NCBI RefSeq assembly: GCF_000686845.1
Contig: NZ_JMLS01000035.1
Span: 1 to 49,294, forward strand
Length of the DNA stretch: 49,294 bases
Direction: 5' to 3'
From: Paenibacillus sp. UNC451MF
Lineage (GTDB): Bacteria > Bacillota > Bacilli > Paenibacillales > NBRC-103111
Below are positions 1 to 49,294 of the stretch, one piece after another; position 1 is the first letter of the stretch, and each line of letters opens with the position of its first letter. The notes below the pieces were generated by a model. The model saw only the letters and a program-made list of their open reading frames with translations, ran no database searches and was not told where the DNA came from. The position numbers and the translations under genes were made by a program.

Positions 1-787
1 AAGAACGAACAGAAAGATCGAGTTCTTCGATCGTCATCTCTAATACTTTCTCTTTCTTATCCTCTTCTTTTTCCACCATAATCTCGGCATCTTTAGCTTC
101 GTCAGTCAAACCGACAAACAACATAAGATGCTCAGTCAAGATTTTAGCGCCCAAGCTTACGGCCTCTTCAGGTCGAATACTTCCATCGGTCCAGACTTCG
201 AGGGTTAGTTTATCATAGTTGGTAACTTGGCCGACGCGAGTGTTCTCTACGCTGTAATTCACGCGGGTAATTGGAGTATAGATCGAGTCAATCGGAATAA
301 CACCGATCGGTTGATCTTCCTTCTTGTTCTTATCCGCTTGAACATATCCGCGTCCCCGATTAGCATGAATTCGCATATGAAGACGTGCATCGGAGGAGAG
401 CGTAGCAATATGCAAATCCGGATTAAGGATTTCCACATCGCTATCACCACGAATATCGCCGGCTACAACAGGTCCTTCACCTTCAGCGTCAATTTCCAAC
501 ACTTTCTCTTCGTCGGAATGAATCTTTAACGATAGCCCTTTAAGGTTAAGGATAATCTCCGTAACATCTTCCATGACGCCAGGTACAGTAGAGAACTCAT
601 GCAGAACCCCGTCGATTTGGACAGAAGTAACTGCTGCCCCCGGTAACGAGGACAACAAAATTCTGCGAAGCGAGTTCCCTAAAGTTGTTCCATATCCTCT
701 TTCAAGAGGCTCTACAACAAACTTACCGTAAGTGCCATCCTCACTCAATGATACGGTTTCTATTTTCGGCTTTTCGATTTCGATCAT
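1..787 (-). CDS. rpoA: RNA polymerase alpha subunit (partial, 3' end outside window)
   Basis: Alpha subunit of RNA polymerase, the dimer that nucleates assembly of beta and beta-prime and contacts UP elements and activators through its C-terminal domain. The visible 262 codons begin [14 protein letters not shown] and contain the conserved [19 protein letters not shown] assembly segment near residue 30, so the N-terminal dimerisation domain is complete. The frame is open to the window edge, and most of the C-terminal domain lies outside. The ATG at 787 is preceded by a GGAGG. It is the last gene seen of the S10-spc-alpha cluster; rplQ would be expected next. Identity is certain. Confidence 0.97.
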
Positions 788-912
788 TTATAACCCTCCT
801 TCAAAACGTCGTTTCCCTCTGGATAACTTAAGACGCATAGAACGTGCAGTATTCCTATCCAAACAGTATTCACACTTATTGGATATTTATACCACTCTTT
901 CGCAATCCTGAA

Positions 913-1308
913 TTAGACACGACGACGTTTTGGAGGACGGCAACCGTTATGTGGAATTGGAGTCACGTCTTTAATCAGGTTAACTTCCAAACCTGCAGCT
1001 TGCAGCGAACGAATCGCAGCTTCACGACCAGCGCCAGGACCTTTAACCATAACTTCAACGGCTTTCATGCCATGCTCCATTGCTGCTTTAGCGGCAGACT
1101 CAGCGGCCATTTGTGCAGCAAACGGTGTGCTTTTACGGGAGCCTTTAAAGCCCAAGTTACCAGCACTCGCCCAAGAAATTGCATTACCGTGCGGGTCGGT
1201 AATTGTGACAATCGTATTGTTAAACGTAGAGCGGATATGTGCCACTCCAGAGTCGATATTTTTCCGATCACGACGTTTTGTACGAACAACTTTTTTCGGT
1301 TTAGCCAT
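913..1308 (-). CDS. rpsK: 30S ribosomal protein S11
   Basis: S11 sits on the 30S platform and helps form the mRNA exit region with S7 and S18. The 131-residue product has the usual length, a basic N-terminus ([13 protein letters not shown]), the family segment [12 protein letters not shown] near residue 28 and the basic tail PPKRRRV. It lies 20 nt downstream of rpsM, as in the Bacillus alpha operon. The gap to rpoA is 125 nt and contains a possible hairpin (TATCCAA paired with TTGGATA) but no clear promoter or terminator. Confidence 0.98.
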
Positions 1309-1328
1309 TTAATTGTTAACCTCCTTTA

Positions 1329-1697
1329 CTATTTCTTCTTGTTAGCTACAGTACGACGAGGACCTTTACGCGTACGAGCGTTAGTTTTAGTACGTTGACC
1401 ACGAACAGGTAAGCCGCGACGGTGACGAACACCACGGTAGCAACCAATTTCGATCAAACGTTTGATGTTTAGGGCGATTTCACGACGAAGGTCGCCTTCC
1501 ACTTTAACCGTTTTGTCAATTGCTTCACGAAGTTTGCTTACTTCGTCTTCAGTCAGATCACGAACACGAGTCGAAGCATCAACACCAGTAGTGGACAGGA
1601 TCTTCTCGGAAGTTGTTCTGCCAATACCGAAAATGTATGTCAAAGCAATAACGACGCGTTTGTCACGCGGCAAGTCTACACCAGCAATACGTGCCAT
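1329..1697 (-). CDS. rpsM: 30S ribosomal protein S13
   Basis: S13 is a 30S head protein that contacts 50S through inter-subunit bridges and touches the P-site tRNA with its basic tail. The 122-residue product starts [15 protein letters not shown], carries the helix-hairpin-helix segment [12 protein letters not shown] near residue 24 and ends in the typical lysine-rich tail with [15 protein letters not shown] strong GGAGG precedes the ATG. It lies 16 nt after rpmJ, the normal order in Bacillales. Confidence 0.98.
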
Positions 1698-1713
1698 TTA
1701 TAGGAGCACCTCC

Positions 1714-1911
<198 letters not shown>

Positions 1912-1922
1912 CAAAATCGTAT

Positions 1923-2141
1923 CTATTTAAAACGATAGGTTATACGGCCTCTGGTCAAATCATAAGGGGAAAGTTCCACAGTCACTTTGTCACCAGGCAA
2001 GATCCGGATAAAGTGCATTCTGATCTTTCCGGATACATGAGCAAGTATCTTATGACCATTCTCAAGTTCCACCTTAAACATTGCATTCGGAAGAGGTTCA
2101 ATCACTGTACCTTCAACTTCAATTACATCTTCTTTGGCCAC
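1923..2141 (-). CDS. infA: Translation initiation factor IF-1
   Basis: IF-1 binds the ribosomal A site during initiation. The product is a single S1/OB-fold with the segments [21 protein letters not shown] and [17 protein letters not shown], and ends in [10 protein letters not shown] chose the GTG at 2141: GGAG lies 7 nt upstream and the resulting 72 residues ([11 protein letters not shown]...) match the usual family length. The in-frame ATG at 2147, which overlaps the stop of the upstream KOW gene, has its purine-rich stretch too close to act as a ribosome-binding site. The two genes are probably translationally coupled. Confidence 0.96.
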
Positions 2142-2143
2142 AG

Positions 2144-2452
2144 TCATTCTCCTTTCTCTTGTGCTTCTGATTTCATTGGATCCACGTACTTCTTCAGTGC
2201 GAAACGTAATTTACCGTTAGTCACACGACCGCTTTCCTTTAAGCTATCCACTACTTCGCTGCTGATCGTTTGCAATAACTCGAGATGAATCAAGTTTTTC
2301 TTTTTAGGCTGGTCGAACTTCCGCTTGTCGCCGTCGGCAATCCATACGAATCGTTGGTCTTCGACGCTGATTATAACGGCGTACTTCCCGGAGTCCTTAC
2401 CTCGAACGATCCTAACTAGTTGCCCGAGCTGTGGAATGTTTACCGAATCCAC
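2144..2452 (-). CDS. KOW-domain RNA-binding protein (L14e/YbzG-like)
   Basis: A 102-residue protein that starts with a KOW-like segment ([20 protein letters not shown], residues about 9-28), the motif used by ribosomal L14e, L24 and NusG-type proteins to contact RNA. The lysine-rich middle ([14 protein letters not shown]) fits RNA binding. Genes of this type between map and infA are common in Firmicutes, and their function is not well established; association with the ribosome is an inference. The GTG start at 2452 has AGGTG upstream, 8 nt after the map stop. Its stop overlaps the region of the infA start. Confidence 0.85.
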
Positions 2453-2460
2453 TCTATCAC

Positions 2461-3213
2461 CTACGTCCGAGATTTCGTGAGTATTTCATACCCATCCGGG
2501 GTAATAGCAATGGTATGCTCGAAATGCGCGCACAGTGTGCCATCCACTGTAACGACTGTCCAATTATCTTGAAGGGTTTTGACGTATCGCTCCCCAACAT
2601 TGACCATAGGCTCAATCGCTAATACCATACCTGGCTTCAATCGAGGTCCTCGATCAGGTAAGCCGTAATTCGGAATTTGAGGTTCTTCATGAAGCTCTGT
2701 ACCTACACCATGTCCTACATACTCTCGAACAATTGAAAAACCTTCATCCTCGACGCATTTTTGAATCGCGTGAGAGATAGTGTACAATCGCGCATCCGGT
2801 TTGGCTTCCGCAAGACCGGCGTATAGAGATCTCTCGGTTACTTCCAATAACTTCTTGGCCGTATCTGAAATATTCCCTACTCCATATGTCCAAGCGGAGT
2901 CACCATGATATCCCTTGTAGTTTGCACCGATATCGATACTGATGATGTCGCCATCTTTAAGCTTACGCCCACTGGGTATACCGTGTACCAATTCATCATT
3001 GACTGAAGCACAGATGCTGCCAGAAAAACCGTTATAGCCTTTAAAAGATGGGGTCGCGCCCTGACTGCGAATATATTCTTCTGCGATTTGATCCAGCTCT
3101 TTAGTTGTAATATCGGGCTGAATGGCTTTTTGCAACAAGATGTGCGTATCGGCCACAATGCGACCTGCTTCTCTCATTAGTTCCAATTCAGCTGCAGACT
3201 TACAAATGATCAT
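2461..3213 (-). CDS. map: Methionine aminopeptidase, type I
   Basis: Removes the initiator methionine from nascent proteins when the second residue is small. The 250-residue product has the pita-bread fold signature: metal ligands Asp in [14 protein letters not shown] (near residues 95-108), His in [14 protein letters not shown] (near 170), Glu in VLAIEPMV (near 203) and Glu in [10 protein letters not shown] (near 234). There is no N-terminal zinc finger, so it is the short type Ia form. Its ATG overlaps the adk stop by 4 nt (ATGA), which implies coupling. Confidence 0.97.
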
Positions 3214-3863
3214 TCCGCTTGCCCTCGCAATAATGAAATGATTTGTGTAGTAACCGCACTTATTTCTTGTTCGCCGTTAACCTCACGCAAGTTTCCTTTG
3301 TTACGGTAGTACGACAATAGAGGTGCTGTTTTGCTCGTGTATTCATCAAGACGAGTGCCTACTTTTTCTTCAGTATCGTCTGATCTTTGATACAATTCGC
3401 CTGAACATTTATCACACACATTTTCACGTGCAGGAGGGTTAAACAAGATATGATACGTAGCTCCACATGCCTTACAGATTCTTCGTCCAGTCAATCGAGC
3501 CAAAAGCAGACTGCGGTCTACCTTTAAGTTGATAACGTGGTCTATGCTTCTGCCCAAAGATACCATGATGTCATCCAATGCTTCTGCTTGAGAAATGGTT
3601 CTTGGAAAACCATCCAGCAAGAAGCCTTTGTTGCAATCCGGCTGCTGCAGACGTTCCTTTACGATACCAATAGTGATCTCGTCTGGAACAAGCAATCCTT
3701 GGTCCACATATTTTTTTGCTTCCAAACCAAGCTCTGTCTCCTGTTTCATTGCTAAACGGAAAGCATCACCGGTTGAAATATGCGGGATTTGAAACTCATT
3801 GACGATTCCTTCCGCCTGTGTACCTTTTCCTGCACCAGGAGGTCCCATAAAAATCACGTTCAT
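3210..3863 (-). CDS. adk: Adenylate kinase, zinc-LID type
   Basis: Catalyses AMP + ATP = 2 ADP. The P-loop [10 protein letters not shown] is at residues 7-16, the AMP-binding region has STGDAFR near 30, and DGFPRT lies near 84. The LID domain has two CxxC pairs (CKACG near 130 and CDKCSG near 150), so it binds structural zinc as in Gram-positive enzymes. The length of 217 is standard. secY-adk-map order is typical of the spc operon in Bacillales. Confidence 0.98.
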
Positions 3864-3947
3864 AATGATTTCCTCCCCATCGCATCAAATGATGCTAACA
3901 GCACAATAGGTGCCGATAGCTAATAAATAACTACCAGAACCTATTTG

Positions 3948-5249
3948 CTATTTATTAATGAAGCCTTTGTAATGACGCTTGATCAACTGAGTCTCGATTT
4001 GCTTCATCGTTTCCAAACCAACACCGATAACAATCAGCAAAGAAGTACCGCCAATTCTTACCGAGTTTGGTAAGCCGGCCACACTTCCAAGAAGCATAGG
4101 CAGGATGGAAACCGCGGATAAGAACAAAGCACCGGACAGGGTAATGCGTGTCATTACTCTAGTCAAGTAAGCGGAAGTTGTTTTCCCTGGACGAATCCCT
4201 GGGATATAACCACCGTTTTTCTTCATTTGATCCGCCATTTGCTCAGGGTTAATCTGAACAAACGTATAGAAGAATGTAAACCCAATGATAAGCAGCACAT
4301 ACAAAACCATCCCTAATGGATGTGTATAGTTCAAGTTCGTAATAATCCAGTCCGCTACCGGATTACCTCTCCAGAAGCTCGCGAGCGTCGGAGGGAATAC
4401 AAGTAACGAAAGTGCAAAGATTACCGGAATTACGCCTGCTGCATTAACCTTTAAAGGGATATGTGTCGATTGTCCACCATACATTTTACGGCCAACAACA
4501 CGTTTTGCATACTGAACCGGGATTTTACGTACACCTTGTTGAATAAAGATAACACCGGCAATCAGCGCGATGACAACGATAACCATGATGATCATCTTAA
4601 TGATGTTCAAAAATAGTGCGTCACCAGCTTCTGCAAATTGAGTTTTGACGATTTGCGAGATTCCTGTAGGAATCGCAGCAACAATCCCCGCAAAGATGAT
4701 CATGGAAATACCATTTCCAATTCCATTTTCAGTGATTTGTTCCCCTAACCACATCAGAAATGCAGTTCCCGCAGTAAGAACAATCGCAATTAAAGCATAT
4801 GTTGCAAAGTTAGGATTCACAACAAGCCCAGCGTAGATTCGGTTAAATCCGATCGCCAAACCAAACGCCTGAACTATCCCTAAAACGATTGTACCATAAC
4901 GGGTAAATTGCGCTAACTTCCGTCTGCCTACTTCCCCTTCTTTAGCCCACTGAGCAAACCTTGGTATGACATCCATCGATAACAGCTGAACTATGATCGA
5001 GGATGTGATATAAGGCATAATTCCCATCGCAAAGATAGAGAATTGAAACAGTGCGCCGCCGGAAAAGGTATTCAGCAAGCCAAATACATCACTGGAATTG
5101 GCCTGATCTTGAAGCTTCAAAATATCTGTGTTGATGTTAGGTACCGGGATGAAAGCACCAATTCTGTAGACGATCAGCACCAATAAGGTGAAAATGATTC
5201 TTTTTCTTAGATCGTCTACTTTAAAAATATTGGATATGGTACGAAACAT
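3948..5249 (-). CDS. secY: Protein translocase subunit SecY
   Basis: Membrane channel of the Sec translocon, partner of SecE (encoded at 31190-31414). The 433-residue product has ten predicted transmembrane segments, an early plug-region segment after FSGGALFQFSIFAMGIMPYI, and the conserved cytoplasmic loop with GQSTHIPLKVNAAGVIPVIF near residue 255. Its ATG overlaps the rplO stop by 1 nt (TAATG), which predicts termination-reinitiation coupling. The 84-nt gap before adk contains three consecutive small hairpins. Confidence 0.98.
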   Translation of the reverse strand: MFRTISNIFKVDDLRKRIIFTLLVLIVYRIGAFIPVPNINTDILKLQDQANSSDVFGLLNTFSGGALFQFSIFAMGIMPYITSSIIVQLLSMDVIPRFAQWAKEGEVGRRKLAQFTRYGTIVLGIVQAFGLAIGFNRIYAGLVVNPNFATYALIAIVLTAGTAFLMWLGEQITENGIGNGISMIIFAGIVAAIPTGISQIVKTQFAEAGDALFLNIIKMIIMVIVVIALIAGVIFIQQGVRKIPVQYAKRVVGRKMYGGQSTHIPLKVNAAGVIPVIFALSLLVFPPTLASFWRGNPVADWIITNLNYTHPLGMVLYVLLIIGFTFFYTFVQINPEQMADQMKKNGGYIPGIRPGKTTSAYLTRVMTRITLSGALFLSAVSILPMLLGSVAGLPNSVRIGGTSLLIVIGVGLETMKQIETQLIKRHYKGFINK

Positions 5250-5689
5250 TAAATCACCTCGGTTTTACCGCCGGCAGCCTGAATTTTCTCTACCGCAGAT
5301 TGAGAGAACTTATTCGCTTTTACATTCAGCTGTACTGTGATTTCGCCGTCACCCAAGATTTTAATGCCGTCTCTAGCATTTTTAACAACGCCAGATTCAA
5401 GCAAGAACTCAGGAGTAATTTCTGTACCAGCAGCGAACTTGTTAAGCTCAGTCAGATTCACGATCGCGAATTCCTTACGGAATTGGTTAGTGAACCCACG
5501 CTTAGGCAAGCGACGATATAGAGGATTTTGTCCTCCTTCAAAACCTGGACGAACGCCTCCGCCGGAACGAGAGTTTTGCCCTTTATGTCCGCGAGTAGCT
5601 GTTTTTCCCATTCCACTTCCGATACCGCGGCCTACGCGTTTACGTGCTTTGCGGGATCCTTCAGCAGAACTAAGTTCATGCAACTTCAT
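5249..5689 (-). CDS. rplO: 50S ribosomal protein L15
   Basis: L15 is a late-assembly 50S protein with a long glycine- and arginine-rich N-terminal extension. The product has [18 protein letters not shown], then [19 protein letters not shown] and the [10 protein letters not shown] segment, followed by the globular C-terminal domain. I chose the ATG at 5689, giving 146 residues, because GGAGG lies 8 nt upstream; a GTG further upstream lies within that ribosome-binding site. Confidence 0.98.
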
Positions 5690-5726
5690 CGTTTGCACCT
5701 CCTCTAATGCTTTTTGTTAATCGGAT

Positions 5727-5915
5727 TTATGCTTCGATTTCTTTAACTTCGATCAAGTGGCTCACTTGATTGACCATGCCGCGAATAGCAGCATTATCTT
5801 GTTGTGTAACCGTTTGGTGCAGTTTGCGAAGTCCAAGAGTAGCGACTGTACGACGCTGTACTTCTGGACGACCAATCAGACTGCGCTTGAGGGTAATTTG
5901 TAATTGCTTAGCCAT
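5727..5915 (-). CDS. rpmD: 50S ribosomal protein L30
   Basis: Small 50S protein of 62 residues with the L30 signature ([19 protein letters not shown], then [15 protein letters not shown]). The family length in bacteria is about 60. It lies between rpsE and rplO, 11 nt after rpsE, as is normal for the spc operon. A GGAGG precedes its ATG. Confidence 0.97.
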
Positions 5916-5926
5916 GGTTATCCCTC

Positions 5927-6424
5927 CTAACCTAACAGTTCTTCAACAGTTTTGCCACGCAGTTTTGCAACTTCTTCAGCACGCTTCAGACGCTGCAAAC
6001 CTTCCAATGTAGCATTAACCATGTTGATGGAGTTAGAAGAACCTAGGGATTTTGTCAGAATGTCGCCTACACCAGCAAGCTCCAAAACCGCACGAACAGG
6101 ACCACCGGCAATAACTCCAGTACCTTTGGATGCAGGTTTCAACAATACGCTACCTGCTCCGAATTTACCGATTACCAAGTGAGGAATCGTTGTGCCAACG
6201 ATAGGTACATGAATCAGGTTTTTCTTGGCATCTTCAATACCTTTGCGGATCGCATCAGGTACTTCACCAGCTTTACCGATTCCTGCGCCTACCCAGCCTT
6301 TACCGTCGCCTACAACGACAAGTGCGCTGAAGCTGAAACGACGTCCGCCTTTTACTACTTTAGCTACGCGATTAATGTTAACAACTTTTTCAGTTAACTC
6401 TAAAGTATTGGGATCAATACGCAA
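5927..6424 (-). CDS. rpsE: 30S ribosomal protein S5
   Basis: S5 lines the mRNA entry channel and contributes to decoding accuracy. The 165-residue product contains the double-stranded-RNA-like N-domain ([20 protein letters not shown] near residue 18) and the C-domain segment [14 protein letters not shown] near 110. The start is a TTG at 6424, 9 nt from GGAGG, giving [10 protein letters not shown], which aligns with the Bacillus start MRRIDPSKLEL. No length anomaly is seen. Confidence 0.97.
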
Positions 6425-6453
6425 GTGACTTTACCTCCTTGTTAATGTTTTGA

Positions 6454-6822
6454 TTAGAATTCCAGGCCTGCTTCACGAGCTGCGTCAGCCAAAGCTTGCA
6501 CACGTCCGTGATACAGATATCCTCCGCGGTCAAATACAACTTGTTGTACGCCGTTCTTTTTAGCACGCTCAGCAATTAATGCTCCGACCTTGCGAGCTGC
6601 TTCTACATTACCGCCGTTACCGATGCTTTCTTTCAACTCTTTATCTTGAGTCGAAGCTGCAGCAATCGTTACACCTTTCACATCGTCGATCAGTTGAGCG
6701 TACATGTGTTTGGAAGAGCGGAAAATGTTCAAGCGTGGACGTTCAGTAGTACCTTCGATTTTCTTACGAACACGAAGGTGTCTTTTCAAACGAGCTTTAT
6801 TTTTATCGCCTTTTGTAATCAT
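6454..6822 (-). CDS. rplR: 50S ribosomal protein L18
   Basis: L18 binds 5S rRNA together with L5 (encoded at 8093-8635) in the central protuberance. The 122-residue protein begins [20 protein letters not shown] and contains [20 protein letters not shown] and [18 protein letters not shown], both family-typical. It lies between rplF and rpsE in the standard order. Confidence 0.98.
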
Positions 6823-6873
6823 TTGAGGTTCACTCCTTTCGACTTGAATGAGAGATTACCGCATTACGCGATT

Positions 6874-7416
6874 TTATTTTTTCTTACCTGCTTTACCTTC
6901 TTTACGAAGAATACGTTCGCCTTCGTATTTGATACCTTTACCTTTATACGGCTCAGGTTCGCGTACGGAACGTACTTTTGCAGCTGTTGCGCCTACTAAC
7001 TCTTTATCGATACCTTTAACGATAATCTTAGTGTTAGAAGGAACTTCGAATTCGATGCCGTTCTCAGGCTCGATTTCTACTGGATGGGAGTAACCTACGT
7101 TCAAAACCAGCTTGTTACCAGTTTTGTTAGCACGGTAACCAACACCAACCAAATCAAGGGATTTCGCAAATCCTTCCGTTACGCCATTAACCATGTTGGC
7201 AACAACACTTCTAGTCGTACCGTGCAGGGAGCGATGTAATTTATTATCAGAAGGACGCTCTACAGAAATTTCGTTTTCTGTAACAACTACCTTCATATCT
7301 CTGTGTAATTCACGGGACAATGTTCCTTTAGGACCTTTAACCGTAATTAAAGTGTTGTCCAAAGTTACATTAACTCCGCCTGGAATTGTAATTGGTTTGC
7401 GACCAATACGGGACAT
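6874..7416 (-). CDS. rplF: 50S ribosomal protein L6
   Basis: L6 lies near the factor-binding site of the 50S subunit. It has two homologous domains; the C-terminal signature [11 protein letters not shown] is near residue 155. The ATG at 7416 (MSRIGRKPI) is preceded by GGAGG with 8 nt spacing and gives 180 residues. The upstream in-frame GTG lies within the ribosome-binding site, so it is not the start. Confidence 0.98.
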
Positions 7417-7447
7417 GGTTTGCACCTCCGTTCATTTAAATTCTGTA

Positions 7448-7846
7448 TTACCACACGTAGCAGATTACTTCTCCGCCTGCTTTGGACTGACGAGCTTCCT
7501 TATCGGTCATAACACCTTTGGAAGTGGAAATAATCGCAATTCCCAAACCGCCAAGTACACGAGGAACCTCTTGGCTTTGAGTGTAAACACGCAAGCCCGG
7601 TTTGCTGATTCTTTTCAGACCGGAGATAACACGTTCGTTGTTAGGGCCGTATTTCAAGAAAAGACGGATAATCCCTTGCTTGTTATCCTCGATATATTCA
7701 GCGTCACGGATAAAGCCTTCCTTTTTGAGGATCTCAGCGATTTCTCTCTTGATCTTCGAAGCCGGAATTTCAACCGTCTCATGACGCACTACGTTTGCAT
7801 TACGAATGCGAGTAAGCATATCTGCAATTGGATCTGACATCACCAT
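7448..7846 (-). CDS. rpsH: 30S ribosomal protein S8
   Basis: S8 is a primary 16S rRNA-binding protein and, in enteric bacteria, the translational repressor of the spc operon. The 132-residue product ([18 protein letters not shown]...) ends with the conserved [20 protein letters not shown] and GGEVICYVW. The ATG at 7846 lies 9 nt after GGAGG. The length and N-terminus match the Bacillus protein. Confidence 0.98.
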
Positions 7847-7878
7847 ATTTGTGAACCTCCTTCCCGAAACTAGGGTAA

Positions 7879-8064
7879 TTACCAGCTTGCTTTTTTAACG
7901 CCAGGGATCTGGCCTTTGTATGCTAATTCACGGAAACAAATTCTGCAAATTTTGAATTTCCGTAGAACGGAATGCGGACGACCACAGCGTTCGCAGCGTG
8001 TATACGCCTGCACCTTGAATTTAGGAGGGCGCTGCTGCTTCACTTTCATCGAAGTTTTTGCCAC
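7879..8064 (-). CDS. rpsZ: 30S ribosomal protein S14, zinc-binding type Z
   Basis: The short zinc-binding S14 of 61 residues. Four cysteines in [20 protein letters not shown] (residues about 24-43) form the zinc ribbon. In Bacillus this form is encoded in the spc operon, and a zinc-independent paralogue elsewhere substitutes during zinc starvation. It lies between rplE and rpsH. Confidence 0.97.
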
Positions 8065-8092
8065 TTACTTTTACACCTCCGCTTTTTACCGT

Positions 8093-8635
8093 TTATTTAA
8101 TAAACGGCATTCCTAATTGGGTTAATAATTCACGGGATTCTTCGTCGGTTTTAGCTGTCGTTACGATAACGATATCCATACCGCGAACTTTATCCACTTT
8201 ATCGTACTCGATTTCAGGGAAAATCAGTTGCTCTTTAAGACCAAGAGTGTAGTTACCGCGTCCGTCGAATGCTTTGTTGGAAACACCACGGAAGTCACGT
8301 ACCCGAGGAAGTGCCACGTTGAACAATTTGTCCAAGAAGTGGTACATACGCTCGCCGCGCAATGTAACTTTAACACCGATTGGCATATTTTCACGCAATT
8401 TGAAACCTGCGATCGATTTTTTAGCCTTCGTTACTACTGGTTTTTGACCAGCGATCAGTTGAAGGTCTTGAACTGCAACATCAAGCACTTTGGAATTGGA
8501 AACAGCCTCACCAACACCCATGTTGATAACGACTTTCTCAATTTTAGGCACTTGCATAACAGTGGAATAGCTGAACTTTTGCATCAACGAAGGAGTAACT
8601 TCGTTCAGAAAACGATCTTTTAATCTTGCTGCCAT
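8093..8635 (-). CDS. rplE: 50S ribosomal protein L5
   Basis: L5 binds 5S rRNA and contacts P-site tRNA from the central protuberance. The 180-residue protein has the signature [17 protein letters not shown] near residue 30, [13 protein letters not shown] near 92 and [19 protein letters not shown] near 112, and ends TQLGMPFIK. It follows rplX by 32 nt. Confidence 0.98.
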
Positions 8636-8667
8636 GTTTCATGTACCTCCTTTCCTAACTTATACGA

Positions 8668-9021
8668 TTAATCGATGACTTCACCGGATTTTTTTGCTAC
8701 ACGCACTTTTTTACCGTTGTCCAATACTTTGTAACCTACACGAGTAGGTTGGCCGCTCTTTGGATCAACCAGCATCACGTTAGATACGTGAATCGGCGCT
8801 TCTTGCGAAATGATACCGCCTTGAGGATTCGCTTGGGATGGTTTAGCGTGCTTTTTAATCATGTTCACACCTTCAACCAACACACGGTTCTCTCGAGGAT
8901 ATGCTGCGATTACACGACCTTTTTTGCCTTTGTCTTTACCTGTAATCACGAACACACTGTCATCTTTTTTCACGTGCAATTTATTGTTGTGAGACTCTAA
9001 TTTCTTACCTTTGTTTGGCAT
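8668..9021 (-). CDS. rplX: 50S ribosomal protein L24
   Basis: L24 is an assembly initiator of the 50S subunit. It has an N-terminal KOW motif ([20 protein letters not shown], near residues 21-40) and [16 protein letters not shown] near 75. The length of 117 is somewhat longer than the Bacillus form. The 119-nt gap from rplN is unusually long for this tightly packed cluster and holds three hairpin modules, the last ending in the rplX Shine-Dalgarno. Confidence 0.97.
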
Positions 9022-9031
9022 CGAATTTCCA

Positions 9032-9140
9032 CCTCCTAAGAGTTTTCGGTAGAAAACTCACATCGTAAGCATTTGCTTAGCGTACGGAGTACGCTAACTT
9101 CGTAAGAGCTTAATGCGTTCGGAGAACGCAGCTTCATTAA
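9032..9140 (-). repeat. Shine-Dalgarno-linked hairpin modules (three units) in the rplX leader
   Basis: Three consecutive sense-strand hairpins fill the rplN-rplX gap. First is GCGTTC-TCC-GAACGC (6 bp, about 9115-9130). Next, CTTACGAAGT (9097-9106) leads into TTAGCGTAC-TCC-GTACGCTAA (9 bp, 9077-9097). Last, CTTACGATGT leads into GAGTTTTC-TACC-GAAAACTC (8 bp) and then CTTAGGAGG, the rplX ribosome-binding site (9032-9069). The arms differ between units but each is self-complementary. No poly-U follows any stem. Confidence 0.8.
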
Positions 9141-9509
9141 TTAGATAACTTCTGGAGCAAGAGAAACAATTTTCATGAAATCTCTGTCACGAAGTTCACG
9201 AGCAACTGGTCCAAAGATACGAGTTCCACGAGGACTCTTGTCATCTTTTACGATTACAGCTGCATTTTCGTCAAAGCTGATATAAGAACCGTCTTTACGA
9301 CGAGCGCCGCTTTTCGTACGAACGATAACTGCTTTAACAACATCACCTTTTTTGACAACGCCACCTGGTGTTGCTTCTTTCACGGAGCAGATGATCAAAT
9401 CACCGATATGACCAACGCGACGACCAGTACCACCCAAAACACGGATACACATAAGCTGTTTCGCACCAGAGTTGTCAGCTACTTTTAAACGAGATAGAGG
9501 TTGAATCAT
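9141..9509 (-). CDS. rplN: 50S ribosomal protein L14
   Basis: L14 forms inter-subunit bridges and is the docking site of the silencing factor RsfS. The 122-residue product begins [19 protein letters not shown] and carries the family segment [20 protein letters not shown] near residue 53 and [14 protein letters not shown] near 95. Length and sequence are typical. Confidence 0.98.
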
Positions 9510-9550
9510 TGTCTAAACCCTCCTTCCGGAATTGATGCACATTGTTTATC

Positions 9551-9814
9551 TTAAACGATTACCGCTTTTTCAACGACTTCGATCAGTCTCCAACGTTTGT
9601 CTTTGGAGATCGGACGAGTTTCCATAACTTTTACAACGTCACCGATTTGAGCTTCGTTGTTCTCGTCATGAGCTTTGAATTTCTTTGTATATTTAATTCT
9701 CTTGTGGTAAAGGTCGTGTTTTTTGTAAGTCTCAACTGCAACAACAATGGTTTTATCCATTTTGTTACTTACGACTTTACCTACCTGAGTTTTACGTTCG
9801 TTACGTTCACTCAT
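9551..9814 (-). CDS. rpsQ: 30S ribosomal protein S17
   Basis: S17 is a primary 16S rRNA-binding OB-fold protein. The product has [20 protein letters not shown] at residues about 6-25 and [20 protein letters not shown] near 37. I set the start at the ATG at 9814 (MSERNERK, 87 residues), which has AGGAGG about 8 nt upstream. The longer frame to 9835 would begin upstream of this ribosome-binding site. Confidence 0.97.
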
Positions 9815-9838
9815 TGGGAGATCCTCCTCTCTCATTCA

Positions 9839-10039
9839 TTAACTAATGATACCCAGTTCTCTTTCACGCAAAACAGTCTTTGCACGAGCAATCTCTTTGC
9901 GGACTTCTCGAATCTGAACTGGGTTCTCCAGTTGACCGGTAGCCAGTTGAAAACGGAGGTTAAAGAGTTGTTCCTTAAATCCGGCAACCTTTTGTTCAAT
10001 CTCAGCAGTGGTTAAGTTGCGAAATTCACTAGCTTTCAT
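9839..10039 (-). CDS. rpmC: 50S ribosomal protein L29
   Basis: L29 borders the nascent-chain exit tunnel near L23. The 66-residue product ([17 protein letters not shown]...) has the two-helix L29 pattern with [11 protein letters not shown]-like spacing and [15 protein letters not shown]. The ATG at 10039 lies inside the last codons of rplP (11 nt overlap) and uses AGGTGG within rplP as its ribosome-binding site, so the two genes are probably coupled. Confidence 0.97.
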
Positions 10040-10463
10040 TTGCTTCACCACCTACATCTTCTCTTTTAACAAACTTCGTTTTGATCGGCAGCTTGTGAGA
10101 AGCAAGACGCATTGCTTCGCGAGCAATCTCTTCACTTACGCCGGCAAGTTCGAACATGATTTTACCTGGCTTAACAACAGCAACCCATTTTTCCACGTTA
10201 CCTTTACCGCTACCCATCCGGACCTCAAGAGGTTTTTGAGTAATTGGTTTCGCAGGGAAAATTTTAATCCAAACTTTACCACCACGTTTGATATAACGAG
10301 TCATTGCAATACGGGCAGCTTCGATTTGACGGTTAGTTACCCAAGCTGGTTCCATTGCTTGCAAACCATATTCTCCGAAATGCACTTCCGTACCGCCTTT
10401 AGCACGACCGCGCATGTTACCACGATGTTCTTTACGGTGTTTTACACGTTTAGGAACTAACAT
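10029..10463 (-). CDS. rplP: 50S ribosomal protein L16
   Basis: L16 shapes the A-site tRNA binding pocket of 50S. The 144-residue product starts [15 protein letters not shown], with the basic stretch [20 protein letters not shown] and the signature [19 protein letters not shown] near residue 82. It starts 2 nt after the rpsC stop and overlaps rpmC at its 3' end. Confidence 0.98.
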
Positions 10464-10465
10464 GA

Positions 10466-11131
10466 TTAGTTGCCTCCTTCCGTTACAGCCTTTTTCTTAG
10501 CCGTTGGAAGAACTTCGCCACGATAGATCCATACTTTTACACCGATACGACCATAAGTGGTGTGAGCTTCTGCTGTACCATAGTCGATATCCGCACGCAA
10601 TGTATGAAGAGGAACTGTACCCTCGCTGTATCCTTCCGTTCTGGCGATTTCCGCTCCACCCAAACGACCGCTTACTGATGTTTTGATCCCTTTTGCTCCG
10701 GCTCTCATCGATCTTTGGATCGCTTGTTTCATAGCACGACGGAACGAAACACGACGCTCCAATTGTTGAGCAATGCTTTCTGCAACCAAGATTGCATCCA
10801 GCTCAGGGTTTTTAATTTCAGAGATATTGATGTGGATTTTTTTACCGTTAGACAGCTTGGAGATGTAGTTACGAATAACTTCAACTTCAGAGCCACCTTT
10901 ACCGATAACCATACCAGGCTTAGCCGTATGAATTGTAACATTTACACGGTTAGCAGCACGTTCAATATCAATATGGGAAACAGCCGAATCTTTCAGCTTT
11001 TCTTTCAAGTACTCGCGGATTTTCACGTCCTCAAGCAACAGATCGCCGAAATCTTTACCAGCGTACCACTTGGATTCCCAATCGCGGATAATACCAATTC
11101 TAAGTCCTACCGGGTTTACTTTCTGACCCAC
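10466..11131 (-). CDS. rpsC: 30S ribosomal protein S3
   Basis: S3 is at the mRNA entry site and has helicase activity with S4 and S5. The 221-residue protein has an N-terminal KH type 2 domain with [14 protein letters not shown] near residue 78, and the C-terminal domain with [13 protein letters not shown] near 155. The start is GTG at 11131 ([13 protein letters not shown]), preceded by GGAGGG. It lies 13 nt after rplV. Confidence 0.98.
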
Positions 11132-11144
11132 ACGTTATCCCTCC

Positions 11145-11480
11145 TTATTTTTCAGATACCACTACAGTAATGTGGCTGGTACGTTTATTGATACGGCTCG
11201 CACGTCCCATAGCGCGAGGACGGAATCTTTTCATTGTTGGACCTTGGTTAACAAACGTTTGGGAAATAACCAGGTTGTTAGGGTCCATAGAGTAGTTATG
11301 CTCAGCATTCGCAATAGCGGAGTTCAATACTTTCTCCACAATCGGGGATGCTGCTTTCGGCGTATGACGCAGAATCGCAATCGCTTCTCCTACTTGCTTG
11401 CCGCGGATCAAGTCGATCACCAATTGCACCTTACGAGGAGCAATGCGAACGTATCTTGCAATAGATTTTGCTTGTTGCAT
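11145..11480 (-). CDS. rplV: 50S ribosomal protein L22
   Basis: L22 lines the exit tunnel; changes in its beta-hairpin affect macrolide response. The ATG at 11480 ([17 protein letters not shown], 111 residues) is preceded by GAGGAGG. An upstream in-frame start would lie ahead of that site and is rejected. The C-terminal hairpin segment [19 protein letters not shown] has no visible insertion or deletion. Confidence 0.97.
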
Positions 11481-11526
11481 GGAAGTACCTCCTCTCATTT
11501 ACAGCTCATATTCCTAAACGCTCTAA

Positions 11527-11805
11527 TTAGCGTTTGCTTGTTTTTTTGTCATCATCATGACCTTTGTAAGTACGAGTTGGAGCAAACTCACCTAGTTTGT
11601 GTCCAACCATATCTTCCGTTACATAAACCGGCACGTGCTTTCTGCCATCATAAACCGCAAAAGTGAAACCGATGAATTGCGGGAAAATGGTAGAACGGCG
11701 AGACCAAGTTTTGATTACTTGTTTCTTCGTAGTATCACCTTGCGCTTCGACTTTCTTCATTAGATAGTCATCCACGAAAGGCCCCTTTTTCAAACTGCGA
11801 CCCAT
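11527..11805 (-). CDS. rpsS: 30S ribosomal protein S19
   Basis: S19 forms a complex with S13 in the 30S head. The 92-residue product begins [20 protein letters not shown] and contains [20 protein letters not shown] and [17 protein letters not shown], all standard. It lies 39 nt after rplB. Confidence 0.98.
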
Positions 11806-11844
11806 GTTTCGTTCCTCCCTTCATTAATCGTGACGAGAATTAAA

Positions 11845-12675
11845 TTACTTCGTACGACGACGAACGATATATTTATCAGAAGCTTTGCCTTTTTTACGTG
11901 TTTTATAACCAAGAGTCGGTTTACCCCATGGAGACATCGGGGATTTACGTCCGATTGGAGCGCGGCCTTCACCACCACCGTGAGGGTGATCGTTAGGGTT
12001 CATTACTACCCCACGCACTTCAGGTCTTTGACCCAACCAGCGGGAACGTCCAGCTTTACCGATTTTCACCAATTCGTAGTCTTCATTACCTACGGAACCG
12101 ATTGTAGCACGGCAAACTTTCAGTACTTTTCTTACTTCGCCGGAAGAAAGACGAATTGTAACGTATTGTTCTTCTTTACCGAGCAATTGAGCTTCAGTAC
12201 CTGCAGCACGTACCAACTGTCCGCCTTTACCAGGTTTCAACTCAATGTTGTGGATAATCGTACCAACAGGAATATTTTCAAGTGGCAATGCATTACCGAT
12301 TTTGATATCAGCTTCTGCGCCGGAGAAAATTTGGTCATCCACTTTCAAACCTTTAGGAGCGATGATGTAACGTTTCTCACCATCAGCATAGTGAATCAAA
12401 GCGATGTTAGCCGAACGGTTCGGGTCATACTCGATTGTAGCAACGCGTCCAGGTATTCCATCTTTGGTCCGTTTGAAATCGATAATCCGGTATTTACGTT
12501 TGTGTCCACCACCTTGGTGACGAACCGTAATTTTACCTTGATTGTTGCGACCCGCTTTTTTGCTAAGAGGAGCCAACAACGATTTCTCCGGTGTTGAAGT
12601 TGTGATTTCTTCGAATGTAGAAACCGACATAGCGCGACGAGCAGGCGATGTTGGTTTATATTTTTTGATTGGCAC
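11845..12675 (-). CDS. rplB: 50S ribosomal protein L2
   Basis: L2 is needed for subunit association and supports the peptidyl transferase centre. The 276-residue protein begins [17 protein letters not shown], contains [17 protein letters not shown] near residue 54, and carries the conserved [17 protein letters not shown] near 222, which includes the near-invariant His. Length is standard. Confidence 0.98.
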
Positions 12676-12706
12676 TAGGATTCCCTCCTTACTTTAAAAG
12701 AATAGA

Positions 12707-12997
12707 TTACGCGTTCTCGAAGAATTCGAGTTCTTTGCTGTCTGCGCTCAAGGAAACAATCGCTTTTTTCCATTCGGATGTATATCCGGAATGACGACCG
12801 TAACGCTTAGGCTTAGCAGGCATTCTAAGTGTGTTAACATTAGTTACTTTCACTTTGAAAATAGACTCAATGGCCTGTTTAATTTCCGTCTTGTTCGCAC
12901 GGAGTTCCACTTCGAAGACATATTTCTTCTCGGCCATCATATCACTCGTACGCTCAGTGATCACAGGGCGCTTAATAATGTCGCGAGGGTTCTTCAT
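12707..12997 (-). CDS. rplW: 50S ribosomal protein L23
   Basis: L23 is the docking site at the tunnel exit for trigger factor and signal recognition particle. The 96-residue product has [20 protein letters not shown] near its start and [19 protein letters not shown] near residue 47. Its ATG overlaps the rplD stop by 1 nt at 12997, which predicts translational coupling. Confidence 0.97.
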
Positions 12998-13620
12998 TAC
13001 GCAAACACCTCCTCTACCTTCTGTACCGCATCCTTAGTAATGATCAGCTTGTCATAAACCATAACATCTAGCACGTTGATTCCTTCAGCCACCACAAACT
13101 TGATGCCTGGAATGTTACGCGCGGACAATGCTACATTTTCTTCGTAACCAGCTGTTACTACCAAAGCTTTACGGTCCACTTTCAAATTGCTAAGAATTGC
13201 TTGGAAATCTTTTGTCTTAGGTTGAGCCAATTGTAATTGATCCAACACAATGATTTCATTTCCGATTACCTTGGAAGATAATGCAGATTTGATCGCAAGA
13301 CGACGTACTTTTTTAGGAAGCTTGTAAGAGTAGCTGCGTGGAGTCGGACCAAAAACGATACCGCCACCTTTCCATTGAGGAGCGCGAATACTACCTTGAC
13401 GTGCACGGCCTGTACCTTTTTGTTTCCAAGGTTTACGACCACCGCCGCGTACTTCAGAACGACCTTTTACTTTATGTGTACCAAGACGAAGGGAAGCACG
13501 TTGCATCAGAACTGCTTCATTCAATACGTGAGCATGCGGCTCGATACCGAATACGGAATCCGACAACTCAACTTCTCCCACTTGGGAACCACTAACGTTG
13601 TATAATGCTACTTTTGGCAT
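12997..13620 (-). CDS. rplD: 50S ribosomal protein L4
   Basis: L4 forms the tunnel constriction with L22; in enterics it also represses the S10 operon. The 207-residue product has the extended loop segment [19 protein letters not shown] near residue 61 with the usual [12 protein letters not shown] following, and the C-terminal globular domain. No known autoregulatory element is proven for L4 in this lineage. Confidence 0.98.
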
Positions 13621-13645
13621 CTGTAATCCTCCTTTCCTGCTTTAC

Positions 13646-14263
13646 TTATTTCTTAACTGTAGATTTCACGCTAACGTAGCTGTTCTTAGGACCTGGAATG
13701 GAGCCTTTAACCAAGATTACGTTACGATCAGTGTCTACTTTGATAACTTCAAGGTTTTGCAGTGTTACTGTTTCGCTACCCATGTGTCCTGGTAATTTTT
13801 TGCCTTTAGGAACGCGGTTAGCTTGGATCGAACCCATGGAACCTGGACCGCGGTGATAACGGGAACCGTGAGCCATCGGACCTGTGTGTTGATTATGTCT
13901 TTTGATAACACCTTGGAACCCTTTACCTTTGGAAGTACCTGTTACGTCAACGAATTCACCAGCAGCGAACAAGTCAGCTTTAATTTCTTGGCCAACTTCA
14001 TATTCAGACATGCCGCGAATTTCTTTTACGTAGCGCTTAGGTGTTGCGCCTGCTTTTTTAGCATGACCCAACTCAGGTTTAATTGCATTTTTTTCTTTCT
14101 TATCATCAAAGCCGATTTGGATCGCTTCGTAACCGTCATTTTCTGCATCCTTCTTCTGAAGAACAGTACAAGGACCTGCTTGAATTACAGTTACCGGAAT
14201 AACCAAACCTTCTGGAGTAAACACTTGAGTCATTCCAAGTTTTTTCCCTAAGATACCTTTCAT
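13646..14263 (-). CDS. rplC: 50S ribosomal protein L3
   Basis: L3 is an assembly initiator of 50S with a loop that reaches the peptidyl transferase centre. The start at 14263 ([15 protein letters not shown], 205 residues) has AGAGGTG about 7 nt upstream. A GTG 9 nt further upstream falls within that ribosome-binding site. The conserved [20 protein letters not shown] is near residue 122 and HRGPGSMGS follows. Confidence 0.98.
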
Positions 14264-14314
14264 CGTTGACACCTCTTTTCCTTATATACGTTCATTTATT
14301 TATTCACATGTGAA

Positions 14315-14754
<440 letters not shown>

Positions 14755-14760
14755 CTCACT

Positions 14761-14789
14761 ATTATATAAAATCCAGAAAGAAAATGCAA
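14761..14789 (-). promoter_or_regulatory. Promoter of the S10 ribosomal protein cluster
   Basis: The sense strand has -35 TTGCAT (14789-14784), a 17-nt spacer and a perfect -10 TATAAT (14766-14761). It lies just downstream of the tuf terminator and is the only clear sigma-A promoter seen for the cluster from rpsJ down to rpoA. Confidence 0.85.
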
Positions 14790-14811
14790 GCTTATCTTTA
14801 TGCTTTTGCCT

Positions 14812-14852
14812 AAAAAAATAAATCCCCTCATCTATTAGAAGATGAAGGGATT
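14812..14852 (-). terminator. Rho-independent terminator after tuf
   Basis: The sense strand forms AATCCC-T-TCATCT / AGATGA-G-GGGATT with loop TCTAAT, followed by TATTTTTTTA. It lies 16 nt downstream of the tuf stop and separates the rpsL-tuf unit from the S10 promoter. Confidence 0.9.
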
Positions 14853-14867
14853 CTTTTATGTCAAAAA

Positions 14868-16058
14868 TTACTTGCTGATAGTAGCAACCGCGCCCGCACC
14901 AACAGTACGTCCGCCTTCACGAATCGCGAAGCGAGTACCTTCTTCGATAGCGATTGGAGCGATCAATTCAACCGTTACAGTAATGTTATCACCAGGCATA
15001 ACCATTTCAGTACCTTCTGGAAGGTTGATGATACCAGTTACGTCAGTTGTACGGAAGTAGAACTGTGGACGGTAGCCAGTGAAGAAGGGCTTGTGACGGC
15101 CACCCTCTTCTTTAGTCAAAACGTAGATCTGAGCAGAGAAGTTAGTGTGAGGCTTAACGGAACCCGATTTAGCCAAAACTTGTCCACGCTCGATATCTTT
15201 ACGATCAACACCACGAAGCAATGCGCCGATGTTGTCGCCCGCTTGAGCGGAATCCAACAATTTACGGAACATCTCAACGCCTGTTACTACGCATTTACGA
15301 GTTTCTTCAGCCAAACCAACGATTTCAACCTCGTCTTGTACTTTAACAGTACCACGCTCTACACGACCGGTAGCAACTGTACCACGACCAGTGATGGAGA
15401 ATACGTCCTCGACAGGCATCAAGAAAGGCTTGTCAGTATCGCGCTCAGGAGTAGGGATGTAAGTATCGATGTGTTCGAACAACTCAACGATTTTGTCAGC
15501 CCATGCTCCATCTGGGTTTTGAAGAGCTTCACGAGCAGCGCCACGAACGATTGGAGTATCGTCGCCTGGGAACTCGTATTCGTTCAGAAGGTCGCGAACT
15601 TCCATTTCAACCAACTCAAGAAGTTCTTCGTCTTCTACCATGTCGCATTTGTTCAAGAATACAACGATGTAAGGAACGCCTACTTGGCGGGACAACAGGA
15701 TGTGCTCACGAGTTTGCGGCATAGGGCCGTCAGCTGCGGATACAACCAGGATTGCTCCGTCCATTTGTGCAGCACCAGTGATCATGTTTTTAACATAGTC
15801 AGCATGGCCTGGGCAGTCTACGTGTGCGTAGTGACGGTTAGGAGTTTCATACTCAACGTGTGCAGTGGAGATAGTGATACCGCGCTCACGCTCTTCTGGA
15901 GCTTTGTCGATTTGGTCAAATGCTACAGCAGCACCACCGTATCTTTTGGACAATACAGTTGTGATAGCAGCTGTCAAAGTTGTTTTACCGTGGTCAACGT
16001 GACCGATGGTACCGATGTTAACATGGGGTTTATTACGTTCAAATTTCGCTTTTGCCAT
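14868..16058 (-). CDS. tuf: Elongation factor Tu
   Basis: GTPase that delivers aminoacyl-tRNA to the ribosome. The 396-residue protein has the G1 loop [11 protein letters not shown] at residues 19-29, switch [14 protein letters not shown] near 81, NKCD near 136 and the domain 2/3 segments expected. Domain order and length are standard. It follows fusA by 33 nt, and only one copy is in the window. Confidence 0.99.
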
Positions 16059-16091
16059 GGTTAGATTGCCTCCTTAAATAGACATTTATTA

Positions 16092-18167
16092 TTAGGCGCC
16101 TTTGTTCTTTGCAACGATTTCTTCTGCAATGGACTTAGGCACTTCTTCATAGTGGGAAATTTCCATAGAGTATACACCGCGACCTTGTGTTCTGGAACGC
16201 AAAGTAGTGGAGTAACCAAACATTTCAGAAAGAGGTACCTTCGCACGAATGATTTGAGCACCGTGACGAGTGTCCATACCTTCAATACGTCCACGGCGGG
16301 AGTTCAGGTCACCCATAACATCGCCCATGTACTCTTCAGGTACAGTAACTTCTACTTTCATGATTGGCTCAAGCAATGCAGGACGGCATTTTTCAGCTGC
16401 TGCTTTCAAAGCCATGGAACCGGCAATTTTAAACGCCATCTCACTGGAGTCAACATCATGGTAAGAACCGTCAACGACAGTTGCTTTAATGTCAACAAGA
16501 GGGAAACCAGCGTATACGCCGTTCTTCATGGATTCTTCAATACCAGCTTGAATCGGAGCAACATATTCTCTAGGAATAGATCCACCCACGATTTTGCTTT
16601 CAAATACGAAACCGCTACCTGCTTCAAGAGGTTCGAACTCAACCCAACAATGTCCGTATTGACCACGGCCACCGGATTGGCGAACGAATTTACCTTCAAC
16701 TTTAGCCGCTTGACGGAATGTTTCACGGTAAGCAACCTGTGGTTTACCCACATTGGTTTCTACCTTGAACTCACGAAGCATACGGTCAACTAAGATCTCC
16801 AGGTGAAGCTCACCCATACCGGCAATAATCGTTTGGCCTGTTTCTTCGTCCGTGTGAGCACGGAAAGTTGGATCCTCTTCAGACAGTTTTTGCAATGCGA
16901 TACCCATTTTATCTTGGTCAGCCTTGGTTTTAGGCTCAACAGCAAGTTGGATAACCGGTTCAGGGAAGTTCATGGACTCCAAGATTACCGGATTTTTCTC
17001 ATCACAAAGTGTGTCACCGGTTGTCGTATCCTTCAAGCCTACAGCTGCCGCGATATCACCGGAGTAAACTTCGCTGATTTCTTGACGGCTATTAGCATGC
17101 ATTTGCAGGATACGGCCGATTCTTTCACGTTTGCCTTTAGTGGAGTTGATTACGTAAGATCCGGAGCTCAACACACCAGAATATACGCGGAAGAACGTCA
17201 ATTTACCTACGAACGGATCCGTCATGATCTTGAACGCAAGAGCAGCGAACGGTTGATCGTCAGCAGATTTACGAGTTACTTCCGTACCATCTTCCAATGT
17301 TCCTTTAATGTCAGGAACATCGATCGGAGCTGGCAGGTAATCTACAACAGCATCGATCATCAAAGGAACGCCTTTGTTACGGTAAGAAGAACCACAAACA
17401 ACAGGGAAGATTTTTACTTGGCAAGTACCAATGCGAAGAGCTCTTTTGATCTCTTCCACAGTCAGTTCTTCACCCTCGAGGTATTTCATTGTAAGCTCTT
17501 CATCAAGCTCAGCAACTTTTTCAACGAGGTCAAGACGAAGCTCTTCCACTTTTGCTTTGTACTCTTCAGGAATTTCAACTTGGTCTACTTCTTTACCCAT
17601 GTCATCTTTAAAGATGAAGGCAACTTGCTCGATCAAGTCGATAATACCAATGAAATCACTTTCAGCACCGATAGGCAGTTGAATAGGAACCGCATTTGCG
17701 CCTAGTCTTTCACGCATTTGCTGAATTACACCCAAGAAGTCTGCACCGATGATGTCCATTTTATTAACATATCCAATACGAGGAACTCCGTAACGGTCAG
17801 CTTGTCTCCAAACTGTCTCGGATTGAGGCTCAACGCCTTCCTTCGCACTAAATACACCAACTGCTCCATCCAACACGCGCAGGGAACGTTCAACTTCAAC
17901 GGTGAAGTCAACGTGTCCCGGGGTATCGATAATATTGATGCGGTGACCTTTCCAAGCTGCAGTCGTAGCGGCAGACGTAATTGTAATACCGCGCTCTTGC
18001 TCTTGTTCCATCCAGTCCATCGTTGCAGCACCTTCGTGCACTTCACCGATTTTATGAGTACGGCCTGTGTAGAACAAGATACGCTCAGTTGTAGTCGTTT
18101 TACCCGCATCAATATGCGCCATAATCCCGATATTACGCGTATCTTTTAAGGAGAACTCTCTAGCCAT
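16092..18167 (-). CDS. fusA: Elongation factor G
   Basis: Translocation GTPase. The 691-residue product has G1 [15 protein letters not shown] near residue 17, switch [13 protein letters not shown] near 58, [17 protein letters not shown] near 82 and NKMD near 136, followed by domains II to V including [18 protein letters not shown] near 475. It is the single-type canonical EF-G, located between rpsG and tuf. Confidence 0.99.
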
Positions 18168-18202
18168 TAGGTTGTCTCCTTCCTATTATCAGGAATTTAA
18201 TT

Positions 18203-18673
18203 TTACCAACGATAGTGTGCGAACGCTTTGTTGGCTTCAGCCATTTTGTGCGTATCTTCACGTTTCTTAACGGAAGCACCTGTGTTGTTGCTGGCATCAA
18301 TAATTTCTTGAGCCAATCTTTCTTCCATTGTTTTCTCACCACGGAGGCGAGAGTAGTTTACTAACCAACGAAGTCCCAAAGTCGTACGACGATCTGGTCT
18401 TACTTCGATAGGTACTTGATAGTTAGCACCACCAACACGACGAGCTTTAACTTCAAGAACAGGCATGATGTTTTTGATGGCTGCTTCAAACACTTCCATC
18501 GGCTCTTTACCTGTACGTTCTTGAATCATGTTAAAGGCATTATAAAGGATTGTCTGAGCGACACCTCTTTTGCCATCAAGCATAATGCGGTTGATCAAAC
18601 GAGTAACCAGCTTGCTATTATAAATAGGATCTGGCAATACGTCTCTGCGAGTAACTGGACCTTTACGAGGCAT
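18203..18673 (-). CDS. rpsG: 30S ribosomal protein S7
   Basis: S7 nucleates assembly of the 30S head and contacts E-site tRNA. The 156-residue product begins [20 protein letters not shown] and contains [20 protein letters not shown] near residue 80; it ends KAFAHYRW. In enterics S7 represses the str operon; no equivalent is shown here. It lies 45 nt after rpsL. Confidence 0.98.
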
Positions 18674-18718
18674 AGTTATCCCCCTTTCTCAAAAAGTTCA
18701 TTCTAATTTGGTAATGCA

Positions 18719-19138
18719 TTACTTTTTCACTTTCGGACGTTTTGTACCGTATTTGGAACGAGCCTGTTTACGGTTGTTTACGCCGGATGTATCCAAAGCG
18801 CCGCGAACGATATGGTAACGTACCCCTGGAAGGTCTTTTACCCGTCCACCACGAATCAATACAACGCTGTGCTCTTGCAAGTTGTGTCCGATACCCGGAA
18901 TATAGGCAGTAACCTCTACACGGTTAGTCAAACGCACACGAGCATATTTACGAAGAGCGGAGTTCGGTTTCTTCGGTGTCATTGTACCTACACGAGTACA
19001 TACACCACGCTTTTGAGGAGCGCTCAGGTCTGTTGCTTCTCTTTTCAGAGCGTTAAAACCTTTTTGAAGAGCCGGGGACTTGGATTTGTCCACTTTTGCT
19101 TGACGTCCTTTACGAACGAGCTGATTAATTGTTGGCAT
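18719..19138 (-). CDS. rpsL: 30S ribosomal protein S12
   Basis: S12 is the decoding-centre protein. The start at 19138 ([15 protein letters not shown], 139 residues) has GGAGG 7 nt upstream; a longer frame upstream to 19267 lacks a ribosome-binding site. The streptomycin-relevant segments [11 protein letters not shown] and [14 protein letters not shown] are both wild-type, so no resistance substitution is visible. Confidence 0.98.
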
Positions 19139-19263
19139 GTCGCCACCTCCTTCCAAAATTGTTGTTCTTAAGTTAAGCCCACAGATCCAGGCGAATCGTA
19201 AATGAACAAAGGAAAAGTTTTTGCCATCATCACATCGCTGTTCTTCAGACAAAAACATCAGTT

Positions 19264-19515
19264 TCATTCATTCACTACAGCTGCCATTGCAGCTCCAACT
19301 TCAATACCACACGCCTTACCTAACAACTTCATGGAATCAACGTATGTTACTTTAACCCCCATTTTCTTACAGAGGTTAACCATTTTTATCGTTATTCGCG
19401 GATCTGCATCTTCGGCAACAAAGACTTCAGTGGCTTTACCTAGCTCCACCATTCTTGTTGCTTGTTTTGTGCCTATGCTTATGTTCGTTGCCTGTTTCAC
19501 TTTTTCATAAGACAT
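19264..19515 (-). CDS. rplGB: L7Ae-family K-turn-binding protein (YbxF/RplGB type)
   Basis: An 83-residue member of the L7Ae/L30e family, known in Bacillus to bind kink-turn RNA. The segments [19 protein letters not shown] and [12 protein letters not shown] match that family, and its place between rpoC and rpsL is the conserved one. I chose the ATG at 19515 (MSYEKVKQ) because GGAGGATGGTTTC lies just upstream. It is the first gene of the unit driven by the promoter at 19568-19596. Its target RNA in this organism is unknown. Confidence 0.92.
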
Positions 19516-19567
19516 GAAACCATCCTCCAAAGTACAGGAGACTATTGATAAAATGGCACACTTCGAT

Positions 19568-19596
19568 ATATTAGCATCCCAAGAACATCGTGTCAA
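19568..19596 (-). promoter_or_regulatory. Strong promoter of rplGB-rpsL-rpsG-fusA-tuf
   Basis: The sense strand has a perfect -35 TTGACA (19596-19591), a 17-nt spacer and -10 TAATAT (19573-19568). It lies directly after the hairpin that follows rpoC, with about 50 nt of leader before rplGB. Confidence 0.88.
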
Positions 19597-19603
19597 GAAA
19601 ATT

Positions 19604-19654
19604 GCTTGTCTTCACGAAAAGAAAATAATTCACATTTCTTTCATGAAGACAAGC
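19604..19654 (-). terminator. Long stem-loop after rpoC, probable terminator
   Basis: The sense strand forms a long stem beginning GCTTGTCTTCATGAAA and returning as TTTTCGTGAAGACAAGC, at least 15 bp with one wobble pair. Only a short AATTTTCTT follows, so termination may be partial. The stem ends 7 nt before the -35 box of the next promoter. Confidence 0.65.
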
Positions 19655-19707
19655 ATGCTTAAGCTTTTCTAATTCAAACATGATGTGTCTAACTGGGCTT
19701 CTAAATA

Positions 19708-22700
19708 CTATTCGACCGTTACAGTTTCCATCTCTACAGACAGGTCCTCATCGGTTTCCACTTCATTCGGGTTCGTTATGCGGATATTACGATATCTTGG
19801 CATACCCGTACCTGCAGGAATGAGCTTACCGATGATAACATTCTCCTTCAATCCGAGCAACTGATCGACTTTACCTTTAATTGCAGCGTCAGTCAATACG
19901 CGTGTCGTCTCTTGGAAGGATGCTGCAGACAGGAACGAATCCGTTTCAAGGGATGCTTTAGTAATACCCAACAGCACCGGTCTAGCAACGGCTGGTTCTA
20001 AGTCCGCAAATAGAGCAACTTTGTTAGCTTCCTCATATTCATGGATGTCAACAAACGAGCCTGGCAGCAATGTTGTATCTCCAGCATCAACGATACGTAT
20101 TTTACGAAGCATTTGGCGTACCATAACTTCAATATGCTTATCGTTGATCTCAACGCCCTGGTTACGGTAAACGCGTTGAACCTCTTGAAGAATGTAGTTC
20201 TGAACGCCACGGATACCTTTAATACGCAGCATCTCTTTAGGGTCAATGGAACCTTCCGTTAACTCGTCACCGGCTTCAACATGTTGGTTAACCGATACAC
20301 GAATACGGGAACCGTAAGGAACTGCATACGTTTTGGACTCAGCTTCACCAAGCACTTCGATCTCACGACGGTCTTTAGCTTCACGGATATCCTTGACGGT
20401 ACCGTCAATTTCAGTAATGATTGCTTGACCTTTCGGATTTCTAGCCTCAAACAACTCTTGGATACGCGGCAAACCTTGCGTGATATCATCCCCTGCAACG
20501 CCCCCTGTATGGAACGTACGCATGGTCAACTGAGTTCCCGGCTCACCGATGGATTGTGCCGCGATAATACCGACAGCTTCCCCGATCTCAACGTGTTGGC
20601 CTGTTGCCAGGTTACGACCGTAGCATTTTTTGCAGACGCCATGTCTGGAGCGGCAGCTAAGAACGGAACGAATTTGAAGTTTTTCGATACCAGCATCAAT
20701 GATCTTGTCAGCGATATTCGCTTCGATCAATTCATTGCGGCCGACAATCGTTTCACCGGTTTGCGGATCACGAATAGTTTCAAAGGCATAGCGGCCTTCG
20801 ATACGATCGTATAGATCCTCGATGACTTCTTTACCATCTTGAATTCGGCTAACCATAAAGCCCTTATCCGTACCACAATCCTCATCACGAACAATCACGT
20901 CTTGCGCTACGTCAACGAGACGACGAGTCAAGTAACCGGAGTCCGCTGTACGAAGAGCCGTATCGGCCAAACCTTTACGAGCACCGTGAGTGGAAATAAA
21001 GTACTCCAAGACGGTTAGTCCTTCACGGAAATTCGATTTAATAGGTAATTCATAGATACGACCTGTCGGAGTCGCCATCAAACCACGCATACCGCCAAGC
21101 TGTGTAATCTGTGATTTATTACCCCGTGCCTTGGATTCCACCATCATATTGATGGAATTGTATTTATCTAAGGATTTCATCAATATTTCTGTGATTTCAT
21201 CCTTCGTTTTACTCCAGATAGCAATAACGCGGTCATAACGCTCATCGTCTGTGATTAGACCACGACGGTATTGATTCGTTACTACATTAACCTTATCTTC
21301 CGATTCTCTTAGAAGGGCATCCTTCTCAGGCGGAACCGTAACATCGGATACGGCAATCGTAATACCCGCTTTTGTCGAGTAAGTGAAGCCAAGCTCCTTG
21401 ATGCGGTCCAAGATCACAGACGTCAGAGTCGTATGATATTTACGGAAGCATTCGGCAATGATAGAGCCTAAATATTCTTTACCTACCGCTTTACATTCAG
21501 GCAAATCTTCCATGATTTTACGAATGTTAGCGCCTTTGTCAAACACGAAATATTGATCCGAAGCACCATTCAGCAAGTTCGCTTTTGTCGGTTCATTGAT
21601 GAATGGAAAATCTGCTGGATAAATTTCGTTAAAGATGACTTTACCGATCGTTGTAATCAGCATGGCTTCTTGCTGTTGCGGCGTAAAGCTCGTTTTGTTG
21701 AGTACTTTCGCCGGGATCGCAATACGGGCATGCAGTGCAGCAGCTCCACGTTGATACAAGGAAACCGCTTCGTGTACAGAACGAACGATAGTCAAAGCAC
21801 CTTTGGCAAACTTATTATCCGTAGTCAGATAGAAGCTGCCCAAGACCATATCCTGTGAAGGCGTAACAACCGGTTTACCGTCTTTCGGGTTCAAGATGTT
21901 ACCCGATGCAAGCATCAACACGCGTGCTTCGGCTTGCGCCTCGGAGGACAACGGTACGTGAACGGCCATTTGGTCACCGTCAAAGTCTGCATTATACGCC
22001 GTACATACGAGCGGATGCAGCTTAATAGCGCGACCTTCAACCAAGATCGGTTCAAATGCTTGAATACCTAATCTATGCAGCGTAGGTGCACGGTTCAATA
22101 GAACCGGATGCTCCTTAATCACTTCTTCAAGTACATCCCACACTTCAGGGCTTACACGCTCAACTTTACGTTTAGCGCTCTTAATATTGTGGGCCAGACC
22201 TTTATTTACCAGTTCTTTCATCACGAAAGGCTTAAACAACTCCAAAGCCATTTCCTTAGGAAGACCACATTGGTACATTTTCAAGCTTGGTCCTACAACG
22301 ATAACCGAACGACCGGAATAGTCAACCCGCTTACCGAGCAAGTTTTGACGGAAACGTCCTTGTTTACCTTTGAGCATATGGCTCAACGATTTCAATGGAC
22401 GGTTACCAGGACCGGTTACAGGACGGCCGCGGCGACCGTTATCGATCAATGCATCGACGGCCTCTTGCAGCATGCGCTTCTCGTTTTGTACGATTATGTC
22501 CGGTGCACCGAGATCCAACAAACGTTTCAGTCGGTTGTTACGGTTAATAACACGGCGGTACAAATCGTTCAAGTCAGAAGTAGCAAAACGTCCTCCATCC
22601 AATTGAACCATCGGACGAAGCTCCGGCGGAATCACTGGAAGTACATCCAGCACCATCCATTCCGGCATATTTTTCGAGTTGCGGAATGCTTCCATTACTT

Positions 22701-23331
22701 CAAGACGTTTAATGGCGCGATTACGACGCTGTCCTTGTGCGGTCTTGAGCTCTTCTTTCAGCGTTTCCACTTCTTTGTCGATATCAATGTCTTGAAGCAG
22801 TTTTTTAACCGCTTCTGCACCCATACCTGCTTGGAACGCATAACCGTATTTTTCACGGTAGCTGCGGTATTCCTTCTCGGACAGCAGCTGCTTTTTCTCA
22901 AGCGGTGTATCTCCTGGATCGGTTACTACATAGGATGCAAAATAGATAATCTCTTCCAAAGAGCGTGGAGACATATCCAGGGCCAAGCCCATGCGGCTCG
23001 GAATCCCTTTGAAATACCAGATATGGGATACCGGCGCCGCGAGCTCAATGTGACCCATGCGTTCACGACGGACTTTTTGACGAGTGACTTCTACACCGCA
23101 GCGATCACAAACGACGCCTTTATAGCGAACACGTTTGTATTTACCGCAATGACATTCCCAGTCCTTCGTAGGTCCAAATATTTTTTCACAGAACAAACCT
23201 TCTTTTTCAGGTTTCAACGTTCTGTAGTTGATCGTTTCCGGCTTTTTAACTTCCCCGCGGGACCACGAACGGATCTTTTCAGGAGAGGCCAAGCCAATTT
23301 TCATGAATTCGAAGTTGTTAACGTCCATCAA
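19708..23331 (-). CDS. rpoC: RNA polymerase beta-prime subunit
   Basis: Catalytic subunit of RNA polymerase, 1207 residues. The N-terminal zinc ribbon ([19 protein letters not shown]) is near residue 60, the catalytic Mg loop [12 protein letters not shown] near 450, and the second zinc site [11 protein letters not shown] near 895. The TTG at 23331 lies 8 nt from GGAGG, and an ATG follows as the next codon (11 nt); either could initiate. Bacillus RpoC also has two residues before DVNNFE. The leader carries one clear hairpin module. Confidence 0.99.
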
Positions 23332-23339
23332 GGAGCAAC

Positions 23340-23405
23340 CCTCCTTAAAGTTTTGTGGAACAAAACTGCATTGTAAGCATAAGCCTCTATAAGGCTATAT
23401 GATCA
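23340..23405 (-). repeat. Shine-Dalgarno-linked hairpin module in the rpoC leader
   Basis: The unit at 23340-23377 reads CTTACAATGC, the stem AGTTTTGT-TCC-ACAAAACT (8 bp), then TTTAAGGAGG, which is the rpoC Shine-Dalgarno. Just upstream, AGCCT-TATAG-AGGCT looks like a second, more diverged unit. Length and layout match the modules before rplX and disA. Confidence 0.7.
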
Positions 23406-23434
23406 GCTAACCTAACGGTCTCACGAACATTGCG

Positions 23435-26400
23435 TTATTCTACACCTAACTCCGCGCCTTCGAGATTAAGGTTCAGCTTATCGCTAGTAACCTCATCCTC
23501 GTCGTCCATTTCCTTCATTTCGATTTCTTGCTCGTCTCCAGACAGGATTTTAACGTCCATACCTAAGCTCTGAAGCTCTTTGATCAATACTTTAAAGGAT
23601 TCCGGAACACCAGGCTCAGGAACGTTTTCACCTTTAACAATCGATTCATAAGTTTTGACACGACCGACAACGTCATCGGATTTCACGGTCAAAATTTCTT
23701 GCAATGTATAAGCGGCACCGTAAGCTTCCAGCGCCCAAACCTCCATCTCCCCGAAACGCTGTCCACCAAACTGAGCTTTACCACCCAGAGGCTGCTGCGT
23801 AACAAGTGAGTAAGGACCTGTAGAACGGGCGTGAATTTTATCATCAACCATGTGTGCCAGTTTAATCATGTACATGATCCCAACTGTAACTTCACGTTCG
23901 AACTCTTCACCCGTACGACCATCGTACAGTTTGGTTTTACCACTGCGATTCATTCCTGCTTCTTCCATCGTATCAAATACGTCATACTCACGCGCGCCAT
24001 CAAATACCGGTGTCGCAGTATGAATACCAAGGAAGTTGGCAGCCATACCCAAGTGAACTTCAAACGCTTGACCGATGTTCATACGAGAAGGAACACCGAG
24101 TGGATTCAGAACGACCTGTACAGGAGTTCCGTCCGGCATGAACGGCATGTCCTCTTCAGGCAGAATGCGCGCGATAACCCCTTTGTTACCGTGACGTCCG
24201 GCCATTTTATCGCCTTCGGAGATTTTCCGTTTTTGTGCGATATAGACGCGAACCAGTTGATTTACACCAGGAGGCAGCTCATCGCCGTTCTCACGGGTAA
24301 ATACTTTTACGTCAACTACGATACCATCAGTACCATGTGGTACACGTAGGGACGTATCACGAACTTCCCGAGCCTTTTCACCGAAGATAGCGTGCAGCAA
24401 ACGTTCTTCCGCAGTTAATTCCGTAACCCCTTTAGGTGTTACTTTACCAACGAGGATATCACCTGCTCCGATTTCGGCTCCGACACGAATGATGCCTCGC
24501 TCGTCCAGATTCTTCAGCGCATCCTCACCAACGTTTGGAATATCGCGTGTGATTTCTTCTGGTCCAAGCTTCGTATCTCTCGCTTCAGATTCATATTCTT
24601 CAATATGAATGGATGTATAAACATCCTCTTTAACTAGCTTTTGGCTTAGCAAAATAGCATCCTCGTAGTTGTAGCCTTCCCAAGTCATAAACGCTACGAC
24701 CACGTTGCGGCCAAGTGCCAATTCACCCATTTCAGTGGACGGTCCGTCAGCCAGAATATCTCCAACGCGTACCTTCTCGCCTTTATGGCAAATTGGACGT
24801 TGGTTGATACATGTACCTTGGTTAGAGCGCATAAACTTATGCAGCTTATGCTTGATCAGATCGCCGTTAACAAGCTTGCCGTCTACCATTGCTTGACGAC
24901 GAACCCAAATCTCGTTAGCAGATACGCGTTCTACCACTCCATCTACTTTAGAAACAATACATACCCCAGAATCTTTCGCTGCTTTATGCTCCATCCCTGT
25001 ACCTACTAGAGGCGCCTTAGGAATCAACAACGGCACGGCTTGACGCTGCATGTTCGAACCCATGAGGGCACGGTTGGAGTCGTCATTTTCCAAGAACGGA
25101 ATAAGCGCCGTAGCAACAGATACTACTTGTTTCGGTGAAACGTCCATATAGTCAACGCGTGCTTTAGGCAGCGTCAAAATATCATCTTTGTAACGAACGA
25201 TTACGGAATCATTCGCAAAAAGCCCTTCTTCCGTAAGCTCTGCATTCGCTTGAGCAACAACGTAGTTATCTTCCTCGTCCGCTGTCAAATAAGCGATTTG
25301 CTCGGTTACGACTCCTGTTTTCGGATCTACCCAACGGTATGGCGCTTCAATAAAGCCATACTCGTTAATTCTAGCGAAAGTAGACAAGGAGTTGATCAAA
25401 CCAATGTTCGGACCCTCTGGAGTCTCGATAGGACACATACGACCATAGTGAGAGTGATGGACGTCACGGACTTCAAAGCCTGCGCGCTCTCTCGTCAAAC
25501 CACCAGGACCCAGTGCGGACAAACGACGTTTATGCGTCAGTTCAGCCAATGGATTTGTTTGGTCCATAAATTGCGACAATTGCGAGCTACCGAAAAACTC
25601 TTTAATCGAAGCAATAACAGGTCTAATATTGATCAGAGCCTGCGGTGTGATCACGTTCGCATCCTGAATGGACATCCGCTCGCGAACAACGCGTTCCATA
25701 CGGGACAAACCGATACGGAACTGGTTCTGAAGCAGCTCACCCACAGAGCGCAAACGTCTATTGCCCAGATGGTCGATATCGTCGGTGCTGCCAATACCAT
25801 GCAATAGATTGATAAAGTAGTTAATGGATGAAATGATGTCTGCAGGCGTGATGTTCTTAACCGACTTATCGATCTTGCCATTAGCAATAACTTTAACGAC
25901 CTTACCGTCTTCGATAGGCGAGTATACATTGATGCATTGGAATGGAATGCGTTCCATCTCTGTAACACCATTAACTGCTGTATACTCATTAAAGCCTACG
26001 TTGTCCTCCAAATGAGGAAGAACTTCATCAAGCAGACGACGATCTAGCAACTGGCCTGCTTCAGCAATGATCTCTCCTGTTTCCGGATCAACCAAAGTTT
26101 CAGCCAACCTTTGATTAAACAGCCTGTTCTTGATGTGCAGCTTTTTGTTGATTTTGTAGCGACCCACGTTAGCCAAATCATAACGCTTCGGATCGAAGAA
26201 ACGAGCTACCAGCAAGCTTCTCGCATTATCCAGCGTAGGCGGCTCGCCTGGACGCAGACGTTCATAGATTTCAATTAACGCTTTATCGGTAGAGTCGGTG
26301 TTATCCTTGTCTAACGTGTTACGAATATACTCATCGTCACCGAGCAGGTCCAAGATTTCCGCGTCTGTGCCAAAGCCCAAAGCTCTCAGCAGGACAGTAA

Positions 26401-26971
26401 CCGGAATCTTCCTAGTACGGTCAATGCGAACATAAATGATATCCTTAGCATCCGTCTCTAACTCCAGCCATGCGCCGCGGTTAGGAATAACGGTAGCCGT
26501 ATATGTTTTCTTGCCGTTTTTGTCCACTTTCGTGCTAAAATAGACGCTAGGAGAACGAACCAGCTGACTGACGATAACCCGTTCGGCACCATTGATAATA
26601 AAAGTCCCTGTCTCCGTCATCAAAGGGAAATCTCCCATAAATACTTCCTGCTCTTTGACTTCACCAGTTTCCTTATTGATCAAGCGCACTTTCACACGAA
26701 GCGGAGCTGCGTAAGTAACGTCGCGTTCTTTGGACTCATCCACTGAATATTTAGGTTCACCTAAGCTATAATCAATGAACTCCAATACCAAATTCCCCGT
26801 AAAGTCCTGAATCGGGGAAATATCCTGAAACATTTCACGCAATCCTTCTTCCAAAAACCACTCATATGATTTTTGTTGGATTTCAATTAAGTTCGGAACC
26901 TCCAGAACTTCATGAATCCGAGCGTATGACCTGCGTTTGCGTCGACCTAATTGAACAAGATGACCCGCCAA
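23435..26971 (-). CDS. rpoB: RNA polymerase beta subunit
   Basis: Second large polymerase subunit; with beta-prime it forms the active centre. I place the start at the TTG at 26971 ([19 protein letters not shown], 1178 residues): GAGGGGTGA lies 8 nt upstream and the N-terminus aligns with Bacillus MTGQLVQYGRH. The in-frame ATG at 26989 has no ribosome-binding site. The rifampicin region ([14 protein letters not shown] ... [13 protein letters not shown], near residues 455-485) is wild-type at the usual positions. The acidic tail is typical. The stop is 103 nt before rpoC. Confidence 0.98.
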
Positions 26972-26978
26972 CTTTGAT

Positions 26979-27101
26979 TCACCCCTCATGTCTACTCAAT
27001 AGAACAAAATAAAAGCCTCTCCTGAAGCCTTCTCGAGTAAATACTGTTGAAGTGATACTTCTTTTGGAAGCTTCTAAATGCATCAACTTTCTTGTTACCA
27101 T
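26979..27101 (-). CDS. Putative 40-codon upstream ORF in the rpoB leader
   Basis: An ATG at 27101, with GGAG 6 nt upstream, opens a 40-codon frame whose TGA lies within the rpoB Shine-Dalgarno (GAGGGGTGA), 7 nt before the rpoB TTG. The product begins [15 protein letters not shown] and is rich in Arg and Lys (six Arg and two Lys among 40). No family was recognised. It could be a leader peptide that couples rpoB translation to its own, or a chance frame. The ribosome-binding site and the exact stop position favour real translation. Confidence 0.45.
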
Positions 27102-27182
27102 AATTTTCTCCATACCTTGTAGGTTTTACCTAAAATTTAAACATTATACGTATAAAGCTTAAACTTTATTCACCCAGGTACG

Positions 27183-27203
27183 AAAAAAATGTCTTGACAT
27201 TTT
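27183..27203 (-). terminator. Terminator-like hairpin inside the rpoB leader
   Basis: The sense strand reads AAAATGT-CAAG-ACATTTT and continues into a run of T. It lies about 40 nt after the predicted start of rpoB transcription and about 210 nt before the gene, so it could act as a weak attenuator. The stem is only 7 A/T-rich pairs. Confidence 0.4.
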
Positions 27204-27249
27204 AGCATACTAAAGACATATAACCCAATCTTAATGCTGACATTTTATA

Positions 27250-27278
27250 ATAATACCACATACAAAATGTCAAGTCAA
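27250..27278 (-). promoter_or_regulatory. rpoB promoter
   Basis: The sense strand has -35 TTGACT (27278-27273), a 17-nt spacer and -10 TATTAT (27255-27250). A second, overlapping TTGACA begins 5 nt later. The promoter lies directly after the stop of the rsmC-like gene, and the resulting leader is about 270 nt. A perfect dyad TGACATTTT/AAAATGTCA flanks the -10 box. Confidence 0.75.
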
Positions 27279-27299
27279 CATAATTGTAATCTACTCCAC

Positions 27300-27905
27300 T
27301 TATTTCACAGCTTTAATAATTCGATAGCCTTTATCCTTGTCGACTTCTATTACTTTCGAGAATAAACTCTCTAGTTTAGCAAAAGCCGAAGGCGCGCCTT
27401 GTTTTTTCTGAATCACGATCCATAGAGCACCATTAGGTTTCAGAACTTCATAGGCTTGTTCAAAAATATGATGTACCGTCTCTTTGCCGGCACGAATCGG
27501 AGGATTGGTCAGGACAACATCGAACTTGCGATCAAGCACTTCAGCCAGCTTATCGCTCTGCATAATTTCCACGTTGGAAATATGGTTCCGCTGTGCGTTG
27601 GAACGAGCTAGCTCTACTGCTCTTTCATTAATATCTACAAGAGTTACCTTACCCTGAGGCACACATAGCGCGGCAGCAAGCCCGATAGGTCCATAACCAC
27701 AGCCTACGTCAAGCACCTGAGCATCTTCAGGCAGCTGCATTGCAGCGATCAACACCTTAGACCCATAATCGACCCCCTTCTTGGAAAAGACTCCGGCATC
27801 GGTAACAAAGGTAAATTTACGGCCTCGCAGCGTTTCTTCAACTGTATGTACGTCATGTGCCGCAGTCGGTTTTTGCGAATAGTAATGCTCGCTTATTTCC
27901 CTCAC
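27300..27905 (-). CDS. ybxB: Class I SAM-dependent methyltransferase, RsmC/YbxB-like
   Basis: Methyltransferase of the family that modifies guanine in 16S rRNA (RsmC) and its Gram-positive relative YbxB. It has the SAM-binding motif VLDVGCGYGPIGLAAA near residue 65 and the catalytic NPPIRAG near 131, typical of N-methyltransferases on nucleic acid. The only conventional in-frame start, GTG at 27905, overlaps the Shine-Dalgarno AGGAGGTG. Alignment with Bacillus MTEHYYSEKP puts the true start at 27896, where the codon is ATA (ISEHYYSQKP). It lies between rplL and rpoB as in Bacillus. Confidence 0.85.
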   Translation of the reverse strand: MREISEHYYSQKPTAAHDVHTVEETLRGRKFTFVTDAGVFSKKGVDYGSKVLIAAMQLPEDAQVLDVGCGYGPIGLAAALCVPQGKVTLVDINERAVELARSNAQRNHISNVEIMQSDKLAEVLDRKFDVVLTNPPIRAGKETVHHIFEQAYEVLKPNGALWIVIQKKQGAPSAFAKLESLFSKVIEVDKDKGYRIIKAVK

Positions 27906-27943
27906 CTCCTAAGGTTTTCTTAGAAGAAAACCCGCATTATAAG
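27905..27943 (-). repeat. Shine-Dalgarno-linked hairpin module before the rsmC-like gene
   Basis: One diverged unit: CTTATAATGC, stem GGTTTTCTT-CT-AAGAAAACC, then CTTAGGAGG, which is the Shine-Dalgarno of the methyltransferase gene. It follows the rplL terminator closely. Confidence 0.65.
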
Positions 27944-27956
27944 CATAGGCCTTAGA

Positions 27957-28000
27957 AGAAAAAAGAAGACCCCCTGAAGTAATAAGCTCCAAGGGGTCTC
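27957..28000 (-). terminator. Rho-independent terminator after rplL
   Basis: The sense strand pairs GACCCCTT with GGGGGTC around a loop that includes GGAGCTTATTACT, followed by a pyrimidine run with TTTTTT. It is 12 nt after the rplL stop. Some readthrough to the methyltransferase gene is likely because no promoter is evident between them. Confidence 0.8.
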
Positions 28001-28012
28001 TGGAAAAAGAAA

Positions 28013-28378
28013 CTATTTTACTTCTACAGCTGCGCCAGCTTCTTCAAGTTTAGCTTTGATAGCTTCAGCGTCTTCTTTGCCCACTTTTTCTTTGATTGGT
28101 TTAGGTGCGCCGTCAACCAAATCTTTAGCTTCTTTCAAGCCAAGACCAGTGATTTCACGAACAACTTTGATAACGTTGATTTTGGAAGCACCAGCGTTAT
28201 TCAAGATAACGTCGAATTCTGTTTGCTCAGCAACTTCAGCTGCGCCGCCGCCGCCAGCTACAACAGCTACAGGAGCTGCAGCAGTTACGCCGAATTCTTC
28301 TTCGATTGCTTTAACAAGATCGTTCAATTCCAAAACTGTCATGCCTTTGATGGCTTCCAAGATTTGCTCTTTACTCAT
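28013..28378 (-). CDS. rplL: 50S ribosomal protein L7/L12
   Basis: L7/L12 forms the flexible stalk that recruits translation GTPases. The 121-residue product has the N-terminal dimerisation helix ([20 protein letters not shown]), an Ala/Gly-rich hinge ([13 protein letters not shown], near residues 36-48) and the C-terminal domain with [20 protein letters not shown]. It is 55 nt after rplJ, with which it forms the L10-L12 complex. Confidence 0.98.
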
Positions 28379-28433
28379 GGTATATATACCTCCAGTTAAT
28401 TTTTGGTTTTTTGGGGTTCAACTACAAAGCTTA

Positions 28434-28943
28434 TTAAGCTTCTTGTGCGCTGCCGTCTTTTTCTGCCACAGCCTTAACCGCAAGGGCGAAGTTGCGAACA
28501 GGAGCTTGGAGCACGCTGAGCAACATGGACAGCAAACCTTCTCTGGAAGGAAGCTCGGCCAGTGCTTTGATTTGATCAAAATCAACTACTTTACCTTCTA
28601 CTACACCTGCTTTAACGCTAAGATGCTCGTTTTTCTTTGCGAAAGCCGTCAAGATTTTCGCTGGAGCTACGACATCATCTTTACTGAAAGCGATGGCAGT
28701 TGGACCTGTCAAATACTCATCCAATGCGCTCAATTCAGCATCCGCTGTAGCACGTCTAGCCAAAGTGTTTTTCAATACTTGGAACTCAATGCCTGCTTCA
28801 CGCAGTTGTTTACGAAGCTCAGTTACTTGAGCCACGTTCAATCCACGGTAGTCAGCAACGATAGTGCAAGAGCTTTCTTTCAGCTTGCCTGCTACTTCTG
28901 CAACTTGCTGAGATTTTTGCTCAAGAATTTTCGCGTTTGCCAT
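28434..28943 (-). CDS. rplJ: 50S ribosomal protein L10
   Basis: L10 anchors the L12 stalk to 23S rRNA. I chose the ATG at 28943 ([20 protein letters not shown], 169 residues), which is preceded by GGAGGTGCAAAA; the longer frame to 29006 crosses the hairpin modules and is rejected. [20 protein letters not shown] near residue 28 is typical. It is regulated at least by the L10-type leader at 29112-29247 and preceded by two Shine-Dalgarno-linked hairpin units. Confidence 0.98.
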
Positions 28944-28950
28944 TTTTGCA

Positions 28951-29026
28951 CCTCCTAAAAGTTTTCGTGAGAAAACGGTCTCCGTAATCATAAAGTAAGT
29001 TTTCATAAAGAAAACGGACTCGTCAG
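28951..29026 (-). repeat. Two 38-nt tandem hairpin modules in the rplJ leader
   Basis: The proximal unit (28951-28988) is ATTACGGAGACC, GTTTTC-TCAC-GAAAAC, then TTTTAGGAGG, the rplJ Shine-Dalgarno. The distal unit (28989-29026) is CTGACGAGTCC, GTTTTC-TTTAT-GAAAAC, then TTACTTTATG. Both are exactly 38 nt and abut each other. They are related to the modules before rplX and disA but the CTTACGAAG box is degenerate. Confidence 0.75.
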
Positions 29027-29111
29027 TTACCGTATTAACTTATCTCGTAAACATTCCGTTAGTGTCCCGTTCAATACGTTCTATCGGTCATGTCTGCGAA
29101 GGCCTCCGCAA

Positions 29112-29148
29112 TAAAACAAAAATGCCTTCGCAGACACTGCGAAGGCAT
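29112..29148 (-). terminator. Attenuator terminator of the L10 leader
   Basis: The sense strand forms a perfect 11-bp stem ATGCCTTCGCA / TGCGAAGGCAT with loop GTGTC, followed by TTTTTGTTTTATT. It lies between the rplJ promoter and rplJ, so it must be conditionally bypassed for rplJL expression. Confidence 0.88.
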
Positions 29149-29247
29149 GATGATTCACGTTATCTTTGTTCTGAAGCAAAGAAACCCGATTCTATATCAT
29201 AACACCTCGGCAGGAAATTAAGCTGAATCAGCACCTGCTGTCTACGG
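29112..29247 (-). ncRNA. L10 leader (ribosomal protein L10-L12 autoregulatory RNA)
   Basis: About 30 nt after the -10 box the sense RNA contains CCGTAGACAGCAGGTGCTG, then AGCTTAATTTCCTGCC and GAGGTG. The pairing GCAGG/CCTGC and the order of elements match the Firmicutes L10 leader, which binds L10 (with L12) through a kink-turn-like site. It ends with a terminator hairpin at 29112-29148, so regulation by transcription attenuation is likely, as proposed for Bacillus. The assignment is by recalled consensus, not by a covariance search. Confidence 0.8.
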
Positions 29248-29275
29248 TAAGTCATATTCAATTATCAACTTAGAT

Positions 29276-29304
29276 AGGTTAGCATGGTCGACTTAAAAAG
29301 TCAA
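29276..29304 (-). promoter_or_regulatory. rplJ promoter
   Basis: The sense strand has -35 TTGACT (29304-29299), a 17-nt spacer and -10 TAACCT (29281-29276), 15 nt after the rplA stop. The -10 is weak. The transcript would begin just before the L10 leader. Confidence 0.65.
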
Positions 29305-29319
29305 CTACCAAGCTTATCC

Positions 29320-30012
29320 TTATCTAAAGGTTTGTACGTTTACACGCGCGCTAGGTCCCATAGTCGAGGAAACAGCGATGTTTTTCAGGTATACACCTTT
29401 AGCAGCCGCAGGCTTCGCTCTGTTCAAAGCGTCGATCAATGCGCGGAAGTTGTCAGCCAGCTTCTCAGCATCAAAGGATACTTTACCGATAGGAGCATGG
29501 ATTTGACCAGCTTTATCCAAGCGGTATTCGATTTTACCAGCCTTGATCTCCTGAACTGCTTTAGTTACGTCAAACGTAACCGTACCAGCTTTAGGGTTAG
29601 GCATCAAACCTTTACCACCCAAGATACGTCCCAGCTTACCCACTTCACTCATCATATCAGGGGTAGCTACGCACACATCAAAGTCGAACCAACCTTGTTG
29701 GATCTTGTTAATCATGTCTTGATCGCCAACGAAGTCAGCGCCAGCAGCTTCTGCTTCTTTTGCTTTTTCGCCTTTTGCAAATACAAGAACACGTTTAGTT
29801 TTACCAGTACCGTGTGGCAATACAACTACGCCACGAACAGCTTGGTCTTGTTTACGCGGGTCTACACCCAAACGAACTGCTACTTCAACGGTTTCGTCAA
29901 ACTTAGCAGGCGCCGCTTTTTTCACAAGCTCGATAGCTTCCAACGGTTCGTAAACCGCTTCAGCATCTACAAGCTTAGCAGCTTCCAAATACTTTTTACC
30001 GTGTTTAGGCAC
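29320..30012 (-). CDS. rplA: 50S ribosomal protein L1
   Basis: L1 forms the mobile stalk at the E site and is a translational repressor of its own operon in many bacteria. The start is the GTG at 30012 ([16 protein letters not shown], 230 residues), 8 nt after AGGAGG. A longer frame exists upstream but begins in the repeat region without similarity to L1. The signature [13 protein letters not shown] is near residue 125. The rplK-rplA gap contains two large tandem hairpins. Confidence 0.97.
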
Positions 30013-30055
30013 TTTGTTTGTCCTCCTCTGTGGTATTAGCGGAATATCCTCCCAC

Positions 30056-30144
30056 TGATAGTGCAATCGTTACATGATAAAAAATCATGTCGATTGTCAC
30101 TGATAGTGCAACCGCTACATCACGTAAGCAATGTCGGTTGTCAC
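30056..30144 (-). repeat. Two tandem covarying hairpins between rplK and rplA
   Basis: Two adjacent units (30101-30144 and 30056-30100) share the layout GTG-A-stem-ACAT...ATGT-bulge-stem-CACTATCA. The stem is CAACCG/CGGTTG in the first and CAATCG/CGATTG in the second, a compensatory C-G to T-A change. The inner helix is ACAT/ATGT in one and ACATGAT/ATCATGT in the other; loops differ completely. This pattern indicates selected secondary structure. A smaller hairpin CCTGTT-GT-AACAGG lies just upstream, after the rplK stop. Confidence 0.75.
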
Positions 30145-30171
30145 TCGATATGCATCCTGTTACAACAGGAA

Positions 30172-30597
30172 TTAGTCTTCGATTACAACACCCATACTGC
30201 GAGCAGTACCTTCGATCATACGCATTGCAGCTTCAACGGAAGCAGCGTTAAGATCGGGCATTTTTTGTTCAGCGATTTCACGGACAGTTGCACGTTTAAC
30301 AGTAGCAACTTTCTTTTTGTTAGGTTCGCCGGATCCTTTTTCGATTTTTGCAGCAACACGGAGCAATACAGCAGCCGGTGGAGTTTTGCAAATAAACGTA
30401 AAGGAACGGTCCTCGAATACTGTGATTTCAACAGGAATAATCAAACCTGCTTGGTCCGCAGTACGAGCGTTAAACTCTTTACAAAAAGCCATGATGTTAA
30501 CACCTGCTTGACCCAGAGCCGGACCAATTGGAGGAGCCGGATTCGCTTTACCAGCAGGAACTTGAAGTTTAACAATCTTGATAACCTTTTTTGCCAT
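30172..30597 (-). CDS. rplK: 50S ribosomal protein L11
   Basis: L11 forms the GTPase-associated centre with 23S rRNA and is needed for RelA activation. The 141-residue product begins [20 protein letters not shown], with [20 protein letters not shown] near residue 21 (the proline-rich thiostrepton-related region) and [10 protein letters not shown] at the end. It follows nusG by 43 nt. Confidence 0.98.
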
Positions 30598-30640
30598 TGT
30601 GTGACACCCCCTTGCACGTAGTGTGGCGGCCCAACACGAT

Positions 30641-31189
30641 CTAGAGCTTTTCTACTTGGTGGTAATCGAGCTCCAGAGGCGTTTCCCGCCCGAACATGTT
30701 TACATGTACCTTAAGCTTGGCTTTGTCGATAAGAATTTCTTCTACAGATCCGACAAAGTTTGCGAATGGTCCCACTTTTACACGTACGGTTTCTTTCAGA
30801 TCGAAGTCAATCTTCGGTTTCGGTTCATCAATGCCCATATGCTTGAGAATAGCATCCACTTCCTCAGGAAGCAGCGCCGTTGGCTTCGAACCGGATCCTG
30901 TCGAACCGACAAAACCCGTTACACCCGGTGTATTGCGCACAACATACCAAGAGTCATCGGTTTGGATCATTTCGACCAAAACGTAACCCGGATACACTTT
31001 ACGCATAACCGTTTTCTTCTTGCCGTCTTTATTCACAAGCTCTTCTTCCATCGGAACCAGAACACGAAAGATTTTATCCTTCATATCCATCGATTCAACG
31101 CGTTTCTCCAAGTTTGCCTTGACCTTATTTTCATACCCAGAATAGGTATGTACGACGTACCATCTTTTTTCCATTTCCATATTAGCCAC
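30641..31189 (-). CDS. nusG: Transcription antitermination factor NusG
   Basis: NusG binds the polymerase clamp and modulates pausing and termination; its KOW domain contacts S10 or Rho. The product has the NGN domain ([20 protein letters not shown] near residue 8, then [10 protein letters not shown]) and the C-terminal KOW segment [20 protein letters not shown]. The GTG at 31189 abuts the secE stop with no gap. An ATG nine nt downstream, with AGGTGG upstream, is an alternative start. The length is 182 or 179 residues. Confidence 0.97.
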
Positions 31190-31414
31190 CTATGCTCCCG
31201 TTTTATTAAAAACAAGACGAAGCAGCTCAGAAATGCCTAAATCAAGCACGTAGAAGTAAATGGTTGCAAAGACAACTGTAAACAGAACGACAAGCGTGTA
31301 GCTGGTCAATTCCTTACGACTTGGCCACTTCACCTTTTTCAATTCGGACCAGCTGTCCGCAAAAAAAGAAAACGTGTTGCCGAATCCTTGCTTCATTCTA
31401 GCCAAAAAGGACAC
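31190..31414 (-). CDS. secE: Preprotein translocase subunit SecE
   Basis: SecE clamps the SecY channel. The 74-residue single-span form has the amphipathic segment WSELKKVKWPSRKELTSYT near residues 22-40, followed by one transmembrane helix (VVLFTVVFATIYFYVLDLGI). The GTG at 31414 is 7 nt after GGAGG. It lies between rpmG and nusG, the conserved arrangement. Confidence 0.97.
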   Translation of the reverse strand: MSFLARMKQGFGNTFSFFADSWSELKKVKWPSRKELTSYTLVVLFTVVFATIYFYVLDLGISELLRLVFNKTGA

Positions 31415-31432
31415 AACTACACCTCCAAGAAA

Positions 31433-31582
31433 CTACCTAGTTTCGCGATGAGCGGTATGTTCATTGCAAAACTTGCAAAACTTCTTCAACTCCATGCGGT
31501 CTGGATTGTTGCGCTTATTTTTATTGGACGTATAGTTTCTTTGCTTGCAGTTCGTGCACGCTAACGTGATTATAACCCGCAT
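31433..31582 (-). CDS. rpmG: 50S ribosomal protein L33, zinc-binding form
   Basis: A 49-residue L33 that begins [17 protein letters not shown]. Two CxxC pairs (CTNC near residue 9 and CKFC near 36) form a zinc ribbon, so it is the C+ form. The start at 31582 has GGAGG 8 nt upstream. It is the first gene of the rpmG-secE-nusG-rplK-rplA unit and lies behind a promoter and a terminator-like hairpin. Confidence 0.96.
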
Positions 31583-31635
31583 GATGTACACCTCCTACGG
31601 ACCAGCCTCAAATTTTTAAACCTTAAAGGTTCAGC

Positions 31636-31661
31636 AAAAAAACGCCTTACAGTTTTAAGGC
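31636..31661 (-). terminator. Promoter-proximal terminator-like hairpin before rpmG
   Basis: The sense strand reads GCCTTA-AAACTG-TAAGGC-G followed by seven T. It begins within a few nt of the predicted transcription start (about 31664) and precedes rpmG by about 55 nt. It has the form of an intrinsic terminator but is placed between promoter and gene, so it may attenuate or stabilise the transcript. Confidence 0.65.
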
Positions 31662-31670
31662 TACCTATGT

Positions 31671-31699
31671 ACTTTAGCACAGCCCCATTTAGGTGTCAA
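31671..31699 (-). promoter_or_regulatory. Promoter of rpmG-secE-nusG-rplK-rplA
   Basis: The sense strand has a perfect -35 TTGACA (31699-31694), a 17-nt spacer and -10 TAAAGT (31676-31671), with TGTGC before the -10 as an extended element. The remaining intergenic sequence (31700-31816) shows no gene. Confidence 0.82.
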
Positions 31700-31816
31700 G
31701 GGAAACCTATTACTACCATTACCGCTCATCCGCCTTCGCCTATAAGTAATAGTATGGACGAAACTGAGCCTCCGTAAACCTGTAAGAAACGACTGCCCGC
31801 TTAATTCCAAATAGAC

Positions 31817-31853
31817 AAAAAAAATAAAGCACCCTCTTCTAACATCAGGGTGC
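31817..31853 (-). terminator. Rho-independent terminator after sigH
   Basis: The sense strand pairs GCACCCT with AGGGTGC around a loop of about 11 nt, followed by TTTATTTTTTTT. It lies 6 nt after the sigH stop. Confidence 0.9.
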
Positions 31854-31858
31854 CTTTC

Positions 31859-32503
31859 CTATGCGTCTCTAACTTCCAAATATCGTTCCAGCTTTCGCTT
31901 AACGCGCTGCAAAGCGTTATCAATCGACTTCACATGACGATCCAAATCTACCGCTATTTCCTGATAGGAACGGCCGTCTAAATAAAGCATTAACACTCTT
32001 CGTTCCAAATCGCTTAGAATCTCTCCCATTTTGTCTTCCAACCCGCTGAATTCTTCTTGATTGATGATCAGCTCTTCCGGATCCGTCACACGGGTACCGC
32101 AGATGACATCAAGCAAGGTGCGATCAGAGTCTTCATCATAAATGGGCTTGTCCAACGAAACGTAAGAATTAAGAGGAATGTGCTTTTGGCGGGTAGCGGT
32201 TTTAATGGCTGTTATGATCTGACGAGTGATACATAGCTCTGCAAAAGCCTTAAAGGAGGCAAGCTTATCTCCACGAAAGTCCCGGATCGATTTATATAAA
32301 CCTATCATACCTTCTTGTACGATATCTTCCCTGTCTGCGCCTATCAAAAAATAAGAGCGCGCTTTGGCTCGAACGAAGTTCTTGTACTTGTTAATCAAGT
32401 ACTCCAATGCGTCGCTGTCTCCGTCGCGGACCGCATCGACAATGTCTTCATCTGCCTTGAGGTCATATTCGTACATTCTCAGTTCTTTGAGGTCGACACT
32501 CAC
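31859..32503 (-). CDS. sigH: RNA polymerase sigma factor SigH
   Basis: Early stationary-phase and sporulation sigma factor of the sigma-70 family. Region 2 has DALEYLINKYKNFVRAKARS and ADREDIVQEGMIGLYKSIRD (near residues 30-75), and region 4 ends with LDGRSYQEIAVDLDRHVKSI. The GTG at 32503 (MSVDLKELRMYEYDL, 214 residues) is 8 nt after GGAGG; the frame is open further upstream but crosses the promoter. Presence of SigH fits a spore-forming Bacillales. Confidence 0.95.
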   Translation of the reverse strand: MSVDLKELRMYEYDLKADEDIVDAVRDGDSDALEYLINKYKNFVRAKARSYFLIGADREDIVQEGMIGLYKSIRDFRGDKLASFKAFAELCITRQIITAIKTATRQKHIPLNSYVSLDKPIYDEDSDRTLLDVICGTRVTDPEELIINQEEFSGLEDKMGEILSDLERRVLMLYLDGRSYQEIAVDLDRHVKSIDNALQRVKRKLERYLEVRDA

Positions 32504-32562
32504 GGACAATCCCTCCGGCCTGGCAAGACTACGATTCCTTAATACCCTTGAAAGATAGGATA

Positions 32563-32592
32563 AGTATACATTATGTAATCTAATATCGTCAA
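32563..32592 (-). promoter_or_regulatory. sigH promoter
   Basis: The sense strand has -35 TTGACG (32592-32587), an 18-nt spacer and -10 TATACT (32568-32563). The 127-nt gap from the NYN gene holds no other feature. It allows sigH expression apart from the T-box unit upstream. Confidence 0.75.
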
Positions 32593-32630
32593 CCAAATTC
32601 CATTTGTTCAAAGCCCGGAATGGCCGAATA

Positions 32631-33146
32631 TTACTGGCCTCTCCGCCACTTTTCGAACAAGTCCTTCATGTCGCCCTTCAAATTGCTGTCAAATGTATTC
32701 CTTTTCCCTGTAGGCTCATCCTGTATTTTGTGCTCAATATCCCGCTTCGACTGCCGTATCTTTATCAGAAGCTCACCAGCCGGCACACGAAATGCCCCTT
32801 TACCAAAAATAACGTGCTGCTCTGTCATATCCGAGGTAGCTACATAAATTTGCTTGCGCCGACCGATGTTCTCTGTAACAAGCCGCTCGATGAGCTCATC
32901 CGCCGTCTCTTTTTCCTTCGTGTAAAAAATACGAAGCTTACTCTGAACGTACTTACCTCCGAGGCCAGGTACGTAATAGGCATCAAACACTAGCAGCACT
33001 TTGGTCCCAGAAAATGACTGATATTCTGCCAACTGTTCAATTAATCGATCGCGCGCTTCTTCCAGGCTGATATCCTTTAGCTTTTGCAGTTCCGGCCAAG
33101 CACCGATAATGTTATATCCGTCTACTATGAGGATTTCCTGGATCAT
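32631..33146 (-). CDS. rae1: NYN-domain ribonuclease, Rae1/YacP family
   Basis: A 171-residue NYN (PIN-like) domain protein. The start EILIVDGYNIIGAWPEL has the conserved Asp and Asn of the metal site, and VLLVFDAYYVPG near residue 50 and VATSDMTEQHVIFGKGAFRV near 100 supply further acidic residues. Bacillus Rae1 is known to cleave mRNA in the ribosomal A site; the same role here is inferred from family and from conserved position after rlmB. It starts 13 nt after rlmB. Confidence 0.9.
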   Translation of the reverse strand: MIQEILIVDGYNIIGAWPELQKLKDISLEEARDRLIEQLAEYQSFSGTKVLLVFDAYYVPGLGGKYVQSKLRIFYTKEKETADELIERLVTENIGRRKQIYVATSDMTEQHVIFGKGAFRVPAGELLIKIRQSKRDIEHKIQDEPTGKRNTFDSNLKGDMKDLFEKWRRGQ

Positions 33147-33159
33147 GAACTCAATCCGT

Positions 33160-33900
33160 CTATTTCGCGGTCAAACGTTGGCGTACAACCTCATACATGA
33201 AGACAGACGCCGCCACCGACGCATTCAACGAATTGATGTGCCCGAACATCGGAAGCTTCAGCAGGAAATCGCATTTTTCTTTGATCAGTCTGCCCATACC
33301 TTTATTTTCATTACCAATGACCAGAGCCAAAGGCATATTCAAATTGGTCTTGTACAGCGGCTGCTGCGCGGCAACGTCGGTGCCGGCAACCCATATGCCC
33401 CGCTCCTTCAACTGCTCAATCGTCTGAGCTAAATTCGTCACCCTGGCTACCCTTACGTACTCGACTGCACCTGCTGAGGTTTTGGATACTGTAGCGGTCA
33501 AGCCAACCGATCTGCGCTTCGGTATGATCACACCGTGCACCCCCGTACAATCTGCAGTACGAAGAATCGAGCCTAAGTTATGAGGATCTTCAATTTCATC
33601 CAAAATGAGGATAAAAGGTTCCTCATTCCGGCTTTGTGCAAGTGCCAATATGTCTTCTACTTCTACGTAATCATAAGCTGCAACCTGGGCAACGACACCC
33701 TGATGCTGTACATCTTCTACCATTTGATCCAGCTTGCGTTTATCTGCAGTCTGAACAATAACCCCATTCTGCTTCGCTTCGGCAATAATGGGCTGCGTCA
33801 GCTGTTTTTGCGCATTTTCGGCAATCCATATTTTATTAATGGTTCTTCCCGAACGAAGTGCCTCAAGCACGGAATGCTTGCCAGCGATAAATTCCTCCAT
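33160..33900 (-). CDS. rlmB: 23S rRNA (guanosine-2'-O-)-methyltransferase RlmB
   Basis: SpoU-family knotted methyltransferase. The N-terminal substrate domain begins MEEFIAGKHSVLEALRSGR. SPOUT motif 1 (LDEIEDPHNLGSILRTAD, near residue 108), motif 2 (VIGNENKGMGRLI, near 200) and motif 3 (LNASVAASVFMYEVVRQ) are all present, with the catalytic Asn and Arg in motif 1. I chose the ATG at 33900 (246 residues) because GGAG lies 9 nt upstream; the frame extends further but overlaps mrnC. It follows mrnC by 37 nt. Confidence 0.94.
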   Translation of the reverse strand: MEEFIAGKHSVLEALRSGRTINKIWIAENAQKQLTQPIIAEAKQNGVIVQTADKRKLDQMVEDVQHQGVVAQVAAYDYVEVEDILALAQSRNEEPFILILDEIEDPHNLGSILRTADCTGVHGVIIPKRRSVGLTATVSKTSAGAVEYVRVARVTNLAQTIEQLKERGIWVAGTDVAAQQPLYKTNLNMPLALVIGNENKGMGRLIKEKCDFLLKLPMFGHINSLNASVAASVFMYEVVRQRLTAK

Positions 33901-33937
33901 AAGTTGTCTCTCCTTCTTAAGGCGATTTGCTCTTTCT

Positions 33938-34378
33938 CTACTGCACTTTCTCCTCATCCCGTTCCAAGGACAGCATGAGCAAATACTGAAGTCTTTCCAG
34001 TCGTTTCATGTAATACAAATATCCGATCAAGCATTCGAATGCCGTACTGTGGCGGTACTCCAAAATGTCTGCATTTTTAGCGGATGTTCCCGATTTGGCA
34101 TTGCGCCCTCGCTTCACAATATCCGTCTCTTCCTCCGTAAGCAAAGGCAGCCATACCTGCAAGGCTTTGGCCTGCGCTTTCGCCGATACATATTGAGTAG
34201 AAAGCTTATGCAAATGGTTCGGACGGTGATTCGCTTTAGAAATCACATACTGCCGCACGAATACCTCATAGATCGCATCGCCGATATAAGCAAGCACGAT
34301 GGGATTTAATTGCTGCGGGTCTTTGGCCGGCGGGAAGCAGAACAGATCGGAATCGATGGTGAAGGGATCCTTCATCAT
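33938..34378 (-). CDS. mrnC: Mini-ribonuclease III
   Basis: A 146-residue RNase III-like catalytic domain without a double-stranded RNA-binding domain. LAYIGDAIYEVFVRQYVI near residue 28 carries the acidic catalytic segment, and FECLIGYLYYMKRLERL near 119 holds the second. In Bacillus the enzyme matures 23S rRNA. Its ATG overlaps the cysS stop by 4 nt (ATGA), the conserved arrangement, so it is coupled to cysS. Confidence 0.95.
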   Translation of the reverse strand: MMKDPFTIDSDLFCFPPAKDPQQLNPIVLAYIGDAIYEVFVRQYVISKANHRPNHLHKLSTQYVSAKAQAKALQVWLPLLTEEETDIVKRGRNAKSGTSAKNADILEYRHSTAFECLIGYLYYMKRLERLQYLLMLSLERDEEKVQ

Positions 34379-35772
34379 TTACGCCGCCAACGGATACCCT
34401 GCGCCGTATCCTCAAGTACAATGCCGCGCTCTGTAAGCAAATCCCGAATCTCATCCGCGCGCGCCCAGTTTTTGGATTTCCGAGCCTCAGTACGCTCCAC
34501 GATCAGCTGTTCTATCTCATCATCCAACAGCTCTTCTTCCGCTTTGGATAGTATACCCAGGATACTATCCATCTTTTCAAAATGCTCTAGCAGCAGATTT
34601 AGCGACCCGCTCGTAACATTCTCCTGCTGAACATAAGGATTAGCGACGTTAACAAGCTCGAACACGGACGTTATCGCATCCGGTGTATTAAAGTCATCGT
34701 TCATCTTAGCTTCAAATTGATTCAAGATATCCGCTGCAGAAGATACTACAGCTTCAGCTGCCGGGCCTTCCGGAGCACTGGCAAGACGATGCTTAATGTT
34801 TGCAATGCAGTTCTCGATACGCATCAGACCGTTTTTGGCCTGCTCGATTGTTTCATCGCTGAAATTAAGTGGATTGCGATAATGCGCAGACAACATGAAA
34901 TATCGAATAACCTGCGGGCTGATCGTCTTCAGAAGCTGATTGACGTTCACTCCGTTGCCGAGCGATTTGGACATTTTTTCATTATTAATGTTAATGTAGC
35001 CATTATGCATCCAATAATTGGCCATTGCATGACCGGTAAAGCATTCGGATTGGGCAATCTCGCACTCATGATGCGGGAATTGTAGATCCTGGCCCCCGCC
35101 GTGAATATCAATGGTGTGACCCAAATATTTGTTAACCATAGCAGAGCATTCAATATGCCAGCCCGGTCTACCATCCCCCCAAGGACTTGACCAGGAAATT
35201 TCCCCAGGCTTCGCCGCTTTCCACAACACGAAATCTTGAGGGTTCTCTTTACGATCGTCAACCTCTACACGAATACCGAACTGCAGTTCCTCCAGGTTTT
35301 GATGGGATAGCTTGCCATATTCCGTGAATTTGGTTGTCCGGAAATAGACGTCGCCGCCGTTTTCATAAGCGTAGCCTTTTGCAGCCAAACTTTCGATAAA
35401 GGTAATAATCTCGTCAATATTCTCGGTCACACGAGGATTCAAGGTCGCCTTACGGACACCCAGACCTTCCGTATCCTCATAAAATTTCTGGATGAACATA
35501 TCTGCCACTTCAGGGACCGTCAGTTCCATTTGAGCGGCTTTTTTGATCAGCTTATCATCCACATCAGTAAAATTCACGATATAGGTGACATCGTAGCCAA
35601 TGAACTCAAGATATCGTCTAACCACATCGAAGAATATGACCGGACGGGCATTGCCGATATGAATGTAGTCGTATACCGTCGGACCACAAACATACATTTT
35701 CACTTTTCCCGGCTCCAGCGTCTGGAACGCTTCCTTCGCACGGGTAAGCGTATTATAAATTTTTAGCGCCAT
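34375..35772 (-). CDS. cysS: Cysteinyl-tRNA synthetase
   Basis: Class I synthetase that charges tRNA-Cys. [20 protein letters not shown] near residue 28 contains the zinc Cys and the HIGN motif, the distal zinc ligands lie in HIECSAM and [12 protein letters not shown], and [11 protein letters not shown] is near 268. I chose the ATG at 35772 (MALKIYNTL, 465 residues) from family alignment; GGAGG is 11 nt upstream, a little far. The gene overlaps the end of cysE by 20 nt and is under the T-box leader. Confidence 0.96.
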
Positions 35773-36424
35773 GATTTTGAACGCCTCCATTCTGAGTCTG
35801 TAATTCCCTGACTTGCTGTTTTAGATCATCTAATTGGTCTTGCATTTGCCTGAACATATCAATAACAGGGTCCGGGAGATTATTATGGTCGAGTCGTCCA
35901 ACCCGCACACCATCCCGCTTCACAATCCTACCCGGGTTACCTACGACGGTACAATTCGGAGGAACCTCCCGTAATACAACGGCATTGGAGCCTACATTGG
36001 AATTATCTCCAACGGTGAAAGAACCAAGTACCTTGGCACCTGATCCGATGACGACATTGTTGCCGATCGTTGGGTGTCGTTTCCCTTTTTCCTTTCCTGT
36101 TCCTCCAAGAGTGACGCCTTGATACAGAACCACATCATCGCCGATTTCGCAGGTCTCCCCAATAATGACACCCATTCCATGATCTATGAAAAACCGGCGT
36201 CCGATAACAGCTCCCGGATGAATCTCAATTCCCGTCATAAAGCGACTGAACTGGGAAATGACTCTTGCCGTCGTGAACCATTTTCTTTTGTAAAAAAAAT
36301 GAGCCACGCGGTGCGCCCAAAGGGCATGCAGACCGGAATAAGTAAAAGCTACTTCAAACCAGCTGCGGGCAGCAGGGTCGTTCTCAAAAATCGTTTCGAT
36401 ATCTTCTTTCATCGACTTGAACAT
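35753..36424 (-). CDS. cysE: Serine O-acetyltransferase
   Basis: First step of cysteine synthesis, serine + acetyl-CoA to O-acetylserine. After an N-terminal helical part there is a left-handed beta-helix of hexapeptide repeats ([20 protein letters not shown], then [20 protein letters not shown], near residues 75-115) with the catalytic His in IDHGMG and the following [15 protein letters not shown] loop. It is 223 residues, normal for Bacillales. It is the first gene after the cysteine T-box and overlaps cysS. Confidence 0.96.
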
Positions 36425-36480
36425 GATGACTCACCTTCTCCTCATCAAGCTAGCTGCAAGTACCTTATAAAAACGGTATT

Positions 36481-36519
36481 AAAAAACGCCCCTACAGCCA
36501 TTTACGGCTGCAGAGGCGT
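36481..36519 (-). terminator. T-box terminator hairpin
   Basis: The sense strand forms CGCCTCTGCAGCC / GGCTGTAGGGGCG with loop GTAAAT and then TTTTTT. It is the regulated terminator of the T-box leader; the upstream T-box sequence is placed to form the competing antiterminator. Confidence 0.9.
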
Positions 36520-36774
36520 GAAAAAGTGCGCGGTTCCACTCTGCTTCGGACCCATTTCTCGTCCATCTTGGAGTTCGTAACGTGAACATGACGGCATGAC
36601 TACCCATACTTCCCAGAGAGGAAGAAGCTCGTCAATGCGGCTCCCAGGTGCATTTCTGATCAACGGGAATGGACAACTTCCAGCACAAGCATCGCATACG
36701 CATCAGCCCGGTCGCCCTCTCTGTAAATCCCTGCTTAATCTTACTCTCCTGTTCAACGCCTCGTTTTATCAATG
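36481..36774 (-). ncRNA. T-box leader, cysteine specific
   Basis: This about 290-nt leader of cysE-cysS contains the T-box core AGAGTGGAACCGCG (36542-36529) with the UGGA that pairs with uncharged tRNA, an AGAGAGGGCGA stretch in Stem I and a specifier loop GAAATGCACC, giving codon TGC (36652-36650) for cysteine. A terminator follows at 36481-36519. Uncharged tRNA-Cys should stabilise the antiterminator and switch on cysteine synthesis and charging. Boundaries are approximate. Confidence 0.92.
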
Positions 36775-36780
36775 TTATTT

Positions 36781-36809
36781 AGTATAACGAAAAATCGTAA
36801 GGTTTACAA
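36781..36809 (-). promoter_or_regulatory. Promoter of the cysE T-box transcript
   Basis: The sense strand has -35 TTGTAA (36809-36804), a 17-nt spacer and -10 TATACT (36786-36781). The last three bases of the -35 box are the TAA stop codon of gltX. Confidence 0.75.
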
Positions 36810-38261
36810 TAACTTCTTCAGGCGACTAACCACCTTATCTTTTCCAAGCAAATACAAGGACATATTCAAATCAGGTCCATGCACTTGTCCTGTTAGAGCA
36901 ACACGAATCGTCATGAACAATTGTTTGCCTTTGTAGCCCGTCTCTTTTTGCACGGCTTTAAGCAGTGCAGGGATGTTCTCCACAGCGAACGACTCCGCCT
37001 GCTCTACTTGCTGCAGGAAGCTTCCCAACACAGTAGGTACGTATTCCTCTGCGAGGACAGCCTTCGCCTCTTCGTCTTCAACCGATACATCCTCTTGGAA
37101 AAAGAGATCCGAAAGTGCGACAATCTCTGCTGCATACTGCATTCTGTCTTGGTTAAGCCCAATAAGACGGCTTACCCACTCTTGCTGCTCAGCCGTAAGC
37201 TCCTGAGGAACACGGCCTGCCTTTTGCAAGTGCGGGAGCGCCAGCTCCACTACACGGGATGGCTCTGCTTTTTTCAAGTATTGATTGTTCATCCAGTTCA
37301 GCTTATCCATATCAAAGACAGCCGGGCTCTTGGAGAGTCGCTCCAAATCGAACTGAGCGATCAGCTCCTCCTTGGTGAAGATCTCCTCTTCACCCTTAGG
37401 TGACCAACCGAGCAGTGTAATAAAGTTCAATACCGCTTCCGGCAGGTAGCCAAGCTCTTTATATTGCTCGATGAATTGAATGATGGACTCATCGCGTTTG
37501 CTCATTTTTTTACGGTCCTGATTCAAAATAAGCGCCAAATGGGCAAAATCAGGAACAGGGAGTCCCAGAGCCTCATACATCATAATTTGTCTCGGTGTAT
37601 TAGACAGATGTTCCTCACCGCGAATAACCAGGGTGATGTTCATCAAGTGGTCGTCCAAAATAACCGCAAAATTATAGGTCGGAATACCGTCCGGACGCAC
37701 AATGATAAAATCACCGATACCGTTCGACTCGAATTCGACGTGATCGCGGATAAGATCTTCAAAGGCAATGACCTTATCTTCCGGCACACGGAAGCGGATC
37801 GAGGGCTTGCGGCCTTCCGCTTTGAACTGTTCAACCTGCTCCGGTGTCAAATGACGGCATTTGCCGGAATAGCGCGGCATTTCGCCCTTCGCTTCCTGCT
37901 CAGCCCGCTCCTGCTCGAGATCAGCTTCCGAACAGTAGCAGTGATACGCATGCCCACTTTGCAGCATTTGTTCTACATACGGACGATACAAATCCAAACG
38001 CTCTGTTTGACGGTAAGGACCATGAGGTCCGCCCACATCAACACTCTCGTCCCAATCGAGTCCAAGCCATTTCAATCCGTTCAGTTGGCTGTCGATACCG
38101 GACTCCATATGACGGGTTTGATCCGTATCCTCGAATCGAATAATGAACTGTCCGTTTTGCTTACGGGCGATCAAATAGTTAAATAAAGCCGTACGAGCTC
38201 CACCGATATGAAGATGGCCTGTTGGGCTTGGTGCGTATCTTACACGAAATTGATCTGACAT
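36804..38261 (-). CDS. gltX: Glutamyl-tRNA synthetase
   Basis: Class I synthetase of 485 residues. The HIGH-type motif is [20 protein letters not shown] near residues 11-30, and KKMSKRDE is near 250. In most Bacillales the enzyme is non-discriminating and also charges tRNA-Gln for later amidation; that is inferred, as no glnS or gatCAB is in view. The ATG at 38261 is preceded by GGAGAGGAG. It lies 51 nt after ispF and is followed by the T-box unit. Confidence 0.97.
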
Positions 38262-38312
38262 TACTGCTGCTCCTCTCCTATCTGCAAAAACCGATAACCA
38301 AATATGTAGTAG

Positions 38313-38798
38313 TTATGATAGCACACCTTGAATCAAACAAACAACCGATTGGGCAGCGATTCCTTCGCCCCGTCCGGTAAAACCTAACTGCTCCGTCGTT
38401 GTCGCTTTTACGTTCACTTGAGAAGGATCCGCTTCCAGCGCTTCTGCGATTCTTTGTACCATTGCAGGGATGTATGGAGCCATCTTCGGCTTCTGAGCAA
38501 TGATCGTCGAATCGATATTGCCGAGCTTATATCCCGCTTCTTTCGCAAGCTTCCACACATCAAGCAGCAGCTGGTAGCTGTCTGCATCTTTGTATTCCGC
38601 GGCTGTATCAGGAAAATGCTTGCCGATATCGCCTTGTCCAAGTGCTCCGAGAATGGCATCGCTAATCGCATGCAGCAGCACATCTGCGTCGGAATGCCCG
38701 AGCAGCCCTTTTTCATAAGGGATGTCTACACCACCGATAATGCATTTACGCCCTTCCACTAATTGATGCACGTCAAATCCTTGTCCAACACGAATCAT
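38313..38798 (-). CDS. ispF: 2-C-methyl-D-erythritol 2,4-cyclodiphosphate synthase
   Basis: MEP-pathway enzyme that cyclises CDP-methylerythritol phosphate. The zinc site is formed by Asp and His in [15 protein letters not shown] (residues 5-19) and the later His in [17 protein letters not shown] near 40; [18 protein letters not shown] is near 132. I chose the ATG at 38798 (161 residues), which overlaps the ispD stop by 4 nt (ATGA). A longer frame runs into ispD and is not supported. Confidence 0.96.
38315..38344 (-). promoter_or_regulatory. Possible gltX promoter inside the 3' end of ispF
   Basis: The sense strand has TTGTTT (38344-38339), an 18-nt spacer and TATCAT (38320-38315) with an extended TGC before it. 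The -35 match is weak, and transcription from upstream may suffice. Confidence 0.35.
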
Positions 38799-39499
38799 GA
38801 TTTGTTCTCTCCCCTGACATTTTGTATTATCCACGTCGCCCATGGTAAATCTTCGGGTGTTGTTATTTTAATATTATAATAATCCGCTTCCACAACTTGA
38901 ACCGATGTGCCGATCCTCTCCACCAGCATGGCATCATCCGTCCCTACAAACTGATCCTTGTCCGCCTGCTCATAGGCCCGCAGCAACAATGAAAAACGAA
39001 AAGCTTGTGGGGTCTGAATCGCCCACAAGCTGCGCCGGTCCGGGGTGGATTGGATCGTTCCCGCCGGGTCGACAACTTTTATTGTATCTTTAACAGGGAC
39101 TGCCAACACGGCTGCATCGGTCTCCATCGCTTTATGCCAGCACGCCATAATGTGCTCTTCTGCAGCAAAGGGACGTACACCATCGTGGACCATGACCCAT
39201 TCCACGCTGCCTTCTAGCGCCTGCAGTCCTCGATATACCGAATCCTGCCGCTCTTTGCCGCCGACTATTAGATGACGTACCTTCGTAAGACCGTACTGCT
39301 CCACGTAACCGCTGCAGCGTTCCACGTCATTAGCCCCAGTGACCAACACGATCGTATCGACCTGGGCTATTCGTTGAAACAAAGCCAATGTATGTACAAG
39401 AATCGGTTTACCGTCCAACTCCAGATACTGCTTGCTTTCCTCGGTCCGCATACGCGAGCCTTTGCCTGCGGCTACGATTACTACCCCTAGCTGATTCAT
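38795..39499 (-). CDS. ispD: 2-C-methyl-D-erythritol 4-phosphate cytidylyltransferase
   Basis: MEP-pathway nucleotidyltransferase acting just before IspF's ATP-dependent partner Isp[13 protein letters not shown] near residue 6 is the nucleotide loop, and [17 protein letters not shown] follows near 22. [10 protein letters not shown] near 104 and [10 protein letters not shown] are family typical. I chose the ATG at 39499 (234 residues), with AGGTG upstream; a GTG three codons earlier is less well placed. ispD and ispF overlap and are coupled. Confidence 0.95.
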
Positions 39500-39552
39500 C
39501 GCCTTCACCTACTACTTTTGCTTTACGACGCACTCCCCCTATCATATACGTT

Positions 39553-40650
39553 TTAGAGTGCTTTTTCCAATAGTTTCGGTTTAGCAAAAATCATTCTTCC
39601 CGCAGAGGTCTGCAATACGCTCGTTACAAGCACATCTAGAGTCGTTCCGATAAAATCACGGCCACCCTCTACCACTATCATCGTTCCGTCATCCAAGTAA
39701 GCGACTCCTTGCCCATGCTCCTTACCGTCTTTAATGACCTGAACTAAAATTTCCTCGCCTGGCAGTACGACGGGCTTAACCGCGTTGGCCAAGTCATTGA
39801 TGTTCAGAACGGAAACTCCTTGCAATTCGCATACTTTATTCAAATTAAAATCATTTGTAATCACTTTGCCCTGAAGCACTTTCGCGAGCTTGACGAGCTT
39901 GCTGTCCACCTCGGATATTTCTTCAAAATCGCCTTCGTAGATCAATACTCTGACTTCAAGCTCTTTTTGAATTTTATTCAAAATATCAAGCCCGCGGCGC
40001 CCTCTGTTTCTTTTAAGCAGATCTGAGGAATCGGCAATATGTTGAAGCTCTTCTAGCACGAATTCAGGAATGACTAGTGTCCCTTCAATAAATCCTGTTT
40101 TGCAAATATCGGCAATACGTCCGTCAATAATGACGCTTGTATCCAAGATTTTGTGCTCCTCGAAACCCTTGCCTTCTCCTGATCCGTTACGATCTTTGCC
40201 TGAGCGACTTTTAGAAAGCAGCACAATAAGCTCTTCTCTCTTCGCGAAGCCCAACCGAAATCCTACGAAACCGAACATCATCGTAAAAATCACTTGAAGC
40301 AGCGGCGAGAACAATCCTGCCTGCTCGAACGGGGTTAATAGCATAGTAGCCATCAGAAGTCCCATGACCATACCTATCGTTCCTGCGATGAGATCCGTAA
40401 TGGGCATAGCCGTCACTTTTTCCTCGCTAAGCTGCACCACAAGTAGGATATAATTGACCGCCCAAGAACTAACCAAGTAAAAAAGCAGGACTCCAGCAAA
40501 CATCATCCAATAAGCCTCGCCGTTCACTTGCTCCAATCCGAACACCTTTTCTATGATTTTAAAAAATGGTTGTCCGACGGTATCACTCCATTCATACCCT
40601 AACACGCCCCCGATAACTGCAAATAAACATTGGAACCATCTTTTCATCAT
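39553..40650 (-). CDS. yacL: Membrane-anchored PIN/TRAM-domain protein, YacL type
   Basis: The product has four predicted N-terminal transmembrane segments (within residues 1-125), a PIN nuclease-like domain starting at [16 protein letters not shown] near residue 170 with acidic residues in the right places, and a C-terminal TRAM domain from about 295. The start at 40650 ([10 protein letters not shown], 365 residues) is 7 nt after GGAGG. The cellular role is not known; RNA binding or cleavage at the membrane is an inference from domains. Confidence 0.92.
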
Positions 40651-40734
40651 AGAATCACCTCCAAACTTTTTATTAAAAAATGCCTCGTTACAATTATGAA
40701 CCAAAAGTTTCCTGCCTAATCGTTCCAGCTCAAG

Positions 40735-40780
40735 AAAAAATAAAAAAAGCACTTACTTTCCCGTTAAGGAAAATAAATGC
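40735..40780 (-). terminator. Rho-independent terminator after pssA
   Basis: The sense strand pairs GCATTTATTTTCC with GGAAAGTAAGTGC around TTAACG, followed by TTTTTTTATTTTTT. It separates pssA from yacL; no strong promoter for yacL was found in the 84 nt left before the gene. Confidence 0.88.
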
Positions 40781-40798
40781 TTTTCATTTCCGCTTTTC

Positions 40799-41533
40799 TT
40801 ACAAAGATCTAGTTTCAGAGTTAGCCTCATCCACGGATTTGTTTTTTCTTCTCCGTTTCGGAAAGAGCCGTTCAACGTTTTTTTTTAAGCCGTACAGCGC
40901 GTAAAGAAGCAACGGTACAAAGATCATTTTGGATAATGTGCCTGGGAATTTGTAAGCTACAAATACAGCAATAGCAACGACAATTGGAGTAATCCAGATT
41001 GCTTTTTTAGGAATTCCGACTTTTTTGAAGTTAGGATATTTCACCGTACTAACCATTAAGTACGATAACAACAGCGTGCTCAATACTAGAATAATGGTGT
41101 TTAACTCGGTATGGAACAATGCCAGTGTACAAAGCACACCACCAGCAGCAGGGATCGGAAGTCCGATGAAGTACCCTGGAACGCCTGCAACCACATTAAA
41201 ACGAGCCAAACGAAGCGCACCGCAAATTGGGAATATTGCTGTTACAATCCAAGCCGCCGCAGCTGGCATGTCTTGAAAAGCAACAACGTACATAATAAAA
41301 GCCGGAGCAACACCAAACGAAATGACATCGGATAAGGAGTCCAACTCTTTACCGAATTCGCTTTGAGCATTCAGCGCTCTTGCTACGCGTCCGTCCAAGC
41401 CGTCACACAGCATCGCTACAATGACCATTATGGCTGCCCATTCCGCTTCTCTGTTAAAGGCAAGAATGATCGATATAAATCCTAAAAACAAGTTCCCTAA
41501 TGTGAAAAGATTGGGAATAGATTTAGTTAGCAT
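40799..41533 (-). CDS. pssA: CDP-diacylglycerol-serine O-phosphatidyltransferase
   Basis: Membrane enzyme making phosphatidylserine, the precursor of phosphatidylethanolamine. The CDP-alcohol phosphotransferase motif DGLDGRVARALNAQSEFGKE, followed by LDSLSD, lies near residues 44-66 with all conserved Asp, Gly and Arg in place. Several hydrophobic spans follow, and the tail is basic (KRRRKNKS). The 244 residues fit the family. Bacillus subtilis has pssA elsewhere; its position here between disA and yacL, with its own promoter, is a lineage trait. Confidence 0.94.
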   Translation of the reverse strand: MLTKSIPNLFTLGNLFLGFISIILAFNREAEWAAIMVIVAMLCDGLDGRVARALNAQSEFGKELDSLSDVISFGVAPAFIMYVVAFQDMPAAAAWIVTAIFPICGALRLARFNVVAGVPGYFIGLPIPAAGGVLCTLALFHTELNTIILVLSTLLLSYLMVSTVKYPNFKKVGIPKKAIWITPIVVAIAVFVAYKFPGTLSKMIFVPLLLYALYGLKKNVERLFPKRRRKNKSVDEANSETRSL

Positions 41534-41577
41534 TATTTGTCCACCTCTGGTTTTACTGTACCCTAATATATCTCATT

Positions 41578-41606
41578 ATATTAGGCTACCTTCTGATTGT
41601 ATGCAA
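41578..41606 (-). promoter_or_regulatory. pssA promoter
   Basis: The sense strand has -35 TTGCAT (41606-41601), a 17-nt spacer and -10 TAATAT (41583-41578), starting 2 nt after the disA stop. A hairpin CCTAATATA-ATGAGA-TATATTAGG overlaps the -10 and could act on transcript or operator. Confidence 0.7.
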
Positions 41607-41607
41607 G

Positions 41608-42687
41608 TTAAATATGTCTGTCAATGAGTACTTGATCTTGAATTCGTTTTAAGCCCTCTTTAATCGCGCGTGCCCTGACTTCCCCGATACCGTCTACTTC
41701 ATCCAATTCGTCGATTGTTGCCATCATCAAATGCGGAAGCTGTCCGAACTTCTCCACTAAATTGTGTATAATGACGGATGGAAGTCTCGGAATTTTGTTC
41801 AGTACGCGATAACCTCTCGGTGATACCGTATCCTCGGCACTGACACTTGCATGCGGGTATCCCAAAATGCGTGCGATATGAGGGTGATCCAGCATTTCAT
41901 CCGTTGCGACACGTCTTAGACTATGATTAACATCCTTAATTTTATCTTCATTCAGTTCTCTCACATAATCCTTAACTAAAAGCAGAGCCTCATGCTCCGT
42001 CGCACCGACAAGCTCTTCCAACTGCATACTAATAAGACGACCTTCGGTTCCAAGTTCATTAATGTAACGTTTAATTTCGGCCTTGATGCGGAGCACCATC
42101 TCGATACGCTGTACCACATTAGTTACGTCATGGAGGGTAACCAGTTCCTCAAACTCGGAGGCACCCAGATTGGTCAGAGCTTGATCCAGAACCGACTTAT
42201 ACTTTTCCAAAGTCTGAATCGCCTGGTTCGCCTTGGTAAGGATAACTCCCATATCTTTCAGAGAGTATCGCAAATTTCCTTGATATAACGTAATGACGTT
42301 TCTTCTTTGGGAGATGGACACCACGAGCTTGGAGGTTTGTTTGGCCACCCTCTCAGCGGTTCGGTGCCTGATTCCCGTTTCAGAAGATGTAATGGATGAA
42401 TTCGGTATGAGCTGTGTATTGGCGTACAATATCCGTTTCAAGTCTTCACTCAGGATGATTGCACCGTCCATTTTCGCCAGCTCGTACAAATAGTTCGGTG
42501 AGAAGTCGCAGTTAATGGAAAAGCCTCCGTCCACAATTTCCATCACTTCCGGACTATAACCCACGACGATCAGTGCGCCCGTCTTTGCCCGCAGCACGTT
42601 CTCGAGTCCATCCCGAAAAGCGGTCCCTGGCGCAACCATCTGCAGAAGCTGGCTCATGACATCTCTTTTGGTTTCTTCCTTGCTCAT
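41608..42687 (-). CDS. disA: Diadenylate cyclase DisA, DNA integrity scanning protein
   Basis: Makes cyclic di-AMP and pauses on branched DNA. The N-terminal DAC domain has the catalytic DGA (in [18 protein letters not shown] near residue 73) and RHRTAE near 107. A helical spine follows, and the C-terminal helix-hairpin-helix ([16 protein letters not shown], near 335) binds DNA. The 359 residues are standard. The leader between radA and disA carries two tandem hairpin modules, the second of which ends in the disA Shine-Dalgarno. Confidence 0.97.
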
Positions 42688-42693
42688 GTTGTC

Positions 42694-42774
42694 CCTCCTA
42701 AGGGTTTTCCGTAGGAAAACCTACTTCGTAAGCCTGAACTTTGGACTTTCCGTAGAAAAGTCTGCCTTCGTAAG
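42694..42774 (-). repeat. Two tandem Shine-Dalgarno-linked hairpin modules in the disA leader
   Basis: The distal unit begins CTTACGAAG (42774-42766) with stem GACTTTTC-TAC-GGAAAGTC. The proximal unit (42732-42694) is CTTACGAAG, the perfect 8-bp stem GGTTTTCC-TAC-GGAAAACC, then CTTAGGAGG, the disA ribosome-binding site. The two boxes are 42 nt apart. This is the clearest copy of the family in the window. Confidence 0.85.
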
Positions 42775-42826
42775 GCATTACGAGTTCTATTGTTGATATT
42801 ATTAACTGTATTAAAAAATTTTCCTT

Positions 42827-44194
42827 TTATCCTAAGGCAACCTTTAACGCCTCGGCTACTGTATTCACTCCTATTACTTCTATACCGGAAGGAGGCGTCC
42901 AGCCCTTCAAGCTCTTTTCCGGCACGATAACTCGGCGAAATCCAAGCTTCTCTGCTTCCTTGACTCGTTGATCTACCCTCGATACGCCTCTCACCTCACC
43001 GGTTAAGCCAACTTCGCCAAACACGACATCAAACGGCTGTGTAGGCTGCTCCCTTAAGCTTGAGGCAATACTTACCGCAATGGCAAGGTCAACCGCCGGT
43101 TCATCGAGCTTCACCCCACCAGCAACATTGACATAAGCATCCTGGTTTTGCAAAAACATTCCCATCCGCTTTTCAAGCACGGCTATAATTAGCGCAAGGC
43201 GATTGTGATCAATCCCTGTAGCCATTCTGCGCGGAGAAGGAAAGTTCGTCGATGAGACCAATGCCTGCAGCTCAACCAGGACAGGCCGCGTCCCTTCCAT
43301 ACTCGCTACCACCGTAGAACCGGACACCCCTAAAGGCCTCTCCGACAAGAACAGCTCTGAAGGATTATTAACCTCAACCAAGCCGCTTTCCTGCATTTCA
43401 AAAATTCCGATTTCATTCGTGGAACCAAAGCGGTTTTTCACAGCTCTCAGCAGCCGATAAGAGTGGTGGCGCTCCCCTTCAAAATAAAGCACGCAATCGA
43501 CCATATGCTCAAGCATCCTTGGGCCCGCAATAGCGCCTTCTTTAGTTACATGACCGACCAGAACCGTTGCGATGCCTTTAATTTTAGCAATGCGCATAAA
43601 ATGTCCAGTACATTCTCTAACTTGAGAAACACTGCCCGGAGCCGAACCGATAGCCGGATGATATACCGTCTGTATGGAATCAATGACGACAAAATCAGGC
43701 TGTACTTCTTCGATAGCCGCCTCTATTAATTCGAGGTTCGTTTCACACAATACGAACAATTGTTCGGATGTAGCATTCAGCCGATCCGCCCGCAGCTTTG
43801 TCTGTCTAACCGATTCTTCTCCGGATACATACAGTACTTTTTGATTGCTGAGGGTCAAATCATGCGAGGTCTGCAGCAGCAGCGTCGATTTACCTATGCC
43901 GGGATCTCCACCAACAAGCAGCAGTGATCCTGGCACCACTCCGCCGCCGAGAACTCGATTTAATTCTTTATTTCGTGTAACGATGCGCTGCTCTTCACTG
44001 CTTTTAATATTTATGATCGAAACAGGCTTTTCTTTCGACTTTAGTATAGAAGAGTTCATTCCTTGAGTCTTTGTGACGGTTTCCACTTCTTCTACAAATG
44101 TATTCCATGCCTGGCACCCGGGACATTTCCCCATCCACTTCGGCGATTCATAGCCGCACTCTTGGCAGCAGAACTTCGTTTTTTGCTTTGCCAT
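42827..44194 (-). CDS. radA: DNA repair protein RadA
   Basis: RecA-like ATPase that extends heteroduplex DNA in recombination. The N-terminal zinc finger is [19 protein letters not shown] (residues 9-27), Walker A is [13 protein letters not shown] near 96, the family motif [11 protein letters not shown] is near 255, and the C-terminal part is Lon-protease-like. Length 455 is standard. It precedes disA, and in Bacillus RadA is known to affect DisA activity. A terminator lies upstream, so radA probably has its own promoter, which I could not identify clearly. Confidence 0.96.
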
Positions 44195-44290
44195 TTATTA
44201 TTCTCCCTGCTGTTATTCCATCCGTTGCCTACCGCATCTTATCAAAGTTTACCATTTTGTGGGGGTAAAGAAAACCCTTATAGCCCACAA

Positions 44291-44330
44291 AACGCAAAAA
44301 CATCCCGTACCCTTATAAGGATACAGGATG
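44291..44330 (-). terminator. Rho-independent terminator after clpC
   Basis: The sense strand forms CATCC-T-GTA-T-CCTTATAAGG-G-TAC-G-GGATG with mostly wobble interruptions, then TTTTTGCGTTTTG. It ends the ctsR-clpC operon. A further inverted repeat TTTTGTGGG/CCCACAAAA (44292-44284 and 44263-44255) follows immediately. Confidence 0.87.
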
Positions 44331-44347
44331 TATAACGCATTTGCTTA

Positions 44348-46789
44348 TTAAGATGTTGCAACGCCTTGATTGCGTTCCACCGTCAACTCTCCATCTTGCT
44401 CATCGATAGTCAATGTATCGCCCTTGGAGATATGTCCGCGGAGCAATTCTTCAGACAACCGGTCTTCGATATGCTTCTGAATCGCTCTACGAAGCGGTCT
44501 TGCTCCATAGGTAGGATCAAAGCCTTCTTTAGCCAGGAACGCTTTAGCTTTATCGGTTAAGATAAAGTCCACTTCCTGCTCTTTCAGACGTTTGCGAAGA
44601 TCCTCGGCCATCAAGGTCACAATTTCCGCAATGTGTCTTTCGTCCAGAGAATGGAACACGATGATTTCATCAATCCGGTTCAGGAACTCCGGACGGAAGC
44701 TCTTTTTAAGCTCACCCATCACTTTGTCTTTCATATTGTTATAATCCTTGCCGGCATCATTCATTGCTGTGAAGCCAAGCGAAGAGTTTTTCTTGATTGT
44801 GTCCGCACCTACGTTAGAGGTCATGATGATCAGCGTATTGCGGAAGTCTACTGTACGTCCCTTAGAATCGGTCAAGCGACCATCTTCCAGTACTTGCAGC
44901 AGGATGTTGAATACTTCCGGATGCGCTTTTTCAATTTCGTCCAGCAGGACTACAGAATATGGTTTGCGGCGAACTTTTTCCGTTAATTGTCCGCCCTCTT
45001 CGTAACCTACATATCCTGGAGGCGCTCCTACGAGACGGGAAGTCGAATGCTTCTCCATGTACTCGGACATATCAATTCGAATGACAGCATTCTCGTCACC
45101 GAACATAGATTCTGCCAAGGCACGTGCCAGCTCCGTTTTACCTACGCCTGTTGGTCCTAAGAAAATGAAGGAACCCATAGGGCGTTTCGGATCTTTCAAG
45201 CCAGCTCTAGCGCGGCGAATAGCTCGGCTTACCGCTTTCACGGCTTCTTCTTGCCCAATAACACGATCATGCAAAATGGACTCCATTTTCAGCAGACGCT
45301 CAGTCTCTTCTTCCGCGAGCTTAACAACCGGAATGCCGGTCCAGCTTGCAACTACCTGTGCAATATCCTCCGGAGTGACTTCGGAATCCGTACGGCCTTG
45401 TTTTTCTTTCCATTCATTCTTAGTCGAATCCAGTTCTTCACGCAGCTTTTGCTCCGTGTCTCGCAGGGCAGCTGCTTTTTCGAACTCCTGGCTTTGAACC
45501 GCCGCGTCCTTTTCCTTACGGATATCTTCCAGCTTGCTTTCCAGTTTTTTCAGATCCGGCGGTACCGTATAGGAGCGAAGCCTTACTTTGGAGCTCGCCT
45601 CGTCGATCAAATCGATCGCCTTATCTGGCAGGAAACGATCTGTAATGTAACGATCGGACAATTTTACAGCTTGCTCAATCGCTTCATCCGTTATTTTCAC
45701 ACGGTGATGTGCTTCATAACGATCACGTAAACCATGTAGAATTTGAATTGCTTCTTCAGGAGACGGCTGATCCACCGTAATAGGTTGGAAGCGTCTTTCC
45801 AAAGCGGCATCTTTCTCGATATATTTGCGATATTCATCTAATGTCGTGGCACCGATACATTGCAGCTCACCCCTAGCCAATGCAGGCTTAAGAATGTTGG
45901 AAGCATCGATGGCGCCTTCAGCACCGCCTGCACCAATCAGCGTATGCAGCTCATCAATGAACAGGATGATGTTACCGGCTTGACGAATCTCATCCATAAT
46001 CTTTTTCAAACGGTCCTCAAATTCGCCGCGGTACTTAGTACCCGCAACAACGGAACCCATATCTAACGTCATAACCCTTTTATCTCTTAACGTTTCAGGA
46101 ATTTCATTATTAATAATTTTTTGTGCAAGTCCTTCGGCGATAGCTGTTTTACCTACCCCAGGCTCCCCGATAAGAACCGGATTGTTCTTGGTTCTCCGAC
46201 TCAGCACTTGAATAACTCGTTCAATTTCTTTACTGCGCCCAATAACAGGGTCCAGATTGCCGTCTTTAGCATATGCCGTTAAATCTCTGGCCAATCCGTC
46301 CAACGTAGGCGTATTCGCATTAGCGGTGTTACCATGGTTCGTAGACACCACTTCACTGCTGCCTAACAGTTGAAGTACTTGTTGGCGAGCCTTATTCAGG
46401 CTGACTCCAAGATTGTTGAGCACACGGGCAGCGACGCCTTCACCTTCACGGATTAGTCCCAACAAAATATGTTCGGTACCCACATAGGTATGACCCAGCT
46501 TGCGGGCCTCATCCATTGATAGTTCAATCACTTTTTTCGCTCTTGGCGTATAAGCAATATTGGTAGGCTGTTCTTGCCCTCTACCGATTAATGCTTCAAC
46601 TTCGTCTTGAATTTTCTCAAGCCCTAATCCCAAAGCAATTAGAGCCTTGGCTGCAATACCATCGCCTTCACGAATCAGCCCCAGCAAAATATGCTCGGTA
46701 CCAATATTATTATGGCCTAAACGAACGGCCTCTTCTTGTGCCAAAGACAACACTTTCTGCGCACGTTCTGTAAATCTCCCAAACATCAT
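44348..46789 (-). CDS. clpC: ATP-dependent Clp protease ATP-binding subunit ClpC
   Basis: Hexameric AAA+ unfoldase that works with ClpP and uses McsB and other adaptors. Two Clp N repeats occupy residues about 1-145, the D1 Walker [11 protein letters not shown] is near 210 with Walker [12 protein letters not shown] near 273, a UVR-like middle domain near 420-455, and the D2 Walker [12 protein letters not shown] is near 548 with [14 protein letters not shown] chose the ATG at 46789 ([11 protein letters not shown], 813 residues), 8 nt after GGAGG. Last gene of the CtsR operon. Confidence 0.97.
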
Positions 46790-46845
46790 GTGTAACACCT
46801 CCATAAAAGAATAAAATATCGAAAGCACGCTTCAAAGGGTGCGTT

Positions 46846-47919
46846 CTAGCATGTAGCACTTTCTTGCGAGAACTTCTCGCGAATGAGCTGCGCCCTTCTT
46901 ATGTCTCTTTCTTCAGGCGTTAGCTTTTCTCCTGCATACTGCTGTAAAAAACCCGGCTGGGTCATAACCAGAAGCTCATTCATCACTTGAGTAGGGACGT
47001 TTTTGATAATCCCCAGATCGATACCCAAGCGGACGTCGGAGAGGCGCTGAGCGGCTTCTTTGGAGTCCATAATAGCAGCATAGGACATAATCCCGTAGGA
47101 GCGGCTAATTCGGTCCAACAGCTTCGCTTTGGTCTCATACTGTAGCTTTTCCCTTGCAGCCCGTTCGTGCTCTATAAGCTGCCTTACAACGCCGTACAGG
47201 TTGTCTATAATCTCCTGCTCGGACTGACCTAATGTAATTTGATTCGAAATTTGAAACAAATTGCCCAACGCCTCGCTGCCTTCCCCATACAATCCGCGAA
47301 CGGCAAGCCCAACTTGAGTAATTGCCGATAAAATACGGTTAATTTGTTGGGTTAGCACCAAAGCAGGGAGGTGAATCATTACAGAAGCTCGAATACCTGT
47401 TCCCACATTAGTAGGGCAGCTCGTTAAAAAGCCTCTTTTTTCATCAAAAGCATAATCCAATTGAATTTCGAATAAATCATCAATCTGGTTCGCCATATCC
47501 CAAGCTTCTTTAATTTGAAAACCTGGGCACAAGCATTGTATTCGCAAATGGTCCTCTTCATTCACCATAATACTAATGGATTCATTGTCGCTTAGGATTA
47601 CCGCGCCATTGCGCGACTCGTCAGCCAATGCCGGACTAATGAGATGCTTCTCCACCAGTACCCGTTTTTCCAGCTCATTCAAATCATCGAGTAGAACTAA
47701 AGAAAAATGACTGATCGTATGCAGCTCTTCATTGCTCAATACGTTCGATACTTGCTCCAGCACTTCTTTGGACTGCTGGTTTGTAGCAAGCATTGGAAAA
47801 GGATAAGACCGCAAATTCCTCGCAATACGGATTCTACTGCTAATGACGATATCCGAATCCGGCCCCTCACCCTTCATCCAATCGCTCAAAGCTTGCTCTG
47901 TAAAACGTTTTGTTGTCAC
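46846..47919 (-). CDS. mcsB: Protein arginine kinase McsB
   Basis: Phosphorylates arginine on proteins, which marks them for ClpCP and inactivates CtsR. The phosphagen-kinase catalytic domain is recognisable from VISSRIRIARNLRSYPFPML (near residue 25) and NEEDHLRIQCLCPGFQ near 115, and TNVGTGIRASVMIHLPAL near 175. I placed the start at the second GTG (47919, MTTKRFTEQAL, 357 residues), 7 nt after GGAGG; the first GTG two codons earlier is closer to the site. It follows mcsA by 28 nt. Confidence 0.95.
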   Translation of the reverse strand: MTTKRFTEQALSDWMKGEGPDSDIVISSRIRIARNLRSYPFPMLATNQQSKEVLEQVSNVLSNEELHTISHFSLVLLDDLNELEKRVLVEKHLISPALADESRNGAVILSDNESISIMVNEEDHLRIQCLCPGFQIKEAWDMANQIDDLFEIQLDYAFDEKRGFLTSCPTNVGTGIRASVMIHLPALVLTQQINRILSAITQVGLAVRGLYGEGSEALGNLFQISNQITLGQSEQEIIDNLYGVVRQLIEHERAAREKLQYETKAKLLDRISRSYGIMSYAAIMDSKEAAQRLSDVRLGIDLGIIKNVPTQVMNELLVMTQPGFLQQYAGEKLTPEERDIRRAQLIREKFSQESATC

Positions 47920-47947
47920 AAGCACACCTCCCTACTCAAAAAGGAAC

Positions 47948-48466
47948 TTAGCCTTCGGCTACCTTTTTTTCCAGATCACGTATGACGTCACGCAGATGAG
48001 CCGCATCTTCAAATTCTTCTTTCTCAATTTTCACAAGCAGCTCTTTCTTTAAGGTTTCGATTTCCCTCTTATGTTTTATTAACCCACCGGAACGTTTTGG
48101 AACCTTTCCTGTGTGTTGAATATTCCCGTGTACTCTTTTGAACAATGGATCCAACTTCTCACCGAAATGCTTATAGCATGAGCTGCATCCAAAACGACCC
48201 AGCTTGCTGAACTGCGTATAAGTCAGTCCGCAATGCTCACACCGGCTTGGTGGAGATTTTGGAGCCATTGGATTATGAGAGGACGGTTCAAAATCGAGCA
48301 ATCCTGATAACAAATTATGAATCGAAAAGCCATTTGGAGTACCTGGAATCAGCTCCCCTTTTTCTCGAGCGCACGATTCACAAATATGGAACTCGGTCTT
48401 TTCGCCGTTCAGTATTTTGGTAAAATGTAATGTTGCCTGTTTTTTTCCACATTCCTGACAAAGCAT
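47948..48466 (-). CDS. mcsA: McsA, zinc-binding activator of McsB
   Basis: Activator of the arginine kinase. Four CxxC pairs (MLCQEC, ICESC, RCEHC, GCSSC) form two zinc sites in residues 1-100, and a C-terminal UVR motif (ETLKKELLVKIEKEEFEDAA, then HLRDVIRDLE, near residues 135-165) probably contacts ClpC or McsB. Length 172 is normal. It is 12 nt after ctsR and preceded by AAGGAGG. Confidence 0.95.
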   Translation of the reverse strand: MLCQECGKKQATLHFTKILNGEKTEFHICESCAREKGELIPGTPNGFSIHNLLSGLLDFEPSSHNPMAPKSPPSRCEHCGLTYTQFSKLGRFGCSSCYKHFGEKLDPLFKRVHGNIQHTGKVPKRSGGLIKHKREIETLKKELLVKIEKEEFEDAAHLRDVIRDLEKKVAEG

Positions 48467-48478
48467 ACAAGTCCCTCC

Positions 48479-48940
48479 TTATTTACTCAACAAGGATATC
48501 AGCATAGCCTTCATGATTTTGGCCCTGATCTCGTCACGCAGCGGCAATTTCAAAACGAGCACTTCCCTCGCTATCGCAGCCCTCATGATCGCTGCTTCTC
48601 TTGGAGTAATATAACCGCTCTCCTCAAGTTGATACAGCAATCCTTCAGAAGCTGTTTGATCCATATGGGTGCTAATGGTCTTGAAAATATGATCGTGCAC
48701 CGACCCATGAGCTTTAAGCTCAATCCTCTGAATGCGGATATAGCCGCCGCCACCGCGTTTACTCTCTACAATATATCCTTTTTCCAAAGTAAACCGTGTG
48801 CTGATAACGTAGTTGATTTGGGAAGGGACACATTCGAATTGATCCGCCAGCTCATTGCGCTGAATTTCCACTATTCCATCAGTACTTTGTTGTAAGATGT
48901 GCTTTAAATACTGTTCAATGACTTCGGAGACATTACGCAT
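48479..48940 (-). CDS. ctsR: Transcriptional repressor CtsR
   Basis: Heat-labile repressor of clp genes. The N-terminal winged helix-turn-helix includes LADQFECVPSQINYVISTRF near residues 27-46 and the glycine-rich wing KRGGGGYIRIQ near 60, which is the thermosensing loop. I placed the start at the ATG at 48940 (MRNVSEVIEQYL, 153 residues), 8 nt after GGAGG; a TTG is the codon just before it. It is the first gene of the operon and lies behind its own operator at 48973-48989. Confidence 0.96.
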   Translation of the reverse strand: MRNVSEVIEQYLKHILQQSTDGIVEIQRNELADQFECVPSQINYVISTRFTLEKGYIVESKRGGGGYIRIQRIELKAHGSVHDHIFKTISTHMDQTASEGLLYQLEESGYITPREAAIMRAAIAREVLVLKLPLRDEIRAKIMKAMLISLLSK

Positions 48941-48972
48941 CAATTCATCCTCCTTCCCAGAAGTAAATTGAC

Positions 48973-48989
48973 TTTGACTTTCTTTGACT
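48973..48989 (-). promoter_or_regulatory. CtsR operator
   Basis: The sense strand reads AGTCAAA-GAA-AGTCAAA, the direct heptad repeat with 3-nt spacer recognised by CtsR (consensus RGTCAAANANRGTCAAA). A third partial copy (GTCAA) follows. It lies just downstream of the -10 box, so binding would block initiation of ctsR-mcsA-mcsB-clpC. Confidence 0.93.
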
Positions 48990-48997
48990 TTAATATC

Positions 48998-49025
48998 ATT
49001 ATAGCAGTTTTCAGAAAATTTGCAA
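48998..49025 (-). promoter_or_regulatory. ctsR operon promoter
   Basis: The sense strand has -35 TTGCAA (49025-49020), a 16-nt spacer and a perfect -10 TATAAT (49003-48998) with an extended TGC before it. The sequence from 49026 to 49120 shows no gene. Confidence 0.78.
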
Positions 49026-49120
49026 CTATGGAACGACGCTCATTTTATTGTTGACTCTTCATTTTTTTTTATGCTTTTCAAATGGAGCCATTGTTTGCAA
49101 CATAACTTTCTGAGAAATAC

Positions 49121-49152
49121 AAAAAAGCCTTCCCGGAATATCCGGAAAGACT
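49121..49152 (-). terminator. Terminator of the rRNA operon
   Basis: The sense strand pairs AGTCTTTCCGGA with TCCGGGAAGGCT (two wobble pairs) and is followed by TTTTTTG. It begins about 10 nt after the 5S rRNA 3' end. Confidence 0.88.
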
Positions 49153-49162
49153 TTTTACTTTT

Positions 49163-49279
49163 GCTTGGCGACGTTCTACTCTCCCAGGACCCTGCGGTCC
49201 AAGTACCATCGACGCTGGAAGGCTTAACGTTCGTGTTCGGTATGGGTACGCGTGGTTCCCTTCCGCCATCATCACCAAA
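49163..49279 (-). rRNA. rrf: 5S ribosomal RNA
   Basis: The sense strand begins TTTGGTGATGATGGCGGAAG, contains CCCATACCGAACACGAACGT and GCGTCGATGGTACTTGG, and ends GTAGAACGTCGCCAAGC; the two ends pair. The 117-nt length is standard for Bacillales. Its position is the 3' end of an rRNA operon that continues beyond the window. Confidence 0.97.
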
Positions 49280-49294
49280 CGGGATTTTTCGAAG

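Follow-up and report, generated by a model that had tools for sequence, protein, structure and literature searches.

A dispersed box-and-hairpin leader unit that runs into the Shine-Dalgarno sequence of unrelated genes in Paenibacillus and related bacteria

A repeat family consisting of CTTACGAAG, about 2 nt, a hairpin of 6-10 bp and YTNAGGAGG precedes genes of unrelated function in the 7.49 Mb genome of Paenibacillus sp. UNC451MF (the host), the last segment being the Shine-Dalgarno (SD) sequence of the gene behind it. The element is a dispersed, cis-acting RNA leader module of the Paenibacillus-like host family and of some other families of the order: its host copies lie in sense orientation and are anchored at SD sequences, its stem covaries, its box is conserved, its arrays have grown in tandem, and lineages differ in its presence or absence. 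It combines the structure of a cis-leader with the behaviour of a dispersed repeat family and is apparently undescribed. No Rfam 15 family reached its gathering threshold over the element (the window matches were 5S rRNA and the L10 leader only, with two sub-threshold matches over 42600-42900), and no published description was recognised in a literature search, although this is weak evidence of absence because subscription journals lay mostly outside the reach of the search. A transcriptome paper on Paenibacillus riograndensis gives the ribosome-binding motif as aGGaGg, and its accessible text makes no mention of such an element (PMC5670726). The preliminary description of this DNA had likewise known of no named element of this form.

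Copies in the window and anatomy of the unit

The window, which is the whole 49,294-nt stretch of DNA analysed here, contains copies in six leaders, all on the minus strand together with their genes (Table 1). These are the six leaders for which a common layout of box, hairpin and SD, with tandem copies before disA, had been put forward, and the layout is present in every one; the boxes of rpoC, rplJ and the methyltransferase gene are weaker (two, two and three mismatches, respectively), and the rplJ stem is 6 bp long. At the methyltransferase gene, whose RsmC and PrmC matches were sub-threshold, the covariance model reported no match to the leader copy. The called GTG start of this ORF overlaps its own SD (AGGAGGTG, window ~27910-27895) and an in-frame ATA lies 8 nt past the SD, so the start may be non-canonical. 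The rplJ copy sits between the Rfam L10 leader (29109-29265) and rplJ, placing two leader systems in series, and a further exact CTTACGAAG is found outside the six leaders at 39281-39289 (minus strand). Allowing up to one mismatch, the window has 27 occurrences of CTTACGAAG where 10.7 would be expected, and 27 was reached in 0 of 100 shuffles. Individually, the leaders show no significant gain in folding over shuffled sequence (z from +0.4 to -2.1 for six stretches), and the support for the element is recurrence and covariation, not folding stability.

Table 1. Leader units in the 49,294-nt window and the disA gene.
Feature	Position	Strand	Description
disA leader, whole	42774..42694	-	two box-and-hairpin units, the second running into CTTAGGAGG, then the disA ATG
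disA leader, terminal unit	42694..42732	-	box CTTACGAAG (42732-42724), TA, hairpin GGTTTTCC-TAC-GGAAAACC, then CTTAGGAGG (SD); 63.9 bits
disA leader, upstream unit	42733..42774	-	box CTTACGAAG (42766-42774), hairpin GACTTTTC-TAC-GGAAAGTC (including one G.U), linker
disA gene	41608..42687	-	NCBIfam NF010009, 522.8 bits (cut-off 201)
rpmJ leader, terminal unit	1836..1873	-	exact-pattern and covariance-model matches
rpmJ leader, upstream unit	1874..1910	-	box TTTACGAAG (1902-1910)
rplX leader, terminal unit	9032..9069	-	box CTTACGATG; model match; same terminal unit letter for letter in congener G011
rplX leader, upstream unit	9070..9106	-	box CTTACGAAG (9098-9106), hairpin TTAGCGTAC-TCC-GTACGCTAA
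rpoC leader	23340..23377	-	degenerate box CTTACAATG, hairpin AGTTTTGT-TCC-ACAAAACT, then TTAAGGAGG; 21.9 bits, E 0.85
rplJ leader	28951..28988	-	degenerate box ATTACGGAG, hairpin GTTTTC-TCAC-GAAAAC, SD; 24.2 bits, E 0.27
methyltransferase (RsmC/PrmC-like) leader	27905..27943 (approx.)	-	box CTTATAATG, hairpin GGTTTTCT-TCTA-AGAAAACC, then TTAGGAGG; read by eye

Written as RNA, the unit reads AGCNNAYG-CUUACGAWG, about 2 nt, an AU-rich hairpin of 6-10 bp with a G-C cluster near its 3-5 nt loop, and YUNAGGAGG, which is the SD of the gene; the box is single-stranded in the unit. The anatomy was taken from 194 terminal and 168 other units of the host, G011, G020 (the sole other genus compared) and the disA and rpmJ/sister-family loci, which gave the consensus AG-C/T-NN-A-Y-G-CTTWCGAWG 5' of the hairpin. 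Since the scan tolerated at most two box mismatches and loops of 3-6 nt only, the conservation of the box is partly forced; in the 194 terminal units T2 was invariant, G6 and T3 were each kept in 192 and A7 in 186, and W4 and W8 were variable. The spacer between box and hairpin measured 2 nt in 152 of these units (1 nt in 28, 3 nt in 14), the stem 8 bp in 113 (9 bp in 39, 7 bp in 33) and the loop 3-5 nt in 193. In most copies, as judged by eye, 0-1 nt separates the hairpin from YTNAGGAGG; internal array units continue with CTCAG, CTTAG or similar and some 6 further nt, often with AYG at the end, before the next box begins. The G-C pair near the loop is freely reversible (CG 40, GC 32, UA 12 and AU 1 in 86 lettered rows). 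In agreement with the earlier view that these are not intrinsic terminators, the stem of terminal units leads into YTNAGGAGG-like sequence, not into a U-tract.

Two further features were rejected. An AAG-CTT extension of the stem, which is part of the covariance model R1, is poorly kept, its outermost pair being unpaired in 28 of 79 host rows and 21 of 36 rpmJ rows. A leader peptide starting from an ATG 5' of the box was not adopted either: 204 of 362 units have ATG at this place, the others ACG, AAG, GTG, TTG or other triplets, and the few frames viewed by eye end at differing stops.

Copies and covariation in the host genome

An exact box-to-SD pattern occurred 16 times in the host genome and its reversed control not at all. 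The covariance model R1, built from 17 copies, gave at least 95 matches at E<=1, those near E 1 being uncertain, and at least 70 at E<=0.01, bearing out the claim that further copies exist; the host count is a lower bound, since 150 of 4277 first-look candidates were scored. Searching with box and hairpin but no SD returned 53 rows, which reduce to 50 distinct places once the three doubled ones are merged (reversed-pattern control 0). All 50 copies are in sense orientation toward an SD and none is antisense, which extends to the genome what had been noted for the six leaders; 33 reach an SD within 8 nt, and 17 have the next box within 60 nt and are thus inner units of tandem arrays. In a 400 kb sample of contig C1 (4146 N; 328 called genes), 293 genes had an SD, which in nine was abutted by a hairpin of at least 7 bp. 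Three clear elements and one possible element among the 293 indicate that about 1-1.5% of genes carry one, and the window is richer than this. The same sample holds five exact boxes, two in elements and three within coding sequence.

The genes behind the element share no pathway, as the preliminary description had already argued, in contrast to what is expected of a single-pathway riboswitch. Of 26 submitted, 21 reached the NCBIfam cut-off: disA, L36, L24, L10, rpoC, kdpA, aspartate kinase, argR, accC, panD, MTA/SAH nucleosidase, guaA, ruvB, NAD kinase, atpC, cysW, argH, APS kinase, Ku, tatA and fur. Matches to scpA and sucB fell below it, and three genes had no name. The nearest upstream ORF was co-directional in 59 of 75 element rows against 67.6% of 327 genes, a mild excess between two slightly different measures. 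In the argH leaders of both the host (L050) and G011 (L212), CTTAGAAAGGGG stands in place of CTTAGGAGG after the element. Two weak model matches (L123 13992-14024 and L172 7951-7983) have box and SD only, with a shorter middle, and may be antisense of a conserved rpsL stretch.

The arms of the hairpin vary between copies yet remain complementary, as first noted in the window. The 95 host matches, which include some places more than once through overlapping loci, gave 87 distinct rows; the hairpin helix was 96.2% paired in these, and 99 cells across the modelled structure as a whole had changes on both sides, compared with 26.7+-3.9 in shuffled and at most 5 in slid alignments. The rpmJ leaders (45 matches, four of them array-internal; 38 distinct rows) gave a hairpin 96.7% paired and 48 both-side changes compared with 12.5 shuffled and at most 13 slid. 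Since the host and rpmJ alignments were both fitted to the model, these tests lean toward structure. Comparison of the host with G011 in 51 aligned leaders yielded 28 changed stem pairs, of which 18 were compensatory, one was G.U and nine were one-sided; with G011 as the reference (52 leaders), the counts were 18, two and nine, respectively. This count was used instead of a ratio of 43:0 from the first host-G011 comparison, which was true by construction. The 51 leaders remain from 59 pairs after six rows were dropped (four array-internal and two with misread stems) and two more were lost for want of a perfect 5 bp stem in the host leader. A few host stems are indeed broken or missing (C1:452558 and C12:166000, the two pairs lost, and C7:170794, a truncated stem and one of the two misread rows), and these count against strict stem conservation. 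A perfect stem of at least 5 bp near the SD was nevertheless found in both leaders of 52 of the 59 rows, two of them misread. The stem thus covaries beyond the controls, as in a structured cis-regulatory RNA, and complementarity is largely kept in orthologues, although quasi-palindrome correction or the swapping of array units could yield some compensatory changes without selection.

Distribution and turnover of the element

With 64 candidates scored per genome, a match at E<=0.001 was found in 18 of the 22 genera of the host family and in 95 of its 104 genomes, counting the host. A class-wide sample, with 16 candidates scored per genome, had matches at E<=1e-4 in 27 of 398 genomes, namely the host, 25 of one sister family and one of a third family. 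The module was seen, in these family and class surveys, only in one order plus one outlier. Copy number ranges from 0 to 92, congeners having up to 92 model matches, and the sister family carries fewer copies than the host family.

The one site surveyed across the order was rpmJ, where the element recurs in several families. Among 73 loci tried (the 30 best-scoring, 40 selected for spread from 145 genomes and three known element matches), 67 leaders were read, or 68 with the host's own. A terminal unit at E<=0.05 was present in 41 of the 68 (host family 25 of 36, sister family 15 of 22, elsewhere one of 10), and in 37 of 64 when four leaders previously known to bear the element are set aside. 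The two sister-family g35 copies and the f2 copy that were read also lie at rpmJ; rpmJ as the founder locus is only a guess, because the survey was narrower at every other site. Six of the nine rpmJ leaders read in genus g32 (L353, L358, L361, L363, L364 and L365) lack the last hairpin but retain the upstream unit and the box beside the SD; these losses count against a strict need for the last hairpin. Of 20 distant copies read, 18 precede a readable start. The sister-family copies L301 (G413) and L308 (G440) have a box and a perfect hairpin followed by TTTTAGGCGG and TTTTAGGTGG, respectively, in similar surroundings with no GGAGG and no gene start within 22 nt, and perhaps represent a copy away from a start site. 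Four leaders of two sister-family genera (L306, L309, L310 and L312) have a long loop of about 25-35 nt, differing in sequence, between conserved AGTTTTG and CAAAACT arms. At rpoB, no convincing model match was found in 80 loci, two of them from Paenibacillus. A phage origin was rejected, as none of 11 exact-pattern stretches in viral contigs had a hairpin by eye and they were attributed to chance.

A downstream gene could be read for 75 host rows; 59 of these had an element-bearing partner in G011, or 55 of 71 after removal of four array-internal rows, partners being sought among the loci fetched for element matches. The 16 genes without a partner include rplJ, whose partner at 99% identity lies too near the end of its locus to be read, and one skipped match of 43%; the rest may lack the element or were unfetched. 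Orthologous leaders do differ in its presence: among the disA leaders of 13 congeners, five have the element, one has a variant and seven have none. Three of those without it (L100, L101 and L102, from G004, G003 and G012) carry a GC-rich repeat, GTGTCC..GGGCGGAGCC..GGGAGGG.., leading into the SD. G020 had 60 matches at E<=0.01; 30 loci yielded 28 readable proteins, of which four match host element genes at 45-73% identity (two more, at 27%, were regarded as paralogues); rpmJ is a further locus. Judged by these comparisons, G020 carries the element on mostly different genes, and loci come and go; arrays grow locally. Loci differ in how many upstream units they have, and the units of any one locus look alike, which argues for local growth, and together with the 55 of 71 paired genes this likeness points to vertical inheritance with local tandem duplication. 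Of the two terms in the preliminary description, "mobile or expanding", the second thus agrees with how arrays grow; the first fits the difference in loci between genera but not the many host genes paired in G011 or the likeness of units within a locus.

Possible functions of the element

Evolution has kept the hairpin paired, and the element therefore probably controls the trimming, retention or translation of messages. As to how, we tentatively favour, as possible rather than probable, a portable mRNA 5'-processing and stabilising leader, by analogy with known cleavage sites; an effect on mRNA stability had been one of the two roles suggested in the preliminary description. An endonuclease, most likely RNase Y, would cut within the box, where the GA of CUUAC-GA-AG suits the published weak GA preference of this enzyme, and would leave a shorter message starting a few nt 5' of the hairpin. 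The hairpin and an SD-bound ribosome would protect the new 5' end from 5'-3' decay by RNase J, and tandem units would provide several cutting and capping sites. A single cistron could in this way have its abundance set independently of its promoter and of its neighbours in the operon; this would explain the lack of a pathway link and why both operon-internal and first genes are carriers.

The B. subtilis targets of RNase Y share a weak GA motif that lies in unstructured, AU-rich RNA and is often followed by structured RNA. In cggR, the hairpin confers stability on the product of cleavage, and this effect depends on RNase J1 (PMC11780869). The hairpins of model RNase Y sites are AU-rich and carry G-C pairs close to the loop, the orientation of the pair being of little importance (PMC11321564), similar to the reversible G-C pair of the element. 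As far as the accessible text of these articles goes, the anatomy of the element (a near-invariant GA box, an AU-rich covarying hairpin about 2 nt downstream and an immediate SD) resembles, at the level of sequence, RNase Y sites with stabilising hairpins (PMC11780869, PMC11321564, PMC10311766). The sites in cggR-gapA and glnRA likewise combine a single-stranded AU-rich GA site with an AU-rich hairpin that has G-C near its loop and lies just 3' of the site, ahead of the next cistron; no common box is described for them in the accessible text, whereas the box of the element recurs in dozens of genes and its hairpin meets the SD (PMC11780869, PMC11321564).

Several observations count against RNase Y. 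The distance from G6|A7 to the hairpin is about 5 nt, compared with 1-3 nt at model sites (PMC11321564), the downstream hairpin is dispensable for cleavage in B. subtilis (PMC11780869), and most Firmicutes have RNase Y (PMC11321564), whereas the module was found only in one order and one outlier. The lost g32 hairpins, the broken host stems, and L301 and L308 with neither start nor GGAGG also speak against the processing leader, and operon-internal processing is not the whole story, since an upstream co-directional ORF is only mildly enriched. The element would also be similar to Stab-SD of cry3A-type leaders, in which an SD-like sequence near the processed 5' end protects the message; it differs in that we know of no hairpin-box unit and no dispersed family for Stab-SD.

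The RNase Y motif is weak, and the conserved box of 9-12 nt far exceeds it in strictness; a sequence-specific protein therefore fits the box as well or better. The nearest rival of the processing leader is thus a factor, either an RNA-binding regulator or one associated with the ribosome, that would recognise AYGCUUACGAWG as a single-stranded box; the hairpin would fix the distance from box to SD, and the bound factor would raise or lower initiation across a global, pathway-free regulon. Such a factor would fit a box much more conserved than the arms, the short spacer (2 nt in 152 of 194), an SD right after the stem and boxes in tandem. A comparable idea has been put forward for the TAACTGA repeats of marine Beggiatoaceae, which appear to be the closest analogue: sets of direct repeats lie just 5' of the start codons of unrelated genes, including those of ribosomal proteins, and a post-transcriptional role was proposed, but the repeats are heptamers and canonical ribosome-binding sites are rare, unlike a hairpin unit ending in a strong SD (PMC4679880). 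We consider a box-binding factor somewhat doubtful, since about 90 copies in one genome against one or two in related genomes would be odd for a global regulon unless its gene set turned over fast. Ribosomal protein leaders such as the Rfam L10 leader (RF00557) are also structured leaders ahead of ribosomal protein genes; they are gene-specific and autoregulatory, whereas the element is common to dozens of unrelated genes.

It is unlikely that the element is a selfish or neutral REP-like repeat, one that spreads preferentially to SD-like GGAGG or has persisted only where it stands at an SD, with the hairpin and box serving its own copying and the compensatory changes arising from quasi-palindrome correction or unit exchange. 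A repeat of this kind would account for the small overlap between G020 and the host (four of 28 proteins, plus the rpmJ locus), the patchiness of disA leaders in 13 congeners, copy numbers from 0 to 92 with local tandem duplication, and the two distant copies with no gene behind them. It accounts poorly for rpmJ model matches with covarying stems in 25 of 36, 15 of 22 and one of one leaders of three families, for the 55 of 71 host genes with an element-bearing G011 partner and for the absence of antisense copies among 50 in the host. REP and BIME sequences are also dispersed short palindromes in high copy (>100 per genome), some in composite arrays, but REPs alternate in orientation within BIMEs (PMC2817692). 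The 50 host copies are instead all sense, in direct tandem where repeated, and either anchored at an SD or array-internal, not placed regardless of start sites.

Two readings centre on the SD itself. The preliminary description proposed that the hairpin keeps the SD single-stranded, and a hairpin ending 0-1 nt from YTNAGGAGG in most copies (by eye) would suit a translation insulator that absorbs upstream sequence and leaves the SD free. However, predicted SD accessibility averaged 0.36 in 70 element leaders compared with 0.46 in 175 SD genes of C1, which still include the few element genes (p 0.004). With the 30 nt ahead of the SD shuffled, the mean was 0.37, and the native value exceeded the shuffled one in 35 of 70. 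Since accessibility is lower and insensitive to shuffling, the hairpins, as modelled in silico, leave the SD no freer than it would be without them, and an insulator is quite improbable. Pairing of the box with the SD (CUUW with WAGG), which would make the unit a masking switch or a thermometer, is the least probable reading and was not adopted: predicted SD accessibility is somewhat low, and the fourth base of the box and the one just 5' of AGGAG tend toward A/T and T/A partners (85:32 vs 7:8), but Fisher p is 0.07 over related sequences and the outermost pair of the AAG-CTT extension is often unpaired (28 of 79 and 21 of 36 rows).

A broader reading, plausible to us yet short of probable, is that an RNA element kept at rpmJ in several families has spread in one lineage to as many as about 70-90 copies, which land in sense at an SD and whose AYGCUUACGAWG box is read by a dedicated nuclease or RNA-binding factor. 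The element would then be a plug-in layer of post-transcriptional control, added to or removed from genes, with the number of tandem units as its dial. If this is true, these bacteria would possess a natural, lineage-wide and apparently undescribed modular leader that evolution has moved between genes, with consequences for start-site calling, operon modelling and RNA family annotation in their genomes, and it raises the question of whether a portable cut-and-cap unit ahead of a ribosome-binding site can set the mRNA level of one cistron.
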